64,000 bases of DNA, from NCBI RefSeq assembly GCF_008711285.1, contig NZ_VXDC01000006.1, positions 124,001-188,000 on the forward strand, written 5' to 3'. The DNA is from Roseibium aquae (GTDB taxonomy: Bacteria; Pseudomonadota; Alphaproteobacteria; Rhizobiales; Stappiaceae). The notes beneath the pieces were generated by a model. That model made no database searches. It was not told where the DNA came from and saw nothing but the letters and a program-made list of their open reading frames with translations. Position numbers and translations under genes: made by a program. Positions 1-64,000 of this stretch are shown here, in pieces; position 1 is the first letter of the stretch, and every line of letters starts with the position of its first letter.

Positions 1-300
1 TCGGTGCCCTACACCGCCACCAAACATGCCATTACCGGCCTGACAAGAACGCTCTCCCTGGATGGACGGGCGTTCAACATCGCTTGTGGGCAGATCGACA
101 TCGGCAACGCCGCCTCCGAAATGACCGCCCATTTCGATCAGGGCCTGCCGCAGGCCGATGGCAGCGTCAGACCGGAGCCTGTGATGGATGTCGCTCACGT
201 GGCCGATGCCGTCGTTCAGATGGCGGACCTTCCGCTGTCCGCGAACGTGCAGTTCATCACCATCATGGCCACCGCCATGCCGTTTATCGGCCGGGGATGA
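1..300 (+). CDS. short-chain dehydrogenase/reductase (SDR), C-terminal part
   Basis: The reading frame is already open at base 1 and closes with TGA at 298-300, so only about the last 99 residues are present. It begins [14 protein letters not shown], which carries the SDR catalytic Tyr-x-x-x-Lys (YTATK). The family norm is about 250 residues, so the Rossmann nucleotide site lies upstream of the window. Residues after the active site read [12 protein letters not shown], the usual SDR loop after strand 6. The substrate cannot be told. The last 17 bases overlap the end of the convergent mnmD gene. SDR family assignment is sure, function unknown. Confidence 0.85.
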
Positions 301-1057
301 GGGATGTGTCTGCCGGACCGGGCAACACACCTTCGACCATTTCCCGCTTGCCCGCGAACCCTTTGGCTTTTGCGATGGAGAAACCGGCCGCGATCAGGTT
401 GCGCCGGACCCAGCCGGCGGAGGTGTAAGTTGCCAATGTTCCACCCGGAGCCGTAAGGCCAGCCGCGGATTTCAGAAGATCTTCCTGCCAAAGCTCGGGA
501 TTGCGGGCCGGGCTGAATCCATCGAGAAACCAGGCGTCGACCGGCGCGACCACGACCTTGCCCGCGACCGCCTCGACCCGCGCCCTTCCGGCTGCCGCGT
601 GCGGCTCCACCTGCGCGATCATCTGCCGGGCATCGCCGATGCCCAGAACCAGATCGGCCCCGTCAAAAGAAAGGATCTGCCAACCGGGCGCCGGTCTCCA
701 ACGGTCCAGCAGCGGTCCTGTCAAGCTCGCCAATTCTGGAAAGGCGGCAAGCGCGCGTTCCAATTGATTCCGGCTCAAGGGATGAAGTTCAAAGGACAGG
801 AAGGTCACATGCGGCGCGGGATCCATGGCCGAAAGCGCCTCAAGGGTCGCGAGGAAATTGAGGCCCGTTCCGAAACCGAATTCACCTATCGTGAACGTGT
901 CCAGGCCGACCCACCGGCCGGGAAGGCGATTGCCCCGAAGGAACACGTGCCGTGTTTCGGCCAGCCCCCCCGCCTTCGAAAAATAGGTGTCTGCGAACTG
1001 GCGGGCCCGCGGCACATCGCCGTCCAGCCATTCCAAATCCGGTGTATCCTGTTGCAT
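284..1057 (-). CDS. mnmD: tRNA U34 methyltransferase MnmD (MnmC N-terminal domain type)
   Basis: A 257-residue SAM-dependent methyltransferase matching the N-terminal half of MnmC. It would convert nm5(s2)U34 to mnm5(s2)U34 in the wobble position of certain tRNAs. The N-terminus has PDLEW followed by [11 protein letters not shown], typical of MnmD. The SAM-binding glycine motif [12 protein letters not shown] lies near residue 60. An acidic [15 protein letters not shown] segment, the catalytic-loop signature of the family, is near residue 175. In enterobacteria this domain is fused to an FAD oxidoreductase. Here the corresponding oxidoreductase is a separate gene starting about 80 bases away on the other strand. 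The 3' end overlaps the convergent SDR gene by 17 bases. Confidence 0.85.
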
Positions 1058-1134
1058 CGCGTCCCGCTGATCCGTTAGACCGCACGGGGTGCGTGACTAC
1101 ACCGCGCGCCGCTTCCTGTCACCAGTCCGGATCC

Positions 1135-2310
1135 GTGTTCACCGTGCCATCCCCGCTTTCCGATCCCCCTTTCGATCTCGTGGTTTGCGGCGGCGGCGTG
1201 TTTGGCCTCAGTCTCGGCTATCGGGCCCTGAAGTCCGGGCTGAAGGTTGCCGTTCTGGAAAAGGACCGGATCGGTGCCGGTGCCAGCGGGGGCCTGCTCG
1301 GCGCCTTGATGCCGCACATGCCGGCGCGCTGGAACGCGAAAAAGGAATTTCAATATCAATCGCTGAAAGGCATGGCGGACCACATCGCCGGGTTGGAAGA
1401 GGCGACCGGCCTGCCCACCGGATATGCCCGATGCGGCCGCATCCTGCCGTTGACCAGCGAAGACAAGCTGATCCATCACCGGGAGCGGGCGCAGGAGAGC
1501 CGGTTGCGCTGGTCTCCCCAAGCCACCGGCTTCACCTATGAGGTGGAACCGGCAGGCCGCCGCTCGGACTGGCTGTCGCCTAGCGCGGCGCCGTTCGGTC
1601 TTGTGTATGAGACGCTCGCCGCGCGCCTTTCCCCGCGCGCCTATCTCGCGGCGCTGGCCGCATATATCTCCGCCCACGGCCAACTGCTGGAAGGCGCCGA
1701 CGCCCTCGCCTTTGACGAGCAAACCGGGCAGGTCCGGCTTGCTTCGGGCGGCACGATCGCCGCCGGCGCCTTCGTCTATGCCAACGGCTACGCCGCGTTC
1801 GCGCAACTGTCCGACCTGACCGGCGAAACCATCGGGCGCGGCGAGAAGGGCCAGGCACTGATCCTGGAAGGCAGCGGACTGGAAGGCCGCCCGGCGATCT
1901 ATTGCGACGGTCTTTACGTTGTGCCGCACGACAACGGCACGGTTGCTGTCGGCAGCACTTCGGAACGCCATGCGACAGATACGGCTGTGGACCCGGCTGC
2001 GACGAAAGAGTTGCTCACCCGCGCGATCCGGTTCTGCCCCGCGCTCGAGGGGCGCGCCATCCAGGAGGAATGGGCCGGGGTCCGGCCGCGCTGCCACAAG
2101 CGCGATCCCATGATCGGCCGCTTGCCCGGCACCCGGCGCACTTACGCGGCCCTCGGCGGGTTCAAGATCTCCTTCGGAATCGCCCATCTGATCGCCGACG
2201 CGCTGGTTTGCGAGATTGTCGGGACCGAGCCCGCGATCGCGCTCCCGGAAACATTCCGCCCCAGCCATCATTTCGGGGTAGAGCGGGTTGAAGCGGACGC
2301 GCACAGGTAA
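1135..2310 (+). CDS. FAD-dependent oxidoreductase, MnmC C-terminal-domain-like
   Basis: A DAO-type flavoprotein of about 391 residues. The N-terminus has the FAD-binding motif DLVVCGGGVFGLSLG, then a long GASGGLLGALMPHMP stretch that resembles the MnmC2 oxidoreductase half. The C-terminus has GVRPRCHKRDPMIGRL and a GGFKISFGIAHLIAD segment typical of D-amino-acid-oxidase-fold enzymes. It would oxidise cmnm5U34 to nm5U34, supplying the MnmD substrate encoded divergently next door. That role is inferred from similarity and position. The start is uncertain: GTG at 1135 or 1144 leaves a short leader before the FAD motif, while an ATG at 952 would overlap mnmD and add about 60 poorly ordered residues. 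It ends 8 bases before the convergent unknown gene. Confidence 0.7.
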   Translation: MFTVPSPLSDPPFDLVVCGGGVFGLSLGYRALKSGLKVAVLEKDRIGAGASGGLLGALMPHMPARWNAKKEFQYQSLKGMADHIAGLEEATGLPTGYARCGRILPLTSEDKLIHHRERAQESRLRWSPQATGFTYEVEPAGRRSDWLSPSAAPFGLVYETLAARLSPRAYLAALAAYISAHGQLLEGADALAFDEQTGQVRLASGGTIAAGAFVYANGYAAFAQLSDLTGETIGRGEKGQALILEGSGLEGRPAIYCDGLYVVPHDNGTVAVGSTSERHATDTAVDPAATKELLTRAIRFCPALEGRAIQEEWAGVRPRCHKRDPMIGRLPGTRRTYAALGGFKISFGIAHLIADALVCEIVGTEPAIALPETFRPSHHFGVERVEADAHR

Positions 2311-2318
2311 ACCGAAGC

Positions 2319-3755
2319 CTATTTGTTTCCAAGCAGCACCTCCAGCGCGGCAAGACGCTTGGGATCCAAGTTCCTGAGCTGCTGGGCGATGCTCAAGGGC
2401 GGTTGTCCATTTCCGGCGGACGAAGGGGATGGAGCAACGGCGGAAACGGCCTCACCGGTGCCCGCTGCCTCTCGCGGAGCACCTGAAGGGGCTGGCTCCC
2501 CGGACGGCGCAGCCGCAAGGGCCGGTGCGGGTTTGCCCGCGGCAATCAGCGCTTTGTCCAGATCATTGAAAACAAGCCCGCTGCCGACGCCGTTCCGCAG
2601 ATCTTGCAGACCCATATTGTCCATTTTCACGAGGTCCTTGAAGGGAACTCCTCCCAGCACATCATTGCCGAATATCCCGTCGGCATAGACCGCGAGCGAC
2701 GGGTCTCCGCTCGATTCGGCCTGTTCTTTCCGTTCATTCGAGAACGCGTAGTAGCTCTTGTTGATCTGGAACAAATCGTTCTTGGCGGGGTTTTCAAGCA
2801 GGAGTGCGATCTCCGTATCCATGAAGTCATTACCTTGGATATCGATCACGTCCCGGATCACGGCCAAACCACGTCCGGCGAGGTTGGCCGACACAATCTT
2901 GTTTCCCCGCTCAAGAACCGGGGTAATGGGTTCCCGCGCCGCGCTGTCGTTCAGGGTGTGATAGTCGTAAAAATTGAAACTGCTCAGGGCTGCGGCGGTT
3001 TCGCGGTCCCCCGGACTCATGGATTGGCTGGCAAGCGACAAGGCCAAGCCGCACTCCATCAGGCTGTGATGGTATTGGAGGACCATGCAGGCAATCGGCA
3101 CCAATTCCTCGCCGAGCCGGATGGCGCTTCCCGCCTGGATCTGCAGCCGCTCCTTGGTCACCTTTGGATTGATGCGTTCCGCCAGCCAATAGGCAAGGAC
3201 ATCCAGGGCATCCGTGGTGGTGCCCGAAATGTCCGCCCCGATATAGGGGCCATAGAACCGCTCCATGAACTTGACTGTCGACCGGTCCAGCAATTGCAGC
3301 TTGAAAATCCCAAGATCGGGATGTTCGCTCAGATCGAAATCCTTCACAGGCTGGCGCGCACGGTTCGCCCTGTTGAAGGCGAGCTGGTTGCGCAACTGGG
3401 CACGAAACGCCTCGACCGTGGCACTGTTGTCTCCCCCGCCGCCCTCTTCGATGTATTCGCCGACCAGCCGCAGCACATCCCCGATGGCGAACACGTCGAG
3501 GATCGTGCCATCGTCCGCGACAAAATCGCGGCTGCGCATTTTGGCGGCCGCCAGCTTGTCTTGCGCCTTTTGAGGACCCGCGGCCGGCAAGGCGTTCAGC
3601 CAAATGGAAAACGCGCTCGCAAAAGCACTCGCCGACGCCGATCCAGATTTGAACAGCTCGTTTTCCAGGATATCGAACATCGTCGAAATCTGAGCGGATC
3701 GCAGCAGGTTGCGGGCCTGCTGAACGGCTCTTCCATAAATGACAATCGTGGCCAT
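2319..3755 (-). CDS. hypothetical protein, 478 aa, unrecognised
   Basis: I do not recognise this protein. The start MATIVIYGR at 3755 is chosen because an AAAGGA ribosome-binding site lies just upstream. An in-frame extension to 3986 is possible but has no protein-like composition. No signal peptide or membrane segment is visible. The N-terminal 60 residues are Ala/Ser-rich (SGSASASAFASAF). The middle is a mixed alpha/beta sequence with many acidic and aromatic residues, and the last 100 residues contain a Pro/Ala/Gly-rich linker ending in a short helix (LRNLDPKRLAALEVLLGNK). The composition and length suggest a real structured cytoplasmic protein. It stands alone, convergent with the oxidoreductase gene and divergent from the YbaK gene. 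Confidence 0.75.
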   Translation of the reverse strand: MATIVIYGRAVQQARNLLRSAQISTMFDILENELFKSGSASASAFASAFSIWLNALPAAGPQKAQDKLAAAKMRSRDFVADDGTILDVFAIGDVLRLVGEYIEEGGGGDNSATVEAFRAQLRNQLAFNRANRARQPVKDFDLSEHPDLGIFKLQLLDRSTVKFMERFYGPYIGADISGTTTDALDVLAYWLAERINPKVTKERLQIQAGSAIRLGEELVPIACMVLQYHHSLMECGLALSLASQSMSPGDRETAAALSSFNFYDYHTLNDSAAREPITPVLERGNKIVSANLAGRGLAVIRDVIDIQGNDFMDTEIALLLENPAKNDLFQINKSYYAFSNERKEQAESSGDPSLAVYADGIFGNDVLGGVPFKDLVKMDNMGLQDLRNGVGSGLVFNDLDKALIAAGKPAPALAAAPSGEPAPSGAPREAAGTGEAVSAVAPSPSSAGNGQPPLSIAQQLRNLDPKRLAALEVLLGNK

Positions 3756-4066
3756 GCGGCGGTCCTTTCGCTTATCCCTCAATGCCCGACCGGGTGTATC
3801 GGGAAGGACGCGCGAACCGCATGGTTGTGACCACCAGCCAGCAACCGGCATCGAATTGGCCAGCGGCGCAAGCGCGCCGGAGGTCCGAACCGCATGCCGC
3901 GGCGCATGGGCGAAACCGGTCCCCTTCCCTCCGCGTGCGCAGGCCCGTGACCGAACCGTGTTGCACCGGACGCCGGAAGACGGCAATTTGACCGCCAGAC
4001 CCGTCCTTCAAGGTCCGGTCAAGCGTCGGACCGGCACCGCCCCACCCCGAACCCGGAAGTCCGCTC
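3756..4066. other. intergenic region between divergent genes
   Basis: These 311 bases separate the unknown 478-residue protein from the YbaK-type gene and should hold both promoters. I see no convincing -10/-35 pair, hairpin or repeat. The open frames crossing it have no protein-like composition. Confidence 0.5.
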
Positions 4067-4540
4067 ATGAGCCTTGACACTGTCCGCGCCCATTTGGCTG
4101 ACGTTGCGCCAGATCTGAAAATTCTCGAAACCAGCGACAGCAGCGCGACCGTTGAACTGGCCGCGGCCGCATACGGGGTTGCCCCTGCGCAGATCGCCAA
4201 GACCCTGTCGATCCGGCTGAAGGACGAGGTGTTCCTGCTCGTTGCCCGGGGCGATGCGCGGATCGACAACAAGAAGGCCAGAGCCGCGTTTGGCGGCAAG
4301 ATCAAGATGCTTGGCCTTGAGGAGGTCGAACAGATCACCGGGCACCCGGTCGGGGGCGTTTGCCCCTTCGGCCTTGCCCGGCCGCTGAAGGTCTATTGCG
4401 ACATATCCTTGAAGGCCTTCGACGAAGTGATCCCGGCCGCCGGCTCGACGAATTCGGCTGTTCGGGTCAGCCCGGACCGGCTGGCCGCGATCACGAATGG
4501 CGCATGGGTGGATGTCTGCGTGGACCCTGCATCCGGCTGA
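4067..4540 (+). CDS. YbaK/EbsC-type aminoacyl-tRNA deacylase
   Basis: A 157-residue protein with the YbaK/ProX fold. Such proteins hydrolyse mischarged aminoacyl-tRNAs in trans (for example Cys-tRNA(Pro) or Ala-tRNA(Pro)). Visible family features are AQIAKTLSIRLKDEVFLLVARGD with the conserved lysine near residue 45, NKKARAAFGGKIKML near residue 75, the glycine-rich GHPVGGVCPFGL loop near residue 100, and AGSTNSAVRVSPDRL near residue 130. Length equals the family norm. The clade (YbaK, ProXp-ala or other) cannot be assigned by eye. The start ATG has only a weak GGAAG upstream. It is convergent with the epimerase gene, 15 bases apart. Confidence 0.85.
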   Translation: MSLDTVRAHLADVAPDLKILETSDSSATVELAAAAYGVAPAQIAKTLSIRLKDEVFLLVARGDARIDNKKARAAFGGKIKMLGLEEVEQITGHPVGGVCPFGLARPLKVYCDISLKAFDEVIPAAGSTNSAVRVSPDRLAAITNGAWVDVCVDPASG

Positions 4541-4555
4541 CGGATCGGAATGGGG

Positions 4556-5566
4556 TCAAACCTGATAATAGTCCCGGTACCAGGCCACGAACCGGGCCAC
4601 CCCTTCTTCGACCCGCGTTCTCGGCTTGAACCCGGTCAGCTCCTGCAGCAGCGCCGTATCCGCCCATGTCGCGGGGACATCGCCGGGCTGGATCTCCATC
4701 ATATTGCGCTGCGCCGTGCGCCCGAGCGCCGTCTCGATGGCGGAGATGAAGTCCCCCAGCTGAACGATTTCCGAATTGCCGATGTTGACGATCCGCCACG
4801 GCGCGACCGGCGAAAGGCTGTCGCCATCGGGAACATTCCCTCCTTCCGGGCGAACCGGCACGGCATCGATCAAGCGGCGAATTCCCTCAACAAGATCGTC
4901 GATATAAGTGAAGTCGCGCTTCATGTTGCCATGGTTGTAAACGTCGATCGGCTCGCCATTTAAAATCGCGCTTGTGAACTTGAACAAGGCCATGTCCGGC
5001 CGGCCCCACGGCCCGTAAACGGTAAAGAACCGGAACATGGTGACAGGCAAATCGAACAGATGCGCATAGGAATGGGCCATCGTTTCCGTGGCCTTCTTTG
5101 TGGCCGCGTAGAATGACATCTGGTGATCGGCCTTGTCCGTTTCCCGGTAAGGCATCTGTGTGTTGGCGCCATAGGCCGACGAGGTTGAGGCCAGCAGCAT
5201 GTGTTCGGGTGGAAAGGCCCGGGCCGCCTCCAGGAGTTCGAACGTGCCGCAGATATTGCTCTCCAGATAGGCGCGCGGCGCTTCGATCGAGTATCGCACT
5301 CCCGCCTGAGCCGCCAGATGGACGACGATCTGAGGGCGTTCCTTCTCGAACAGCCCCATCAGCAAACCGGGCGTTTCGACATAGTCGTTGACCGCGCGGA
5401 AGCGTTCGTTCTGCAACAGCCTCTGCTGGCGCCGCTGCTTCAACGCCACATCGTAGTAATCGGTCATGGCATCGAGACCGATGACCCGGAAGCCATCATC
5501 GAGCAACCGTTGGCTGACGAAGGACCCGATGAACCCGGCCGATCCGGTGACAAGCACTGTTTTCAT
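4556..5566 (-). CDS. NAD-dependent epimerase, probable UDP-glucuronate 4-epimerase
   Basis: A 336-residue extended-SDR enzyme. The N-terminal NAD site is VTGSAGFIGS, and the catalytic SFYAATKKATE supplies Tyr-x-x-x-Lys with the Ser/Thr of STSSAYG upstream. Tell-tale features of UDP-glucuronate 4-epimerases are AAQAGVRYSIEAP, the RFFTVYGPWGRPDMALFKF run and the C-terminal FKPRTRVEEGVARFVAWYR. It would interconvert UDP-GlcA and UDP-GalA for surface polysaccharide. No glycosyltransferase genes are beside it, so the product polymer is unknown. It lies downstream of cysNC on the same strand, 114 bases away, and is probably a separate unit. Precise substrate is inference; the family is sure. Confidence 0.88.
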   Translation of the reverse strand: MKTVLVTGSAGFIGSFVSQRLLDDGFRVIGLDAMTDYYDVALKQRRQQRLLQNERFRAVNDYVETPGLLMGLFEKERPQIVVHLAAQAGVRYSIEAPRAYLESNICGTFELLEAARAFPPEHMLLASTSSAYGANTQMPYRETDKADHQMSFYAATKKATETMAHSYAHLFDLPVTMFRFFTVYGPWGRPDMALFKFTSAILNGEPIDVYNHGNMKRDFTYIDDLVEGIRRLIDAVPVRPEGGNVPDGDSLSPVAPWRIVNIGNSEIVQLGDFISAIETALGRTAQRNMMEIQPGDVPATWADTALLQELTGFKPRTRVEEGVARFVAWYRDYYQV

Positions 5567-5680
5567 GATGCGGCGAGAATCTCCAGCGGTGATGCGGCCA
5601 CACCACTAGACCAAATCCCGGCGAGATTGAACCATTTCCGCTCAATCCCGCCGGTGTCCCGAAAGGTCCCGGCACCTTGC

Positions 5681-7618
5681 TCAGATATAGGCGCCGGTGT
5701 CGGCGAATTGGGAGCTGGTCAGCAATCCGTTGTCGCGCAGGTAGGACAGGATCTGTTCGGCGGCAACGTCCGGATCCGAAACGCTCCGAAGATGGATTTC
5801 CGGGTTTTCCGGGGCCTCATAGGGGCTGTCGATGCCGGTGAAGTTCGTCAGTTCGCCCCGCGCCACCTTGGCGTAAAGGCCCTTGGGATCGCGCTTCTTG
5901 CAGTCCTCGAGCGGTGTGTCGACAAATACCTCGATAAACTCCCCCTCCGCCATCAGATCGCGCGCCATCCGGCGCTCTGCCCGGAAAGGCGAGATGAAAG
6001 AGACCAGCGTGATCAGGCCCGCATCGGTCATCAGCTTGGCGACTTCCGCCACGCGGCGGATGTTTTCCACCCGGTCCGTAACGGTGAAACCAAGGTCCCG
6101 GTTCAGCCCGTGACGCACGTTGTCGCCGTCCAGCACATAGGTGTGCTTGCCATCCAGGTGCAGCTTCTTCTCCAGGATGGAGGCAATGGTGGATTTGCCC
6201 GCGCCCGACAGGCCCGTGAACCACAGGACCACCGGCTTCTGTCCCAACCTGTCCGCCCGCGTCTGTTTGTCGATATGCAGTGACTGCCAGTGGATGTTGC
6301 TCGCCCTGCGCAGCGCGAACCAGACCATCCCCGCCCCCACCGTCTGGTTGGTCATCCGGTCGATCAAGATGAAGGATCCGGTCTCCCGGTTGGCTTCATA
6401 AGGGTCAAAGGCAACCGGCGCCGACAGGCTCAGGTTACAAAACGCGATCTCATTGAGGTCCAGCGTCTTGCCAGCGACATGCTCGAACGTGTTGACGTTG
6501 ATCTTGTGCTTGATCTCCGTCACGGTCGCCGTCACCGTTTTCGGCCCGATCTTCAACAGATAGGACCGGCCCGGCAGAAGCGCCTCGTCCGCCATCCAGA
6601 TGACATGAGCCGCGAACTGGTCCGCCACGTCCGGGCGGGCGGCCGTCCCGGACAGAAGATCTCCGCGGGAAATGTCGATCTCGTCCGCAAGCGTCAAGGT
6701 CACGGCCTCGCCGGCCCGGGCTTCCCCGGCTTCGGCGTCTGCGACAAGGATCTGCCGGACTTTCGACACCTTGCCGGGTCCGGCGACCACAACCTCATCG
6801 CCCACGGCGACCCGGCCACTGGCAATCGTTCCGGAATAGCCGCGGAAGTCGAGGTTCGGCCTGTTGACCCATTGCACGGGCAGGCGGAAGGGAGCGTCCA
6901 GCTCGTGCTCGCCCACCTCGACTGTTTCCAGATGGTCCAACAAGGTCGGCCCGGTGTACCAGGGCATGGCTTCGCTTTTCACCGTGACGTTGTCGCCGTA
7001 GCGGGCGGACATCGGAATCGCCTGGTAGGTATCGAAATCGAAGCCGCTGGAAAACGCCTCGAACTCTTTCCGGATCTCGTTGAAACGGTCCTCAGAATAG
7101 TCCACCAGATCGATCTTGTTCACCGCCAGAACGACATGCCGGATGCCCAGCAGGGAGGCGATGAAGGCATGCCGGCGGGTCTGCACCTGAAGTCCGTTGC
7201 GCGCATCGACCAGAAGCACGGCAAGATCAGCGGTCGAGGCGCCCGTCGCCATATTGCGGGTATATTGCTCGTGGCCGGGCGTGTCCGCCACGATGAACTT
7301 GCGTTTGTCGGTCGCAAAGAAGCGGTAGGCGACATCAATGGTGATGCCCTGCTCGCGCTCGGCCTCCAGACCATCGACCAGAAGCGCCAGATCGATTTCG
7401 TCTCCCACGGTACCGTGTTTCCTGGAGTCCTTTTCCAGGGCCGCCAGGTGATCCTCGAAGATCAGCTTCGTGTCGTAGAGGAGCCGCCCGATCAGGGTCG
7501 ACTTCCCGTCATCCACCGAACCGCAGGTCAAAAACCGCAACTGGTCCTTGGATTCCTGCGCTCTGACGTACTCGGCAACCGCCGCATCCACACCCAAAGT
7601 CTCTTCCGCGAATGCCAT
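5681..7618 (-). CDS. cysNC: bifunctional sulfate adenylyltransferase large subunit / APS kinase CysN/C
   Basis: A 645-residue fusion. Residues 1 to about 455 are the CysN GTPase with G1 [16 protein letters not shown]3 DTPGHEQY and G4 NKIDLVD. It uses GTP hydrolysis to drive APS synthesis by CysD. From about residue 461 comes APS kinase (CysC), with a P-loop GLSGAGKST, the [10 protein letters not shown] motif and the [10 protein letters not shown] segment. It phosphorylates APS to PAPS. Fused CysN-CysC is common in Alphaproteobacteria. The gene begins 2 bases after cysD ends, so the two are surely co-transcribed. The product works in the cytoplasm in sulfate assimilation or sulfation. All expected motifs are intact. 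Confidence 0.96.
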
Positions 7619-7620
7619 GA

Positions 7621-8550
7621 TCAGAAATATCCCTCGCGCTTCTTCTTTTCCATCGATGCGCTCTCGTCCTTGTCGATCAGCCGCCCCTGCCGCTCGGAGG
7701 TGCGGGCAATCAGCATTTCCCGGATGATGGCAGGCAGCGTGGCCGCCTCCGATTCAATCGCCCCGGTCAGCGGGTAGCAGCCGAGCGTGCGGAAACGGAT
7801 CATCTTTTCCTCGACCTTTTCCCCGGGCCTCAGCTTCAGCCGGTCGTCGTCCAGCATGATCAGCATGCCGTCGCGCTCCACCACCGGGCGCTTGGCCGCC
7901 AGATAAAGCGGCACCATCGGAATGTTCTCGGTCAGGATGTATTGCCAGATGTCGTGCTCGGTCCAATTGGAGAGCGGGAAGGCGCGGATGCTCTCGCCCT
8001 TCGCCACCCGGGCGTTGTAAAGGTTCCAAAGCTCCGGACGCTGGTTCTTCGGGTCCCAGCCGTGCGACGCATTGCGGAAGGAAAACACCCGCTCCTTGGC
8101 CCGGCTCTTCTCCTCGTCCCGGCGCGCGCCGCCAAAGGCCGCATCGAAGCCATACGTGTTCAGCGCCTGCTTCAAGGCTTCGGTCTTCATGATGTGCGTG
8201 TGCACCGAAGACCCGTGGTCGATCGGATTGATCCCCTGGGCCACGCCCTCCTGGTTGGTGTGCACGATCAGGTCGAGGCCGTATTCCTTCGCGATGTTGT
8301 CGCGGAAGGTGATCATGTCCCGGAATTTCCAGGTCGTGTCGACATGAAGCAGCGGAAACGGCGGCTTGGACGGATAAAACGCCTTCATCGCAAGGTGCAG
8401 CATCACGCCCGAATCCTTGCCGATCGAATACAGCATCACCGGATTGGAGAATTCCGCCGCGACCTCGCGGATGATGTGGATGCTCTCCGCCTCCAACCGG
8501 CGCAAGTTGCTCAGGCGTTCGATTGTATTTTGTGAATAATGAACATTCAT
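7621..8550 (-). CDS. cysD: sulfate adenylyltransferase subunit 2 (CysD)
   Basis: A 309-residue CysD, the catalytic subunit making APS from ATP and sulfate together with CysN. It shows the near-invariant [16 protein letters not shown] run and the PP-loop-like [13 protein letters not shown], then [15 protein letters not shown] and [14 protein letters not shown]. The C-terminal tail ([11 protein letters not shown]) also matches. Start: the ATG at 8550 (MNVHYSQN) is preferred over an upstream TTG at 8592, because known CysD proteins start just before this conserved block. It sits between cysQ (63 bases upstream) and cysNC (2 bases downstream), giving an operon cysQ-cysD-cysNC. Confidence 0.95.
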
Positions 8551-8613
8551 GGTTGTGCTGCGTCGCGCGCCGAGGCGCGATCCCTTGTTCAAGGTCTCAT
8601 CTCGCTTGGGCGG

Positions 8614-9528
8614 TCAGGTCCGCCCGGTGCAGTCCGGCAAAAGCTCGATATGGCTCAGCGCGACAAACCCCGGGTTCGTCAGATCGCGCTTTGTGGCGTT
8701 GGCCGGCATCCGGTATGCCAGACAGGCGCGGGATGGCAGTTCGAGCAGACAACCGCCTGCCGCCCGGACAATCGCGTGACCCGCTGCAATGTCCCACTGC
8801 ATGGTCGGCGTCAGGCGCGGGTAGATATCGGCCCGACCGGCCGCAACCCAACAGAGCTTGAGCGAAGAGCCCACCGACACGCGCTTGCTGACATTCAATC
8901 CGGCAATCAGAGCCTCGGTCTCCGCTGATCCATGGGACCGGCTGACCAGCGCGCAAATTTCATTCTCCGGAACCGCCCGGACGCGAATAGGCGTCACATC
9001 GACCAGGCGCCCCTGGACGACCCGGGCGACACAGGCACCCCCGCTGTCGCCGGGATCGGACACCCCCAGTCCCGGCAAGCGGCCGCCCCAGTAAATCTCA
9101 CCCAGGGCCGGGGCGTAGACCACCCCGAAAACAGGAACTCCGGCATCCACCAGGGCGATGTTCACCGTGAACTCGCCAATCCTGTTCAAGAACTCCTTGG
9201 TGCCATCAAGCGGATCAACGAGGAAAAAGCGATCGCTGGCGTCCGGGATCGTGCCCGCCTCCACTGCCTCTTCGGCCACGACTGGCACAGCGGGGAAACC
9301 CGCCCGCAACCCATCCAGAATAACCCGCTCCGCACGCCCATCCGCCTCGGTCACGGGCGAGCCGTCGGATTTTTGCACGGCCTCCACGTCCGCACGGGCA
9401 TAGACGCTCATGATCTCGTCACCCGCCCGGAGCGCAAGGGCGATCAGCGACCCGATCTCCGGGTCGGTCTCCGGCGCAGTGGTTTGGCCGCTTTCAGCCG
9501 CAGACATCACGTCTGTCTCCGTTTCCAA
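8614..9528 (-). CDS. cysQ: 3'(2'),5'-bisphosphate nucleotidase CysQ
   Basis: A 304-residue inositol-monophosphatase-superfamily enzyme. It would hydrolyse 3'-phosphoadenosine 5'-phosphate (PAP), the by-product of PAPS use, to AMP. The metal-site motifs are all there: the SPVTEADGRAERVI segment, the EE pair in VVAEEAVEAG, DPLDGTKEFLNR near residue 110, and WDIAAGHAIVRAAGG near residue 240. About 25 extra N-terminal residues precede the conserved core, so a start at the internal ATG of MSAAESG (nine or so codons in) is equally possible. It is first in the sulfate-activation operon, which fits a PAP-clearing role. Confidence 0.92.
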   Translation of the reverse strand: METETDVMSAAESGQTTAPETDPEIGSLIALALRAGDEIMSVYARADVEAVQKSDGSPVTEADGRAERVILDGLRAGFPAVPVVAEEAVEAGTIPDASDRFFLVDPLDGTKEFLNRIGEFTVNIALVDAGVPVFGVVYAPALGEIYWGGRLPGLGVSDPGDSGGACVARVVQGRLVDVTPIRVRAVPENEICALVSRSHGSAETEALIAGLNVSKRVSVGSSLKLCWVAAGRADIYPRLTPTMQWDIAAGHAIVRAAGGCLLELPSRACLAYRMPANATKRDLTNPGFVALSHIELLPDCTGRT

Positions 9529-9686
9529 TCAACTTGGCGCCGACAATAAAAAGACCGCCGGGCAAGCCACAAGGAATATTGTTCCACCGATTGCGGCAAG
9601 CGTAGAAAAGAAAGGCCGATTATCGCCTGCGAGCCCGGATGCCCCGCGAGAAACGGACAAACCTATCCTGCAAACTCTTTTTTACA

Positions 9687-9720
9687 GACAATATTGCTGC
9701 TATTATCCATACAAATTGAC
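9687..9720 (+). promoter_or_regulatory. candidate MocR operator, copy A
   Basis: GACAAT at 9687-9692 is followed after exactly 11 bases by TATCCAT at 9704-9710 and then CAAATTGAC ending at 9720. The same arrangement, with identical 11-base spacing, occurs upstream of the DUF983 gene at 11127-11159. The element ends 15 bases before the ATG of the MocR gene, where an autoregulatory site would be expected. Repeat and spacing are seen directly. The regulator assignment is inference. Confidence 0.5.
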
Positions 9721-9735
9721 CCATCGAGACGCTTC

Positions 9736-11115
9736 ATGACCGATTGGCTGCCGCCACTTTCCTCCACCGACCGGCCGCTTTACAGAGCCATTCTTGACGC
9801 CCTGCGCCGCGATATCGTCAGCGGCCGGCTGAAAACCGGAGACCGTCTGCCCGCGCAACGACAGCTGGCGGAGCGTCTCAGCATCGATTTCACCACAGTC
9901 AGCCGCGCCTACAACCAGGCGCGGGCCCTTGGCCTGATCGAGGCTCATGTGGGGCGCGGCACGTTCGTCGCGGGGCGCGGCATGCAGATGAGCGGAACGG
10001 GATCCCGGCGGGCCATCGACATGAGCATGAATCAGCCGCCTCCCATTGCGGATAACGGCTTGGCCACACAACTGCGCGGCATGATGGCACAGTGCCTGAC
10101 CGCCAATACGGTGGAACTGTTGCAGGCCTATCGCGGCGCCGGGGGAACGGAAGCGGACCGGATCCTTGGTTGCCACTGGCTGGAAAGGCGCAGCCTGACA
10201 GTCCCGCCCGACCGCCTGCTGGTGGCCCCCGGCGCTCAGGCCGCCCTGCTTGCAAGCCTGTCCACGCTGGCCCGCGAAGGCGACACCCTCCTGTGCGACG
10301 CCCTCACCTATCCCGGTTTCCGGGCCGCGGCGGCGCAGTTGCGGCTCAAGGTCTGCGGACTGGCCACCGACGCCAATGGCATTCTCCCCCAGGCGCTGGA
10401 CACCGCCTGCCAAAGTCTGGGGGCCCGCGTCCTTTATCTCTGCCCCACCTTGAACAATCCGACCACGCTGACGATGTCCGGCGACAGGCGCGCGGAGATC
10501 GCCGGGATCGTGCGGCGGCACGATCTGCTGCTGCTGGAAGACGATGCTTATGGCGCGCTGGACCCGGACGCTCCGCCGCCGCTTGCCGCACGCGTGCCCG
10601 ACCGGACGATCTACATCGGTGGCCTGGCAAAATGCCTGTCTCCCGCCTTGCGGATGGCCTATATGGTGGCCCCGGATGCAGGGCTCTCTTCACGGCTCGC
10701 CGGGGCGTTGCGGGCATGTTCGGGCATGACCTGCCCGCTCAGCACGGCCGTCATGCGGGGATGGAGCGAAGCTGGCCTGGCCGAGGCCGCCCTTGCCGCC
10801 ATACGGGCGGAAACGGCCAACCGCCAGTCTATCGCAAGAGCCCTCTTGCCGCAGAACCTCCTGATGACAGACCCCAGCGCGTTCCACGCCTGGCTGACCT
10901 TGCCGGGCGCCTGGACACGTGGCGAATTTCTGCTGCATCTGCGCGCCAGAGACATCGGCGCCGTGGCCAGCGACGCGTTTTCCACTGGGCCCGCGCCGGA
11001 AGCCATCCGGCTCGGCTTGGGAGCGCCGGAAAGCGCCGACGACTTGACCCGCAGCCTGACGGCAGTAGCCGATCTGCTCGCGCAGCCCCCCGCGCTCGCC
11101 GGCGGAATTGTATGA
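9736..11115 (+). CDS. MocR/PdxR-type regulator (GntR wHTH + aminotransferase domain)
   Basis: A 459-residue fusion of an N-terminal GntR winged helix (RPLYRAILDALRRDIVSGRL, then GDRLPAQRQLAERLSIDFTTVSRAY) with a fold-type I aminotransferase domain. The PLP lysine is in YIGGLAKCLSPALRMAY near residue 300, and the LLLEDDAYGAL strand carries the PLP-ring Asp. MocR regulators use PLP as a ligand and normally control a neighbouring gene. The ATG at 9736 (MTDWLPPLSS) is chosen because an upstream TTG at 9694 would place coding sequence over the candidate operator. It is transcribed toward the DUF983 gene, 137 bases downstream, which shares its upstream motif. Confidence 0.9.
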   Translation: MTDWLPPLSSTDRPLYRAILDALRRDIVSGRLKTGDRLPAQRQLAERLSIDFTTVSRAYNQARALGLIEAHVGRGTFVAGRGMQMSGTGSRRAIDMSMNQPPPIADNGLATQLRGMMAQCLTANTVELLQAYRGAGGTEADRILGCHWLERRSLTVPPDRLLVAPGAQAALLASLSTLAREGDTLLCDALTYPGFRAAAAQLRLKVCGLATDANGILPQALDTACQSLGARVLYLCPTLNNPTTLTMSGDRRAEIAGIVRRHDLLLLEDDAYGALDPDAPPPLAARVPDRTIYIGGLAKCLSPALRMAYMVAPDAGLSSRLAGALRACSGMTCPLSTAVMRGWSEAGLAEAALAAIRAETANRQSIARALLPQNLLMTDPSAFHAWLTLPGAWTRGEFLLHLRARDIGAVASDAFSTGPAPEAIRLGLGAPESADDLTRSLTAVADLLAQPPALAGGIV

Positions 11116-11126
11116 CACTTTGACGC

Positions 11127-11159
11127 GACAATAAGACATACAATATCCATTCATTTGAC
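11127..11159 (+). promoter_or_regulatory. candidate MocR operator, copy B
   Basis: GACAAT at 11127-11132, an 11-base spacer, TATCCAT at 11144-11150 and CATTTGAC ending at 11159 repeat the layout found upstream of the MocR gene. It lies 93 bases before the ATG of the DUF983 gene and just after the MocR stop. A shared site suggests one regulator for both promoters. Binding is not shown. Confidence 0.5.
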
Positions 11160-11252
11160 TCCGGATTTTTGCTAGAACTCCCGGACATTGAAGAAGTGGC
11201 GTGGCCCGGATCTTTCGGCACGGCCCGCCTGATTTTGTTGGGAGTCATCCTC

Positions 11253-11645
11253 ATGACCGGCACACATTCCACCGCATGGCCCAAACTGCCCCCCTATACC
11301 ACCGGCCCGCGGGGCCTATGCCCGCGCTGCGGTCAGGGAAAACTGTTCAACGGCTTCCTGACCCTGCGCCCGTCTTGCGAGGTGTGCGGACTGGATTACT
11401 CATTCGCCGATCCGGCCGACGGCCCGGCCTTTTTCGTGATTTGCTTCGGCTGTATTCCCAGCGTTGCGCTGGCGATCTGGATCGAGATCGCCTACACGGC
11501 GCCTTATTGGGTCCACCTGTTCACCAGCCTGCCGTTTCTGCTTCTCACCTGCATTCCGCCCCTGCGGCCTTTGAAGGGATGGCTGGTCGCCAGCGAGTAC
11601 TTCTATAAGGCCGGAGAAGGAAAACTGGCGGATCGCGGCAGCTGA
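11253..11645 (+). CDS. DUF983 family membrane protein
   Basis: A 130-residue protein. It begins with a short cytoplasmic part carrying a zinc-ribbon-like CPRCGQGKLF...CEVCGLDY (two CxxC pairs), then DPADGPAFFVICF and two predicted transmembrane segments (about residues 58-80 and 88-108), ending in a conserved LKGWLVASEYFYKA stretch. This is the DUF983 pattern. No biochemical function is established for the family. The ATG at 11253 is preceded by GGGAG at a good distance, whereas the longer frame starting at 11169 has no such site. Its likely regulator is the MocR protein upstream, from the shared upstream motif. Confidence 0.85.
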   Translation: MTGTHSTAWPKLPPYTTGPRGLCPRCGQGKLFNGFLTLRPSCEVCGLDYSFADPADGPAFFVICFGCIPSVALAIWIEIAYTAPYWVHLFTSLPFLLLTCIPPLRPLKGWLVASEYFYKAGEGKLADRGS

Positions 11646-11878
11646 CCGGCCGAGGTCGTGAAGGGCGGCCCGCCAGGCAAGCCCCGCCGAAAACCAATGC
11701 GTGCCAAGAAAAGGACCGACCAGGACTTGGATACGCCGCATCCGGGCCAGTTCAAACAGATCTCCGGCCGGTCTCTGTCATGGCCGGTCAAATGCGTTTT
11801 CTGTCTGTTTGTTTAGAAAACGGCAATGGACTTACGATAATGTACGGTCCCGTGTAACTGGCAACGGAGCTTCAGGCT

Positions 11879-12388
11879 GTGGCTGTGTCGGACGAAACTG
11901 ACAACCCGCAGGACGGATCTGACGACCCGCAGGCGGAGAACGCCTATTTTGACGCGGACCTGCCCCGCGAGCGCCGGTCGCGCGTTCTGAAAAAGGGCAA
12001 GCTGATTTTCGATGGCGGCTTGCGCAGCGTACCTGTGCTTGTGCGCAACATCTCCAACAGCGGTGCCAAGCTTCAATTCGAACAAGCGTACCTGCTTCCA
12101 AAGGTGTTCACCCTCCATATCGAACTGGACGATTTCGAGGTCGAATGCGAACGGCGCTGGGAAAACGGGCTGCACTGCGGCGTGGCGTTCGTTGGCGACA
12201 AAAAATATGTCGGCAGGGAGCGGGTCCAGGTGCTCAAGCCGTCCGATCACGAGCTCGTTGAGAAAATCGATGCGGATCGGGTCACTCTGGATGGGTATTA
12301 CCAGCGGGCTCATACACCTGGCCAGGCCGCGCCCCGCGAACCAACCCCGCCGAAGTCGACGCGGCGGGTGTTCGGCAAACGCCGCTGA
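11879..12388 (+). CDS. PilZ domain protein
   Basis: A 169-residue protein with a single PilZ-like domain at about residues 25-125. An arginine-rich RERRSRVLKKGKLIF leads the domain, followed by VRNISNSGAKLQFE, which carries the (D/N)-x-S-x-x-G signature of cyclic di-GMP binding. The first 25 residues are acidic and the last 35 are Pro/Arg-rich, both probably disordered. The start is a GTG with CGGAG upstream. It likely acts as a small cytoplasmic c-di-GMP effector. Its target is unknown, since neighbours are a DUF983 gene and a tRNA. The RxxxR part of the motif is not a textbook match, so ligand binding is probable rather than certain. Confidence 0.8.
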   Translation: MAVSDETDNPQDGSDDPQAENAYFDADLPRERRSRVLKKGKLIFDGGLRSVPVLVRNISNSGAKLQFEQAYLLPKVFTLHIELDDFEVECERRWENGLHCGVAFVGDKKYVGRERVQVLKPSDHELVEKIDADRVTLDGYYQRAHTPGQAAPREPTPPKSTRRVFGKRR

Positions 12389-12495
12389 CCCCATCGACCC
12401 ACGCGAGCCTCTACCCTCGAGAACGGCGATTGAAGCGGATCGCAAGAGCTGTCACTCGCCTGCGCGCCATCGATATCCAGCAATGTTCGGAAAAC

Positions 12496-12570
12496 TGGCT
12501 GGGGTGGAAGGATTCGAACCTTCGCATGGCGGTACCAAAAACCGCTGCCTTACCGCTTGGCTACACCCCA
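12496..12570 (-). tRNA. tRNA-Gln (anticodon TTG)
   Basis: On the minus strand a 75-base cloverleaf begins TGGGGTGTAGCCAAGCGG. The acceptor stem TGGGGTG pairs with CACCCCA. The anticodon arm GCGGT-TTTTGGT-ACCGC gives anticodon TTG, and the T arm contains GGTTCGAATCC. CCA is encoded at 12496-12498. It decodes CAA and CAG. Confidence 0.95.
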
Positions 12571-12944
12571 ATGCCGTGGTGAGGGTGTATAGCGGGGCGT
12601 TTGCGGGAGTGCAAGGGTCCTTTATGCGTTTTCTCGCCGCTGCCCCGGATGTTTTCAACAGGCTTCAAAATGGCGCTTGAGATCCCGGTTTTTGGATCGC
12701 CGGCTAAACGCCGGCGATGCCCGGATTGAGTGTTTCTCCATGATCCGGCGGCAAAACTTCCGCCGTTCCCGGCAGGGGAAAGGCCCTGGCGCCGGCGGAT
12801 CGAGACGCACTTGCCCCGGACATGAAAAAGTCCGCCACAGTCCGAAGAAGACCCTTGCAGGATCAAAACCGGAGTGATAATTACCCGCTCCATCAGTGGC
12901 GGTGTGCCATTGCCCGGCCATGATGAAACATCTTGGCAGAATGT
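12571..12944. other. intergenic spacer between two tRNA genes
   Basis: These 374 bases separate tRNA-Gln from tRNA-Pro. The only structure seen is a perfect 9-bp inverted repeat at 12696-12718. The open frames across the stretch look like non-coding translations. The tRNA promoters should be inside but cannot be placed with confidence. Confidence 0.5.
12696..12718. repeat. short inverted repeat (hairpin)
   Basis: ATCGCCGGC and GCCGGCGAT form a perfect 9-bp stem around a 5-base loop (TAAAC). No T-run follows on either strand, so it is not a normal terminator. It resembles small REP-like palindromes common between alphaproteobacterial genes. Confidence 0.5.
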
Positions 12945-13021
12945 CGGAGTGTAGCGCAGCCTGGTAGCGCACCTCGTTCGGGACGAGGGGGTCGGAGGTT
13001 CGAATCCTCTCACTCCGACCA
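12945..13021 (+). tRNA. tRNA-Pro (anticodon CGG)
   Basis: A 77-base cloverleaf. The acceptor stem CGGAGTG pairs with CACTCCG. The anticodon arm CTCGT-TCGGG-ACGAG reads anticodon CGG, the T arm has GGTTCGAATCC, and CCA is encoded at the 3' end. A run of six T follows the CCA directly, which may end transcription. It decodes CCG. Confidence 0.95.
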
Positions 13022-13079
13022 TTTTTTGAATATCCTGATTTTAAAGCGGTTTTCCAGCGCCTCGAACGAAGCGAGGGAC

Positions 13080-13152
13080 CCGGAATTGCATACCAATTAC
13101 TGGGCCAACGGTTCAGGCGGGTCCTTCGGACCTGACTGCCCAAGAATTCCGG
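13080..13152. repeat. possible REP-like palindromic element
   Basis: CCGGAATT at 13080-13087 is the inverse of AATTCCGG at 13145-13152, and a small GGTCC/GGACC hairpin (13120-13132) sits between them. The region lies in the spacer between tRNA-Pro and the dehydrogenase gene. Only the inverted ends and hairpin are seen. Family membership is a guess. Confidence 0.35.
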
Positions 13153-13272
13153 ATGCCCGAAGACGGCGTTGGCTGCTGGCGAACCAAAAACCAAGCATCC
13201 CGCCCTTCGATGTCCGCATTGCGCCCCGATTCAAGCGGCCGGAAAACTGACGCGGCCTTCGAGATGCCCAAG

Positions 13273-14346
13273 TTACGTATTCGATCCGTGGATTGCCTGG
13301 ATAACGGCATCGGTCACTTCGCGCGTTGTCGCTTTGCCACCGACATCCGGCGTGAGGATGCCGGCATCGCAGACCCGCTCGACCGCAGTCATCAGGCGTT
13401 CACTGGATTCCAGCTCGCCGAGGTGATCCAGCATCTGCGAGGCCGTCCAGAATGTTGCAATGGGATTGGCAATGCCCTTGCCCGTGATATCGAATGCGGA
13501 TCCGTGGATGGGCTCGAACATCGATGGAAACCGCCGCTCTGGATCAATATTGGCTGTAGGAGCTACGCCCAAACTGCCGGCCAAGGCACCGGCCAGATCG
13601 GACAGGATGTCCGCATGGAGATTGGTCGCAACAATGGTATCGAGGCTTTGCGGGTTCTTGACCATTCGAACGGTCATCGCGTCTACCAGCATTTTATCCC
13701 AGGTCACATCCGGGAACTCTTTCGCGACTTCCGCGGCGATTTCATCCCACATGACCATACCGTGGCGCTGCGCATTGGACTTGGTCACCACCGTTAGCAG
13801 CTTTCGCGGGCGCGATTGCGCCAGCTTGAATGCATATCGCATGATGCGGGTGACACCGGCACGGGTGAAGATGGCGACTTCCGTGCCCACCTCTTCCGGC
13901 AAACCACGGTGCGCACGCCCGCCATTTCCGGAATATTCGCCTTCCGAGTTCTCGCGCACAATCACCCAGTCCAGATCCCCAACCCCAACGCCCCGCAGTG
14001 GGGAAGTCACGCCGGGAATAATCTTGGTCGGCCGGACATTGGCGTATTGGTCAAACCCCTGACAGATCGGCAGGCGCAGGCCCCAAAGGGTGATGTGGTC
14101 GGGGACGTCCGGCGCGCCGACAGCTCCGAAATAGATCGCATCGAAGGGCTTGAGCTGGTCCAACCCGTCTGCCGGCATCATCTCGCCATGTTTTTTGTAG
14201 TAGTCCGATCCCCAGTCGAAAAAGGTGAGATTGAACCGCACATCTCCAGCCCGTTGCGCAAGCGCGGCCAGGACCTCAGCGCCAGCATCGATCACTTCAG
14301 GCCCAATGCCGTCCGCCGGTATGGCTGCAATCTCAAAAGTGCGCAT
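13273..14346 (-). CDS. tartrate/D-malate dehydrogenase (isocitrate/isopropylmalate dehydrogenase family)
   Basis: A 357-residue beta-decarboxylating dehydrogenase. The N-terminus is AAIPADGIGPEVI. The GAVGAPDVPDHITLWGLRLPI stretch and RENSEGEYSGNGG are typical of tartrate dehydrogenase/decarboxylase and D-malate dehydrogenase (TtuC/DmlA) rather than LeuB. The metal and substrate residues follow in VDAMTVRMVKNP and TNLHADILSDLAGALAGSLG, with FEPIHGSAFDITGKG after them. It uses NAD and a divalent metal on tartrate, D-malate or related hydroxy acids. An AGGA site precedes the ATG. It is divergent from a LysR gene with 139 bases between, the classic layout for LysR control of a catabolic enzyme. 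Confidence 0.88.
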   Translation of the reverse strand: MRTFEIAAIPADGIGPEVIDAGAEVLAALAQRAGDVRFNLTFFDWGSDYYKKHGEMMPADGLDQLKPFDAIYFGAVGAPDVPDHITLWGLRLPICQGFDQYANVRPTKIIPGVTSPLRGVGVGDLDWVIVRENSEGEYSGNGGRAHRGLPEEVGTEVAIFTRAGVTRIMRYAFKLAQSRPRKLLTVVTKSNAQRHGMVMWDEIAAEVAKEFPDVTWDKMLVDAMTVRMVKNPQSLDTIVATNLHADILSDLAGALAGSLGVAPTANIDPERRFPSMFEPIHGSAFDITGKGIANPIATFWTASQMLDHLGELESSERLMTAVERVCDAGILTPDVGGKATTREVTDAVIQAIHGSNT

Positions 14347-14447
14347 ATCAAATTCCTATTTTCGTTAAAGGGGCTTAGTCGCCCTGCCCATGGACCGCCG
14401 CATCTCTTCCCATAGTTTGCAAGTCCGTGCCGTTGCAGCAATGGCAA

Positions 14448-14469
14448 AACAATCATATAAAAAATTGTT
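14448..14469. promoter_or_regulatory. inverted repeat, candidate LysR-type operator
   Basis: AACAAT (14448-14453) and ATTGTT (14464-14469) form a perfect 6-bp dyad with a 10-base AT-rich centre, about 16 bases before the LysR ATG and overlapping a TATAAT-like hexamer at 14469-14474. Position and symmetry fit a site controlling the divergent dehydrogenase and LysR promoters. The role is inferred. Confidence 0.45.
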
Positions 14470-14485
14470 ATAATCGGGACGTGAT

Positions 14486-15400
14486 ATGGAACTCCGTCAA
14501 CTCAGGTGCTTCATTGCAGTCGCGGATACGCTGCATTTTGGAAGGGCCGCTCAAAAGCTGAGCATGCTTCCGGCATCCCTGGGTCGGCATATCAAGTTGC
14601 TGGAAGACAATCTCGGCAGCCGGTTGCTTACCCGCACGACACGCAGCGTCGTGCTTACCCCGTCAGGCAATGAATTCCTGACCGCGGCACGGGACATCGT
14701 GGAGAGAGCCGACAGACTGGAGGCGTCATTTCGCGAAAGCCAACGCAACAAAACATCGGTTCTGCGGATTGGCGCGATCGACAGCGCAGCGGTTGGCCTG
14801 ATTCCCCAGATCCTTCCCCATTTTCGGGATGCCCATCCGGACATTGATATTCAGCTACTGGAACAAAAGACAATTCGGCTTTTGCCCCGTTTGCTGACCG
14901 GACGTCTCGATGTCGCGATCGTCCGCCCGCCCGAGATCGTTGACCAGCGCCTGATGCTGAATTCCCTGTTCCATGAGACGGCTGTCGTCGCGGTGCCCAG
15001 TTCCCATCCGCTCGCATCCAGGGCGACGCTAACGGTTGAGGACATGGCGGATGAACCCCTCATCGTCCCCGACAAGGGATCCCGGCCCCACAGTCATGAC
15101 CTGACCATAAAGCTGTTCCTGGAAGCTGGTTTGAGTGCACGCGTCGCCCAAATTGCCGAAGAAAAGCAAACCATTGTCAATCTGGTGAGCACCGGGGTTG
15201 GCATCGCCATCGTCCCGCGCTGGATTTCCCGGCTCGCGGTCGGCGGTGTGACGTTTGTGTCCCTGGATTTGCCATCGGGATCGGCAAGAAACAGACTGGC
15301 GCTTTCCGTTGCCTGGGTCCGGGACACCAGAGATCCGGCCCGGGATGCATTTCTGGACGTGCTCCACCAAAAGACGGAGCAGTTGGCGCAATCGGCATGA
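14486..15400 (+). CDS. LysR-family transcriptional regulator
   Basis: A 304-residue LTTR. The N-terminal helix-turn-helix reads MELRQLRCFIAVADTLHFGRAAQKL, then LGRHIKLLEDNLGSRLLTRTTR. The rest is a periplasmic-binding-like effector domain (about residues 90-295) with the SHPLASRATLTVEDMADEPLIV linker region and a STGVGIAIVPRWIS effector strand. It is likely to activate the divergent tartrate/malate dehydrogenase gene, and perhaps the TAXI binding-protein gene 151 bases downstream. The effector is unknown; a hydroxy-dicarboxylate would fit. HTH and length are canonical. Confidence 0.92.
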   Translation: MELRQLRCFIAVADTLHFGRAAQKLSMLPASLGRHIKLLEDNLGSRLLTRTTRSVVLTPSGNEFLTAARDIVERADRLEASFRESQRNKTSVLRIGAIDSAAVGLIPQILPHFRDAHPDIDIQLLEQKTIRLLPRLLTGRLDVAIVRPPEIVDQRLMLNSLFHETAVVAVPSSHPLASRATLTVEDMADEPLIVPDKGSRPHSHDLTIKLFLEAGLSARVAQIAEEKQTIVNLVSTGVGIAIVPRWISRLAVGGVTFVSLDLPSGSARNRLALSVAWVRDTRDPARDAFLDVLHQKTEQLAQSA

Positions 15401-15412
15401 CGCCTATTATTA

Positions 15413-15430
15413 AAATTAATTATATAATTT
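15413..15430. promoter_or_regulatory. AT-rich dyad upstream of TAXI binding-protein gene
   Basis: AAATT at 15413-15417 and AATTT at 15426-15430 flank an 8-base AT centre in a strikingly AT-rich patch. It lies between the LysR stop and the next gene, about 120 bases before its ATG. It could be a promoter or second LysR site. It is weak evidence alone. Confidence 0.3.
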
Positions 15431-15551
15431 GTGTGATCTGGGTCGATCGAAGCGATCGAACTAACCTTTCTCCGGTCAGAGCCGCGTCTCTATCCCGCAA
15501 AGGAGGTTGCGGGCTGGGACAGCAGGCTCCAACCAAAATCCGGAGGAGCAC

Positions 15552-16547
15552 ATGAAAATCAATCTGATAACCGGCGCCGTCGTGATCGCCGCCATCACCG
15601 CACTGCCAGCTGTTGCGGACAGCCAGGCGCTGGACAAGACGGGCTGGCCCGAAAGCTTCACCGTTGGAACCGGCTCACAAGGCGGAACATATTTTGGATA
15701 TGGCACCGGTTGGGCAAACATCGCCGGTGAGGAACTCGGCGTTTCCGGCGCGGCGGAGGTCACAGGTGGTCCGATGCAGAATATGGCTCTGGTGCATTCC
15801 GGCGATCTGCCGTTTGGCATGACCACGATGGGCCCCGCGGCGGAATCCATAGCTGGCTCCAACCCGATTGCGCCCGGCCTGAAGATGGACAAGGCCTGCG
15901 CCATGTTCCCGATGTATCAAACACCGTTCTCCATCACCGCGTTAAGCTCATCGGGCATTACGTCCGTTGCTGACATACCGGAAGGCGCGCGGATTGGTTT
16001 TGGACCGGCCGGTTCCACGTCCGACACCTATTTCCCGCGCATGATGGAAGAACTGGGCGTCAAGTTTGAAAGACGCAACGGGGGCTGGTCGGACCTTGGC
16101 AGTCAGTTGCAGGATGGTCTGCTGGACGTGATCGCATTCGCGGCCGGCGTCCCTGTTCCAGCGGTCAGCCAGCTCGAAGTCCAGACGGACATCAACATTA
16201 TCGAGTTCACGGAAGAAGAGCAGGCCAAGATCACCGGGGCGTTCCCAGTTTCAGATTTTGACATTGCCGCGGAAACCTACAGCTCTCTGGATAATCCGGC
16301 CCGCTCGGTTTCCATGTGGAACTTTGCGATCGCAAACTGCGACCTTCCCGAGACCTTCGTCTACGGCGTCGTGAAGGCCGTGATGTCCGACAACGAAAGA
16401 ATGGTGAATACACATAAGGCCGCTCGCTCGACCCTGCCTGAATTCTGGGATCGCAACAAGGTGATGAAATGGCACCCGGGCGCCTCCCGCTGGTTCCAGG
16501 AAAATGCGGGCGCGGATATTCCTGCCGACATGATCTACAGCAACTGA
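15552..16547 (+). CDS. TAXI-family TRAP transporter solute-binding protein
   Basis: A 331-residue secreted protein. Residues 1-22 are a Sec signal (INLITGAVVIAAITALPAVA, cleaved near VADSQ). The mature part has the TAXI hallmark FTVGTGSQGGTYFGYG, followed by GPMQNMALVHSGDLPFGMT. This is the periplasmic receptor of tripartite ATP-independent transporters. The membrane subunits that usually sit beside it are absent here, so it is an orphan in this window. The ATG at 15552 has a strong GGAGGA site; 15 upstream in-frame codons are not needed. A hairpin terminator follows. The ligand may be related to the hydroxy acid handled by the dehydrogenase nearby; this is inference. Confidence 0.88.
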   Translation: MKINLITGAVVIAAITALPAVADSQALDKTGWPESFTVGTGSQGGTYFGYGTGWANIAGEELGVSGAAEVTGGPMQNMALVHSGDLPFGMTTMGPAAESIAGSNPIAPGLKMDKACAMFPMYQTPFSITALSSSGITSVADIPEGARIGFGPAGSTSDTYFPRMMEELGVKFERRNGGWSDLGSQLQDGLLDVIAFAAGVPVPAVSQLEVQTDINIIEFTEEEQAKITGAFPVSDFDIAAETYSSLDNPARSVSMWNFAIANCDLPETFVYGVVKAVMSDNERMVNTHKAARSTLPEFWDRNKVMKWHPGASRWFQENAGADIPADMIYSN

Positions 16548-16558
16548 TTGCCGTCTTT

Positions 16559-16591
16559 GCCTGCACGGAGTTCCCCCGTGCAGGCTTTTTT
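16559..16591 (+). terminator. rho-independent terminator after TAXI gene
   Basis: GCCTGCACGG (16559-16568) pairs perfectly with CCGTGCAGGC (16576-16585) over a 7-base loop, and six T follow at 16586-16591. It lies 12 bases after the stop codon. Confidence 0.93.
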
Positions 16592-16865
16592 CCGGCCCCA
16601 CCGAAAGGCACGCGGCGTTCCATCCGACCGAGACAAGCGGCAGCGCCGACGCCCGTGGACGGACATGGCGGGCCACCTATTGCTCCATAAGCGCGATACC
16701 ATTTGCTAACCAAATTGCGTGAAACACGCGCGTATTCTCGGCCATTGACCATTTTTAGGCGTTTTGTCGGCTAGCATCCTTTGCATCGTCACACAGAGGG
16801 TGCAGCCGGTTCTAGTTCACCAGGCAAGACCGTGCACTCCGGCGTCTTTGAAGGGTGCTCCGGCG

Positions 16866-17588
16866 GTGAAAAATTCTAGTGCCAAGGATCAGGCCACACG
16901 ATTGAGCGGTCCCCATATCTGCACCGGGGTGGGCAACCAGGTCACGGCCGTCATCCGTGACAGCCTGTTATGGGCCGCCGATCAGAAGGGAGGCACCCTG
17001 ACCGCTTCGGAAATCTCGGGCATCATCGACAATGTATCCAGCTCCGAAAGTCTGTTTCGGATTTACCAGCACAACTACAACAAATGCGGCGAGATACACG
17101 AACGGCGCAAGTTCGTCATCATGGACAAGAATTTCTTCTCCGTGTTCGTTATCCGGATACTATGCAGGAGAACGGCAAAAAGGGTCTTCAGCGACCAGAT
17201 CAAGCGCTCCGACCGGTTCTGGGAGGTTCATTTTGCCCGGGCTCAAGCCGATTTTTTCGATACGGAAATCGATCAGGAGTTCAAAGACCACCTTTATGCC
17301 CGCTATCGGGATCTGACCCGGATCCATACGGCTCAGCTTTCGCCCAAGCAGATTGTCGGAGATACGGATCTGATCAAGATCGTCCGCAATACGGTGATGC
17401 ACATGCAAAAGCGCCCCGACTACAGCGAGGCCTTTTCCAACTGCGTCAACCAGGTGCTGTCAAAGACCTATCACGCTTTCGGCCCCTCCCCCATCAAGAT
17501 TTCGGAGCCTCTGGTGGAGAAATACACCAAAGCTTTGAGAGAGGATCCGCTTCTGGGTCCGAAACCGAAAACGGCCATCCTTGGTTAG
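16866..17588 (+). CDS. hypothetical protein, about 240 aa
   Basis: Not recognised. The frame is open from 16764, but the only start there is TTG. A GTG at 16866 after a purine-rich stretch (GAAGGGTGC) is preferred, giving about 240 residues. The protein is soluble by appearance, rich in charged and aromatic residues, with no signal peptide or long hydrophobic run. The middle (FFSVFVIRILCRRTAKRVF, then RSDRFWEVHFARAQADFF) looks helical. The C-terminal part continues as helices ending in a proline-rich tail (LLGPKPKTAILG). It is bounded upstream by the TAXI terminator and is convergent with the GGDEF-EAL gene, so it is its own transcription unit. No function is proposed. Confidence 0.65.
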   Translation: MKNSSAKDQATRLSGPHICTGVGNQVTAVIRDSLLWAADQKGGTLTASEISGIIDNVSSSESLFRIYQHNYNKCGEIHERRKFVIMDKNFFSVFVIRILCRRTAKRVFSDQIKRSDRFWEVHFARAQADFFDTEIDQEFKDHLYARYRDLTRIHTAQLSPKQIVGDTDLIKIVRNTVMHMQKRPDYSEAFSNCVNQVLSKTYHAFGPSPIKISEPLVEKYTKALREDPLLGPKPKTAILG

Positions 17589-17634
17589 GCCGGGCCCGGG
17601 CAAGGCGCAAATCCATTAAAGACCGGGACCAAGG

Positions 17635-19875
17635 CTAGCCGCTGTCCGCGGTCTTCAGCCGCGCAGCGATGGCATCGGCCGAGACCGCATTTCCGAACAG
17701 CACACCTTGAACGTTGAAGCAGCCCAGATCGCGCAAGCAGTCCGCCTCCTGTTCGGTCTCCACACCCGTCGCCACCACATTGAGCTCCAGGCTGCGCGCC
17801 AGGTCGATAATCGCCTTCACGATCAAAGTGCTCGGTTCGTGCTGCCCAAGGCCACGCACGAACGAGCGGTCAATCTTGATGGTATCGATCGGAAAGTCGC
17901 GCAAATGGGTCAAGGAGGCAAAGCCGGCCCCGAAATCGTCAAGCGCGACGGACAGGCCGGCTTTGGACAGGCGTTCAAGCTGTTGCTGGACGATCTGGAG
18001 ATCCTCGTTGAGCAGTGTCGTCTCACCGATCTCGAACCGGATGGAACCGGGATCGATTCCGGCGTCTTCCAGGCAGGCAAGCGTCTGATCGGCAAATCGG
18101 TCCGACTGGAACCAGTGATCGGAGATGTTGAGCGATATGATTCCCGGATTGCCGCCTTCGGCCTGCCAGCCGCTCATATGGGAAAGAACCGTTTCAAAAA
18201 CGCATTTATCGATGATCCGTGCGCTTTCCGGGTCATCAAAGGCCGGCTTGAAATCATCGGGCCCAAACAAGGTGCTATCCGGCATCCGGATCCGCACCAG
18301 GGCTTCGGCGCCCAGCCGGATCCGCGTCCTGGAATCGATAATCGGCTGATAATGCGCCTCGATCCGCTGTTCATGGAAGGCATCGCGCACCCTGTCGATG
18401 GCGGCCCGGCGGACGCTGAAAATGTTCTTCAGCCCTTCATGGTAGAACATGGTCCGGCCACGGCCGCTGCGTTTGGCCTTGTAAAGAGCCATATCGGCGC
18501 AGCGCATAAGATCTTCCGGCCGCTCCGCATCGTGCGGCGCCCGTGCAATGCCGATCGAGGCCCCGATATACAGGCGCTCCTGGCCGTAAATCACCGGCTG
18601 TTTCAAGGCCTCGATCAGGCCGTCCGTCAGCACCCGGAGACCATCGACCGTATCGCGCATATTGGCGGCGGTCGGCACCAGCATGGCAAATTCATCGCCG
18701 GCAAGCCGGGCGCAGAACACATCAGCTCCGGCATGGGCTTGCATGCGGTCTGCCATGACGCGGATAACACGGTCTCCGGCGGCATGTCCCAAACTGTCGT
18801 TCACCAGTTTGAAGCCATCGAGATCGATAAGGATCAGCCCAAGTCCGCCCGGCGCGGATGCCCCCTTTCTCAAGTCGGCATTCAAGCGTTCATGAAACCA
18901 CTTCCGGTTGGCCAGACCTGACAATCCGTCGATATGAGCCGCTCGCCAAAGCGTCTGGGCATCCTGGTATTGGCGGGTAACGTCCTGCATCACCCCCAGA
19001 ACCGTCTGCTTGCCGCCCTCTCCGGATTGCAGCTCACCGGAAAACCGCACGCGCCGCTTCCGGCCCAGTGCGGTCACGAAATCCGCCTCCACATAGGTCG
19101 CACGGCCCAGCGCGAAATCCTTCTTGAACTGGTCAACGACACGTTGCCGCTCATCACCGGGAAAAAACTCGACCGCTTCTTCCAGTGACGGAGATGCGCC
19201 GATCGGCAGATCGTGAAGGCGGAAAATCTGGTCGGACCAGCTGGTTTCACCCGTATCCCAGTCAATCTTGAACGCTCCGACCTCCGCCATCTGCTCGATC
19301 TGTTTCAAGAGCCGATGCTGGGCGGCTAACTCGTCGTGCTGATTTTTGTTGCTGTGCGCGGCGGCCTCGAGATCGGCGGCCGCCTTGTAGGCCCGAACCA
19401 GCCCTTCGGTGACTTTCGCCATACGCCGCAATTGGTCGATCTCAGCCGGCAAGGGCTCACGCGGTTTTTGATCAATGACGCACAGGGTCCCGATGTTGTG
19501 CTTGCCGTCGATGCTCAGCGGACAGCCCGCATAAAAGCGAATGAAAGGCTCTCCCGTGACCAAGGGGTTGTCGGCGAAACGCCGATCTTCAAACGTGTCG
19601 GGCACGATCATAACGTCTTGCCCGGTGATCGTATGGGCACAGAACGCCGCTTCGCGTGGCGTATCCTCCGCATCAAGGCCGCATTTGGCTTTGAACCACT
19701 GGCGGTCGGCCTCAACAAAGGAGATCAGGGCGATCGGCACGCCAAATGTGGCCTGCACGACCTGTACCACAGCGTCGAATTCGGGCTCCTGGGAGGATCC
19801 CACGATCCCGATTGCCCGCAAAGCCTTGATGCGTGCCTCCTCATGCGGGGGAAGCGGGAAGTTATTTGACGTCAT
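17635..19875 (-). CDS. GAF-PAS-GGDEF-EAL cyclic di-GMP signalling protein
   Basis: A 746-residue cytoplasmic protein. A GAF domain comes first (about 20-165, with FDAVVQVVQATFGVPIALIS and PREAAFCAHTI), then a PAS domain (about 195-310), GGDEF (about 315-480) and EAL (about 490-740). The cyclase signature is ARLAGDEFAML, an AGDEF variant, with no RxxD inhibitory site before it. The EAL domain keeps EALVRI, LNISDHWF, DDFGAGFASL and IKIDRSF. The loop normally written AEGVET reads ATGVET, so the glutamate thought to be the catalytic base is a threonine. Expect a cyclase or c-di-GMP sensor with poor or no phosphodiesterase activity. It is convergent with the unknown gene at 16866-17588. Confidence 0.93.
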   Translation of the reverse strand: MTSNNFPLPPHEEARIKALRAIGIVGSSQEPEFDAVVQVVQATFGVPIALISFVEADRQWFKAKCGLDAEDTPREAAFCAHTITGQDVMIVPDTFEDRRFADNPLVTGEPFIRFYAGCPLSIDGKHNIGTLCVIDQKPREPLPAEIDQLRRMAKVTEGLVRAYKAAADLEAAAHSNKNQHDELAAQHRLLKQIEQMAEVGAFKIDWDTGETSWSDQIFRLHDLPIGASPSLEEAVEFFPGDERQRVVDQFKKDFALGRATYVEADFVTALGRKRRVRFSGELQSGEGGKQTVLGVMQDVTRQYQDAQTLWRAAHIDGLSGLANRKWFHERLNADLRKGASAPGGLGLILIDLDGFKLVNDSLGHAAGDRVIRVMADRMQAHAGADVFCARLAGDEFAMLVPTAANMRDTVDGLRVLTDGLIEALKQPVIYGQERLYIGASIGIARAPHDAERPEDLMRCADMALYKAKRSGRGRTMFYHEGLKNIFSVRRAAIDRVRDAFHEQRIEAHYQPIIDSRTRIRLGAEALVRIRMPDSTLFGPDDFKPAFDDPESARIIDKCVFETVLSHMSGWQAEGGNPGIISLNISDHWFQSDRFADQTLACLEDAGIDPGSIRFEIGETTLLNEDLQIVQQQLERLSKAGLSVALDDFGAGFASLTHLRDFPIDTIKIDRSFVRGLGQHEPSTLIVKAIIDLARSLELNVVATGVETEQEADCLRDLGCFNVQGVLFGNAVSADAIAARLKTADSG

Positions 19876-19975
19876 TCAGAATCCCACCTACGCGTGCTTC
19901 CGCGACCGTAGGCTGAATTCCATAACAAAATTCGAATACATGCACCTGAAATTTCAAAAGAACTTTCTGCATTCT

Positions 19976-20179
19976 TTATATTGTAATATTTAACATTGCT
20001 TTTTCTATAGAGGACTTAAGAATTGCCCTGTCGCCGATCTCATTGGCGAGGATAAGGATCAGGCGTGCGTTCAACGCATCGCTTTCGTCTTTGCTCAGCC
20101 CCTCATGGGCAGCCAAAAGATCTGCATAGAAGTCATCCGGACGGTCAAGATTTGGGGTCGCGGTGGTCGATGCAGACAT
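19976..20179 (-). CDS. DUF2783 small protein, probable coupling partner of the adjacent monooxygenase
   Basis: A 67-residue protein. MSASTTATPNLDRPDDFYAD is followed by LLAAHEGLSKDESDALNARL and LILANEIGD, the DUF2783 pattern. The ATG at 20179 has a strong GGAAGGAG site. It starts 1 base after the monooxygenase stop, so it is the last gene of the operon. In Pseudomonas putida the 3-hydroxyphenylacetate 6-hydroxylase has a flavoprotein (MhaA) and a small coupling protein (MhaB) of similar size. The pairing, order and size here match that arrangement. The equivalence of this DUF2783 protein to MhaB is my inference. Confidence 0.8.
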   Translation of the reverse strand: MSASTTATPNLDRPDDFYADLLAAHEGLSKDESDALNARLILILANEIGDRAILKSSIEKAMLNITI

Positions 20180-20180
20180 A

Positions 20181-21791
20181 TCAGAACTCCTTCCCAATTG
20201 ATTTGGCAACGGCGCCAGCAATCGCTCCCTCGTCAAAACCGGTCCATCTGGCGGCCACATGCTGATCCGGCCGGATCAGATAGACGGCCCGATCGGCCTC
20301 GCCCATGTATCTGTCCCGAAGAACCGGATTGAGGCCCGGACCGGTCAGGGTCAGGCCCTCAACGGCAAGGCCGTCACAGTGAAGAGCCGGTGGTACTTCA
20401 CAATTCATGCCGAGCAATACAAACCGATTGCCGAGCCTGTCGATCAGCCAGCCCTCATCCAGCGGCGCATCCACAACCGGGGCGCCGGGACAGAGCCGCG
20501 CCGGCAGGTCCGCCGCGTCCGGCCCGTTCAACGGAGAAACGCGATAGGTGCTCGGCAGGGACAGCCGGCCCGAATTCACCAGCGGACGGGCAAACGCTTG
20601 GGTCTCGGCAAGATCAAGCACCGCATCGCGGAACAAGCGACTGACCTCGGACTTCGGCGTGATGAAGTCCGTCGAGCGGCTGGAGTTCAGAATATTCTCG
20701 TCAGCCGCGTACACCCGTTCGGCATCATAGCTGTCGAGCAGGCTCTCGGGCGCTTTTCCGGACAGCACAAGATCGAGTTTCCAGGCCAGGTTGTCGGCAT
20801 CCTGAAAGCCGGAGTTCGCGCCGCGGGCGCCAAAAGGCGACACCTGATGGGCGCTGTCCCCGGCGAAGATCACGTGCCCGTGCCGGAACTTCTCCATCCG
20901 CCGGCATTGGAAGGTGTAGATCGACAGCCATTCGAGAGAAAACTCGACCTCCTCGCCGAGCATCTGCTTCAGACGCGGGATCACCTTTTCCGGCCTTTTT
21001 TCCTCGTCCTTGTCAATGTCCCAGCCGAGTTGGAGGTCGATCCGCCACACGCCGTCTGGCTGCTTGTGCAACAGCGCGGACTGGCCCGGGTTGAAGGGGG
21101 GATCGAACCAGAACCAGCGTTCTGTCGGGAAATCCGCCTGCATGATGACGTCGGCGATCAGAAAATTGTCTTCAAAGACACGGCCCACGAAGTCGAGCCC
21201 CATCATGTTCCGGACCGGTGAAGCAGCCCCGTCGCAAGCGATCAGCCAATCGGCGTCGAGATCATAGGACCCGTCCTGGGTGTCGATGGACACGCGGGTA
21301 TGATCCTCGCGCCGGTCCAAACCGGTAACCCTGTTGCCGCCCCGGATCTCTATCGGCTTTCCCTTCGACTGGAGTTCCCGCGCCCGCTCGACCAGATAAA
21401 GCTCACAGTAATACTGCTGGAGATTGATGAAGGCGGGACGCTTGTGATGATCTTCGGGCAGAAGGTTGAAATCGTAGACCTTCCGGTCCTTGAAAAAGAC
21501 CTTCCCCAGGTTCCAGACCACACCCTTGTTCACCATCGGATCGCCGCAGCCAAGCCGGTCGAGGATCTCAAGCGAACGTTTCGCGAAACAAATGGCCCGC
21601 GAGCCGAAGCTTACCTTGTCATTGTCGTCCAGCACGACGACTGGCACATCCTTCATCGCCATGTCGATCGCGAAGGCAAGGCCGACCGGCCCCGCGCCGA
21701 TCACCACGACCGGATGCCGCACGGGCGCTGCCGCCGACTGGTCGGGCGAAGGCTGATAGGGATAGAGCGGCGTTTCAAATATCTTGGTCAT
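20181..21791 (-). CDS. FAD-dependent aromatic monooxygenase (MhpA/MhaA-like)
   Basis: A 536-residue class A flavoprotein hydroxylase. It carries the FAD motif VVVIGAGPVGLAFAIDMA near residue 30, the DG motif ADWLIACDGAASPVRNMMGL near 180, and the GD motif VIFAGDSAHQVSPFGARGAN near 310. The C-terminal thioredoxin-like part is short. Such enzymes hydroxylate phenols using NAD(P)H and oxygen. Context (homogentisate dioxygenase and fumarylacetoacetate hydrolase on the same strand, and a DUF2783 partner) points to a hydroxyphenylacetate-type substrate giving homogentisate. The ATG at 21791 overlaps the DinB stop (ATGA), which fixes the start and shows translational coupling. Substrate is inferred. 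Confidence 0.88.
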   Translation of the reverse strand: MTKIFETPLYPYQPSPDQSAAAPVRHPVVVIGAGPVGLAFAIDMAMKDVPVVVLDDNDKVSFGSRAICFAKRSLEILDRLGCGDPMVNKGVVWNLGKVFFKDRKVYDFNLLPEDHHKRPAFINLQQYYCELYLVERARELQSKGKPIEIRGGNRVTGLDRREDHTRVSIDTQDGSYDLDADWLIACDGAASPVRNMMGLDFVGRVFEDNFLIADVIMQADFPTERWFWFDPPFNPGQSALLHKQPDGVWRIDLQLGWDIDKDEEKRPEKVIPRLKQMLGEEVEFSLEWLSIYTFQCRRMEKFRHGHVIFAGDSAHQVSPFGARGANSGFQDADNLAWKLDLVLSGKAPESLLDSYDAERVYAADENILNSSRSTDFITPKSEVSRLFRDAVLDLAETQAFARPLVNSGRLSLPSTYRVSPLNGPDAADLPARLCPGAPVVDAPLDEGWLIDRLGNRFVLLGMNCEVPPALHCDGLAVEGLTLTGPGLNPVLRDRYMGEADRAVYLIRPDQHVAARWTGFDEGAIAGAVAKSIGKEF

Positions 21792-22339
21792 TCGGTGTCC
21801 TCCCACAGCCTGTTGGCAAGATGTTTCTCGGCGACAGGATGCCGGTCGAAGCGGATGAAAAACTCGTCGAGCTGGGGCGGCGCGACGGATGTCGAGTCCA
21901 GCATAGCGTGCACCTGGCCCCGGTGATGGATCTGATGCTGGAACAGATGCAAAAGCGTATGATCGACGCGCTCGTGCCACAGGCCGTCCCCGCCCCGGTC
22001 TTGCGGGACTGTGCGCTTGAGGTCCCGATCGGCCAATCCATCGCAAAACGCAGTCAACCGGCCGTCATGCGCGGTCTGGGCTCCGGCCAGTTCGGCGGCC
22101 GTCTCCAGAGCCGGCGCATCAAAGACCGAACGCCCCCGCCCGCTTTCGGTCAAGGCGTCAAGATAATAGCGGTCCACCTGCAGAATGTGGTTGAGCGTTT
22201 TGGAGATGGACGGGAAGAAGCCCGCCCGCGCGGCATCAAACTCCGCCGCCGAAAGGGCGCAACAGGCCTCGTAGAGCCGTTCATTGGCGTAGGCGTTGTT
22301 GCGCGCCATCAGGCGGAGATGATCCAGCACCAAAGACAT
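21788..22339 (-). CDS. DinB-fold protein, candidate maleylacetoacetate isomerase
   Basis: A 183-residue four-helix DinB superfamily protein. The metal triad typical of the fold is present: His51 in TLNHILQVDRYYL, and His135 and His139 in HLFQHQIHHRGQV. The superfamily includes thiol-dependent isomerases such as mycothiol-dependent maleylpyruvate isomerase as well as DinB and bacillithiol transferases. It is coupled by ATGA overlaps to the MBL gene upstream and the monooxygenase downstream, so it is made with the homogentisate enzymes. No GST-type maleylacetoacetate isomerase is visible in the window. Fold is sure; the isomerase role is a hypothesis. Confidence 0.88.
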   Translation of the reverse strand: MSLVLDHLRLMARNNAYANERLYEACCALSAAEFDAARAGFFPSISKTLNHILQVDRYYLDALTESGRGRSVFDAPALETAAELAGAQTAHDGRLTAFCDGLADRDLKRTVPQDRGGDGLWHERVDHTLLHLFQHQIHHRGQVHAMLDSTSVAPPQLDEFFIRFDRHPVAEKHLANRLWEDTE

Positions 22340-23289
22340 CAGCCCTGGAGATCCTGCCACATCCTGGCATCGCGCTCGGCCGTCCAGATGCGCGGCGTAT
22401 CGATACCGCGGGCCTCGTCATAAGCCCTTGCGACATTGAACGGGAGGCAGTGCTCGTAGATGGCGTAGTCCTTGAACTTCGGATCGCATTCGGCCCGGAC
22501 CGCGTCCCAGGCTTCTTTCAGACTGCCGCCGCGGGCAACCACCTTGGCGACCGGACGATAGGTGCTCTCCACGAAGTCGCGGGTGCTTTCGATGGCGGCA
22601 TACACCATTTCGGGACCGACCAGCGCGTCGCCGCGCCCCGGCGCGATCGATTGCGGATCGAACGAGCGGATGGCATCCAGCGTGCCGCCCCATTCCTCGA
22701 AATGGCCGTCCCCGCAATAGCAGGCCGAGTGGTACTCGACGATATCGCCGGTGAACATCACCTCCTCATCCGGCACCCAGGCCACGATATCGCCCGCCGT
22801 GTGGGCCCGGCCCAGATGCATGAGATCGACCCGGCGGTTGCCAAGATAAACGGTCATGCGCTCGGAAAAGGTGGTCGTTGGCCAGGTCAGGCCGGGGATG
22901 CTTTCATGGCCCTGGAACAGGCGCGGAAACCGTTGGAATTCGCTTTCCCAGTCCTCCTGACCGCGCTCCGCCACCATGGCCCGCGCGCCGTCGCTCATGA
23001 TCACGGTGGGCGCCTGATAAGCCGATGCCCCCAGCACCCTGACCGCATGATAGTGGGTAAGCACAAGGTGGCTGATCGGCTTGTCGGTGACGGAGCGCAC
23101 CTTTTCGATCACCTTGTTGGCAAGGCGCGGTGTCGCCTGCGCCTCGATGACCATCACGCTGTCATCGCCGATGATCACCCCGGAATTGGGATCGCCCTCG
23201 GCGGTAAAAGCCCAAAGATCGCGGCCGATCTCGGTGAAGGAGATCTTCTTTTCTTCCATATCGCCTGCGGAGGCAAATTGCTTGGTCAT
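22339..23289 (-). CDS. metallo-beta-lactamase-fold protein with incomplete metal motif
   Basis: A 316-residue MBL-fold protein. The usual HxHxDH metal motif reads LTHYHAVRVLGA at residues 78-89, with Asp and the third His replaced by Val and Arg. Later ligands are present: MHLGRAHTAGDIVAW and MFTGDIVEYHSACYCG. It may bind one metal or use the site differently. The first residues (MTKQFASAGDMEEKK) have no signal peptide. It is the first of four coupled genes (MBL, DinB, monooxygenase, DUF2783) in an aromatic-degradation region, so a hydrolase for a ring-cleavage side product or a thioester is plausible. No specific reaction can be assigned. Confidence 0.85.
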   Translation of the reverse strand: MTKQFASAGDMEEKKISFTEIGRDLWAFTAEGDPNSGVIIGDDSVMVIEAQATPRLANKVIEKVRSVTDKPISHLVLTHYHAVRVLGASAYQAPTVIMSDGARAMVAERGQEDWESEFQRFPRLFQGHESIPGLTWPTTTFSERMTVYLGNRRVDLMHLGRAHTAGDIVAWVPDEEVMFTGDIVEYHSACYCGDGHFEEWGGTLDAIRSFDPQSIAPGRGDALVGPEMVYAAIESTRDFVESTYRPVAKVVARGGSLKEAWDAVRAECDPKFKDYAIYEHCLPFNVARAYDEARGIDTPRIWTAERDARMWQDLQG

Positions 23290-23344
23290 ATCTCTCTCAT
23301 CTGTTTTCGAACACCGGACCGGCGACCGGGCCAGTTTGGAAATG

Positions 23345-23875
23345 TCAGTTCGCGGTTTGCGCCAGTTCGCGCAGAATGGCTTTCACCGACAGGACGTCCC
23401 CATCAAGGTCGGTCACGATGTCGTCGACAACGGACTGGTCATCCTCCACCACCACGGTGAAACGGGTTTCCCGGTAGGCCTGGAACTCGGCCTGTGTTCC
23501 AAAACACGCCATTGCCTGAAACCGGGCAACAACCTGGGTCACACCATTTGCGCTTGACCCCGGTTCGATCGTGAGGTTTTCCAGCGGACAGCCGTCCTGC
23601 GCATTGACGATGACGTCCCAGTTGAACGGTGACCCCATCTCTTTTGCATCTTCGGTGGCGGCCGCCTTGCGGTAGAGCTCGGCAAACTCGGTGCTGTAAA
23701 GCGCCGCCAATCGGTCATCCGAGAAATAGTCCTCATAGCCCGAAGCCGAGGCCGACCAGTTCGTTTCGGCAAGCGCCATCAGTGACGCGACCGGCGCAGT
23801 TGGGTCGGTGGCCAGAGCGGACGCCGGACATAAAACCAGCGCCGCAATCGGCAAAACCTGTCGGATCATCTTCAT
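23345..23875 (-). CDS. secreted protein of unknown function
   Basis: A 176-residue protein beginning with a Sec signal peptide (MKMIRQVLPIAALVLCPASA, cut near ALATDP). The mature part is mostly acidic and contains EDYFSDDRLAALYSTEFAELY, a Cys pair (DGCPLENL and AMACFGTQ) and a C-terminal FTVVVEDDQSVVDDI strand. It resembles small periplasmic DUF3828-like proteins, a weak impression only. It lies between the fumarylacetoacetate hydrolase gene (117 bases upstream) and the MBL gene (55 bases downstream), all on the minus strand, so it is probably in the same transcript. A periplasmic protein inside an aromatic-acid operon might be a binding or quality-control factor. Function unknown. Confidence 0.78.
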   Translation of the reverse strand: MKMIRQVLPIAALVLCPASALATDPTAPVASLMALAETNWSASASGYEDYFSDDRLAALYSTEFAELYRKAAATEDAKEMGSPFNWDVIVNAQDGCPLENLTIEPGSSANGVTQVVARFQAMACFGTQAEFQAYRETRFTVVVEDDQSVVDDIVTDLDGDVLSVKAILRELAQTAN

Positions 23876-23992
23876 CTTCTCGTCTCCACTAACGGGCGCG
23901 GGGGGCGTCTGACAGGCCCTCTTGCGGCTCCGGCCCAATTCCCCCCGTTATCCGCCGGTTGCGTGACCGGGCAGTGATCGGCGGCGCCGCCT

Positions 23993-25003
23993 TCAGGCCG
24001 CCTTTTCAACTTTCTGCTCAATCGCGCCGAAGACCGAATGCCCTTGCTTGTCGAGCATCTCGATCCGGACCTCATCGCCGAACTTAAGGAACGGGGTCTT
24101 CGGCGCGCCGGCGTTGATGGTTTCGATCATGCGGATCTCGGCGATGCAGGAATACCCGACACCGCCATCTGCGACCGGCTTGCCCGGACCGCCGTCCAGC
24201 TTGTTGGATACGGTGCCCGAGCCGATGATCGTGCCCGCGCCGAGCGGCCGCGTCTTAGCCGCATGGGCGATCAGCTGGCCGAAGTCGAAGGTCATGTCGA
24301 CCCCCGCATCAGCCCGGCCAAAGGGCAGGCCGTTCAGGTCGACACGGAGCGGCAAGTGCAGTTTGCCGCCGTCCCAGGCCTCACCCAGACTGTCCGGCGT
24401 GACAGCGACCGGCGAGAAGGCCGAAGAAGGCTTGGACTGGAAAAAGCCGAAGCCCTTTCCGAGTTCGGCCGGGATGAGGCCGCGCAAGGACACATCGTTC
24501 ACCAGCATCACGAGGCGGATGGCCTCGCGGGCCTGTTCCACGCTCGCGCCCATCGGCACATCATCGACGATCACGGCGACCTCGCCCTCCATGTCGATGC
24601 CCCAGGCTTCATCGCCCATCACGATGGGGTCGCGCGGGCCGAGGAACGTGTCCGAACCGCCTTGATACATCAGCGGATCGGTCCAGAAACTGTCCGGCAT
24701 CTCCGCGCCGCGCGCCTTGCGCACCAGTTCCACGTGATTGACATAGGCAGAGCCGTCCGCCCACTGGTAGGCCCGCGGCAAAGGCGACATGGCGTCGTGC
24801 TCATGGAACCGCAAAGACGGCACCGCATCATGGCTCAGGCTCTCGGCCAGGACCTGCAGTTTCGGGGCCACCTCCGCCCAGTTGTCGAGCGCCGCCTGAA
24901 GGGTCGGAGCAATGTGGTCGGCATAGCTGCAGCGGGTGACACTGTCATTGACGACCACCAGCCGTCCGTCCCTTGTGCCATTCTTCAGTGTGGCGAGTTT
25001 CAT
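23993..25003 (-). CDS. fumarylacetoacetate hydrolase family protein
   Basis: A 336-residue FAH-superfamily enzyme. Key parts are WADGSAYVNHVELVRKARG near residue 85, YQGGSDTFLGPRDPI, the metal-site DMEGEVAVIVDDVPMG near 140, VNDVSLRG, and the C-terminal GTIIGSGTVSNK with YSCIAEIRMIETI. It would cleave fumarylacetoacetate to fumarate and acetoacetate, the last step of the homogentisate pathway. The length fits bacterial two-domain FAH. Its ATG overlaps the stop of the upstream MBL hydrolase gene (positions 25000-25003), so the two are coupled. hmgA is two genes upstream, which supports this role over other FAH-fold activities. Confidence 0.9.
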   Translation of the reverse strand: MKLATLKNGTRDGRLVVVNDSVTRCSYADHIAPTLQAALDNWAEVAPKLQVLAESLSHDAVPSLRFHEHDAMSPLPRAYQWADGSAYVNHVELVRKARGAEMPDSFWTDPLMYQGGSDTFLGPRDPIVMGDEAWGIDMEGEVAVIVDDVPMGASVEQAREAIRLVMLVNDVSLRGLIPAELGKGFGFFQSKPSSAFSPVAVTPDSLGEAWDGGKLHLPLRVDLNGLPFGRADAGVDMTFDFGQLIAHAAKTRPLGAGTIIGSGTVSNKLDGGPGKPVADGGVGYSCIAEIRMIETINAGAPKTPFLKFGDEVRIEMLDKQGHSVFGAIEQKVEKAA

Positions 25004-25917
25004 TGAGCGCTCCTCGTTAGGGTCAGGCCATCGCGGCCGATTGTGATTGGTCCGGCATAGTGGCCCCGAGTGGCCGCCAGCCAGTCTTTTTCGTCAAACC
25101 CCGGCAGATCCGCCGGGATCAAATGGTTCAGCACAAGCTGCTTGGCACCGGCCGCCGACGCGATCCGGGCGGCATCGGGAGCCAGCGTATGGCTGTCCAT
25201 CAGATGGGTGCGCAGACGTTCTCCGTTGCCGGTGATCTCGACGATCTTGTCGACCCCGTCCGCCAGCATGGCCTCATGGACCAACACATCGCAACCACTT
25301 GCAAAGCCGGCCAGCGGCGGGAAATAGGTGGTGTCGGCGCTGAAGACAACACACCAGTCGGGGGTGCGGAACTTCAACGCGAAACACTCGGTCACCGGCG
25401 GATGCTTGACCCGCAGGGCGGAGACCTCGAGGCCTTCCAACCCAAGCGGCCCTTCGCCATATTCAACGACCGTCACAAAATCCCGCGGGTCCGGTCTTCC
25501 CTCATCGGCAATCCGAAGGTCGATATCGTATCTCATCGAGGCCAGGAAGCCCGTCCAATAGGCGGCGGTGCCGGAGGGGCCGAACACCGTCACCGGCGTT
25601 TTCAAGCCGGTCGTCCAGGCCGTGTGGATCAGCGGCCCCAGTTCGAGGATGTGATCAGAATGCAGGTGCGTGATGAAAATGAGATCGAGCTCTTTCAGTG
25701 TGACACCAGCTTCGACCAGCCCGCGCGTCACCCCCAAACCGCAATCGATGACGCAGCGGCGCCCGCCAATTTCCAGGAGGCTGCTGGTCGGTGACGGCCC
25801 GCCAGGGCGGATCGCCGGTCCACCCTTGGTACCCAGCAGCACAAGGCGGTCCTCTATGGTTTTTCGGTCTCCCACGAACTGATTCCCCAGAAAGCCGCCT
25901 GAACGCTGATGTTCCAA
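25000..25917 (-). CDS. MBL-fold metal hydrolase
   Basis: A 305-residue MBL protein with the complete motif FITHLHSDHILELGPL near residue 85. The other ligands are VFSADTTYFPPL, VLVHEAML and LVLNHLIPADLPG near the C-terminus. The fold resembles RNase Z/arylsulfatase-type hydrolases that act on small esters, lactones or thioesters. The annotated start at 25917 is a TTG; a GTG at 25875 with GGGGAA upstream is an alternative that removes 14 residues. It is coupled to the FAH gene by a 4-base overlap. It could clear a lactone or ester by-product of homogentisate metabolism; that is inference. Confidence 0.82.
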   Translation of the reverse strand: MEHQRSGGFLGNQFVGDRKTIEDRLVLLGTKGGPAIRPGGPSPTSSLLEIGGRRCVIDCGLGVTRGLVEAGVTLKELDLIFITHLHSDHILELGPLIHTAWTTGLKTPVTVFGPSGTAAYWTGFLASMRYDIDLRIADEGRPDPRDFVTVVEYGEGPLGLEGLEVSALRVKHPPVTECFALKFRTPDWCVVFSADTTYFPPLAGFASGCDVLVHEAMLADGVDKIVEITGNGERLRTHLMDSHTLAPDAARIASAAGAKQLVLNHLIPADLPGFDEKDWLAATRGHYAGPITIGRDGLTLTRSAQ

Positions 25918-25931
25918 CCAACCCCAAAATG

Positions 25932-26053
25932 GTCATCCCGGACGCAGCGCAAGCGGAGATCCGGGATCGGGGCACCCTCATTCCATCTGTGTGATGCCGC
26001 ACATCCACCAGAAACTTCGAGGCTCGCCGATCCCGGCTCAAGGCCGGGATGAC
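25932..26053. repeat. palindromic REP/BIME-like element
   Basis: The ends GTCATCCCGG (25932-25941) and CCGGGATGAC (26044-26053) are perfect inverses. Inside them CCGGGATCGG (25961-25970) and CCGATCCCGG (26027-26036) are again perfect inverses. The 122-base unit could fold into one long nested hairpin. It fills most of the gap between hmgA and the MBL gene and looks like the GTCATCCCGG-type interspersed palindromes of Alphaproteobacteria. It may affect read-through between hmgA and the rest of the operon. Confidence 0.8.
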
Positions 26054-26129
26054 GGCAGCGGGCTCGATTCACTTAGAGACCCAAGTCCCGGATCACATCC
26101 GGCACGGCAAGGCCCCTGCCCCTTTGCCT

Positions 26130-27500
26130 CTACTTGTCCCAAGTGCCTTCAGGCGTGCCGTCGTATTTCTTTTCCAAACTGTCCCAGCAGTCGATGTAAT
26201 CGTCTTGGAGGGGGGCCTCCTTGGCCGCAAATTCCGTCAGGTGCTGCGGGAACCGGGTCTCGAACATGAAGGACATGGTCTGGTCGAGCTTATGCGGCTT
26301 CAGATCGCTTGTGGAGGCGCCTTCGAACGCTTCGCGATCCGGCCCGTGCGGCAGCATCATGTTGTGCAGGCTCATGCCGCCCGGCACGAAGCCCTGCGGT
26401 TTGGCATCATACTGGCCATAGATATTGCCCATCAGCTCGGACATGATGTTCTTGTGGTACCAGGGCGGACGGAAGGTGTTTTCCATCACCATCCAGCGCT
26501 CGCGGAACAGCACGAAGTCGATATTGGCCGTACCCGGCACGCCGGACGGCGCTGTCAGGACGGTGAAAATCGACGGATCCGGGTGATCGAACAGGATTGC
26601 GCCGATCGGGCAGTAGGTCCGCAGGTCGTATTTCACCGGCGCATAATTGCCGTGCCAGGCGACCACATCGAGCGGCGACTGATTGATGTCGGTCTTGTGG
26701 AACTGGCCGCACCATTTGATCGTGAGCGTCGACGGCACCTCGCGATCCTCATACCAGGCGACGGGTGTCTTGAAGTCGCGGCGGTTGGCCATGCAGTTGG
26801 CACCGATCGGACCCCGGCCCGGCAGCTCGAATTTCTGGCCGTAGTTTTCGCAGACAAAGCCGCGCGCCGGCCCCTCCAGAAGCTCGACCCGGTAGACCAG
26901 CCCGCGCGGGATGATGGCGATTTCCTTCGGCTCCAGGTCCATGACACCAAGCTCGGTGTAGAACCGCAACCGGCCTTCCTGAGGCACGATCAGGATCTCG
27001 CTGTCGGCGGAATAGAAATAGTCATCGATCATGCTGTCGGTGACCAGATAGATATGGCTCGCCATGCCGACCTGCGTATTGACGTCGCCGGCGGTCGTCA
27101 TGGTCCGCATGCCGGTCAGCCAGGTCAGCTTGTCTTCCGTGTACGGCACCGGGTCCCAGCGGTACTGGCCGAGCGAAATCACATCGTCGACCACATGCGG
27201 GGCGGACTTCCAATAAGGCAGATCGATCTTCGTATAGCGGCCCGAATGCTTCACCGAAGGCCGGATCCGGTAACACCAGGTCCGCTCGTTCTGGTGGCTG
27301 GGTGCCGTGAAGGCCGTGCCGGAGAGCTGCTCGCCGTAAAGGCCAAAGGCGCATTTCTGCGGGCTGTTCATGCCTTGCGGCAGGGACCCCGGAAGGGCTT
27401 CGGTCTCAAAGTCATTGCCGAAACCGGGCATGAACTCGAGCTTCGCCTGATTGATGGAAAGACCACGCGAATCTGCGTGGGCGGTGTTGATTTGGTCCAT
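26130..27500 (-). CDS. hmgA: homogentisate 1,2-dioxygenase
   Basis: A 456-residue ring-cleaving dioxygenase converting homogentisate and oxygen to maleylacetoacetate, with non-haem Fe(II). The iron ligands are visible with the spacing of the human enzyme: His349 and Glu355 in [16 protein letters not shown] and His385 in [14 protein letters not shown]-terminal [18 protein letters not shown] and [19 protein letters not shown] also match. The ATG at 27500 has a GGGAGGAC site, so six upstream codons are dropped. It heads the minus-strand aromatic region; the palindromic element separates it from the MBL and FAH genes. No regulator gene lies next to it. Confidence 0.97.
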
Positions 27501-27704
27501 GGTTGCGTCCTCCCGCACCGTGCTGGCCTCAATTTAGTTTCACTTGTAACCAAATGGATCGTAGCGGTCAAGCGCGACCTCATCCGCCCCGGCCGCAAAC
27601 GCCTTTTGTGGCCGTCCGCAGGCCATTTCTTCCGAACGGGTAGCTTTGGCTTAACTTTCCCAGCCTACCCTGAGAACAGGTTCGTTCATGCATAAGGTTG
27701 CCCG

Positions 27705-29738
27705 ATGTCACTCAGAAACCGCATCTTTTTTGCCGCCACCGGCGTTTTCCTTGTCGGTTTTCTCGCCTTGGTCACATCCATGACCTTGATGATCCAGAGT
27801 ACGACCAGCAAGTCTGGGGAAGACCTGATTATCAAGACATCGGAAGCACTTTCTCTGGAAGCCAGCGAAACGATCGGCGCGGCGCAATTGGCGGCGCGCG
27901 CGGCCGCAGATGCCCTGGAAGGCCTTCAACATGCCGGCGTGACGGACCGGAACGCCTATGGCGCGGTGATGCAGCACCAGATCAGTCAGAACAAGCATTT
28001 CGTCGGCGGCGGCGCGATCTTCGAACCCAACATGATCGGAGCCGATGCCGATAGCCCCGGGACGGGCTTTTCCGACGACAGCGGCCGCTTCATTCCCTAT
28101 TTCTACAACGATGGAGCTTCGGTTGCCTGGGAGCCTTTGATTTTTGGAGGCGATAGCGGGTCGGAAGAATGGTACGACAAACCCAAGAATCTTGGCCGCG
28201 ACACCGTGACCGAGCCTTATCTTTATCCGGTCAATGGCGTTGATGTTCTCATGGCGACCGCCTCGTCTCCCATTCTGGACCAATCCGGCAAGGGCATCGG
28301 CGGGGCGACCATCGACATCTCTTTGGCTGGCCTCCAGGAAATCATCAGTGCCGATCGAGCCTATCAAACCGGCTTTTCCGGTCTCTTGAGCGAAAATGGT
28401 GTCTGGGTATCCCATCCCGATACCAAGCTTTTGGGACAGACTGCGGACGCCTCCTATCTTGCAAAGATCCGGGCCCTTTCGGGGGGCTCATCCTTTACAA
28501 CCGAAGCAGGCATGGCTGAGGTCATCCACGCATTTGAACTCAACGGCACGGGCCAGAACTGGTTTGTCGTGGTTGCCGTTGAGGAAAGCGAGCTTCTGTC
28601 GGCCGCGAATTCGACCATGGGCATCGGGCTCCTGATCGCCGCCATCCTGCTGGTCGGCGGAACAGGACTGATGTGGGTGTTGGGCACGACCATCGCAAAA
28701 CCTGTCCAGGATCTGACGGCTCGCATGCGGGATCTGGCAGCTGGGGACGTGGATACCCAGGTGGCCCACCTCGAGCGCAAGGATGAAATCGGCGAGATGG
28801 CCAACGCCCTCGAGGTCTTCGTCGAAAACGAGAAAGAGCGCCGTGTTCTCCAATCGGACACGGAACGGAGCACTGAAGCCCAACTGCATCGGCAGAAAAT
28901 GATCGATGCCATGATCATCGACTTCGAAGACAGTGTTCGCATGGCCCTTGAGCAAGTCGCGAATGACAGCAGGACGATGGAGCGGACGGCCGAATCTCTC
29001 GACACGATCGCACGCGACACCAGCGCCAAGGTCGCGAACGTATCGTCTTCGTCGCAGGTAGCCCAGGGCAGCGTTCAAACCGTTGCTTCGGCCGCGGAAG
29101 AGTTGTCGGCCTCCATCTCCGAGATCAGCCGGCAGATCGATCAAACGAAGGAAGTCGTCAGCAGCGCAACCGGCGCAGCTCAGGCATCGAACCAGAAAGT
29201 GGAAAGCCTTGACAGCGCCGCACAGAAAATCGGCGAAGTCGTGAGCCTGATCCAGGCGATTGCCGAGCAAACCAACCTCCTCGCCCTCAATGCCACGATC
29301 GAGGCCGCGCGGGCCGGCGAGGCCGGAAAGGGGTTTGCCGTCGTGGCCGCCGAAGTAAAGGAACTGGCGACACAGACCGCAAAAGCGACCGAAGAGATTT
29401 CAACCCAGATCACCGGCATCCAGGCCTCGACAAAGGACGCCGCCGGATCGATCGAGGAAATCGCGGCCATCATGGAACGCGTAAACGAGTTCACCGGCTC
29501 GATTGCCGAGGCGATTTCGCAGCAAGGGGAAGCAACGCAGGAAATCTCGAATAATGTGCAGCAGGCTGCGCAGTGCACCAACGAGATGACCGGCAGCGTC
29601 GAGGATGTGATGCACGGGGCGACCGAAACCAGCACATCGGCCGCCGATGTCTTGTCCGTGTCGCAAAGCGTTTCCGCGCAAGCCCAGGAGCTGGGCAAAA
29701 AGATCGCGGACTTCCTGGCACGGGTCCGGGCCGCATAA
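27705..29738 (+). CDS. methyl-accepting chemotaxis protein (dCache sensor)
   Basis: A 677-residue transmembrane chemoreceptor. TM1 is at about residues 8-29. A periplasmic dCache domain (about 40-300) follows, with [28 protein letters not shown] and a second PAS-like lobe starting [17 protein letters not shown]2 is near 303-325, then a HAMP domain ([19 protein letters not shown]). The cytoplasmic signalling domain contains the hairpin tip [21 protein letters not shown]. No C-terminal CheR-tethering pentapeptide is present. dCache domains of this layout bind amino acids or organic acids; the ligand is unknown. It is divergent from hmgA, 204 bases apart, with a terminator after it. Confidence 0.95.
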
Positions 29739-29763
29739 ACCCGGCCAACCCAAGACCGATCCG

Positions 29764-29796
29764 ACCCCCGGACGTGAAAATCCGGGGGTATTCTTT
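29764..29796 (+). terminator. rho-independent terminator after chemoreceptor gene
   Basis: ACCCCCGGA (29764-29772) pairs perfectly with TCCGGGGGT (29781-29789) around an 8-base loop, followed by ATTCTTT. It lies 25 bases after the stop codon. Confidence 0.82.
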
Positions 29797-29881
29797 ACGC
29801 CGTTTCCAGCCGAACCTTCTTGCCTGTGCGCCCCTTTCGCGATAAGAACAAAACAAGAACTTTGAACAGATCGAGTTTGCC

Positions 29882-30202
29882 ATGACCGCGCCATTTGCAC
29901 CTCCGCCCGCATCCGCAGAGCCGACACCAAAACCGGCCGGTGTCGCCGGTACGCTACTGGGGGAGCTCACCCGGACCGATCTCGACACAATGGTGCTGTA
30001 TCTGGAGAGGGCGCAGGACAGAGCGGAGCGGATCCGCGAGAACACGCCCGCTGGCAGTTATCTGGACCGGGTGCTCGAGCGGACCATCGCGGGCATCGCC
30101 CTGGAACTCACCCAGCTTCGCTACCTGCTTGGCGAAAGCAACGAGTTGCCGTCGGGCTTTTCCTCCCCTTTGACCAGACGGCGCATGCATCCCGCGCTTT
30201 AG
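29882..30202 (+). CDS. small hypothetical protein, 106 aa
   Basis: Not recognised. It begins with a Pro/Ala-rich 20-residue leader, then LTRTDLDTMVLYLERAQDRAE and a helical stretch to LTQLRYLLGESNELPSG, probably one or two amphipathic helices. No signal peptide or membrane segment is seen. The ribosome site is weak. It follows the chemoreceptor terminator, so it has its own promoter if expressed. An overlapping minus-strand frame exists, but the plus-strand composition is more protein-like. Moderate doubt about whether it is a gene. Confidence 0.5.
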   Translation: MTAPFAPPPASAEPTPKPAGVAGTLLGELTRTDLDTMVLYLERAQDRAERIRENTPAGSYLDRVLERTIAGIALELTQLRYLLGESNELPSGFSSPLTRRRMHPAL

Positions 30203-30457
30203 GCCGGCGGGTGGCGGAGCGGCATCAACCAACCGGCCAGAGCCGCCGGTTCCAATGCATCCAAAAAACGTCCGGCCTTGCCCGTCGATCTTGACGGTGC
30301 TGTCCATGCGCTCAATGGGCGGGACGCCTCTTGAAAATGCGCCTCGGCCACCACACGACTTTGAATCGGACGCAAGAGCACCGACTTCTCTTTGAGAATT
30401 CCCCGGGCCAAACTATTGTCCGGTGAAGTGCCCCCTGTCGGTGAGATCCGTTTCCAA

Positions 30458-31750
30458 ATGGTCCTTGAAACCAGCATCCTGTTCTGCCTGATCCTTCTCA
30501 ACGGCGCCCTCGCCATGTCGGAATTGGCCATCGTTTCCGCCCGTCCGGCTCGGCTCAAGACACGCGGAGACCGGGGCGCCCTTCTTGCGCTGAAGCTGGC
30601 GGAGGATCCGGGCCGGTTCCTGTCGACGGTTCAAATCGGAATCACCCTTGTCGGCGTTCTGTCCGGCGCCTTTTCCGGCGCCACACTGGGCCTGAGGGCA
30701 TCGACCGCGCTGGAGGCGGCCGGATTGTCCCCGGATGTCGCCCAGCCGCTCGGCGTCGGGTCTGTCGTGGTTGCTGTGACTTATTTGTCCCTAGTGATTG
30801 GCGAACTGGTTCCCAAACAGGCCGCCCTCGCCAATCCGGAAGGCATCGCCGCGCGCGTGGCGCCGGCCATGACGGTGCTTGCATTTTTCGCCGCGCCGCT
30901 GGTCTGGGTCCTGGACAATTCGGGAAAACTCCTCTTGTCGGTGTTGGGGCTCGACCGCAACCAGAAGCAGCGGGTTACGGACGAAGAAATCCAGCTTCTG
31001 ATCTCCGAAGCAGCGACGGATGGCGTGATCGAAAAGGGCGAGACCGAAATGATCGCCGGCGTCATGCGCATTGCCGACCGCTCCGCGAAAGGCCTGATGA
31101 CCCCGAGGCACGAAGTCGTGGTGGCGGATGCGAGGGAAAGCCGCGAGCAAATCCTGAACCGGTTCATCGAGAGCGGCCGGACACGCCTGCCTTTGCGGGA
31201 CGGCGGCGCGGACGAGATCATCGGCATTTTACACATCCGCGACCTGCTGGCCTCACGTCCCGACGCCTTCGATCCGCGTGAGTTGATGATGAACGCCCCG
31301 GTGATCCATGACGGCCTTCCCGCCATGGATGTGGTCGACCGTCTTCGCGCATCCAAGGAACACATGCTCCTGGTTTATGACGAATACGGTCATTTCGAGG
31401 GCCTGGTCACCGCGATGGATATTCTGGGAGCGATCGCGGGAGGATTCGATGAAACCGAGCACGACGAGCCGAAGATGGTGGAACGGGAAGACGGTTCCTT
31501 CCTGGTGGCCGGCTGGATGCCGATCGACGAATTCTCGGTTTCGCTGGGCCTCTCGCTGGCCGATGACGGCGACTATGAGACGGTGGCCGGGCTTGTACTG
31601 TTTCTCTCTGCCGAACTGCCGAAGGTCGGGCAGATCGTCCGGTTGGGTGACTGGCGGATCGAAGTGGTCGACATGGACGGACGCAGGGTCGACAAGCTTC
31701 TGGTGCAGAAGGTCCCCGTGAGCGCGCCAGATGCGCAGTCCACCAGGTGA
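30458..31750 (+). CDS. CorC/HlyC-type membrane protein (DUF21, CBS pair, transporter-associated domain)
   Basis: A 430-residue protein. An N-terminal DUF21/CNNM domain with about four membrane segments (first: ETSILFCLILLNGALAMSEL) ends near residue 190. A CBS pair follows (RSAKGLMTPRHEVVVADARE near 215 and HMLLVYDEYGHFEGLVTAMD near 310), and a C-terminal CorC/HlyC domain (about 345-425) starts EDGSFLVAGWMPIDEFSVSLG. Relatives are linked to magnesium or cobalt export, and the old name hemolysin is historical. The ATG at 30458 starts just before the first helix; earlier in-frame starts lack a good ribosome site. Metal specificity cannot be seen. Confidence 0.9.
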   Translation: MVLETSILFCLILLNGALAMSELAIVSARPARLKTRGDRGALLALKLAEDPGRFLSTVQIGITLVGVLSGAFSGATLGLRASTALEAAGLSPDVAQPLGVGSVVVAVTYLSLVIGELVPKQAALANPEGIAARVAPAMTVLAFFAAPLVWVLDNSGKLLLSVLGLDRNQKQRVTDEEIQLLISEAATDGVIEKGETEMIAGVMRIADRSAKGLMTPRHEVVVADARESREQILNRFIESGRTRLPLRDGGADEIIGILHIRDLLASRPDAFDPRELMMNAPVIHDGLPAMDVVDRLRASKEHMLLVYDEYGHFEGLVTAMDILGAIAGGFDETEHDEPKMVEREDGSFLVAGWMPIDEFSVSLGLSLADDGDYETVAGLVLFLSAELPKVGQIVRLGDWRIEVVDMDGRRVDKLLVQKVPVSAPDAQSTR

Positions 31751-31886
31751 CCGGAGGCTTACCAAAACAAAAAGTGATCCGCCGCCATTTTCCTCTTCAG
31801 GTTGCATTCTGTGAGTTGCTGATATCTCTTTTCAACCGCCAATCCCTCGGCTAGCGTCACCAAACCCGTAACTGGAGATCCCCCTC

Positions 31887-33377
31887 ATGCGTCTTGCCGC
31901 CCTACTTGCCGCAGCTTTGCTTGCGTCTGTCTCGACAACCGCATTCGCGAAAGACAGGCTGACCATCGTTCACGTCAATGACCTTGATCGAATGGAGGGG
32001 ACGGGCGACACCGGCGGTGTCGCCCGGCTCGCCACGGTGATTTCGGATATCCGCGCCCAAGGCGGCACCGTTCTGGCGACCAGCGCCGGCGACAGCATTT
32101 CCCCGTCCTTGTTGTCGAGCTTCGACGAAGGCGCACACATGATCGCCCTGATGAACATGGTTGGGCTGGACGCCATGGCGCTTGGCAATCACGAGTTTGA
32201 TTTTGGCCCCGATGTGCTGCGCACGCGCATCTCGGAAGCGAATTTCACCATGCTTTCCAACAATGCCTACGAGCCGGACGGCACCCTTGTGGACGGGGTT
32301 GCGGACAACATGATGGTCGAGGTTGGCGATCATACCGTTGGCCTGTTCGGCCTTACCACCGACGGCACGGCCGTGAAATCCTCACCGGGCGATGTCACCT
32401 TCAAGGATCCGGTCGAAGTGGCGGCGGCAACGGCGGCCGCGCTGCGCGAAGCCGGGGCGGATGTCGTGATCGCGCTGGCGCATACGGACCGGCCGGAAGA
32501 CATCCAACTGCTTGAGGCCGGTGACATTGACCTGCTGCTGTCGGGCGACGATCACGACCTGGTCATCAGCTACAACGGCCGGGTCGCCATGGTCGAGAGC
32601 AGCAGCCAGGCCAGTCTCGTGACGGTGGTCACGCTTGACATCGAGACGGTGGAAGGCCGCAGGGGACCGCAGGTCGAATGGAGTCCGGCATTCGAGGTGA
32701 TCAACACGGTGGCGGTCGAGCCGGATCCCGTTGTGGCGGCCGAAGTGGCGAAATATGAAGCGTTCCTGTCAGCCGAACTCGACATTGAAATTGGCGAGAC
32801 CCCGGTTCTGCTCGACACGCGGCGGACAACCGTCCGGGCCGCTGAAAGCGCATTCGGCAATCTGACCGTGGACGCCATGCGGCTCGAAACCGGGGCCGAT
32901 GTGGCGATCACGAATGGCGGCGGCATCCGGGGCGACACGACCTATGAGCCGGGCACGGTGATCACCCGCCGCGATATCCTGACGGAACTGCCCTTTGGCA
33001 ACAAGACCGTGTTGCTGGAGGTTTCGGGCGCCGACATCCTGGCGGCGCTGGAAAATGGCGTTTCGGCGGTCGAGGATGGCGGCGGCCGCTTTCCCCATGT
33101 GTCCGGCATGACCTTCGCCTTTGACAGCTCCAAGCCGGCCGGCAGCCGGGTGTCCGGCGTGATGATCGGCGGCGCACCCCTCGACGAAGGCGTGACCTAC
33201 CTTCTGGCGACCAACGATTTCATGGGCAATGGCGGGGACGGCTACGCCATGTTCGCCGGCAAGCCAAGCGTGATCGAGGCAAACGCGGCCGAGTTGATGG
33301 CCGCGCAGGTGATCCGCGCTTTTGAAACCGGCGGTGCCGTTCCAACGCTCGACGGGCGGATCACCCAGATCAATTAA
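31887..33377 (+). CDS. secreted UshA-like metallophosphoesterase / 5'-nucleotidase
   Basis: A 496-residue periplasmic enzyme with a signal peptide (LAALLAAALLASVSTTAFA, cleaved before KDRL). The N-terminal calcineurin-like domain shows SAGDSISPSLLS, ALGNHEFDFGPD, IALAHTDRPED and LSGDDHDLV. The first metal motif reads HVNDLDRMEG, where the usual D-x-H is D-x-D. The C-terminal 5'-nucleotidase domain (about 295-490) has ITNGGGIRGDTTYEPG and the substrate loop FMGNGGDGYAMF. It would hydrolyse nucleotides or related phosphates outside the cytoplasm for phosphate or nucleoside use. It stands alone, 136 bases after the CorC-like gene. Confidence 0.9.
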   Translation: MRLAALLAAALLASVSTTAFAKDRLTIVHVNDLDRMEGTGDTGGVARLATVISDIRAQGGTVLATSAGDSISPSLLSSFDEGAHMIALMNMVGLDAMALGNHEFDFGPDVLRTRISEANFTMLSNNAYEPDGTLVDGVADNMMVEVGDHTVGLFGLTTDGTAVKSSPGDVTFKDPVEVAAATAAALREAGADVVIALAHTDRPEDIQLLEAGDIDLLLSGDDHDLVISYNGRVAMVESSSQASLVTVVTLDIETVEGRRGPQVEWSPAFEVINTVAVEPDPVVAAEVAKYEAFLSAELDIEIGETPVLLDTRRTTVRAAESAFGNLTVDAMRLETGADVAITNGGGIRGDTTYEPGTVITRRDILTELPFGNKTVLLEVSGADILAALENGVSAVEDGGGRFPHVSGMTFAFDSSKPAGSRVSGVMIGGAPLDEGVTYLLATNDFMGNGGDGYAMFAGKPSVIEANAAELMAAQVIRAFETGGAVPTLDGRITQIN

Positions 33378-33569
33378 AACAGGTTCCGGTCGGATTGCCG
33401 CATCACGCTCCAATCTGACCGGGACAATTCCTGGTGTTTTCGGAGTGTAGAAGCGGTCTCTCCTGTTTCGATTGATCGCGAGGCGATTCAGTCTTGTCAG
33501 GAGAGCAACCAAGCACAGCAATCGGTCGTGGCCTTTGGAGGCGTTCCGGTTTTCCCGAAGGCCGCAGCC

Positions 33570-33704
33570 GGATGGCGGGACCGGCAGGATGTGTTCGACT
33601 ACATAGAGATGTTCTACAACCCGAAGGGCAAGCATGTCAGGAACGGGATGCTGTCGCCCTTCGAGTTCAAACGACGACAGGAAATGAGAACCGAGGGTGT
33701 CTAG
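33570..33704 (+). pseudogene. C-terminal remnant of an IS3-family transposase
   Basis: The frame ending in TAG at 33702-33704 reads WRDRQDVFDYIEMFYNPKGK, then HVRNGMLSPFEFKRRQEM. This is the end of the IS3 orfB integrase domain (VFDYIEMFYNPKRRH-type motif, with the SP-x-EFE block). Only about 45 residues of some 270 survive, with no catalytic DDE residues and no start. The bases just after the stop (GAAAACTCGGGGCG) look like the right terminal repeat of such elements. The upstream part back to 33378 shows no matching sequence. It is a fossil insertion between the phosphoesterase and GGDEF genes. Confidence 0.75.
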
Positions 33705-33803
33705 AAAACTCGGGGCGTTTTTATAAAGCGTCCAAAGATGCCCGCCCGCTCAAGACGCGATCAGCTCGGGACGTGATTCAGGTCCGATGAAACGCCCGCT
33801 GAT

Positions 33804-35036
33804 CTAGGTCAGCCCCGCGAAGCGCACGCAATTCCGGCCTTCTTTCTTTGCCGTGTAGAGAGCGGAATCGGCGCGGGCGATCAGGTGTTCGGCCACCTCA
33901 GAGCCATTGAACAGCGCAACGCCCTGGCTCAGGCTCGTCCGGATGATCTGTCCCTCGTGATGGACCGTCACCGATCCGACCGCGATGCGAACCCGCTCAG
34001 CAACTTCCAGAACCACCGTTTCATTCGCATCGGATAGAAAAACAAGAAACTCCTCGCCGCCATATCTTCCCAGATGGTCATAGCCCCGGAGGGTGTGTTT
34101 GATCCGGCCTGCCACTTCCCTCAGGACCGCATCCCCACCCAGGTGACCGTGCGTGTCATTGACGGATTTGAAGTGATCGATGTCCGCCATGATGACCGCA
34201 ACACCATGGTCCTTACGCCGGGCTTTCGAGAGCTCGGCTTCAAGCAGTTCCATGATGGCGCTGCGGTTCAAGATCCCCGTCAACCCGTCGTGCATCGCCT
34301 GGTCCTTCAGCTTCTTGTGCGCCTCGACCAGCTGTCCGTTAAGATCATAAAGCTGCTGATAAAGTAGGCTTTTTTCGATGATCACCGAAACCTGTCCGGC
34401 GATCTGCAAAAAAGTCTCGTGATGAAGGTCGCGATACGTGTTCTTTTCCCGGCTTGAGAAAAACAGAAAGCCGAGCGGCTTGCCGTTGGCGATCAGCGGG
34501 CATGTCAGGCTGGAGTTGATGCCTTCAGCCACAACAATGCGGGTCGCTTTCGAATGCGGGTTCTGCGCCAGATGCGCCTCAAGATCGTTGAGGATCCGCG
34601 GCTGGCCGGTCTGAAGGATCTTTTCCAGGCTGCTGCCGGCCATTCGAGCCGAATAGTTCTTGCTGATGCGAAGATCGCGATAATCCGCCTTCGCCCAGAA
34701 AGCGCGCAGCTTGCCACCGTTGTCTTCCAGCAACGCGCAGCCGATGCGGTCATAAGGGATAAGCTTGTGAAACGTCTGATAGATCCGTTCCAGAACGTTC
34801 TCGGCAAAAAGCTCGCTCCCGATTTCGAGCGAGAGTTCCTGAAATTTCCGGAATTCGTCGAAGCGGGCTTCCAGCCAGTTTCCCAACTGCGCCAGCTCGC
34901 TGCCGAAGGCATCAATCGGGTCGGCGATATTGCCGGGAACGGGAACGGCGCCGAATTGCCCGGTCCGCATCTGCCGGACAGCGGCTTCATAGGCTTCGAG
35001 ACGCTGGAGGTCATTTGCTGTGATTGAGACTGGCAT
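33804..35036 (-). CDS. GAF-GGDEF diguanylate cyclase
   Basis: A 410-residue soluble protein. A helical N-terminus comes first, then a GAF domain (about 65-225, with LIPYDRIGCALLEDNGGK and NSSLTCPLIANGKPLGFLFF), a short coiled linker (DLNGQLVEAHKKLKDQAMHD), and a GGDEF domain (about 245-405). The active site is GRYGGEEFLVFLS, the GGEEF form. It is preceded by RGYD, a proper RxxD inhibitory site, so product feedback is expected. The Mg and substrate residues in MADIDHFKSVNDTHGH are intact. It should make cyclic di-GMP in response to a small ligand of the GAF domain, which is unknown. Confidence 0.93.
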   Translation of the reverse strand: MPVSITANDLQRLEAYEAAVRQMRTGQFGAVPVPGNIADPIDAFGSELAQLGNWLEARFDEFRKFQELSLEIGSELFAENVLERIYQTFHKLIPYDRIGCALLEDNGGKLRAFWAKADYRDLRISKNYSARMAGSSLEKILQTGQPRILNDLEAHLAQNPHSKATRIVVAEGINSSLTCPLIANGKPLGFLFFSSREKNTYRDLHHETFLQIAGQVSVIIEKSLLYQQLYDLNGQLVEAHKKLKDQAMHDGLTGILNRSAIMELLEAELSKARRKDHGVAVIMADIDHFKSVNDTHGHLGGDAVLREVAGRIKHTLRGYDHLGRYGGEEFLVFLSDANETVVLEVAERVRIAVGSVTVHHEGQIIRTSLSQGVALFNGSEVAEHLIARADSALYTAKKEGRNCVRFAGLT

Positions 35037-35491
35037 GTTCTTCTCTACTCCTCCACTGTTTGCTCCGCCCGTCTCCTTGCCAGCAACGTCGGGAGCACCC
35101 TGACGATCTGATCAGCTGCGACCCGGCCACTGCGGCGTCGAGCCGAAGCTGCCACAGGGCTGACAAGCTCCGCCGCAGCCCCTTCCCAAACCGCCTGCCC
35201 AAGAATAAGCAAAACAACGTACCCTGCACTTCAAAAATTACTGAAAGAGGGGCGATATCTTTACTTTCAAGAGAAATGTATTTCTCAAACCTCACCCAAT
35301 AGTGAATTCAAAGCTACACACAAATAAGCAATCCTGCTTGGAAATGCCGGGCCAAAACCGTTTTCGAAGTTGGGTAGAAAACCGGGCGTCCGGCCAACGG
35401 ACCCTGCGGCACCCGTGGCGTCACGGCAGGCCGACGGCCCTGCGCGCGGCAGCGCTTTTTTTGAAAAACCGGGTTTGCGCCGATCTTCGGC
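35037..35491. other. intergenic region, partly AT-rich
   Basis: These 455 bases lie upstream of the minus-strand GAF-GGDEF gene and downstream of the HerA-like gene. Bases about 35205-35345 are clearly more AT-rich than the surroundings and may hold the promoter of the cyclase gene. A run of seven T at about 35456-35462 follows a GC-rich patch, but no good stem was found. No convincing gene is seen. Confidence 0.5.
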
Positions 35492-36967
35492 TTACGCTGC
35501 GGCCTCGTCGCCCGGCGCCGTTTGCCACCCCAGATCGGTCAATGTCACGATGCGGTTGCCCCGCAAGTCCGTTGCGCAGACCAGAAACCCGCGCTCTTCC
35601 ATATGGCTGAGCAGCCAGCGCGCCCGGCCGGGCGACCTCGTTCCATAGACGGTCGCAATTTCCTGGTTGCCCGGACAGGGGGCTTTGGCCAGCGCGGCCT
35701 TGGCCAAAAGAAGATAGACCCCGCGCATGTCATCGGGAAGTTCAGCGGCGATGAGTTCGGCCTGCTGCCACGCGCTTTCGTCGACCTCTTCCCTGTCAAC
35801 ACCGGCCCGGGCCACGGAGAGCTTTTCGCGGAAAACCTGAAGATCCGGCGCGCCGCCGGGCAGTTTCGCGATCCGGCACCGCACCTGGAAATCCTGATAC
35901 AGCGCGGCAATCGGCTGGAATGCAGCATCCGGGTCTTCCAGCATGTCCGCAATGATGGCGTTGATCCTGTCTTCGCGCTCCCCGTAGTCGAGCAAAGTCC
36001 GGGCTGGTTCCACAGCGTCCCGCGCGGCCTGGCTCGCTGCGTTGAGTTGATTTAGAACGTCACCAGTGGAGGCAACCGGCTCGGGCGCACGCGGCCGCGG
36101 GACCGGCAACTCTCCAGGTGCCGGGGTGAAGATCAGGTCCTTCGCATCGCCCGCGGGCTGATCCGGCAAGGGCAGAAGCTTCGGGCTCCCGCCCCGGCCG
36201 GCGGTCTCGACAGGGCCGATCTTCACGGCCAGGGGGCGGCGCGACAAAGCCGGCCCCAGTGCAATGAAATGCCCCCGGTCCAGATTGCGGAACTGTTCGG
36301 CCTGACGCCGCTCCATGCCCAGAAGGTCGGCGGCGCGGGCCATGTCGATGTCAAGAAACGTCCGGCCCATCAGAAAATTGGAGGCCTCGGCAGCCACGTT
36401 CTTGGCAAGCTTTGCCAGGCGCTGCGTGGCGATCACGCCGGCCAGTCCGCGTTTGCGGCCCCGGCACATCAGGTTGGTCATCGCGCCAAGAGACCGGCGG
36501 CGTGCTTCTTCCGTCACCTCGCCCGCCGCTGCCGGTGCAAAAAGCTGCGCCTCATCGACAATCACGAGCATCGGATACCAAAGTTCACGGTCCGCCTCGA
36601 ACAGTCCATCCAGAAAGGTGGCGGCCGCCTTCATCTGACGGTCCGCATCCAGCCCCTCCAGATTGAGGATCACTGAGACCCTATGCTGACGAACGCGGCC
36701 CGCGATCATCTGCAGGTCCTTTTCGGTTCCGACCGCGTCAACGACCACATGGCCGTATTTGTCCGCGAGCGAGACGAAATCGCCCTCCGGATCGATGATC
36801 GCCTGCTGAACCCAACTCGCGGACTGTTCCAGAAGCCGGCGCAACAGGTGGGACTTGCCCGATCCGGAATTGCCCTGCACAAGCAGGCGCGTGGCCAGGA
36901 GTTCTTCCAGGTCCATGCCGGCGCGCGCGCCGCCCGTCATCTCTCCCATGTCGATTTGAACCGTCAT
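35492..36967 (-). CDS. HerA-like DUF87 ATPase
   Basis: A 491-residue FtsK/HerA-class ATPase. Walker A is QGNSGSGKSHLLRRLLEQ near residue 32 and Walker B is MLVIVDEAQLFAP near 135. A sensor/arginine region appears in MCRGRKRGLAGVIATQRLAKL near 170. The last 150 residues form helices with a probable winged helix (IATVYGTRSPGRARWLLSHM). No N-terminal HAS-barrel and no NurA nuclease gene is nearby, unlike the archaeal repair pair. Stand-alone versions of this length occur in Alphaproteobacteria, sometimes near phage or defence genes, but none are seen here. The role, perhaps DNA translocation, is unknown. Confidence 0.85.
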   Translation of the reverse strand: MTVQIDMGEMTGGARAGMDLEELLATRLLVQGNSGSGKSHLLRRLLEQSASWVQQAIIDPEGDFVSLADKYGHVVVDAVGTEKDLQMIAGRVRQHRVSVILNLEGLDADRQMKAAATFLDGLFEADRELWYPMLVIVDEAQLFAPAAAGEVTEEARRRSLGAMTNLMCRGRKRGLAGVIATQRLAKLAKNVAAEASNFLMGRTFLDIDMARAADLLGMERRQAEQFRNLDRGHFIALGPALSRRPLAVKIGPVETAGRGGSPKLLPLPDQPAGDAKDLIFTPAPGELPVPRPRAPEPVASTGDVLNQLNAASQAARDAVEPARTLLDYGEREDRINAIIADMLEDPDAAFQPIAALYQDFQVRCRIAKLPGGAPDLQVFREKLSVARAGVDREEVDESAWQQAELIAAELPDDMRGVYLLLAKAALAKAPCPGNQEIATVYGTRSPGRARWLLSHMEERGFLVCATDLRGNRIVTLTDLGWQTAPGDEAAA

Positions 36968-37228
36968 GCGTTTTCCCGGCGCGAAGTTGGCAACCTGGCA
37001 GGCCTCTCAAGTCAACTGTGTCGTGCAGGAACGGCGGAGCACGAATCGAATGCCCGCAGCAAAGTCCCATGGCGCATCCGTTGCGGTAACCAAAAAGGAA
37101 GGCTGGGGCAAGTAATGCTGAACATTTCCCCGTTATGCTGACGGGAAACTTCACCTGTTTGTTCATCGCAAGCCGCTGGTCTGGCATGCTATGACCCGAA
37201 TGGCGGAAACGAATGAGGGAAACGGCCA

Positions 37229-38035
37229 ATGACGTTGTTGAAAATCGGTGTCCTCGCTGCCGCACTTCTCCTGCCGGCCAGTGAAGCCGTGAAGGCCGCC
37301 GTTTGCGACGCTCCGGTCCGGGTTCGTGTGTCCGCCGATTACGCGCCCTTCAGTTTTGCTGATGCCAAGGGCCGCATAACCGGCATGGACGTCGAGTTTC
37401 TCCGGAAAATCTTCGCCAAGATCGGCTGCGAATACCAATTGATTCCGATGCCGTTCAAAAGGTCGATCACCGAATTGGCCGAAGGCCGGATCGACATGAT
37501 GCCGTTCATGTCCATCACCTATCAACGCCAGCAATTCGCCAGGTTTTCAGCCGCCTATCGCAATGAAACCGTCGGTCTTGTGATGCGCACGGAAGATGTC
37601 GACCGGTATGCGATTGACTCCTTGCAGGACATCATCGATCTCGGCCTGATTCTGGGGCACGAGTTGGGGACCTATCGCGGCGAGCTGTTTGAACAATTTC
37701 TCGAAACGGACCATGCGGACAGCCATGTCTTTTTCGTGGGCTCGACGGCCGAGGGCATCCGGATGCTCTCCGTGGGGCGGATCGATGCCTATGTGGAGGT
37801 CCCGAGATCGGGTCTCGTCGTGGCCGAAGAGCTTGGTCTAGCGGACGGATTGGCGCCGCATCGCTTCATCCTGTTTTCCGAACCGGTCCATTTCATGTTC
37901 AGCCAGCGCACCGTTTCGGGGGATCTGATCCGGGCCGTGAACGCGGCGATCCAGGACCTGACGAAGACCGACGACTATCAGAACACTTTCGGCCCGATGG
38001 CGCTAACCTCGCAGACGCAGGATGCCGTCAACTGA
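37229..38035 (+). CDS. extracellular solute-binding protein, family 3 (orphan)
   Basis: A 268-residue periplasmic protein. A signal peptide (LLKIGVLAAALLLPASEAVKA) precedes VRVRVSADYAPFSFADAKGR, ITGMDVEFLRKIFAKIG and RIDMMPFMSITYQRQQFARF, the amino-acid ABC receptor fold. No permease or ATPase gene is adjacent, and the protein is slightly short for a high-affinity amino-acid receptor, as in the single-gene members that modulate signalling or feed a distant transporter. GAGGGAAACGG precedes the ATG at 37229. It is divergent from the HerA-like gene and convergent with the malonyl-CoA decarboxylase gene. Confidence 0.85.
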   Translation: MTLLKIGVLAAALLLPASEAVKAAVCDAPVRVRVSADYAPFSFADAKGRITGMDVEFLRKIFAKIGCEYQLIPMPFKRSITELAEGRIDMMPFMSITYQRQQFARFSAAYRNETVGLVMRTEDVDRYAIDSLQDIIDLGLILGHELGTYRGELFEQFLETDHADSHVFFVGSTAEGIRMLSVGRIDAYVEVPRSGLVVAEELGLADGLAPHRFILFSEPVHFMFSQRTVSGDLIRAVNAAIQDLTKTDDYQNTFGPMALTSQTQDAVN

Positions 38036-38053
38036 CGCGCCGCGGCCCGAGCC

Positions 38054-39412
38054 TCAAACCGGCAGCACCGTCTTGGGCGGCTCCTTGACGCCCTTCGCCA
38101 GTTTGCCCACCGCCGAGCTGGCCGCAACCTCGCCGGTTGCGGCGAAGGCCTCGTGGTTCCGCTCAATATAGCGCAGATCGTAAAGATAATTGACCAGAAA
38201 CCCTTGCGCCTGGGTCATCCCGTTCGCCGACAGATCGCCGCGCCAATTGATCCGTTCCAGACGCGCGCCGTTGCCGATGTGAAACCGGGCCACCGGATCG
38301 AGCGGCCGTCCGTTGCGGCCTTTTTCCCGAAGCAGATAGTGCGCGCAGAGCGGAACGAGGGCGGCCTCCATTTGTTTTTGGAGATCGGGCTCATCAAGCC
38401 AGCGGCCATCTTCCAGCGCATCCTGCAGCTCCGGCCCGAGCAGTTCGCCCGACACCGAAGGCTCGCTGGCAAGATCGGCCCGCAACCACCGCGCAAAACC
38501 CGGCACGGGAGACAAGGTCACGAAGGTCCTCAGACCCGGCAGCTCGCGACGCAGTTCCTCAACCACCTGCTTGATCAGGAAGTTGCCAAAGGAAATGCCG
38601 CGCAGCCCGACCTGGCAGTTCGAGATTGAATAGAAAACGGCGGTCGTCGCCTCTTGCGCCCGAAGCTCCGCCCGTTCTTCGGCAAGAATGGGACCAATGG
38701 CCGCCGGGATGTCCCGGGTCAAGGCCACCTCGACGAAAATCAGCAGGTCATCCACGAGTGCGGGGTGGAAAAAAGCATAGAGACGCCGGTCCTCGAGGCC
38801 GATCCGGCGGCGCAAATCCGCCCACCCCTCGATTTCATGGACCGCCTCGTAGTCGATGATCTTCTCTAGAATGGCGGCCGGGGTGGACCAATCGATCCGC
38901 TTCATGACCAGAAAGCCCCGGTTGAACCAGAAACTGAAGAGGCGCTCAAAATCCCGGTCGACTTCGCGCAGATCCGGGTGGTCCGGCAGCAGGCCGAGCA
39001 AATCGGACCGCATGTCCACAAGGGCCCGGGTGCCGCCAGGCGCAAGGTTGATCCGCCGGATCAACTCCTGACGCTTGGGTTCGGTAGCGGCGTGAAGCTG
39101 GCGCACGAGGGCCTGATCCTCCGGCGCGTTCTGACAGGCCGCGAGCGCTGTCTGGACCGCGTCCAGATCGGGCCCGAACCGCGCCAGAAGGGCCTGGAAG
39201 AAGGTCAGGCGCTGCTCAGCGCTCAACGCCGCGTATCCGGCCAGAATTTCGCCCGCCAGCGCCACGCCGGAGGCTTCCCCGCGCCCCGACAAGAGCGCTT
39301 CGCACAGATCGATCAGCGGCATATCGCCAGACCGGTTGAGCCGGGGTCCGATCAGGGCCCTCCCCTGCTCCGTGATGGATGACAACAATTCGCCGAAAAA
39401 ACTGGTGTTCAT
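38054..39412 (-). CDS. malonyl-CoA decarboxylase
   Basis: A 452-residue MCD that converts malonyl-CoA to acetyl-CoA and CO2. Helical N-terminal domain (about 1-150), then the GNAT-like catalytic domain. The Ser of FYSISNCQVGLRGISFGNFL and the His of RFHIGNGARLERINW correspond to the known catalytic Ser/His pair, and PVPGFARWLRADL is another family block. The ATG at 39412 (MNTSFFGELL) is used, since upstream residues look like leader sequence. Usual mat genes (malonyl-CoA synthetase, malonate transport) are not adjacent, so it may act in malonate use or in balancing fatty-acid precursors. Motifs are clear. Confidence 0.93.
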   Translation of the reverse strand: MNTSFFGELLSSITEQGRALIGPRLNRSGDMPLIDLCEALLSGRGEASGVALAGEILAGYAALSAEQRLTFFQALLARFGPDLDAVQTALAACQNAPEDQALVRQLHAATEPKRQELIRRINLAPGGTRALVDMRSDLLGLLPDHPDLREVDRDFERLFSFWFNRGFLVMKRIDWSTPAAILEKIIDYEAVHEIEGWADLRRRIGLEDRRLYAFFHPALVDDLLIFVEVALTRDIPAAIGPILAEERAELRAQEATTAVFYSISNCQVGLRGISFGNFLIKQVVEELRRELPGLRTFVTLSPVPGFARWLRADLASEPSVSGELLGPELQDALEDGRWLDEPDLQKQMEAALVPLCAHYLLREKGRNGRPLDPVARFHIGNGARLERINWRGDLSANGMTQAQGFLVNYLYDLRYIERNHEAFAATGEVAASSAVGKLAKGVKEPPKTVLPV

Positions 39413-39688
39413 CTGGACCTGACCCCTCGGTTTTTCCGATCTCAACTGCCCGGTCGGGACAGGTCAAGCGCTGCCTTCGTTTTATACTCTGTGCAATTCA
39501 GGAGAGCGGCGTGATAGGGAGCGTGATCTTGCATGCGACCGATTGTTCGGGCAGTCTCGCGCCCGCAAATAGGCGCATCCGACAAGACAGCGTGAGCCGC
39601 TGCGGCTGGTCCCGGCGACCGGGCCGAGCATGGCGCATAATCGATGCACAGCGGATTGAATTGACGAAACGATTGCCGGGAGTGGCGG

Positions 39689-40336
39689 ATGGAACGTGTA
39701 CAGACCCTCAATGAGATGATCGCCGACGGGGCGGTGCATGTGATCGGCATCACGCTGGGGCTGGCCGCCACGATCTCGCTTGTCTGGGTCCTGTGGAACA
39801 CGCCGGATATCGGCCGTCAGGTCAGCGTTTACATCTATGCCGGATGTCTGCTGGCGATGCTCACCTGCTCGGCGCTGTACAACATGTTCGCCAAGACCAA
39901 CAAGTCCGGGCTTCTGCGCCGGCTCGATCACGCCGCCATTTTCATGATGATTGCGGGCACCTATACGCCGCTTGCCGCCATGATCATCGGCGGATGGACG
40001 GGCGGCATTCTGCTCGCGATCGTCTGGACCGGCGCAATTGCGGGGGCGATCATCAAACTCGTGAGCCTGAACCGGATCGACAAGATTGCCCTGCCGATCT
40101 ATCTCGGCCTGGGCTGGGTGGTCGTGTTTGCGTTCAAACCCTTGATGGACAACGCCTCCGGGTTCGGTTTCCTCATGATCCTGGCCGGTGGACTGTTGTA
40201 CACGCTTGGCACGATCTTTTACTCTTGGAAAAATCTGCCATTCCAGAACGCGATCTGGCACGTGTTCGTCCTGGCCGCCGCCATCTGCCACTTCACCGCA
40301 GTGTATCATGACGTCGCGCTGGCGGCAGCACTCTGA
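39689..40336 (+). CDS. HlyIII/PAQR-family membrane protein
   Basis: A 215-residue polytopic protein with seven predicted membrane segments. Near the start is ETLN-like VQTLNEMIADGAVHVIGI, then SALYNMFAKTN and LLRRLDHAAIFMMIAGTYTPLA with the conserved Asp-His, and C-terminal NAIWHVFVLAAAICHF with two of the metal-site histidines. The fold is PAQR/hemolysin III. Most bacterial members have unknown function, and true haemolysis is rarely shown. Length is normal. It lies between malonyl-CoA decarboxylase (divergent) and the L,D-transpeptidase gene (convergent). Confidence 0.9.
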   Translation: MERVQTLNEMIADGAVHVIGITLGLAATISLVWVLWNTPDIGRQVSVYIYAGCLLAMLTCSALYNMFAKTNKSGLLRRLDHAAIFMMIAGTYTPLAAMIIGGWTGGILLAIVWTGAIAGAIIKLVSLNRIDKIALPIYLGLGWVVVFAFKPLMDNASGFGFLMILAGGLLYTLGTIFYSWKNLPFQNAIWHVFVLAAAICHFTAVYHDVALAAAL

Positions 40337-40349
40337 GTCCGCTTGCGGT

Positions 40350-41087
40350 CTAGGTCGACACCGCCTGATCTTCGGTCAGCACAACCACCTTGGTGCGCAG
40401 GGGCACCCGGTTGAACAGATCGATCACATCCTGCTGCCACATCCGGATACAACCGGAAGAAACGTTCTTGCCGATGCTCTTGGGATCCGGCGTGCCGTGG
40501 ATCCGGTAGAGCGTATCGACCGGACCTTCCCAAAGATCCATCGCCCGCGCGCCCAGCGGATTTTTCAAACCGGACGGGAAGCCTTTCTCCCAATATTTTT
40601 CAAGATTGGGGCGCCGCGCGATCATTTCCCGCGGAGGGCGCCAGATCGGATGGACCCGCTTCACCCGGACCAAAGCCTCCCCGGACCAGGCGAAGCCGGC
40701 ACGGCCGACGCCGATCCCGTATCTCAACGCCTTGCCGCCCGGCAACACCCAATACAAGAAGGTGTTGTATGGATCGATCACGATCGTGCCCGGACGCTCG
40801 CGCGTCTCATAGTCCACAACCTGACGCCAGAACCGCTGGTCAAAAGCCTTGTAGTTGACGGTAGGCCAGGTGTACTCGCCATCCGGCAGCGCGGCATAAG
40901 CGGAGGCGTAATCGAATTCCTCATCCGGCAGAGCCGGCTGATCGGGCAGTCCGACTGCTTCCATACTCTGGCACCCGGCCAGCACCCCGGCCGTCAGGAG
41001 CGCGCCGCCGTAGAGAAAGCCCCTGCGGCTCAACAATCCGCGGCGCGCGGCGGATAAACGGCTTTGTGTCCGGCAATCGCTCATCAT
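40350..41087 (-). CDS. L,D-transpeptidase (YkuD), Tat/lipoprotein signal
   Basis: A 245-residue exported enzyme that makes 3-3 cross-links or attaches proteins in peptidoglycan. The N-terminus has SRRGFLYGG, a twin-arginine-like motif, then LLTAGVLAGC, a lipobox with Cys at about residue 39, so it is probably an exported outer- or inner-membrane lipoprotein. The YkuD domain follows: TIVIDPYNTFLYWVLPGGKA, YRIHGTPDPKSIGKNVSSGCIRM (the HG...SxGCIRM active site with catalytic Cys), and a C-terminal VVVLTEDQ strand. Start is ATG at 41087 (MM pair), with GGAATT just upstream. It is divergent from the dipeptidase gene. Confidence 0.93.
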   Translation of the reverse strand: MMSDCRTQSRLSAARRGLLSRRGFLYGGALLTAGVLAGCQSMEAVGLPDQPALPDEEFDYASAYAALPDGEYTWPTVNYKAFDQRFWRQVVDYETRERPGTIVIDPYNTFLYWVLPGGKALRYGIGVGRAGFAWSGEALVRVKRVHPIWRPPREMIARRPNLEKYWEKGFPSGLKNPLGARAMDLWEGPVDTLYRIHGTPDPKSIGKNVSSGCIRMWQQDVIDLFNRVPLRTKVVVLTEDQAVST

Positions 41088-41252
41088 GAAGAATTCCAAT
41101 CCAAAGACCGGCCGTTCTTGGCGCAAACGCGGCCGGGTTGGCAAGACACATTTACGGGAAGGACCAAAACCGCTGCCGGTTTTTCCATTTTTCCGCTCGA
41201 TGTTCCATGCTAGGCGGGTAAGCGAAACAAGAACAGTCCCCGTAGGTCTCCT

Positions 41253-42320
41253 GTGTCCCCAGCCGCGACTTCAACCCATACTCCAATTTTCGATGGCCAC
41301 AACGACACGCTCTTGAAGCTTGAGATCGACGCTGGCGCGGGGCGTGAACGCGATTTCTTTCAGCGCTCGCAACGGGGTCACATGGATCTGCCACGGGCGC
41401 GCGACGGAGGGTTCGCCGGCGGCCTTTTCGCCATGTTCGTTCCCTCCAATCCGGATCAGGATTTTTCCAAGCCCTTCAATCCGCGCGATCCCGCCAATTA
41501 TGCCGAATTGCCGCAACCGGATGCGCTTGCCTTCACCCACAGTCTTATGGCGCGGGCCTTTCGGCTGGAACGGGCATCGGGCGGGCGAATGAAGATCTGC
41601 CGGAATGCCGCCGAAATCCGTAGCGCCATGCAACAGGGACAGGTCGCCATATCGCTGCACATGGAAGGCGCCGAAGCCATCGACGGCGATTTTCACGCGC
41701 TTGAAGTTCTTTATGCCGCGGGCCTGAGGTCGCTCGGACCGGTCTGGAGCCGGAAGAACATCTTTGCCGATGGCGTTCCGATGGCATTCCCCTCCTCGCC
41801 CGACACAGGCCCCGGTTTGACCAGTGCCGGCCGCGCGCTCGTCACGGCCTGCAACCAGCTCAAGATCCTGATCGACCTGTCCCATCTCACCGAAAAGGGA
41901 TTCTGGGATGTCGCCTCGATCACGGACGCCCCCCTGGTGGCAAGCCACTCCAACGCCCATGCGCTTTGCGCCAGTGCCCGAAACCTCACGGACCGGCAAC
42001 TCGACGCGATTCGTGAAAGCCGGGGCCTCGTCGGGCTCAACTTTCATGTCGCTTTTCTGAGAGAGGACGGTCAGCACCGGTCCGCCACGGCTTTGGACGT
42101 CATTGCCCGGCATGCCGCCTATCTGGTTGAACGCCTTGGCGAGGACCATGTCGGGCTTGGGTCCGACTTCGACGGTTGCATGCCCCCGGCCGATCTCAAA
42201 GACGTGTCACGGCTGCAATACCTTCTGAGCGCCTTCCGAAACGCGGGCATGACCGACGCCATGGTGGAAAAAATCGCCTGGAAGAACTGGCTGCGGGTCC
42301 TGGAAGAAACGCAGTCTTGA
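41253..42320 (+). CDS. membrane dipeptidase (renal dipeptidase family, peptidase M19)
   Basis: A 355-residue zinc dipeptidase. All metal ligands are visible: FDGHNDTLL (HxD), the bridging Glu in AISLHMEGAEAIDGD, His of LIDLSHLTEKG, His of LVASHSNAHAL, and Asp of GLGSDFDGCMPP. It cleaves dipeptides, including D-containing ones, so it could process murein peptides or imported dipeptides. No signal peptide is seen, so it is likely cytoplasmic. The start is GTG at 41253 with AGGT upstream. It sits between the L,D-transpeptidase gene (divergent) and a GntR regulator next to an oligopeptide transporter, all suggesting peptide recycling. Confidence 0.92.
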   Translation: MSPAATSTHTPIFDGHNDTLLKLEIDAGAGRERDFFQRSQRGHMDLPRARDGGFAGGLFAMFVPSNPDQDFSKPFNPRDPANYAELPQPDALAFTHSLMARAFRLERASGGRMKICRNAAEIRSAMQQGQVAISLHMEGAEAIDGDFHALEVLYAAGLRSLGPVWSRKNIFADGVPMAFPSSPDTGPGLTSAGRALVTACNQLKILIDLSHLTEKGFWDVASITDAPLVASHSNAHALCASARNLTDRQLDAIRESRGLVGLNFHVAFLREDGQHRSATALDVIARHAAYLVERLGEDHVGLGSDFDGCMPPADLKDVSRLQYLLSAFRNAGMTDAMVEKIAWKNWLRVLEETQS

Positions 42321-42718
42321 GGTGAATCCACCCACTCGCGAAAATGTGAAAGCCCTTTCACATTTCGATGATTGCGTTTCGAAGCGAACCACGCAACGAT
42401 CTTTCGTGTTGGGCACATTGGCAAGCACAGTGAGACTGCCCCACCAGCGCGAGTAAGCTGGTCGAACCTGGGTTGGTTTCCAAAAAATGCCAAGGCTCCA
42501 CAGAAACAGTTTTGTGCCGGCCCCATCGGCAATCTTCAGCTACAGGTCAGCTCCCCTTTTGAGATGGCTGGCTCAGCTTGATCAATGCGGAACGCATAAG
42601 CTTTGCGTTGCGTTCATCGTGTGACTACGAGGCCCGCCATGTCGGAAGCCAGGGCCCTCGGGTTGGACGTCTTTTTTGGTCTTTTTCCAACACTTGATTG
42701 CGACATTCACCTCTGCTC
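42321..42718. other. intergenic region between dipeptidase and GntR genes
   Basis: These 398 bases hold the inverted repeat at 42342-42365 and nothing else recognisable as a gene. Short open frames here have low-complexity composition. The bases close to 42719 probably carry the GntR promoter, but no clear -35/-10 is seen. Confidence 0.5.
42342..42365 (+). terminator. inverted repeat after dipeptidase gene, possible terminator
   Basis: AAATGTGAAA (42342-42351) and TTTCACATTT (42356-42365) make a perfect 10-bp stem with a 4-base loop (GCCC), 21 bases after the stop codon. There is no T-run beyond the stem, so it may be an inefficient terminator or a regulator site. Confidence 0.5.
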
Positions 42719-43405
42719 ATGACATCCCGCAAGGCACACGGTGTTTACAAGAAGCTCCAGGAACGCATCCTGATCGGAGATCTGACCTCAGAGAGCCCGA
42801 TCACCGAACAGGCGTTGGCCGAAGAGTTCGGCTGCGCCCAAAGCACCATTCGGGAGGCGCTGCTGCGTCTTCAGGAAGATGGTCTTGTCGACCGCCGTGG
42901 ATACCAGGGAACATTCGTCACCCATTCGGGAAATGACGAGATCCTGGTGATGATCCGGCTGAGAATGGAAATTGAAGCGGTCGCAGTTCAGCGGTTTCTT
43001 GAAGGATACACGCCAGAGCAGATCACGGACTTGCGCGCGAAAGCCGACACCTACAACGTCAGACGCCGGGACCGGGATCGGCTGGGCGTGTCAGATGCCG
43101 ATGTCGATTTTCATCTCACGCTTTTGGAAGCGGCCGGCATGCCGCTCCTTGGACCTATCCTTCGCCGAACGCTTTTGCACCTGCACCGCTTCATCGTCTC
43201 CCAGCACCGCGACAATCTGGTCTGGATCGACAAGATCGAAGCGTCACACGAGGCCATCCTGGACGCGGTGGAGCGGCGCGATGCCCCTCTGGCCAACAGA
43301 TTAATCCTGCAGCACGGCACGACCAACACCATCGAGGTCAAATCGGAAATCTACCGCACCGTCTTCTCCCGGCTGAAGGGCGTTCCGCTTGGCTGGACCG
43401 GATAG
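42719..43405 (+). CDS. GntR-family (FCD) transcriptional regulator
   Basis: A 228-residue GntR/FadR-subfamily repressor. The winged helix is at the start (GVYKKLQERILIGDLTSESP, TEQALAEEFGCAQSTIREAL, LRLQEDGLVDRRGYQGTFV). The rest is an FCD effector domain (about 85-215), with metal-site-like residues in the DVDFHLTLLEAAG and HLHRFIVSQH segments and a later EASHEAILDAVERRD. It likely controls the oligopeptide transporter operon, which is convergent and ends 40 bases away, and perhaps the dipeptidase gene. The ATG at 42719 (MTSRKAHG) is used; an upstream TTG at 42698 has no advantage. The effector is unknown. Confidence 0.9.
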   Translation: MTSRKAHGVYKKLQERILIGDLTSESPITEQALAEEFGCAQSTIREALLRLQEDGLVDRRGYQGTFVTHSGNDEILVMIRLRMEIEAVAVQRFLEGYTPEQITDLRAKADTYNVRRRDRDRLGVSDADVDFHLTLLEAAGMPLLGPILRRTLLHLHRFIVSQHRDNLVWIDKIEASHEAILDAVERRDAPLANRLILQHGTTNTIEVKSEIYRTVFSRLKGVPLGWTG

Positions 43406-43444
43406 CGCTCAAGGTGGAGCCTCTTCCAAGCGCTGCGAAAGACA

Positions 43445-45067
43445 TCAGGCCGGGAGCGGGCCGGCCAAACGCTCTTGGGTCAACATGGCGGCCCGGATCA
43501 GTTCACGGGTATAAGTCTCCCGGGGAGCCTCGAAGATATTCTGCGTCGGCCCGGCTTCCACGACCTGGCCGCGCTTCATCACCATCACCGTATCCGCGAT
43601 CGCCCGGACCACCGCCAGATCGTGGCTGATGAAAATGTAGGTCAGGCCATGGGCCGCCTGGAGCTCGCGCAAAAGCTCGACAATCTGTTTCTGAATGGTG
43701 CGGTCAAGCGCCGATGTGGGTTCATCGAGAACGACAAGATCCGGTTTGAGGACCATGGTGCGGGCAATCGCGATCCGCTGTCTCTGGCCGCCGGAAAACT
43801 CGTGCGGATAGCGGTTGCGCGTGGCGGGATCGAGCGACACCTCCTCCAGAGCCAGACACGCCCGCCGGTCCCGTTCCCTTGCAGACAGGGACGGCTCATG
43901 GACCAGAAGCCCTTCCGAGATGATCTGGCCGACCGTCATGCGCGGGCTCAACGAGCCGAACGGGTCCTGAAACACCAGCTGCATGTTCCGGCGCAAGGCT
44001 TTCATCTCGCGGCGGCTCTTGCCGGTGATGACGCCGCCCTGATAGACCACCCGTCCCCCGGCCGGCAGAAGATTGAGGATGGCGCGGCCCAGCGTCGACT
44101 TGCCCGATCCGCTTTCCCCCACCACGCCCAGCGTCTGTCCCCGGCGCAGGACAAAGCTGACCCCGTCGACGGCCCGCAGCACATGTTTGGGCCTCAAGAA
44201 CCCGCCGTCGAGCGCGAACTCGACCTCTACCTTCTGCGCCTCCAGGAGCACCGGGGCCTGCGGTGGCACAGCCGGCTTGCTGCCCGCCGGTTCGGCATCC
44301 AGAAGCATCCGCGTATAGGGATGAGCGGGCCTGGAAAAGATCTCCTGTGTTCTGCCGGTCTCGACCACTTCGCCGGTCTTCATCACATAGACCCGGTCGG
44401 CAATCTGCCGCACGATTCCCAGATCGTGGGTGATGAAGATCACAGCCATGCCCAGGCGTTTTTGAAGGTCCCGCAATAGCTCCAGGATCTGGGCCTGGGT
44501 CGTCACATCGAGAGCCGTGGTCGGCTCATCCGCGATCAGGACATCCGGGTCGTTGGCGAGCGCCATGGCGATCATCACGCGCTGGCGCTGCCCGCCGGAC
44601 ATCTCGTAAGGGTAGGCTTTCAGCTTGCGCTCCGGCTCGGGGATGTTCACCAGTTTCAGAAGCTCCAGCGCCTTCGCCTGTGCCTGCTTCCAGGACAGCC
44701 CGCCATGGACGACCATCGGTTCGGCCAACTGCCGGCCAACGGTGTAGAGCTGGTCGAGCGAGGTCATCGGCTCTTGGAAAATCATCGTGATCCGGGCACC
44801 ACGGATCTTGTTCAACTTGCCGGTGGACAATCCAAGGATGTTCTGACCGCCATAGATCACCACGCCCGACGTGCGGCCGTTGGACGCTAGCAGCCCCATC
44901 GCGGCCATCATGGTCTGGCTCTTGCCCGACCCGCTTTCACCAACAATCGCGACCGTTTCTCCGGCGCCGACCTCAATATCGACCCCCTTCACCGCCGCGA
45001 TCGGGCCGGTTGGGGTATCGAAATCAACCTTCAGGCTCCGGATATCGAGAACCGTATCATTGGCCAT
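43445..45067 (-). CDS. fused oligopeptide ABC transporter ATP-binding protein (OppD-OppF type)
   Basis: A 540-residue double ATPase. The first half has Walker [18 protein letters not shown], signature [13 protein letters not shown] and Walker [13 protein letters not shown]; the second has [30 protein letters not shown] and [12 protein letters not shown]. Each half ends in the peptide-ABC tail ([17 protein letters not shown] and [15 protein letters not shown]). The layout resembles YejF, in which two ATPases are joined in one chain. MANDTVLD at 45067 has a GGGGGAG site; the in-frame extension upstream overlaps oppC and is not used. The gene follows oppC by 14 bases. It powers peptide import. 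Confidence 0.95.
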
Positions 45068-45081
45068 CTGTTTCTCCCCCC

Positions 45082-46209
45082 TCACCTGTCTTTCGGATCC
45101 AGCGCATCGCGCAAGCCGTCCCCGATGAAGTTCAGGGCGAACAGCGTCGATGTCAGGAAAATGGACGGGAAGATCAGCATCCAGGGCGCGCCTTGGAGAT
45201 TGCGGGCGCCTTCGGAGATCAGCACGCCCCAGCTGGTCATCGGCTCCTGGATCCCGAGCCCGAGGAAGGAGAGAAAACTTTCCAGCAAGATCACCTTGGG
45301 CACCAGAAGGGTCATATAGACAACGACCGGGCCGAGTGTGTTGGGAATGACATGACGGCGGATGATCCCGCCATCGCCGACCCCCATGGCCTCGGCCGCC
45401 TGCACATATTCCTGCCGTTTGATGGTGAGCGTCTGGCCGCGCACGATCCGCGCCATATCCAGCCACTCGACCGCTCCAACGGCAATAAACATCAGGACGA
45501 AGTTGCGGCCGAAGAACACGACCAGCATGATCACGAAGAAAATGAACGGAAGCGAATAGAGAATGTCCACGACCCGCATCATGAGCTGATCCACCCGCCC
45601 GCCGAGATAGCCGGACGTCGCCCCGTAAACCACGCCGATGCTGATGGCGACGGTTGTGGCGAGCAGGCCGATGGTCAGGGAAATCCGGCCCGCGATGAAT
45701 GTCCGCGTCATCAGGTCCCGCCCGTTGGCATCCGTTCCGAAATAGAAGTGCAGATGCTTGATGTCAGCGGCCAGGGTCGCGCGGGTGTCATTGTCCGAAA
45801 GATCGCTCAACACCGCGTTCTCGAACATGTCGCTGCGATCGATATAGCGGGTCGAGCGGGGATCGATGCTCCGGCTCGACGTGACCCTGGCCACAACCCG
45901 GTCCCCGGTCCGCTCATAGCTTTCCAGCCTCAGGCGCGCCCGTTTGACCAAAGCCTCGAAGGCCGGTTGCACCTGGTCCGCCTTGGGATAGGCCTCAAGG
46001 CTCGCCGGCACCTTCACATAGTCCCGGTAGACCGCGTCATAGTCATGCGGCGACAGGATCGGCCCCAGAATGGACAGCAGGGTGATGACGGCAAGCACGA
46101 TCATGCTGGCGACCGCGGCCCGGTTGGCCAGCAGACGGTCCCGTGCGTCGTCCCAAAGTGAACGTCCCTTTTGGGGACCAACGACAGTTTCCGGGCTTGT
46201 AACAGCCAT
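45082..46209 (-). CDS. oppC: oligopeptide ABC transporter permease (OppC type)
   Basis: A 375-residue inner-membrane permease. TM1 (about 35-55) is followed by an unusually long periplasmic insert (about 55-145, LSPHDYDAVYRDYVKVPASL to LSDNDTRATLAADIKHLHF), then five more helices. The EAA-loop is AEAMGVGDGGIIRRHVIPNT and the C-terminus is LNFIGDGLRDALDPKDR. It is about 75 residues longer than typical OppC because of the insert, in which it resembles YejE-like permeases. It follows oppB by 11 bases and precedes the fused ATPase. The ATG at 46209 has a GAGGA site. Confidence 0.93.
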   Translation of the reverse strand: MAVTSPETVVGPQKGRSLWDDARDRLLANRAAVASMIVLAVITLLSILGPILSPHDYDAVYRDYVKVPASLEAYPKADQVQPAFEALVKRARLRLESYERTGDRVVARVTSSRSIDPRSTRYIDRSDMFENAVLSDLSDNDTRATLAADIKHLHFYFGTDANGRDLMTRTFIAGRISLTIGLLATTVAISIGVVYGATSGYLGGRVDQLMMRVVDILYSLPFIFFVIMLVVFFGRNFVLMFIAVGAVEWLDMARIVRGQTLTIKRQEYVQAAEAMGVGDGGIIRRHVIPNTLGPVVVYMTLLVPKVILLESFLSFLGLGIQEPMTSWGVLISEGARNLQGAPWMLIFPSIFLTSTLFALNFIGDGLRDALDPKDR

Positions 46210-46220
46210 GTGGCGGTTCC

Positions 46221-47144
46221 TCAGTCGTAGCGCACGCGCGGATCCAGCAGCGCGTAAAGCAGATCCACGATGAGATTGAAGATGATGACAAAGCACGCCA
46301 CGACGACAACCGTCCCCATCACGAGCGTGTAGTCCCGGTTCAGCGCGCCTTGCACGAAATACCGGCCGATGCCGGGAATCCCGAAGATCGTCTCAACCAC
46401 GACGGACCCGGTGAGAAGGGCAGCCGCGGCCGGCCCCAGATAGGACACCACCGGCAGGATCGCGCCACGCAGCGCATGCACCCCGATGACCATGTAGGCG
46501 GTCAGCCCATAGGCCCGGGCCGTGCGCACATGATTGGAGCGCAGGGCCTCGATCATGGAGCCGCGTGTCAGACGGGCAATGACCGCGATCTGCGGCAGCG
46601 CCAGCGTCACGACGGGCAGGACTTTGTTGACGAAGGCACCGTCTCCCCAACCGCCGACGGGAAGCCAACCGAGCCAGACCCCAAGAACAAGGGTCAGAAC
46701 CGGCGCCACGACAAAATTCGGGATGGTCACGCCCAGCGTCGCTGCCGCCATGACCCCGTAATCCGCGGGTCCGTTCTGGCGCAGCGCCGCTACGACGCCC
46801 AGCATGCCGCCAACGGCCAGGGCAAGACAAAGCGCGCTCAAACCGAGCTGGATCGAGATCGGCAGACTGGCCGCGAACAACTCATTGATCGTGAAGTCCC
46901 GGAAATAGAAGCTCGGACCGAAATCCAGCTGTGAGATGGACCGCAGATACAACAGGTACTGGGTCCAAAGCGGTTCGTCCAAGTGATAGATCTTGTTCAG
47001 GTTTTCCATCACCTTGGCTTCCAGGGGGCGCTCCAGGTCGAACGGCCCGCCGGGCGCCACCCGGATGAGGAAAAACGAGATTGTCACGATCAAAAAAATG
47101 GTCGGGATGGCCCCGAGCAATCGTCCGAGCACATAGCGGCTCAT
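46221..47144 (-). CDS. oppB: oligopeptide ABC transporter permease (OppB type)
   Basis: A 307-residue six-helix permease. The N-terminus has the family block MSRYVLGRLLGAIPTIFLIV, then FFLIRVAPGGPFD. The EAA loop is HVRTARAYGLTAYMVIGVHA, and the C-terminus has FGIPGIGRYFVQGALNRDYT with LDPRVRYD at the end. Start is ATG at 47144 with GAAGGG upstream, dropping 17 unlikely residues. A 106-base gap carrying a strong hairpin separates it from the oppA stop. It forms the translocation path with OppC. Confidence 0.94.
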   Translation of the reverse strand: MSRYVLGRLLGAIPTIFLIVTISFFLIRVAPGGPFDLERPLEAKVMENLNKIYHLDEPLWTQYLLYLRSISQLDFGPSFYFRDFTINELFAASLPISIQLGLSALCLALAVGGMLGVVAALRQNGPADYGVMAAATLGVTIPNFVVAPVLTLVLGVWLGWLPVGGWGDGAFVNKVLPVVTLALPQIAVIARLTRGSMIEALRSNHVRTARAYGLTAYMVIGVHALRGAILPVVSYLGPAAAALLTGSVVVETIFGIPGIGRYFVQGALNRDYTLVMGTVVVVACFVIIFNLIVDLLYALLDPRVRYD

Positions 47145-47200
47145 GGGCTTGCCCTTCTCGCTGAAGCGGTGGTCTTGAGCCGTTGCCGGCGCCACCTTGC

Positions 47201-47233
47201 AAAACCGGCGGCGGCGGAAACCCCGCCACCGCC
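47201..47233 (-). terminator. intra-operon hairpin / attenuator between oppA and oppB
   Basis: On the minus strand GGCGGTGGCGG pairs with CCGCCGCCGCC (one G-T wobble) around a 5-base loop, followed by GGTTTTG. It begins 18 bases after the oppA stop and about 57 bases before the oppB start. Such hairpins often make binding protein more abundant than permease. Confidence 0.75.
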
Positions 47234-47250
47234 AATTCCGTTGCTCGCGG

Positions 47251-48837
47251 TTACTCGGAAATACTCATCCAACGGGTCGGATGAATGTCCTGAAGATTGT
47301 CTTCAAACCCGCTCACCTTGTCGGAGACGAGGTTCATCGAGCCGAAATACATCAGCGGGATGAACGGCAGGTCGCGCATGAAAAGCGTTTCCGCCTGCTT
47401 CAGTATGGCGGCCCGCTTTTCAAGGTCGACGGTCTTGGCCGCCTCGTCCATCAGCGCGTCGTATTCCGGATTGTTGTACCGGGCATAGTTGAAGCCATCA
47501 TTGTCGGATTCGACCATGAACAGGAAGTTCTGCGGATCGGAGTAATCGCCGATCCACCCGGCCCGGGCGACATCGAAGTCGCCGCGATCGCGCAGGTGCG
47601 CGTAGTGGGACGCGACATCGGTGTTCAGCATGGTGACTTCAACCCCGAGCGGCTTCCACATATCGGCAATCGCAACGGCTGTGTTCTTGTGGTTTTCCGA
47701 GGTGTTGTAGCGGATCTCCAGCTTCAGCGGATTGTCTGGCGAGAACCCGGCGGACTGAAGAAGCTCAATCGCCTTGTCCTCACGGTCAATCAAGGACAGG
47801 CCTTTATAGTCGGCATAGGCCGGCTCGCCATAGTTGCCGATCCCGGGCGGCACGAAGGAATAGGCCGGCACCATGACGCCGCCCCAGATTTCATCGGCCA
47901 GGAACTCGCGGTCGATGGCCATGGAGAGCGCACGGCGCACGTCCGGATTGGACAAAGCCTCGTCCTCATGATTGAGGGCGTAGTAGTAGTTGCCGAGATA
48001 GGGCGCGACCCGGAACTGCGGGCCAAGCTCTTCCTTCATGAAGGCGACCTGTTCGGTCGGGGCGTCGTTGTTGGTGTGGAGTTCGCCAGCCTGGAACCGG
48101 CGCAGGGCCGCCCCGCGATCTTCCGTCGGATAGAAGATGACGGTATCGATCTGCACATTGTCCGCGTCATGGTAGAAGGGATTTTTCGTCGCCTTCAGTT
48201 GTGCGTTCGGGGTGAACTCGACCAGCGTGAACGGCCCGTTGGTCACGATGTTCTCCGGCTTCACGAAATCCGTGCCGTGAGCCTCGACAGTGGCCGGGTG
48301 GACGGGCAAGCCTGTCTGGTGCCCCAGCAGGTCGATGAAATACGGCGTCGGCGCTTCGAGCGTGATCTCCAGCGTCCGGTCGTCGAGCGCTTTGACGCCC
48401 AAGTCCTCAACAGGCATGTCGCCAGTGTTGACCGCCTCGGCGTTTTTCACCGGGTACAGAATGTTGGCGTATTTGGCGCCGGTTTCCGGATTCATGATCC
48501 GGCGCAGCGAATAGACGAAATCTCCGGCAACGACCGGATCCCCGCTGGACCATTTCGCATTCTCGCGCAAAGAGAACGTGTAGACGGTGCCGTCGCCGGA
48601 CACGGACCAGCTTTCAGCCACGCCAGGGATGATTTCCCCCTTGGCGTTATGGGCGACCAGACCTTCATAAAGATCGCGCAAGATATGAGCTTCGTAGACC
48701 GTCGATGTCTTGTGTTGATCGAGCGTTTCCGGATCGCCGGTATTGCCGCGATGGTACACCACCTCGGCAAATGCCGTCAGCGACGTGGCTGCCATAAGCG
48801 CCGCTGCCAGCGCGGTGGCGCGCAGGGACTTTTTCAT
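47251..48837 (-). CDS. oppA: oligopeptide-binding protein (OppA/MppA type)
   Basis: A 528-residue periplasmic SBP family 5 receptor. A signal peptide (SLRATALAAALMAATSLTAFA) precedes EVVYHRGNTGDPETLDQHKT. The peptide-binding lobes show AESWSVSGDGTVYTFSLREN, GDFVYSLRRIMNPETGAKYA, RFQAGELHTNNDAPTEQVAF and ARAGWIGDYSDPQNFLFM, which match OppA and the murein-tripeptide receptor MppA. It would deliver peptides to OppB/OppC and the fused ATPase. ATG at 48837 has a GAGGGGA site. It heads the operon, and a CCCAC/GTGGG hairpin at 48863-48876 lies in its leader. Confidence 0.94.
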   Translation of the reverse strand: MKKSLRATALAAALMAATSLTAFAEVVYHRGNTGDPETLDQHKTSTVYEAHILRDLYEGLVAHNAKGEIIPGVAESWSVSGDGTVYTFSLRENAKWSSGDPVVAGDFVYSLRRIMNPETGAKYANILYPVKNAEAVNTGDMPVEDLGVKALDDRTLEITLEAPTPYFIDLLGHQTGLPVHPATVEAHGTDFVKPENIVTNGPFTLVEFTPNAQLKATKNPFYHDADNVQIDTVIFYPTEDRGAALRRFQAGELHTNNDAPTEQVAFMKEELGPQFRVAPYLGNYYYALNHEDEALSNPDVRRALSMAIDREFLADEIWGGVMVPAYSFVPPGIGNYGEPAYADYKGLSLIDREDKAIELLQSAGFSPDNPLKLEIRYNTSENHKNTAVAIADMWKPLGVEVTMLNTDVASHYAHLRDRGDFDVARAGWIGDYSDPQNFLFMVESDNDGFNYARYNNPEYDALMDEAAKTVDLEKRAAILKQAETLFMRDLPFIPLMYFGSMNLVSDKVSGFEDNLQDIHPTRWMSISE

Positions 48838-49060
48838 CTGGATTTCCCCTCTTGGTTGTTGTCCCACTTCAGTGGGTAAGCCCGGACGATTTCACGAGCA
48901 CGCGCGGGGATCAAGCCCTTCCTAACGTCATCTTCCGCTGTTTTTTGCTACTTTATCGCAGATATACGGGAAACATATCCACAGCGAATAGAATTTTCCG
49001 CTTTCTGTTTGAAAAACGAATTTTTCTCCCACTTCGATTCGGTTTGGACGGAGCACAACC

Positions 49061-49540
49061 TTAGCGGCAGTAGCGCCGTTTACCGCTGTAGGCCAGATAG
49101 GTGCCCGACCGGGGATCGAAGGATTTGAATTTGCGCGAGCAATAGGCAATCCACTCCGGCGTGAACGGGACCAGCCCGTTCTTGGCGATGGGAATACCGG
49201 CGGGCGCCGCATGGCGGGGAACGGGGGCGGGCAGGATATATGGCACGCCCGGATAGTATTTCGGGCGGTAGGGGCGATAGACACGGCGCGGATAGTAGCG
49301 CGGCGGATAATACCGGGGCGGCGCGTAGCCCGGGCGGCCGTAATCGTACCGGCGGGTATCGTAATAGATGACCCCCTTGCCGGTTCCCACCACGATACCC
49401 GATCCGATATGGACCCCGCCGTAAACGCCCTGATAGTGCCACTTGCTGCCGGCATCCGCGGGCACACTCAAAAGGAAAAAGGCACTGAAGACGGCAAGCA
49501 GGGCCGCTCCGGCTTTCAGAAATGCAAAGTTCCGCATCAT
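49061..49540 (-). CDS. BA14K-family exported protein
   Basis: A 159-residue protein. N-terminal signal or anchor (FLKAGAALLAVFSAFFLLSV, cleaved near ADAGS), a Tyr/Pro/Arg-rich middle (repeats like RYYPPRYYPRRVYRPYRPKYY, shown in part), and a C-terminal TPEWIAYCSRKFKSFDPRSG with TYLAYSGKRRYC. The last block is the BA14K/lectin-like domain first described in Brucella. Members are small secreted or surface-linked proteins of poorly known role. ATG pair at 49540/49537 with GGAGAGG upstream. It is divergent from uup and ends 223 bases downstream of the oppA start on the same strand side. Confidence 0.85.
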   Translation of the reverse strand: MMRNFAFLKAGAALLAVFSAFFLLSVPADAGSKWHYQGVYGGVHIGSGIVVGTGKGVIYYDTRRYDYGRPGYAPPRYYPPRYYPRRVYRPYRPKYYPGVPYILPAPVPRHAAPAGIPIAKNGLVPFTPEWIAYCSRKFKSFDPRSGTYLAYSGKRRYCR

Positions 49541-49736
49541 CACGCAAACCTCTCCGGTTTTCACGCGCGGTGCCGCGCGGTCCGTCTGCCGCCCCCTTTA
49601 CCGGTGGCCAGTTTAACCCAAATGCCCTGTCACGTCGCGGGTCCTGTCCGCAATTTGGATCACGGGTCTTGCATTTGATCCGCTTATCGGGTTCCTGACC
49701 TCGAAATTCCCGCCCAACCGTCAATCCAAGGGTTCC

Positions 49737-51548
49737 ATGGCTCCCCCTCTCCTGCACCTTCGCGACATTCATCTGACATTTGGCGGCACGCCGCTTCTCA
49801 CAGGCGCGGAAATTGCCGTCAGCGAGGGAGACCGCCTGTGCCTTGTGGGACGCAATGGATCCGGCAAGTCGACACTCTTGAAGATCGCTGCCGGCATGGT
49901 GGAAGCGGACAGCGGCGAACGGTTCTTCCAACCGGGCCGGACCCTGCGCTATCTGCCCCAGGAGCCGGACCTGAGCGCCTATGCCACGACCCTGGACTAT
50001 GTGAACGAGGGATTGACGGCTGGCGACGATCCCTACCGGGGGCAATACCTGCTGGACGTTCTGGGTTTGAGCGGCACGGAAGACCCCAAAAGCCTGTCCG
50101 GCGGCGAAGCCCGGCGGGCAGCCCTTGCCCGCACATTGGCGCCCGAGCCGGACATTTTGCTTCTGGACGAGCCAACCAACCATCTGGACCTGCCGGCCAT
50201 CGAATGGCTGGAAAGCGAATTGAAGAGCCTCAAATCCGCGCTTGTCCTGATCTCGCACGACCGCCGGTTTCTGGAAAACCTGTCCCGGGCCACGGTCTGG
50301 ATCGACCGGGGTCAGTCGCGGCGGCTCGACAAGGGTTTTGCCCATTTCGAGGCGTGGCGGGACGAGGTGTTCGAGCAGGAAGAGATCGACCAGCAAAAAC
50401 TCGCGCAGAAGATCAAGCGTGAAGAGCACTGGATGACCTACGGGGTCACCGCGCGGCGCAAACGGAACATGCGCCGGGTCCGGGAACTGGCGGATCTGCG
50501 CAAACAAAAGCGCGAGCATCGCGGCCCGCAAGGCACAGCGAAACTCTCCGCAACGGAAGCCGAGGTGTCTGGAAAACTGGTGATCGAGGCAAAGGGCATC
50601 TCGAAAGCTTTCGTCGGCCGGACAATCGTCAAGGATTTTTCCACGCGCATCCAGCGCGGCGACCGGGTGGGCCTGGTCGGCGCAAACGGGGCCGGAAAGA
50701 CAACGCTTCTCAAGATGCTGACGGGTGAGCTTGGCCCTGACAGCGGGTCGGTGCGTCTTGGCACCAATCTGGAGATGGTGACGCTCGACCAAAAGCGGGA
50801 GATGCTCGACCCCAATGACACGCTGGCCTCGGTGCTGACCGGTGGACGCGGCGACACGGTGGTGATCGGCGAGGAAACCAAACATGTCATGTCCTACATG
50901 AAGGACTTTCTGTTTTCGCCCGAACAGGCACGGACCCCGGTGGGGGTTCTGTCCGGCGGCGAGCGGGCCCGGGTGATGCTGGCGCGGGCGCTGGCCAACA
51001 AGTCCAATCTCATGGTGCTCGACGAACCGACCAACGATCTGGATCTGGAAACCCTCGACCTTCTTCAGGAGCTTTTGGCGGACTACCAGGGCACGGCCTT
51101 GATCGTCTCCCACGACCGGGACTTTCTCGACCGTGTCGCCAGCTCGGTGATCGTGTCGGAAGGCAACGGCATCTGGCAGGAATATGCCGGCGGCTATTCC
51201 GACATGGTCGCCCAGCGCGGCGAAGGAGTGACAGCGCGGGCGAATGAAAAAGCTGCCCCCGCCAAGAAGCCGAAAGCCTCCGGCCCTGCGGTCACCGTTG
51301 CGCCCGGCCCGCGAAAATCAAAGCTGAGCTTCACCCAGCAGCACCTGTTGAAAACCCTGCCAGACACCATCGCCGGGCTCGAACAAAAGCTGGCCAAGTT
51401 GCAGAGCGACATGGCCGATCCGGATCTTTATTCCAAAAATCCGGACCGCTTTGCCAAACTCACCGCAAAAATCACCGAGCTGACAGAAGAAAAGGACAAG
51501 GCCGAAGAGCAATGGCTCGAACTGGAGATGCTGAACGAGGAGACTTGA
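49737..51548 (+). CDS. uup: ABC-F ATPase Uup
   Basis: A 603-residue ABC-F protein with two ATPase domains. Domain 1: VGRNGSGKSTLLKIAAGM, LSGGEARRAALARTLA, ILLLDEPTNHLDLPAIEWLE. Domain 2: VGANGAGKTTLLKMLTG, LSGGERARVMLARALA, LMVLDEPTNDLDLETL. Between them is a linker of the Uup type (QKIKREEHWMTYGVTARRKR), and the C-terminal 90 residues form the Uup coiled coil (FTQQHLLKTLPDTIAGLEQK). Uup proteins act on the ribosome and limit transposon excision and replication problems; that comes from E. coli knowledge. It is divergent from the BA14K gene. Confidence 0.93.
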   Translation: MAPPLLHLRDIHLTFGGTPLLTGAEIAVSEGDRLCLVGRNGSGKSTLLKIAAGMVEADSGERFFQPGRTLRYLPQEPDLSAYATTLDYVNEGLTAGDDPYRGQYLLDVLGLSGTEDPKSLSGGEARRAALARTLAPEPDILLLDEPTNHLDLPAIEWLESELKSLKSALVLISHDRRFLENLSRATVWIDRGQSRRLDKGFAHFEAWRDEVFEQEEIDQQKLAQKIKREEHWMTYGVTARRKRNMRRVRELADLRKQKREHRGPQGTAKLSATEAEVSGKLVIEAKGISKAFVGRTIVKDFSTRIQRGDRVGLVGANGAGKTTLLKMLTGELGPDSGSVRLGTNLEMVTLDQKREMLDPNDTLASVLTGGRGDTVVIGEETKHVMSYMKDFLFSPEQARTPVGVLSGGERARVMLARALANKSNLMVLDEPTNDLDLETLDLLQELLADYQGTALIVSHDRDFLDRVASSVIVSEGNGIWQEYAGGYSDMVAQRGEGVTARANEKAAPAKKPKASGPAVTVAPGPRKSKLSFTQQHLLKTLPDTIAGLEQKLAKLQSDMADPDLYSKNPDRFAKLTAKITELTEEKDKAEEQWLELEMLNEET

Positions 51549-51854
51549 CCCGCTAACGGCCCTATTCTTTGCCTGTGAAGCAGTTCGCCCCCAAATGGGG
51601 ACTGCTGGGCAACGGCCAAGGCGTTAGGTCCGTAACTGTCTTCAGCGCGCCGGCACCGGCGCCCGAACCAACACAAAAAATGTGCACGGAAGACCCCATG
51701 CGAAGGCCCTCCCGTCGATCGGGAGGGCCTTTTGCACGCCGGATGGCGGCAAGCTTGCTTGCTCTTGGCCACGCTCCCCATCCAACGCGCGGCAACCGCC
51801 CAACGGATGCCACCGCGCGAACGATCCGGATCCGTCAGCCGGCCCTGCTGCCAT
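51549..51854. other. intergenic region between uup and the DapA-family gene
   Basis: These 306 bases separate two convergent genes. The only strong structure is the terminator at 51703-51733. Remaining open frames are not gene-like. Confidence 0.55.
51703..51733 (+). terminator. strong terminator after uup (12-bp stem)
   Basis: AAGGCCCTCCCG (51703-51714) pairs perfectly with CGGGAGGGCCTT (51720-51731) around the 5-base loop TCGAT, with TTTT ending at 51733. It stands 155 bases past the uup stop. The T-run favours the plus strand, though it may also end minus-strand transcription. Confidence 0.88.
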
Positions 51855-52742
51855 TCAGTCCGCTAGTGTCTCCAAGGCTGCAGCGACCCGGCTTTCGGCG
51901 TCCCGCTCCAGCGGCAGCAGAGGGCGCGGCAGGCTGCAGGTTGTCAGCCCCATTTGACCCGCAGCCGCATAGACCACCCGCAAGGAGCCGAATTCCTTGA
52001 ACAACGCCCAAAATGGCGCGAGTTTCATGTCGATCCGCCTGGCGCCGACCTCATCGCCCCGTCGCGCGGCCTGGGCCAAACTGGCGGCAAGCTCCGGCAG
52101 AAGACCTCCGATGACGCTGTACCACGTGTCGGCGCCGCAAAGCAGCGCTTCGCCGCATCCCCAGTCACCGCTATAGCCGACGGCAAACTCGGCTGGCAGC
52201 GCAGCGCGCAAGACTTCCAAATCTTCTCCAAGGCTTCGCGCGGCGGGCAAAGGCATCTTGACGGCCGAGACCGTATCGAGGGCAGCAAGTCTGACAAGCA
52301 GGTCGAGATCGAAGGTAAAATGCGTGGTACCGGGATTGTTGTAGATGCACAGGGGCAGGTCGGTGACTGATGCGACAGCCTTGTAATGCTGGTAGGCTTC
52401 TTCCTGTGTCAACGGCGTATAAGAGACCGGTGCCATCAAAAGCGCATCCGCGCCTGCAGCCTTCGCGTCGCGTGCATGCGCGCAGGCCTCATCGGTGCGC
52501 AGCGCGCCGACGCCGACAATCAAGGGCACATCGCGGTTGAGCACCTCTACTGCGACATCAACCGCCCGGCGCCGCTCCGACCTGCTCAGATAAGCAAAAG
52601 TCCCCGTGCTTCCAAGCAACCCGACTGAGCCTACGCCCGGGATCTTCAAACGCTCCAAGAGACCCGCCAATTCCCTGATATCGACCTCACCCGCTTCATT
52701 CGCCGGCGTAATTGGAAAAGCGGACAGTCCTGAAAACATCAT
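51855..52742 (-). CDS. dihydrodipicolinate synthase / N-acetylneuraminate lyase family protein
   Basis: A 295-residue class I aldolase-type enzyme. GSTGTFAYLSRSERRRAVDV near residue 45 holds the carboxylate-binding GxTGE-type turn. CIYNNPGTTHFTFD near 135 has the conserved Tyr. VSAVKMPLPAARSLGEDL near 165 has the Schiff-base Lys, and YSGDWGCGEALLCGADTWYS near 205 is another family block. Substrate could be pyruvate plus an aldehyde, but true DapA carries GEGCTG-like sites that are only partly kept here. It follows the RsuA-type gene by 16 bases, suggesting co-transcription by position only. Start ATG at 52742 with GAGGGGG upstream. Confidence 0.85.
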   Translation of the reverse strand: MMFSGLSAFPITPANEAGEVDIRELAGLLERLKIPGVGSVGLLGSTGTFAYLSRSERRRAVDVAVEVLNRDVPLIVGVGALRTDEACAHARDAKAAGADALLMAPVSYTPLTQEEAYQHYKAVASVTDLPLCIYNNPGTTHFTFDLDLLVRLAALDTVSAVKMPLPAARSLGEDLEVLRAALPAEFAVGYSGDWGCGEALLCGADTWYSVIGGLLPELAASLAQAARRGDEVGARRIDMKLAPFWALFKEFGSLRVVYAAAGQMGLTTCSLPRPLLPLERDAESRVAAALETLAD

Positions 52743-52758
52743 GGTGACCCCCTCGTGC

Positions 52759-53472
52759 TCAAGCTTCTGGCGTGATCGAAAATATCCGCGCCTTGTCGGT
52801 TTCATCGAGCAAGCGCCAACTCCCCTCCTCCAGAGCGTCCAGTTCCAGACCGCCGATGCGGATGCGGGAGAGCGTCACGACATGATTGCCGGTGGCGGCG
52901 AACATGCGGCGGACCTGATGATACCGGCCTTCATGCAGCGTCAACCGGACATGCGTTTCGCTGAGAACCTCAAGCGCCGCCGGCTTGAGCGGTTTCGTCT
53001 CGCTCTCCAGCATCATCCCGCCGGAGGCAAACAGTTTGCCTTCATCTCCGCGCAAGGGCCGATCCAGCGTGACCTCGTAAACCTTTGGCACGTCCGATTT
53101 GGGCGAAATGACCCGATGCAGGAAGGTGCCATCGTCGGTGAACAGCAGCATCCCGGAGGTTTCCTTGTCCAGCCGCCCGACCGTGGACACGGGCGGTTTG
53201 CGCAGACGGAACCGGCCTGGCAGGAGATCGTAGACCAGCCGGCCCTGGTCCTTGGTGGAACAGGTGTAGCCAAGCGGCTTGTTCATCAGGAGCACCATGC
53301 CCGGTGCCGGGTCCAGCGGTGCGTCATCGAACAGGATGTCCTCGTGCGCCGTCTTGCTGTCGGGTTTGAGCTTTGTGCCGCCACAGTCCGTCACCCAGCC
53401 GTTGCGGATGGCGGCCTGGATCTCCTTGCGGCTGCCGTAGCCGAGGTTGGCGATGAGCTTCACCAGACGCAT
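52759..53472 (-). CDS. 16S/23S rRNA pseudouridine synthase, RsuA family
   Basis: A 237-residue pseudouridine synthase. An N-terminal S4 RNA-binding domain (MRLVKLIANLGYGSRKEIQA) precedes the catalytic domain, with VGRLDKETSGMLLFTDDG near residue 100 carrying the catalytic Asp, KVYEVTLDRPLRGDE, and LHEGRYHQVRRMFAATGNHV near 180. RsuA makes Psi516 in 16S rRNA and RluE makes Psi2457 in 23S; by eye I cannot separate them. The ATG overlaps the RsmC-type stop by one base (TAATG), so the pair is coupled. Both modify ribosomal RNA. Confidence 0.93.
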   Translation of the reverse strand: MRLVKLIANLGYGSRKEIQAAIRNGWVTDCGGTKLKPDSKTAHEDILFDDAPLDPAPGMVLLMNKPLGYTCSTKDQGRLVYDLLPGRFRLRKPPVSTVGRLDKETSGMLLFTDDGTFLHRVISPKSDVPKVYEVTLDRPLRGDEGKLFASGGMMLESETKPLKPAALEVLSETHVRLTLHEGRYHQVRRMFAATGNHVVTLSRIRIGGLELDALEEGSWRLLDETDKARIFSITPEA

Positions 53473-54518
53473 TATCGCTTGCCCTTGCCCTTGACCGCGC
53501 GGATTACCTTGTAGCCGCCCTCATCCGCCACCATGTCGGCACTCGCGAAAAGGTCTTTCAGCGTGTGCTCATAGGGCAGATGCCGGTTGGCAACCAGGAA
53601 CAACACCCCGCCCGGTCTCAGCCCGTCGGCGGCCGCGCGGATGAATCCTTGCCCGATATCGGTCCGCCCGGTGCTGCCGGTCTGGTGAAACGGCGGATTG
53701 GTGACGATGAAGTCATAGGGGCCGTCGATCCCCCGGGTCACATCCGACCAGATCCCGGTCAGCGTCATCCGGTCCCGATAGGCGGCAAGGTTCTTTTCGG
53801 CCAGATCGAGCCCGCGCTTTTCGGCCTCGTACAGATCAAGGCTGGCAACCTTCGCCGCCTTGTCCAAAAGCCCCTTCGCCAGCACGCCAAACCCCGCGCC
53901 CAGATCGGCGCCCCGCCCGCTCAACGTATCGGGCAGATGGCGGATCAGGAGCGCTGTCGCCGGATCCACCCGGTCCCAGGCGAACAGGCCCGGACGGCTG
54001 TGGAACGCGCCGTCCATGACCGCGCGCGCAGCATCGAGAGCCTGCCAGTCGCCGATGAGGGAGGCGTTCATACTGGATGCCTCGACCGTCTGCCAGACCG
54101 CCCGGCACTTGTTCTTCACCAGCTTGCCGCACCCGCCCATGAGCGCGGTAAAGTCACTTTCCAGCGTTTTGGCCCCTTCCGCATTCGGCGCGCAAGCGGC
54201 AACCACACCGCCGGACCGAACACGGGCCGCGGCCCTCGCCAATTGTGCGCGCGCCTCTTGCCTCTGACGGGACGGCAGGACAAAGACCGCATCGAAGTCT
54301 CCTCCATCGGCCTCCGGCACAACCGTCCGCCCGGCTGCCTGAAGTGCGTCCCGGTCCGGCGCGAAGCTCTGTTCGCACGTCAGCTGGAAACCGTCGAAGA
54401 CGGAAAGCCCCAGCCCGGCCCGCGCGCGCATGAACAAAACACGCGCGCCTTCTGCCAGATCGATCTGGCCGGTCTCGAGCGGCAGGACAAGGGTTTCAAG
54501 CGCGGGATCGCCAATCAT
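53472..54518 (-). CDS. rsmC: rRNA (guanine-N2-)-methyltransferase, RsmC type
   Basis: A 348-residue two-domain methyltransferase. The C-terminal half holds the SAM motif GADLGAGFGVLAKGLL near residue 205 and the target-base motif FIVTNPPFHQTGSTGRTDIG near 270. The N-terminal half is a degenerate duplicate. This is the RsmC/RlmG layout; RsmC methylates G1207 of 16S rRNA, RlmG methylates 23S rRNA. RsmC is chosen for its size and the close fit of the C-terminal part, with some doubt. It ends by a one-base overlap with the pseudouridine synthase. The start is ATG at 54518. Confidence 0.85.
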   Translation of the reverse strand: MIGDPALETLVLPLETGQIDLAEGARVLFMRARAGLGLSVFDGFQLTCEQSFAPDRDALQAAGRTVVPEADGGDFDAVFVLPSRQRQEARAQLARAAARVRSGGVVAACAPNAEGAKTLESDFTALMGGCGKLVKNKCRAVWQTVEASSMNASLIGDWQALDAARAVMDGAFHSRPGLFAWDRVDPATALLIRHLPDTLSGRGADLGAGFGVLAKGLLDKAAKVASLDLYEAEKRGLDLAEKNLAAYRDRMTLTGIWSDVTRGIDGPYDFIVTNPPFHQTGSTGRTDIGQGFIRAAADGLRPGGVLFLVANRHLPYEHTLKDLFASADMVADEGGYKVIRAVKGKGKR

Positions 54519-54591
54519 GTGAGCTCTTTCAATATGAACGCGCGGTCTCTTGCCGCGCGAACCGGCTGCTTATCCGGTCACGGCTGGAAAA

Positions 54592-55167
54592 TCAAAAGGC
54601 CGCGTCGGATTTGAACGGTTCGCCATCCACCAGCAGGCGAATGGGAACGGACCGGCCATCGCCGCTCAAGGCAATGACAAGCTGCACGCGCTCGGCCGGA
54701 AGGCGCTCGATCCGGCGGCCCGCGCCCTCGGGCAGAAAGAAGGCATCGATGCCGTAGTCGATGACGATCCGGTCCGGACCGGCGCGCTCCACGGTCCCGG
54801 CCAGCGCCAGCGGTCCGGCTGCGTCGCGGCGGGTGGCGATCCGCACCGGCTGGGCCAGACCGGCTTCGTCTTTCTCCAGTCCAACGAAAACACGGTCGCC
54901 CCTGTCAATCGCCTGTCCTTCGACAGCCAAATTGGCGGGCAGACGGCCGGCCGCCAGGTTCAAGATGACATAATCGCCGCGCAGCAGATCCCGCGGGTCC
55001 ACCGGCACCAACTCCAGCGTGACCTCCTGACCGCCCAGTTGCACCTGAAGCCGCTCGAACAGAGGCAGAGCGATCAGGCCAAGCTGCAGGACGGCAATCA
55101 AAATCCAGCGCGGATAAGCCCACTTGATGCTCTGTCTTGAAGCCCGCGGGGCGGCGGCAGTGCTCAT
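54592..55167 (-). CDS. GDYXXLXY-domain membrane-anchored protein
   Basis: A 191-residue protein. One membrane segment near the N-terminus (WILIAVLQLGLIALPLFERL) is followed by a periplasmic domain with RDLLRGDYVILNLAAGRLP, the GDYxxLxY motif that names the family, and RIVIDYGIDAFFLPEGAG. The DUF2157 gene upstream overlaps its start by 4 bases (ATGA), and such pairs recur in many bacteria. The family has no established function. The C-terminus ends VDGEPFKSDAAF. Confidence 0.85.
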   Translation of the reverse strand: MSTAAAPRASRQSIKWAYPRWILIAVLQLGLIALPLFERLQVQLGGQEVTLELVPVDPRDLLRGDYVILNLAAGRLPANLAVEGQAIDRGDRVFVGLEKDEAGLAQPVRIATRRDAAGPLALAGTVERAGPDRIVIDYGIDAFFLPEGAGRRIERLPAERVQLVIALSGDGRSVPIRLLVDGEPFKSDAAF

Positions 55168-56525
55168 GCCGTGCCCTCCCCTGGTTCCTGCGCCGTAGCC
55201 CTGCTCCGGGTGAGCCAGCGTCCGGCGATCACCGCAAGGCCGAGGAGGAGAAGCCCGGCCAACAGGAAGAACACCGCCTGTCCGAGCAAGGAACCGACCG
55301 TTTCATGCAGCAGCCAGAGCAGCGCCACAGCCAAGCCCGCATAGCCGCAGAACGTCCAGAAGCCGTTCTTGTAGAGCGTACCCATGAGGCTGACGGCGAT
55401 GAGCGCGGTCAAGCTGCCGGCCGCCGCGAGCACCAGATTTGGCACCAGCAAAGGGAGCCAAATTGCGATCCCGGCAACAAGCACGGCGGCAAACAGTCCC
55501 CGGGCCTTCGGCGTTGCGAAGGACAAGAGGAAGCCCGCAAGGTTCAGAAGCACGGCGCCCACGACGGGCACGAAAACCGGCGCGATCGTGAGAGCCGTCC
55601 AGACCCCGGCGAGCCCCGGCCCTTCGTGGACGAAGAGGCCCACGACCGCCAGCCCGGCGAGGATCGCCACTCCGAAATCCTGCGCAGACAAAGCCAGCAG
55701 CCACCGCCCCTGGCTGCGGTCGGGATAATCGCTGCACCATTTCACATAAAGATCAGCCACGGCCCCGGCCTGGATCAGGGTGGCCGCCACTCCAACCGTC
55801 CCCAGAAGGACCATCGCAAACCCCGTCCCATCGGAAACCCCCAAACGCTCTCCCGTATCGGCGAGCCAGCGGCCATAGGTAACAAGAAACAGCGCGATAC
55901 CGGCCCAGCGCGACAGGCGCATAGGGTGCACCGCAGGGTGCAGGGCAACCGCAACAAGCAGTCCGAGGCCGATGAGATCGCCGGTCAGGGTGGTCTCGCC
56001 GATCTCCGCGCGCCCGGTCTGCCACAAGATGGCGGCAACGGCCGCCACCAGAAGCGAGGCGCGCGAGCCCGCCAGCCAGGCGGCCGCCAGCGCCCCGAGG
56101 CAGACCAGCAGCGACCCGCCGGCCCAATCGGCCGGCAGATGAAAGATCTGTCCGACCAGCGCCATTCCAGCGACAAAGGTAAGGGTGGCGAATGCGGTCG
56201 CCAGATCGGCAATGCCCCTCCGCCCCCGCGCGGCCCAGCGCGCGGCAAGCATATGGCTGCCAAGCACGAGGACGGCTATGCCGACCAGTTTCTCGGCCTT
56301 GCCGATGCCCTCCCAATTGGCCGCGATAAAGGCGGCCACCGCGAGGGCGACGCACACCACTCCGATCCCGCCCAATACCATGGGAAGACGGGAGCGGCCG
56401 TCGCCGCTTTCGAGATCCGAGAGGATGCGGGCAGCGCCCTGAGGCGTGACCCACCCTTCAGCTTGCCACAGTTCAAGGTCGCGGCGCAGGCGTTTATGAT
56501 AGGAACTATCGAACATTCGCAGCAT
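55164..56525 (-). CDS. DUF2157 multi-spanning membrane protein
   Basis: A 453-residue protein. A short N-terminal cytoplasmic domain (YHKRLRRDLELWQAEGWVTP) is the DUF2157 signature, followed by about a dozen hydrophobic segments with short loops (for example MVLGGIGVVCVALAVAAFIA and LLLGLAVIAGRW near the end). It lacks recognisable catalytic motifs. The stop overlaps the GDYXXLXY start, so the two are coupled and may form one complex. Function unknown. The ATG at 56525 is 91 bases downstream of the chemoreceptor gene end, on the same strand. Confidence 0.85.
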   Translation of the reverse strand: MLRMFDSSYHKRLRRDLELWQAEGWVTPQGAARILSDLESGDGRSRLPMVLGGIGVVCVALAVAAFIAANWEGIGKAEKLVGIAVLVLGSHMLAARWAARGRRGIADLATAFATLTFVAGMALVGQIFHLPADWAGGSLLVCLGALAAAWLAGSRASLLVAAVAAILWQTGRAEIGETTLTGDLIGLGLLVAVALHPAVHPMRLSRWAGIALFLVTYGRWLADTGERLGVSDGTGFAMVLLGTVGVAATLIQAGAVADLYVKWCSDYPDRSQGRWLLALSAQDFGVAILAGLAVVGLFVHEGPGLAGVWTALTIAPVFVPVVGAVLLNLAGFLLSFATPKARGLFAAVLVAGIAIWLPLLVPNLVLAAAGSLTALIAVSLMGTLYKNGFWTFCGYAGLAVALLWLLHETVGSLLGQAVFFLLAGLLLLGLAVIAGRWLTRSRATAQEPGEGTA

Positions 56526-56615
56526 GATCCATTGCAGGTGCTGCGGAGCTTATCGCAATTCTGGCGCCGGCCACAGGGGGGGCTTGGAGAGCCTTTCGGA
56601 CCACTTTGCCGGAGA

Positions 56616-58622
56616 TCAGCCTCCCCTTGCGTTGCCCAGGAACCGGATGCCACCACGGTTTCCATCGCTCCAAACGGCTTCTCCAAGTTGCTCTTTACCT
56701 TGGAAATGCACCTTCATGGTTCGGCCCACATGCGCCTGTTCAAGGCCCGACACTCCCATCCCCGTCCGCGAAATGTCGTGAACGTCCACGGACTTGCTGC
56801 CGTCGGTGGTTTCGACACGCGCCTCACCATAGGCCATCCGGCGCGAAAACTGCCGCTGTTCGTGGTCGACCAAGCCGTGACGCAAGGTCTGATGCAGTTG
56901 GACAAGCCCCTGGATGACCTCCTTGCTGGCGGCTTCCAGTTCCTGAAGCGCGGCGAACGCTGTCTTCGGATCGCTGGCCTCGTGCGCGGCCAATGCAGCT
57001 TTTGCCGAGGCGTGCACGCGCTCATGCGGTCCAACCAGGGCCTTGAACACCGGAAGATCCCGCACCTGTGGGCTTTTGATCGCGTCGTACCATTTGCCAA
57101 GCCGGCAGGTGTGATGGTCCGGGACTTCATGGGAGGCCCAGTTTCCAAGGCCGGTCACCGTGTCCACGACACGTTTCTTGAACAGCACATGGTCGATCCG
57201 CGCTATTTCGACAAGCGACAGATCGGAATCGGCCTCGAAGTACATTTTCGCACTCTCTGCGAACTGCTGATTGCATTTTTGCAAAACACCTTGAACGTCG
57301 TGCAGACACTCGTCGTTCGTCTGATTCAAATCCGCCACACGCGCGACATTGCGGGCGATTTCGTGACTTGCCTCTTTCTGCTGCCCGAGAATCTCCGTGA
57401 TGTCGCGCACGCGCGCAGACACGCTGGAGACCTGCTGCTCCATAGACTGCATGATCTCGTTGGCCGAGGAGATCGCAAGCTCTCCGTTTTGAACCGCGCC
57501 CTGGGAATTGGCGATCGAGCCCTGTATCATTTCCATGCCGCTGCGCAGCGCTTCGATCCGCTGGGAGATATCCTCCGTGGCCTTGCTTGTCTGCGAGGCT
57601 AGCGCCTTCACCTCTGACGCCACGACCGCGAATCCTTTCCCCGCCTCACCGGCACGTGCGGCCTCGATCGTCGCGTTCAACGCCAGCAGATTGGTCTGGT
57701 TGGCGATGGTTTCGATCACGGTCAGAAATTCACTGATCTGCATCGCCGCCTCGTTCAGATCCGACAGGCTGGACGAGGTTTTCTGGGAGGTTTCCGCAAT
57801 GTCCGACATGGCTTGCGAAACGGCCTGCATTTTGGTCAAGCCGTCCTGCGCCGAGGCGGTGGTGGCATCCGCTTCCTGCGCGGCGCCCTCGCTGTTCGTG
57901 GAGATCTGCTCGATGGACGCCACGAGCTGATCGGCGGCGGCGGAGATTGACTGGCCATTTTCGCTGGCCGACTGCGTGTTCCGCGACAGCTGTGCGACCG
58001 ACATGACGATCTCATTGAGATCGCAAACCATATTCGCCGTGATCTTGAGACTTTCGAGATTTTTCACCTCGCGCTGTTCGTTGTCCTTGCTCAACCGGTC
58101 AGCTTCCTCAAACGCCTTCTGCGCGAGGATCATGTCGAGGAAGAACCGGGAAATCAGCGCCTGTACCGTTTCCGTTGCCTTGGAGCGGGAAAACCGGTGG
58201 TGCGCCATCACCACCGGCACGGCCTCGTTCAGCAGGCGTCCAAAGGCCGCCATCAACCATTCTGCGTCCAATCCAATCCGCACATGGGCCTGACCGATCC
58301 TGGCGGCCTGGCCTTCGAACTCAAGGTCCGGCGCATTGTTGAACATATATTCCCAATGGCTGAACTGGCGCTTCTTCAACCCGTCCGGCTTTTTGGCGTG
58401 ATCGCCCATCTTGGCGCGCAACGCGTCGGTGGCGATCATCTTGTCGTAAAACCGCTCCATGATTTCCGGAAGCCGCGGCTCGATGGTGTGCCAGGCCTCC
58501 TTGACGGACTTTTCCGAGCCGCCTTTCGGCAGCATGAAATCAAGCAATTCACCGAGCTGCATGGTGTCTGTATTTGCAATATTGCTTGTTTTTGTGCCGT
58601 TCGACGCAGGTTGTGCGGCCAT
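56616..58622 (-). CDS. soluble globin-coupled chemoreceptor with CZB and PilZ domains
   Basis: A 668-residue cytoplasmic receptor. A globin sensor (about 20-175) carries [20 protein letters not shown] with the predicted haem His near 113. An MCP signalling domain (about 190-455) has the hairpin tip [24 protein letters not shown] zinc domain (about 465-580) has His in RIDHVLFK, Cys-x-x-GKW in [10 protein letters not shown], and His in PHERVH. A C-terminal PilZ domain (about 590-668) has RQFSR and DISRTGMG. No membrane segment is present. It should read oxygen through haem, and possibly zinc/redox and c-di-GMP. The ATG at 58622 with a GGAG site is preferred over 58655. Confidence 0.92.
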
Positions 58623-58792
58623 CGATCGATCTCCGGAAGTTGAGGAGGCTGTCATCTACGGAAATTTGTCCGAAATTTGTTAAAAAAATAGTCATCCGGT
58701 ATTTCTGGTAAAATACCTATCCAGAGCCCGCCGCGGTCCTCGCACCGCACAATTTATGCCCCACGCAGCCGGGCCGGCACCGCCCGAATGAC

Positions 58793-58821
58793 AAAGGCCG
58801 GACCACACGGATCCGGCCTTT
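58793..58821 (-). terminator. rho-independent terminator after DUF3141 gene
   Basis: AAAGGCCGGA (58793-58802) pairs perfectly with TCCGGCCTTT (58812-58821) around a 9-base loop. On the minus strand it lies about 38 bases past the DUF3141 stop and ends CCTTTGTC. It would also insulate the chemoreceptor gene downstream. Confidence 0.72.
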
Positions 58822-58859
58822 ACGCGGAGACATTCCGCCCCCTTTAATGCCCTGCCGGT

Positions 58860-61409
58860 TTACTCGGCGGGTTCATTCGCGCTTTTGCCACGGCGCGGCG
58901 CGGGGGAACGTTTGCGCGGCGGCTCGGCTTTCGCGGGCGCAACCGACCCGGTCGCCTCAGCCATGACCGGCACCGGTGGAGGGGTTGTCGCGGATTTGGG
59001 TGTGCGGGATGTCGGCTCAGATGTTTGGAGCGGATCTTCCGTGATATCGGAGGCGACCGGCGGCAGTCCAAGCACCTCATGAAAGGTTTGCAGCATTTCC
59101 AGCGTATGCGGTGCCATTTCGTCGATCGCGCCTGGAATATACTGGACGACCTTGGCCGCCAGTTCCCGGTCCTTTTTGGTTTTCAGCAGCTTCGGCAGGC
59201 TGGAAACCGCCTCGTCTCTGGCGAACTCCACGATCAGGTTTTGCTCGTTCAGGATCATCGACCGCTCGTCGACCGTCAGCGACTTGAAAGGCTCGTCATT
59301 GGTCAGCACATGGGCGGACCGCTCGAGCCGGTCACGCCTGACGTTCCCCCGGCTGTCGGCAAGCAGGATCAGCATGCGGATGACCGCTTCGCAGAAACCG
59401 CCTTCATCGATCCGCATCAGGGCCGACTGCACAGCCGGCAAGGCGCGCAGGTCCTCTTTGCGTTTCAATGTCCGGCCAGGCTGATGGGTCCGGCCGAACC
59501 AGCGCATGTAAGGCGTTCCCCACATCGCGAAAAACATGTTTTCATACATCGTGTCGCGCACATCGCGGTACAGATCCAAGCTCTGTTCAACGATGGCCGC
59601 GGTGATGTGCTCGGCCTGCACGAACGGGTTGTCCGAGCCGGCCGGCTTGCGCTCCCCGCGGACCCGTTGCGCCCACTCGGCAAGAGGCGCGACCATCGGG
59701 TTTTGGCTTGAGAACGCGGCCCGCTGAACGCGGAGAGGATGGATCTGCCGGCGCAGTTCGGCGGACTTTTCCGTCACACCGGCCTGCACCCAAGGACGCA
59801 CACACACATCGTAGAACTCCGCCTGCTGTTCGGAGTTGCGCGCCACCGCCGCAAAGGGCACCTCGTCGTCCCGTCCGTCATCGAGGGTTTGAAGATCCTC
59901 GATCTTGCGCTCATGGAAGCTGACCGTGAACGTGCGGTCCAGAAGGGGGCCTTCGTAGTCGTCGATTTTCATCTCGTAGAGACCCGGCGCCAGCGCCTCG
60001 ATCGTCTTCAGCGTCGAGGTGACTTCGGAATGCTCCTTGTTGGCAATTTTCGACGACACGAAAATGCCGAGGTGGCCGACCTGCTCATGGATCATGTAGA
60101 TGATGCGCTGGCCACGGATCGCGATCTCGCGCTCGTCGGCATATGTATCTGCGATCCAGTTCAGCGCCTGTTGCGGCGGCGTGATGTTATCGCCCCAGCT
60201 GGCAAACACAATGATCGGCGAGCGGATCTGCTTGAGGTCGATGCTGCGGCCCGGCTCGAGGCGGGCCTCGTTCTTGGCCAGGCGGTTGCCAACAAACAGC
60301 TGTTCCACGATCCATTTCATTTCCGCTTCATTGAGCAGGAAATAGCCGCCCCACCACCGTTCAAACTCAAGAAAGCGCTGTTGCTCGGTATCAACCTTTG
60401 AGTACAGGTCGTAGTATTTTCCAAAATAGTTGCGAGCAGGATTGAGCAGCTCGAAATTCTGAACAATATCCGCGCCGTCGAAAACGCCGTGACCCAGGTC
60501 GGAATACAGCATGGCATTATAGGTTCCGCCCAGAATGCCGCCATTGTAGCGCATCGGGTTTTCGCCAACCTTGCCGGACCAGGTCTGAACCGGGGACCCG
60601 TTCAACACGATCGGCCCCGTCAGGTCCGGGTTCATCGCCGCAAGCAGCAAGGTCGCCCAGCCGCCCTGGCAGTTGCCGGTGACGACCGGCTTGGGCGCGT
60701 CGGGATGCAGATCCATCACCGTGCGGACGAAGCTGGCTTCGGCATGGGTGACATCGGCCAGCGTTTGACCCTTTTCCGGCATTCGCTTGAAGCCGACGAA
60801 ATAGACCGGATGACCGTCCTTGAGGGCAACCCCGACCTGGCTGTCCGGCTTGAACCCCCCAATGCCCGCGCCGTGTCCGGCCCTCGGGTCGATGATAATG
60901 TAGGGACGCTTCCACTCCTTCACGGGAAAGTCCGCTGGCGGCACGATTTTCAACAGCATGTAGTTGCACGGGCGCGGCAAATCCGCCCCATCGACCACGA
61001 CCTCATAGTCGTAGATCAAGACCGGAGGACAGCCTGCGGCCTCATGCTCCAGAAAAATGTCGCCGCGCCGGCGCAAGGTATCCAGCGTGAGCACCATGCG
61101 CTGGCTGGCGTCGGTCCAATAGGACTGCCAATAGTCCATCAGCGATCCGTCGGCATGATGGTCTTTCACCGTTTCCGCGAGATGGCCAAGGGCGTCGACA
61201 TTCTTTTGCGCCCGCGCCTTGTGGGTCGTGGAAATCGTGTTGAAGTGGCTCGTAAGCGCCCGCAACATCAATTCACTCATGTTGGAGAACTCGGTGAATT
61301 GCGCCTGCATCGCCACGACCCGGTCGCTCGGTGACCAGGCGGTTGCATCGGTCATGGACTTCAGGAACTCGTTCTGGCCTGCTTCCAGTGCGTCGAACAC
61401 GTCTTTCAT
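58860..61409 (-). CDS. DUF3141 protein, PHA-synthase-like alpha/beta hydrolase
   Basis: An 849-residue protein. A helical N-terminus precedes an alpha/beta-hydrolase core with PVVTGNCQGGWATLLLAAMN, where Cys247 takes the nucleophile position as in class I/II polyhydroxyalkanoate synthases. An acid residue is offered by VFASWGDNITPPQQALNW and the base by EQVGHLGIFVSSK. The C-terminal 90 residues are a Pro/Thr/Lys-rich tail (KRSPAPRRGKSANEP), probably disordered. Whether DUF3141 makes polyester is not established. It is the last gene of a pair with fabI, 10 bases apart. Its neighbours in other genomes often include pta and ackA, which are not here. Confidence 0.9.
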   Translation of the reverse strand: MKDVFDALEAGQNEFLKSMTDATAWSPSDRVVAMQAQFTEFSNMSELMLRALTSHFNTISTTHKARAQKNVDALGHLAETVKDHHADGSLMDYWQSYWTDASQRMVLTLDTLRRRGDIFLEHEAAGCPPVLIYDYEVVVDGADLPRPCNYMLLKIVPPADFPVKEWKRPYIIIDPRAGHGAGIGGFKPDSQVGVALKDGHPVYFVGFKRMPEKGQTLADVTHAEASFVRTVMDLHPDAPKPVVTGNCQGGWATLLLAAMNPDLTGPIVLNGSPVQTWSGKVGENPMRYNGGILGGTYNAMLYSDLGHGVFDGADIVQNFELLNPARNYFGKYYDLYSKVDTEQQRFLEFERWWGGYFLLNEAEMKWIVEQLFVGNRLAKNEARLEPGRSIDLKQIRSPIIVFASWGDNITPPQQALNWIADTYADEREIAIRGQRIIYMIHEQVGHLGIFVSSKIANKEHSEVTSTLKTIEALAPGLYEMKIDDYEGPLLDRTFTVSFHERKIEDLQTLDDGRDDEVPFAAVARNSEQQAEFYDVCVRPWVQAGVTEKSAELRRQIHPLRVQRAAFSSQNPMVAPLAEWAQRVRGERKPAGSDNPFVQAEHITAAIVEQSLDLYRDVRDTMYENMFFAMWGTPYMRWFGRTHQPGRTLKRKEDLRALPAVQSALMRIDEGGFCEAVIRMLILLADSRGNVRRDRLERSAHVLTNDEPFKSLTVDERSMILNEQNLIVEFARDEAVSSLPKLLKTKKDRELAAKVVQYIPGAIDEMAPHTLEMLQTFHEVLGLPPVASDITEDPLQTSEPTSRTPKSATTPPPVPVMAEATGSVAPAKAEPPRKRSPAPRRGKSANEPAE

Positions 61410-61419
61410 GGGTCTCGTC

Positions 61420-62184
61420 CTATCCGATTATGCTGTAGCCGCCGTCGATGGGGTGCACACCACCGGTGACGTTGAAGGCTTCCTTGCTGGCGAGAAACGC
61501 CGCGTATGCGCCCACGTCGTCAATGGTTGCCAGGTGATGTGTCGGCGCGCGTTCGGCGGCATCGTTCAAAAGCGCGTCAAATTCCGCGATGCCCGAAGCG
61601 GCCCGCGTCTGGAGCGGTCCGGGGGAGAGGGCATGAACCGAAATACCCTTGGGACCGAGTTCGGCGGCCGCATAGCGGACCGTGGCCTCAAGGGCAGCCT
61701 TGACCGGTCCCATCACGCCGTAATGATCGACCACTTTCTGCGCGCCCATGAAGGAAACGGTCATGCATGTACCGCCATGGGACATGAGGGGCTCGCATTT
61801 CTGTATCAATCGCAAGAAAGAGTGAACCGAGATGTCCATCGCCAATGAAAACCCCTCGGCTGAACAGTCCACCACGCGGCCGTGCAGATCTTCCTTTTTG
61901 GAGAAGGCGATGGAATGGAGCAGCGTGTGCAGTTCGCCCCATTCGGAGTTGATCCGGGCCATCAGATCATCGATCTGGTCTTGGAAACGCACATCGAGCG
62001 GGGCGATGATCTTCGCACCGAGCTTTTCGGCGAGCGGGCGCACATGCGGCTCCGCCTTTTCATTCAGGTAGGTAACAGCCAATTCCGCGCCTTGCGCCGC
62101 GAAGGCCTTGGCACAGCCGTAAGCGATGGACTGGTCATTGGCGATGCCCACGACGAGGGCTTTCTGGCCGGTCAGGTCAAACAT
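61420..62184 (-). CDS. fabI: enoyl-[acyl-carrier-protein] reductase, FabI-like
   Basis: A 254-residue SDR-fold reductase. N-terminal QKALVVGIANDQSIAYGCAK is the FabI NADH loop. LHTLLHSIAFSKKEDLHG and the catalytic YGVMGPVKAALEA (Tyr-x6-Lys) follow, then SVHALSPGPLQTRAASGI. It would reduce trans-2-enoyl-ACP (or -CoA) in fatty-acid synthesis. Being paired with a DUF3141 gene rather than a fatty-acid cluster suggests a second FabI with a special role, for example in acyl-CoA or polyester metabolism; that is inference. The ATG at 62184 is divergent from the PAS-GGDEF gene. Confidence 0.88.
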   Translation of the reverse strand: MFDLTGQKALVVGIANDQSIAYGCAKAFAAQGAELAVTYLNEKAEPHVRPLAEKLGAKIIAPLDVRFQDQIDDLMARINSEWGELHTLLHSIAFSKKEDLHGRVVDCSAEGFSLAMDISVHSFLRLIQKCEPLMSHGGTCMTVSFMGAQKVVDHYGVMGPVKAALEATVRYAAAELGPKGISVHALSPGPLQTRAASGIAEFDALLNDAAERAPTHHLATIDDVGAYAAFLASKEAFNVTGGVHPIDGGYSIIG

Positions 62185-62492
62185 CAGTCTGGCGAGCTCC
62201 GTATGCGAGGCGGGTGTATCTTCGTTCGCATTTTATCGCAGTGCAACATGCCAAGTATGACGCTTTGGTTACTTTTGTCGATTCTAAGCGTTCTTACGCA
62301 GGCACGCCCTCGGCATTCCACGTAGCCCCCCAAAACCGGCACGTTAAAAAACAAGAAAACTCAAGTCGGGGCGAATGGTATTGGGCAAAAATACTAATCG
62401 TAAAACCACCTTATACTTCCGACTCTGATCTTTGAAACCGCTTGTAAACAATTCAATCTTACGTTTCATGGACAACAGAAAGCGCAATTGCC
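62185..62492. other. divergent promoter region between fabI and the PAS-GGDEF gene
   Basis: These 308 bases should hold both promoters. Around 62340-62420 the sequence is AT-richer than average. No operator-like dyad, hairpin or small gene stands out. Confidence 0.5.
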
Positions 62493-64000
62493 ATGTCAGT
62501 GAAACGCCGAAGCCGAAGCAAAGGACTCAATTTCAAGATCCACGGTGTTGCGGCATGCATCGTTTTCACAGTCATGCAAACGGATCTGGCCCGGGCCGAG
62601 CGTCCGCCGGAATTCGGGCTGGACCAGTTCGCGAAATTGAACGACGCCCAGCCCTTTCCGGTTCTCCTGATAGACCCCGCCAGCGGCGACATCACCTATG
62701 CCAATCCGGCGGCATCCGAGTTTTACGGCTACACCCGGGAGCAACTGGACAGCCTGGCGATTCAGGAGATCAACCAGCTTACGCCTGAAGAAGTTGCGAA
62801 CGAGCGCAAACGAGCGGCCGAACAAAACCGTAAATATTTCATCTTTCAACATAAGCTGTCGGACGGCAGCCTAAGAACGGTAGAAGTCAGATCGATCCCG
62901 ATCACTGTCGAGGGTCAACAACTTCTGTTTTCCACGATCAACGACATCTCGGCGCAACGGGAAGCGAATGCCGGTCTTTGGCACTACCAAGAGCGACTCG
63001 AGCGGGCGGTAGAGCAAAAACGTCAGGAGCTCGAAACGCATTACACCCACCAGCGGACGTACTTAGGTGTCGTCGCGGGCCTTTTGTTTTTGCTTCTTGT
63101 CGCGGTCGGGATTTACGCCCGTCTCTTGCATCTCTCGCGCAGCACTGTCCGCGAGGCCAACCGCCATCTTCGGCTGGCCGACCAGGTGTTCGAGAATGCC
63201 AGCGAGGGTATTCTGGTAACAGATGCGAACGCCAGGATCATCCGGGCCAATCCCGCTGTCAGCAAGATTTCCGGATACGACATGGAGGAGATCATCGGTT
63301 CGAATCCGAGGATATTCTCTTCAGGGCGCCAACCCCCCGCGTTTTACAAGGAGATGTGGGAGAGCCTGAGTGGAACGGGAAGCTGGTCGGGCGAATTGTG
63401 GAACCGGACAAAGACCGGAAAGGACTATGTCCAGCGGGCCGCCTTGGCGGCGATCCGTGACGATGACGGCAAAACCACGAACTATGTGGCCGTATTCTCC
63501 GACATCACGGCCCTGCTGAACCATCAAAAAGAGCTTGAGCACACCGCGCATTACGACGCACTGACCCAGTTGCCAAACCGCATGCTCTTGCTCCTGCGCA
63601 TGAACGATGCGATCGAACTGGTCAGATTGGAGGATGCTTGGGGAGCGGTGCTTTTCCTCGACCTCGACGGCTTCAAGACCGTGAACGATCATTACGGCCA
63701 TACCCTGGGCGATGAACTGCTGATCGCCGCATCCCGCCGGATCCTCAGGCATTTCCGGACGGAAGACACATTGGCGCGGCTTGGCGGCGACGAGTTCGTG
63801 GCGGTGGTGGTGGGGCTCGAATCCCCGATGCAGGCTGAGGAACTGGCACGGCGAATACTGGCGGAAGTGGCCAAACCCTTCGAACTGGAAGGCACGAGGC
63901 TCACGATTTCCACCAGTATCGGTGTGGTCACCTTCAACGCCCGGACCGAGACCTCGCCTGACCAATTGCTCCGGCAAAGCGACGCGGCCATGTACCAGTC
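62493..64000 (+). CDS. membrane PAS-PAS-GGDEF diguanylate cyclase, 3' end missing
   Basis: The frame runs from ATG 62493 off the end of the window (502 codons seen). A signal or anchor helix (about 14-32) leads to a PAS domain (about 50-155: DPASGDITYANPAASEFYGY), a coiled linker, a membrane helix (about 190-209), a second PAS (about 225-345: ENASEGILVTDANARII) and a GGDEF domain from about 350. The active site ARLGGDEFVAVVV is canonical, and RTED four residues before it is an RxxD inhibitory site. An EAL domain could follow beyond the window. The first PAS is probably periplasmic. The start gives the charged leader MSVKRRSRSKG expected of an exported helix. Confidence 0.93.
   Translation, partial: MSVKRRSRSKGLNFKIHGVAACIVFTVMQTDLARAERPPEFGLDQFAKLNDAQPFPVLLIDPASGDITYANPAASEFYGYTREQLDSLAIQEINQLTPEEVANERKRAAEQNRKYFIFQHKLSDGSLRTVEVRSIPITVEGQQLLFSTINDISAQREANAGLWHYQERLERAVEQKRQELETHYTHQRTYLGVVAGLLFLLLVAVGIYARLLHLSRSTVREANRHLRLADQVFENASEGILVTDANARIIRANPAVSKISGYDMEEIIGSNPRIFSSGRQPPAFYKEMWESLSGTGSWSGELWNRTKTGKDYVQRAALAAIRDDDGKTTNYVAVFSDITALLNHQKELEHTAHYDALTQLPNRMLLLLRMNDAIELVRLEDAWGAVLFLDLDGFKTVNDHYGHTLGDELLIAASRRILRHFRTEDTLARLGGDEFVAVVVGLESPMQAEELARRILAEVAKPFELEGTRLTISTSIGVVTFNARTETSPDQLLRQSDAAMYQ

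Follow-up and report, generated by a model that had tools for sequence, protein, structure and literature searches.

A DinB-fold protein in a homogentisate operon of Roseibium aquae as a possible auxiliary maleylacetoacetate isomerase

What does a DinB-fold protein do in an operon for homogentisate breakdown? The question is raised by a stretch of 64,000 nucleotides from Roseibium aquae, hereafter the window, in which a gene for a DinB/S-transferase-like protein lies among homogentisate genes. An earlier reading of the sequence alone (the sequence-only reading) proposed that the protein takes the place of maleylacetoacetate isomerase, MaiA. All genes of the operon are on the minus strand, in the order HmgA-MBL1-FAH-(secreted-like ORF)-MBL2-DinB-FAD monooxygenase-DUF2783. 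Homogentisate 1,2-dioxygenase, HmgA (26130..27518), matches PF20510 (371 bits), PF04209 (239.9 bits) and TIGR01015 (642.2 bits). It is followed by MBL1, an RNase Z-like metallo-beta-lactamase-fold protein (25000..25854, with an inferred start in an ORF reaching to 25917; the entire ORF scores 55.8 bits with PF12706), and by a fumarylacetoacetate hydrolase, FAH, of the short FAA_hydro_N_2 type (23993..25003; PF01557, 126.8 bits; PF18288, 93.3 bits). A small ORF with a stretch that by eye resembles a signal peptide (23345..23938) had no Pfam or NCBIfam match in profile searches. MBL2, a second metallo-beta-lactamase-fold protein with an HYHAVR motif (22339..23289; PF00753, 42.6 bits), precedes the gene for the 183-aa DinB protein (21788..22339), in which His51, His135 and His139 form a presumed metal triad. 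The last two genes encode an FAD monooxygenase (20181..21791; PF01494, 187.6 bits; NF006002, 793.5 bits with a cut-off of 416) and a 67-aa DUF2783 protein (19976..20179; PF10932, 90.9 bits).

The profile matches bear out the claim that HmgA and FAH lie in the same minus-strand region as DinB. The DinB gene does not stand directly between them and is separated from FAH by MBL2 and the small ORF. ATGA overlaps had been described on both sides of the gene. The downstream one, of 4 nt with the FAD monooxygenase, is there, but the upstream junction with MBL2 is TGATG, an overlap of 1 nt.

The monooxygenase and its small neighbor are likely an MhaAB-like pair by analogy, that is, a 3-hydroxyphenylacetate 6-hydroxylase and its coupling protein, with the reservation that NF006002 describes a broad FAD oxidoreductase subfamily. 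As described in passages of one study, MhaAB of Pseudomonas putida U and Burkholderia xenovorans pairs an FAD hydroxylase, some 560 aa long, with a partner of 60 aa and converts 3-hydroxyphenylacetate to homogentisate, and mhaAB adjoins the hmg genes in B. xenovorans (PMC3053370). The window resembles the hmgABC-mhaAB cluster of these species in combining homogentisate genes with an FAD hydroxylase and a partner of about this size. In contrast to the window, the isomerase of that cluster is HmgC, these passages mention no DinB gene, and the short FAH type, MBL1 and MBL2 are features of the window (PMC3053370).

The sequence-only reading rested on the absence of MaiA. No match to TIGR01262 was found in the window (E 0.001), but a search of the whole genome (4,403,029 bases in 37 contigs; completeness 100, contamination 0.03) returned one MaiA over the cut-off, with 262 bits against 171, on contig 33 and with no internal stops. 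The eight weaker matches reach at most 58.6 bits, under the cut-off, and none is in the window. MaiA is therefore missing from the window and present in the genome, and this strain has an isomerase candidate for the homogentisate pathway besides DinB. Since an intact MaiA lies elsewhere in the genome, the argument that DinB must isomerize because MaiA is absent fails. The neighbors of this MaiA, among them redoxin-like and SDR-like genes as judged by eye, show no link to homogentisate genes. Throughout, a genome counted as having MaiA if a match passed the TIGR01262 cut-off, in searches with E limits of 1e-30 for the DinB relatives, 1e-20 for the class sample and 1e-35 for the order sample, and this marker may not separate maleylacetoacetate from maleylpyruvate isomerases. 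The only DinB_2 match in the whole genome was the gene at 21788-22339.

Relatives of the DinB protein were collected by scanning genome contigs, and the best 80 of 389 confirmed relatives were analyzed, with genes in their loci called by a simple codon-usage scorer. A locus was termed operonic if, on the strand of DinB and no more than 1.5 kb away, there was a homologue of FAH, FahA, MBL2, the monooxygenase or HmgA; 52 of the 80 qualified and 28 were orphans by this test. MaiA was found in 37 of the 52 operonic-DinB genomes and in 17 of 26 searched orphan-DinB genomes (two of the 28, L065 and L076, were left out), so that 15 and 9 genomes lacked it. Of these 24 MaiA-less genomes, eleven possess HmgA, each of them with DinB in an operonic locus (L011, L015, L016, L021, L035, L038, L040, L055, L057, L079 and L080). 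Where operonic DinB and MaiA occur together, HmgA was seen in 36 of 37 genomes, the exception being L068; in L052 and L062 it lies in a second HmgA-FahA-MaiA cluster, and in the others at the DinB locus itself. A functional MaiA here and in all DinB relatives had been named as the outcome that would speak against an isomerase role. It is present here but absent from those 15 operonic genomes, 11 of them with HmgA. Nine MaiA-less records (L031, L035, L061, L067, L071, L075, L080, L081 and L089) are titled as metagenome bins, and MaiA absence is weak evidence in them for that reason. The MaiA homologue of Roseibium hamelinense (L234; contig 5, near 126229-126858) has one in-frame stop, which points to recent pseudogenization or an error in sequencing, and the genes of the DinB operon of this species (L026) are called open.

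If DinB had replaced MaiA generally, the two should exclude each other, as the sequence-only reading predicted. In an order-wide sample of 199 genomes, HmgA occurred in 60, DinB in 25 and both in 19, leaving 6 of 25 DinB genomes without HmgA. The association of DinB with HmgA was strong (p = 5e-7, kinship ignored). A conserved DinB protein is tied to homogentisate genes in part of the DinB clade. There was no association of DinB with the absence of MaiA: 5 of 19 HmgA-positive genomes with DinB and 10 of 41 without it were MaiA-less (Fisher p = 1.0, kinship again ignored). The best 80 relatives gave a similar picture, with 11 of 47 HmgA-positive operonic-DinB genomes MaiA-less. As a class-wide control we used an even draw of 385 genomes, in which the DinB clade was defined by at least 180 bits (the next match had 148.8). 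HmgA was present in 51 (50 over the cut-off and one in two fragments), and 14 of these had no MaiA over the cut-off. The DinB clade was found in 18 genomes, 4 with HmgA (G000, G439, G421 and G330) and 14 without. Among HmgA-positive genomes of this draw, 12 of 47 without the DinB clade were MaiA-less, compared to 2 of 4 with it.

Exclusion within hmgA neighborhoods did not hold either, since 4 of the 52 operonic loci (L027, L068, L077 and L082) contain both genes, and genome G541 (L185) also has both in one locus. Among the HmgA genomes of the order sample, 54 have no operonic DinB, and in 17 of these MaiA lay no more than 10 kb from hmgA, as it did in 2 of the 6 that have operonic DinB; a comparison of 17/54 with 4/52 mixes an order-wide draw with the best 80 DinB relatives. 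An apparent exclusion inside genus g299 (five DinB-positive, MaiA-negative genomes and one with the opposite pattern) was rejected as an operonic swap because none of the five DinB stretches (L170, L173-L176) holds an hmg, FAH or MBL2 gene.

The genomes in which both proteins occur bring in another explanation. DinB could be a glutathione S-transferase that shields the cell against electrophiles of the pathway (benzoquinone acetate from homogentisate, maleylacetoacetate and fumarylacetoacetate, succinyl by-products), with isomerization left to MaiA or to glutathione alone. This would fit the operonic-DinB genomes that also have MaiA, some at the same locus. The 10 of 41 DinB-negative HmgA genomes that have neither MaiA nor DinB of this clade are in keeping with it as well, and suggest that a dedicated isomerase is not strictly needed. 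Three hmg operons (L177, L178 and L179, in genomes G540, G475 and G521) belong to genomes with neither gene, so the pathway may need neither. A glutathione-dependent non-enzymatic bypass has reportedly been described in mice. The studied DinB/S-transferase-like proteins in the available passages of two papers are thiol transferases (PMC5815605, PMC10950700). Conjugation, the main rival of the isomerase reading, leaves unexplained the frequent adjacency of DinB and FAH and the rarity of MaiA in DinB loci (4 of 52), and we regard it as a serious but still doubtful explanation. A homogentisate operon was also seen in a fourth genome, G617 (L180), in which neither MaiA nor DinB of the clade was found.

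The adjacency to FAH or FahA recurs in four layouts, in some of which DinB lies directly behind. One of them, with close variants, is HmgA-FAH-MBL2-DinB-monooxygenase-DUF2783. Loci L238-L240 of genus g339 have the order HmgA-MBL1-FAH-DinB, with MaiA elsewhere, and L079 has HmgA-FahA-DinB in a genome in which no MaiA was found. In seven Bosea-group loci (L039, L040, L041, L052, L055, L057 and L062), an FAH-DinB pair is next to a divergent gene that encodes a solute-binding protein of the TRAP type, and 5 of these 7 are in MaiA-less genomes. DinB comes directly after FAH or FahA in the Bosea group, in a Roseobacter record and in genus g339. FAH labels beside DinB in L031 and L067, which came from a rough ORF pass, were dropped because improved gene calling and the 1.5 kb test did not reproduce them. 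For two of the Bosea-group pairs, L039 and L041, searches of the genomes returned no HmgA and no MaiA, and the lack of HmgA speaks against a purely homogentisate-bound role of DinB there.

These layouts also bear on whether DinB instead serves the module of MBL2, FAD monooxygenase and DUF2783, the putative 3-hydroxyphenylacetate hydroxylase, and has no part in the ring-cleavage steps. A monooxygenase gene shares the strand of DinB and is at most 1.5 kb away in 42 of the 52 operonic loci, and the 4-nt overlap in the window would suit such a role. However, FAH or FahA is near DinB with no monooxygenase in L079, L061, L035, L238-L240 and the seven Bosea-group loci, and the MBL2-monooxygenase stretch is kept without DinB in L177, L179 and L183. 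One of these, L183, from the same genus as L177, has the order HmgA-FAH-MBL2-monooxygenase-DUF2783-MaiA. We regard a role in this module as improbable. Layout and MaiA absence appeared to be linked. MaiA-less genomes made up 7 of 9 loci without the monooxygenase compared to 8 of 43 with it (p = 0.001; 52 loci, with L035 counted as having it), and 7 of 12 compared to 9 of 46 among 58 tree rows (p = 0.013), which comprise the 52 loci, three g339 loci, L154, L185 and the window. Of loci L150-L167, only L154, whose genome was searched for MaiA, contributes a MaiA label. Well-supported branches leave only two independent pairs, and the link is thus too thinly sampled for significance once kinship is considered.

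The DinB gene could also be a broad-purpose one whose presence in the operon is accidental and that has no role specific to the pathway. Genes of the same clade do occur beside those for aconitase, UvrA, DAHP-synthase-family, SDR or acyl-CoA dehydrogenase proteins. In the best tree of 106 rows (L184 and L153 were left out as presumed duplicates of the genomes of L027 and L075), operonic and orphan proteins interleave with 9 label changes, although only 1 is required when nothing but well-supported branches is considered. A single set of 85 rows (SH-aLRT 96) takes in all 58 operonic rows and 27 orphans, and the window's protein groups with Roseibium/Stappiaceae. Chance placement is difficult to square with the clustering of the operonic label, since 0 of 500 shuffles were as low (near-copies help this clustering), with the retention of DinB in several layouts, or with the strong DinB-HmgA association. 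We consider it quite improbable.

The protein itself provides further evidence. Its membership in the DinB superfamily was confirmed (PF05163, 76.7 bits with a cut-off of 23; PF12867, 44 bits with a cut-off of 24.8), as was the full histidine triad, with H51, H135 and H139 invariant across 30 alignment rows. The protein probably binds a metal, presumably through these residues. A structure model (pLDDT 92.2) has the four-helix DinB/S-transferase fold. It is most like the Bacillus bacillithiol S-transferases (YizA/BstH and YjoA/BstD). Among solved structures, YizA (2qe9) came closest both in the sequence comparison (E 2.1e-7) and in the structural one (Z 17.5), and YjoA (3dka) also matches. Three conserved histidines are reported for these Bacillus enzymes in the passages available (PMC5815605). 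The window's protein differs from YizA in sharing only 18% identity with it, in its alphaproteobacterial host and in its context of aromatic catabolism. Alphaproteobacteria are expected to use glutathione.

The model also resembles mycothiol-dependent maleylpyruvate isomerase (2NSF), another member of the DinB superfamily, at 12% identity. The 2nsf alignment spans residues 6-164, and that of its H52A mutant, 2nsg, residues 6-196 with an rmsd of 6.2. There are also differences. The mycothiol-dependent enzyme is longer (240 residues compared to 183) and has a C-terminal domain after the DinB domain, which the window's protein lacks. Its metal ligands are His-Glu-His, in contrast to the three histidines here. 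No MDMPI family match was found: PF05163 and PF12867 were the only Pfam matches at E 0.001, and NCBIfam gave none. MaiA, the zeta-class GST matched by TIGR01262, has the function proposed here for DinB but is a separate gene in this genome, with a different fold.

Our preferred reading is that the DinB protein is a metal-dependent enzyme of the homogentisate operon, probably using glutathione, and most likely an auxiliary or alternative maleylacetoacetate isomerase, with metal, thiol, substrate and reaction all inferred. We put its probability at roughly 0.4. This reading was favored because it agrees with the reaction of the nearest analogue of known function, with the position of DinB next to FAH and with the operons in MaiA-less genomes. 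DinB is a fair candidate for a second isomerase unrelated to MaiA. In such a reaction, a thiol, presumably glutathione, would attack the cis double bond of maleylacetoacetate to form an adduct; after rotation of this adduct, the thiol would be eliminated again, leaving trans fumarylacetoacetate for FAH. In the window's genome DinB would be redundant with the unlinked zeta-class MaiA, and certain strains of Bosea, Roseibium and Roseobacter would have no other dedicated isomerase. A broader version, in which the whole alphaproteobacterial DinB clade is a glutathione- and metal-dependent maleylacetoacetate isomerase that provides a non-GST route, has replaced MaiA more than once (in Bosea, Roseibium and Roseobacter) and is redundant in the window's strain, seems to us on the unlikely side.

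If DinB is an isomerase, two isomerases of unrelated structure would be available for the breakdown of tyrosine and 3-hydroxyphenylacetate, and the pathway would be wrongly called broken in the MaiA-less genomes listed above. The protein would be a glutathione-using counterpart to mycothiol-dependent maleylpyruvate isomerase and would give a proteobacterial DinB protein a physiological role. The strains with HmgA and DinB and no MaiA make the isomerase question directly testable. In a literature library with few subscription journals, our search found no paper that mentions both DinB and homogentisate.

Several observations concern the other genes of these loci. Metallo-beta-lactamase-fold enzymes usually carry the motif HxHxDH, in place of which MBL2 has HYHAVR, kept in 8 of 8 correctly oriented alignment rows (L198, on the wrong strand, was left out of the count). 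Relatives of MBL2 occur in 67 of the 199 genomes of the order; by eye many of them are close to HmgA or MaiA, in some cases with no DinB present. The window's own genome has a second MBL2 paralogue with 54% identity (G000, contig 31, 148703-149644). Among the 80 DinB loci, MBL1 was detected in 12, and it lies between HmgA and FAH in the g339 loci L238-L240. In 3 of 5 operons with both DinB and MaiA (L185, L077 and L184, the last from the same genome as L027), the gene after DUF2783 encodes a 180-aa protein of the glyoxalase/VOC family. The small ORF at 23345-23938 has a 60% homologue at the same place, between FAH and MBL2, in L022.
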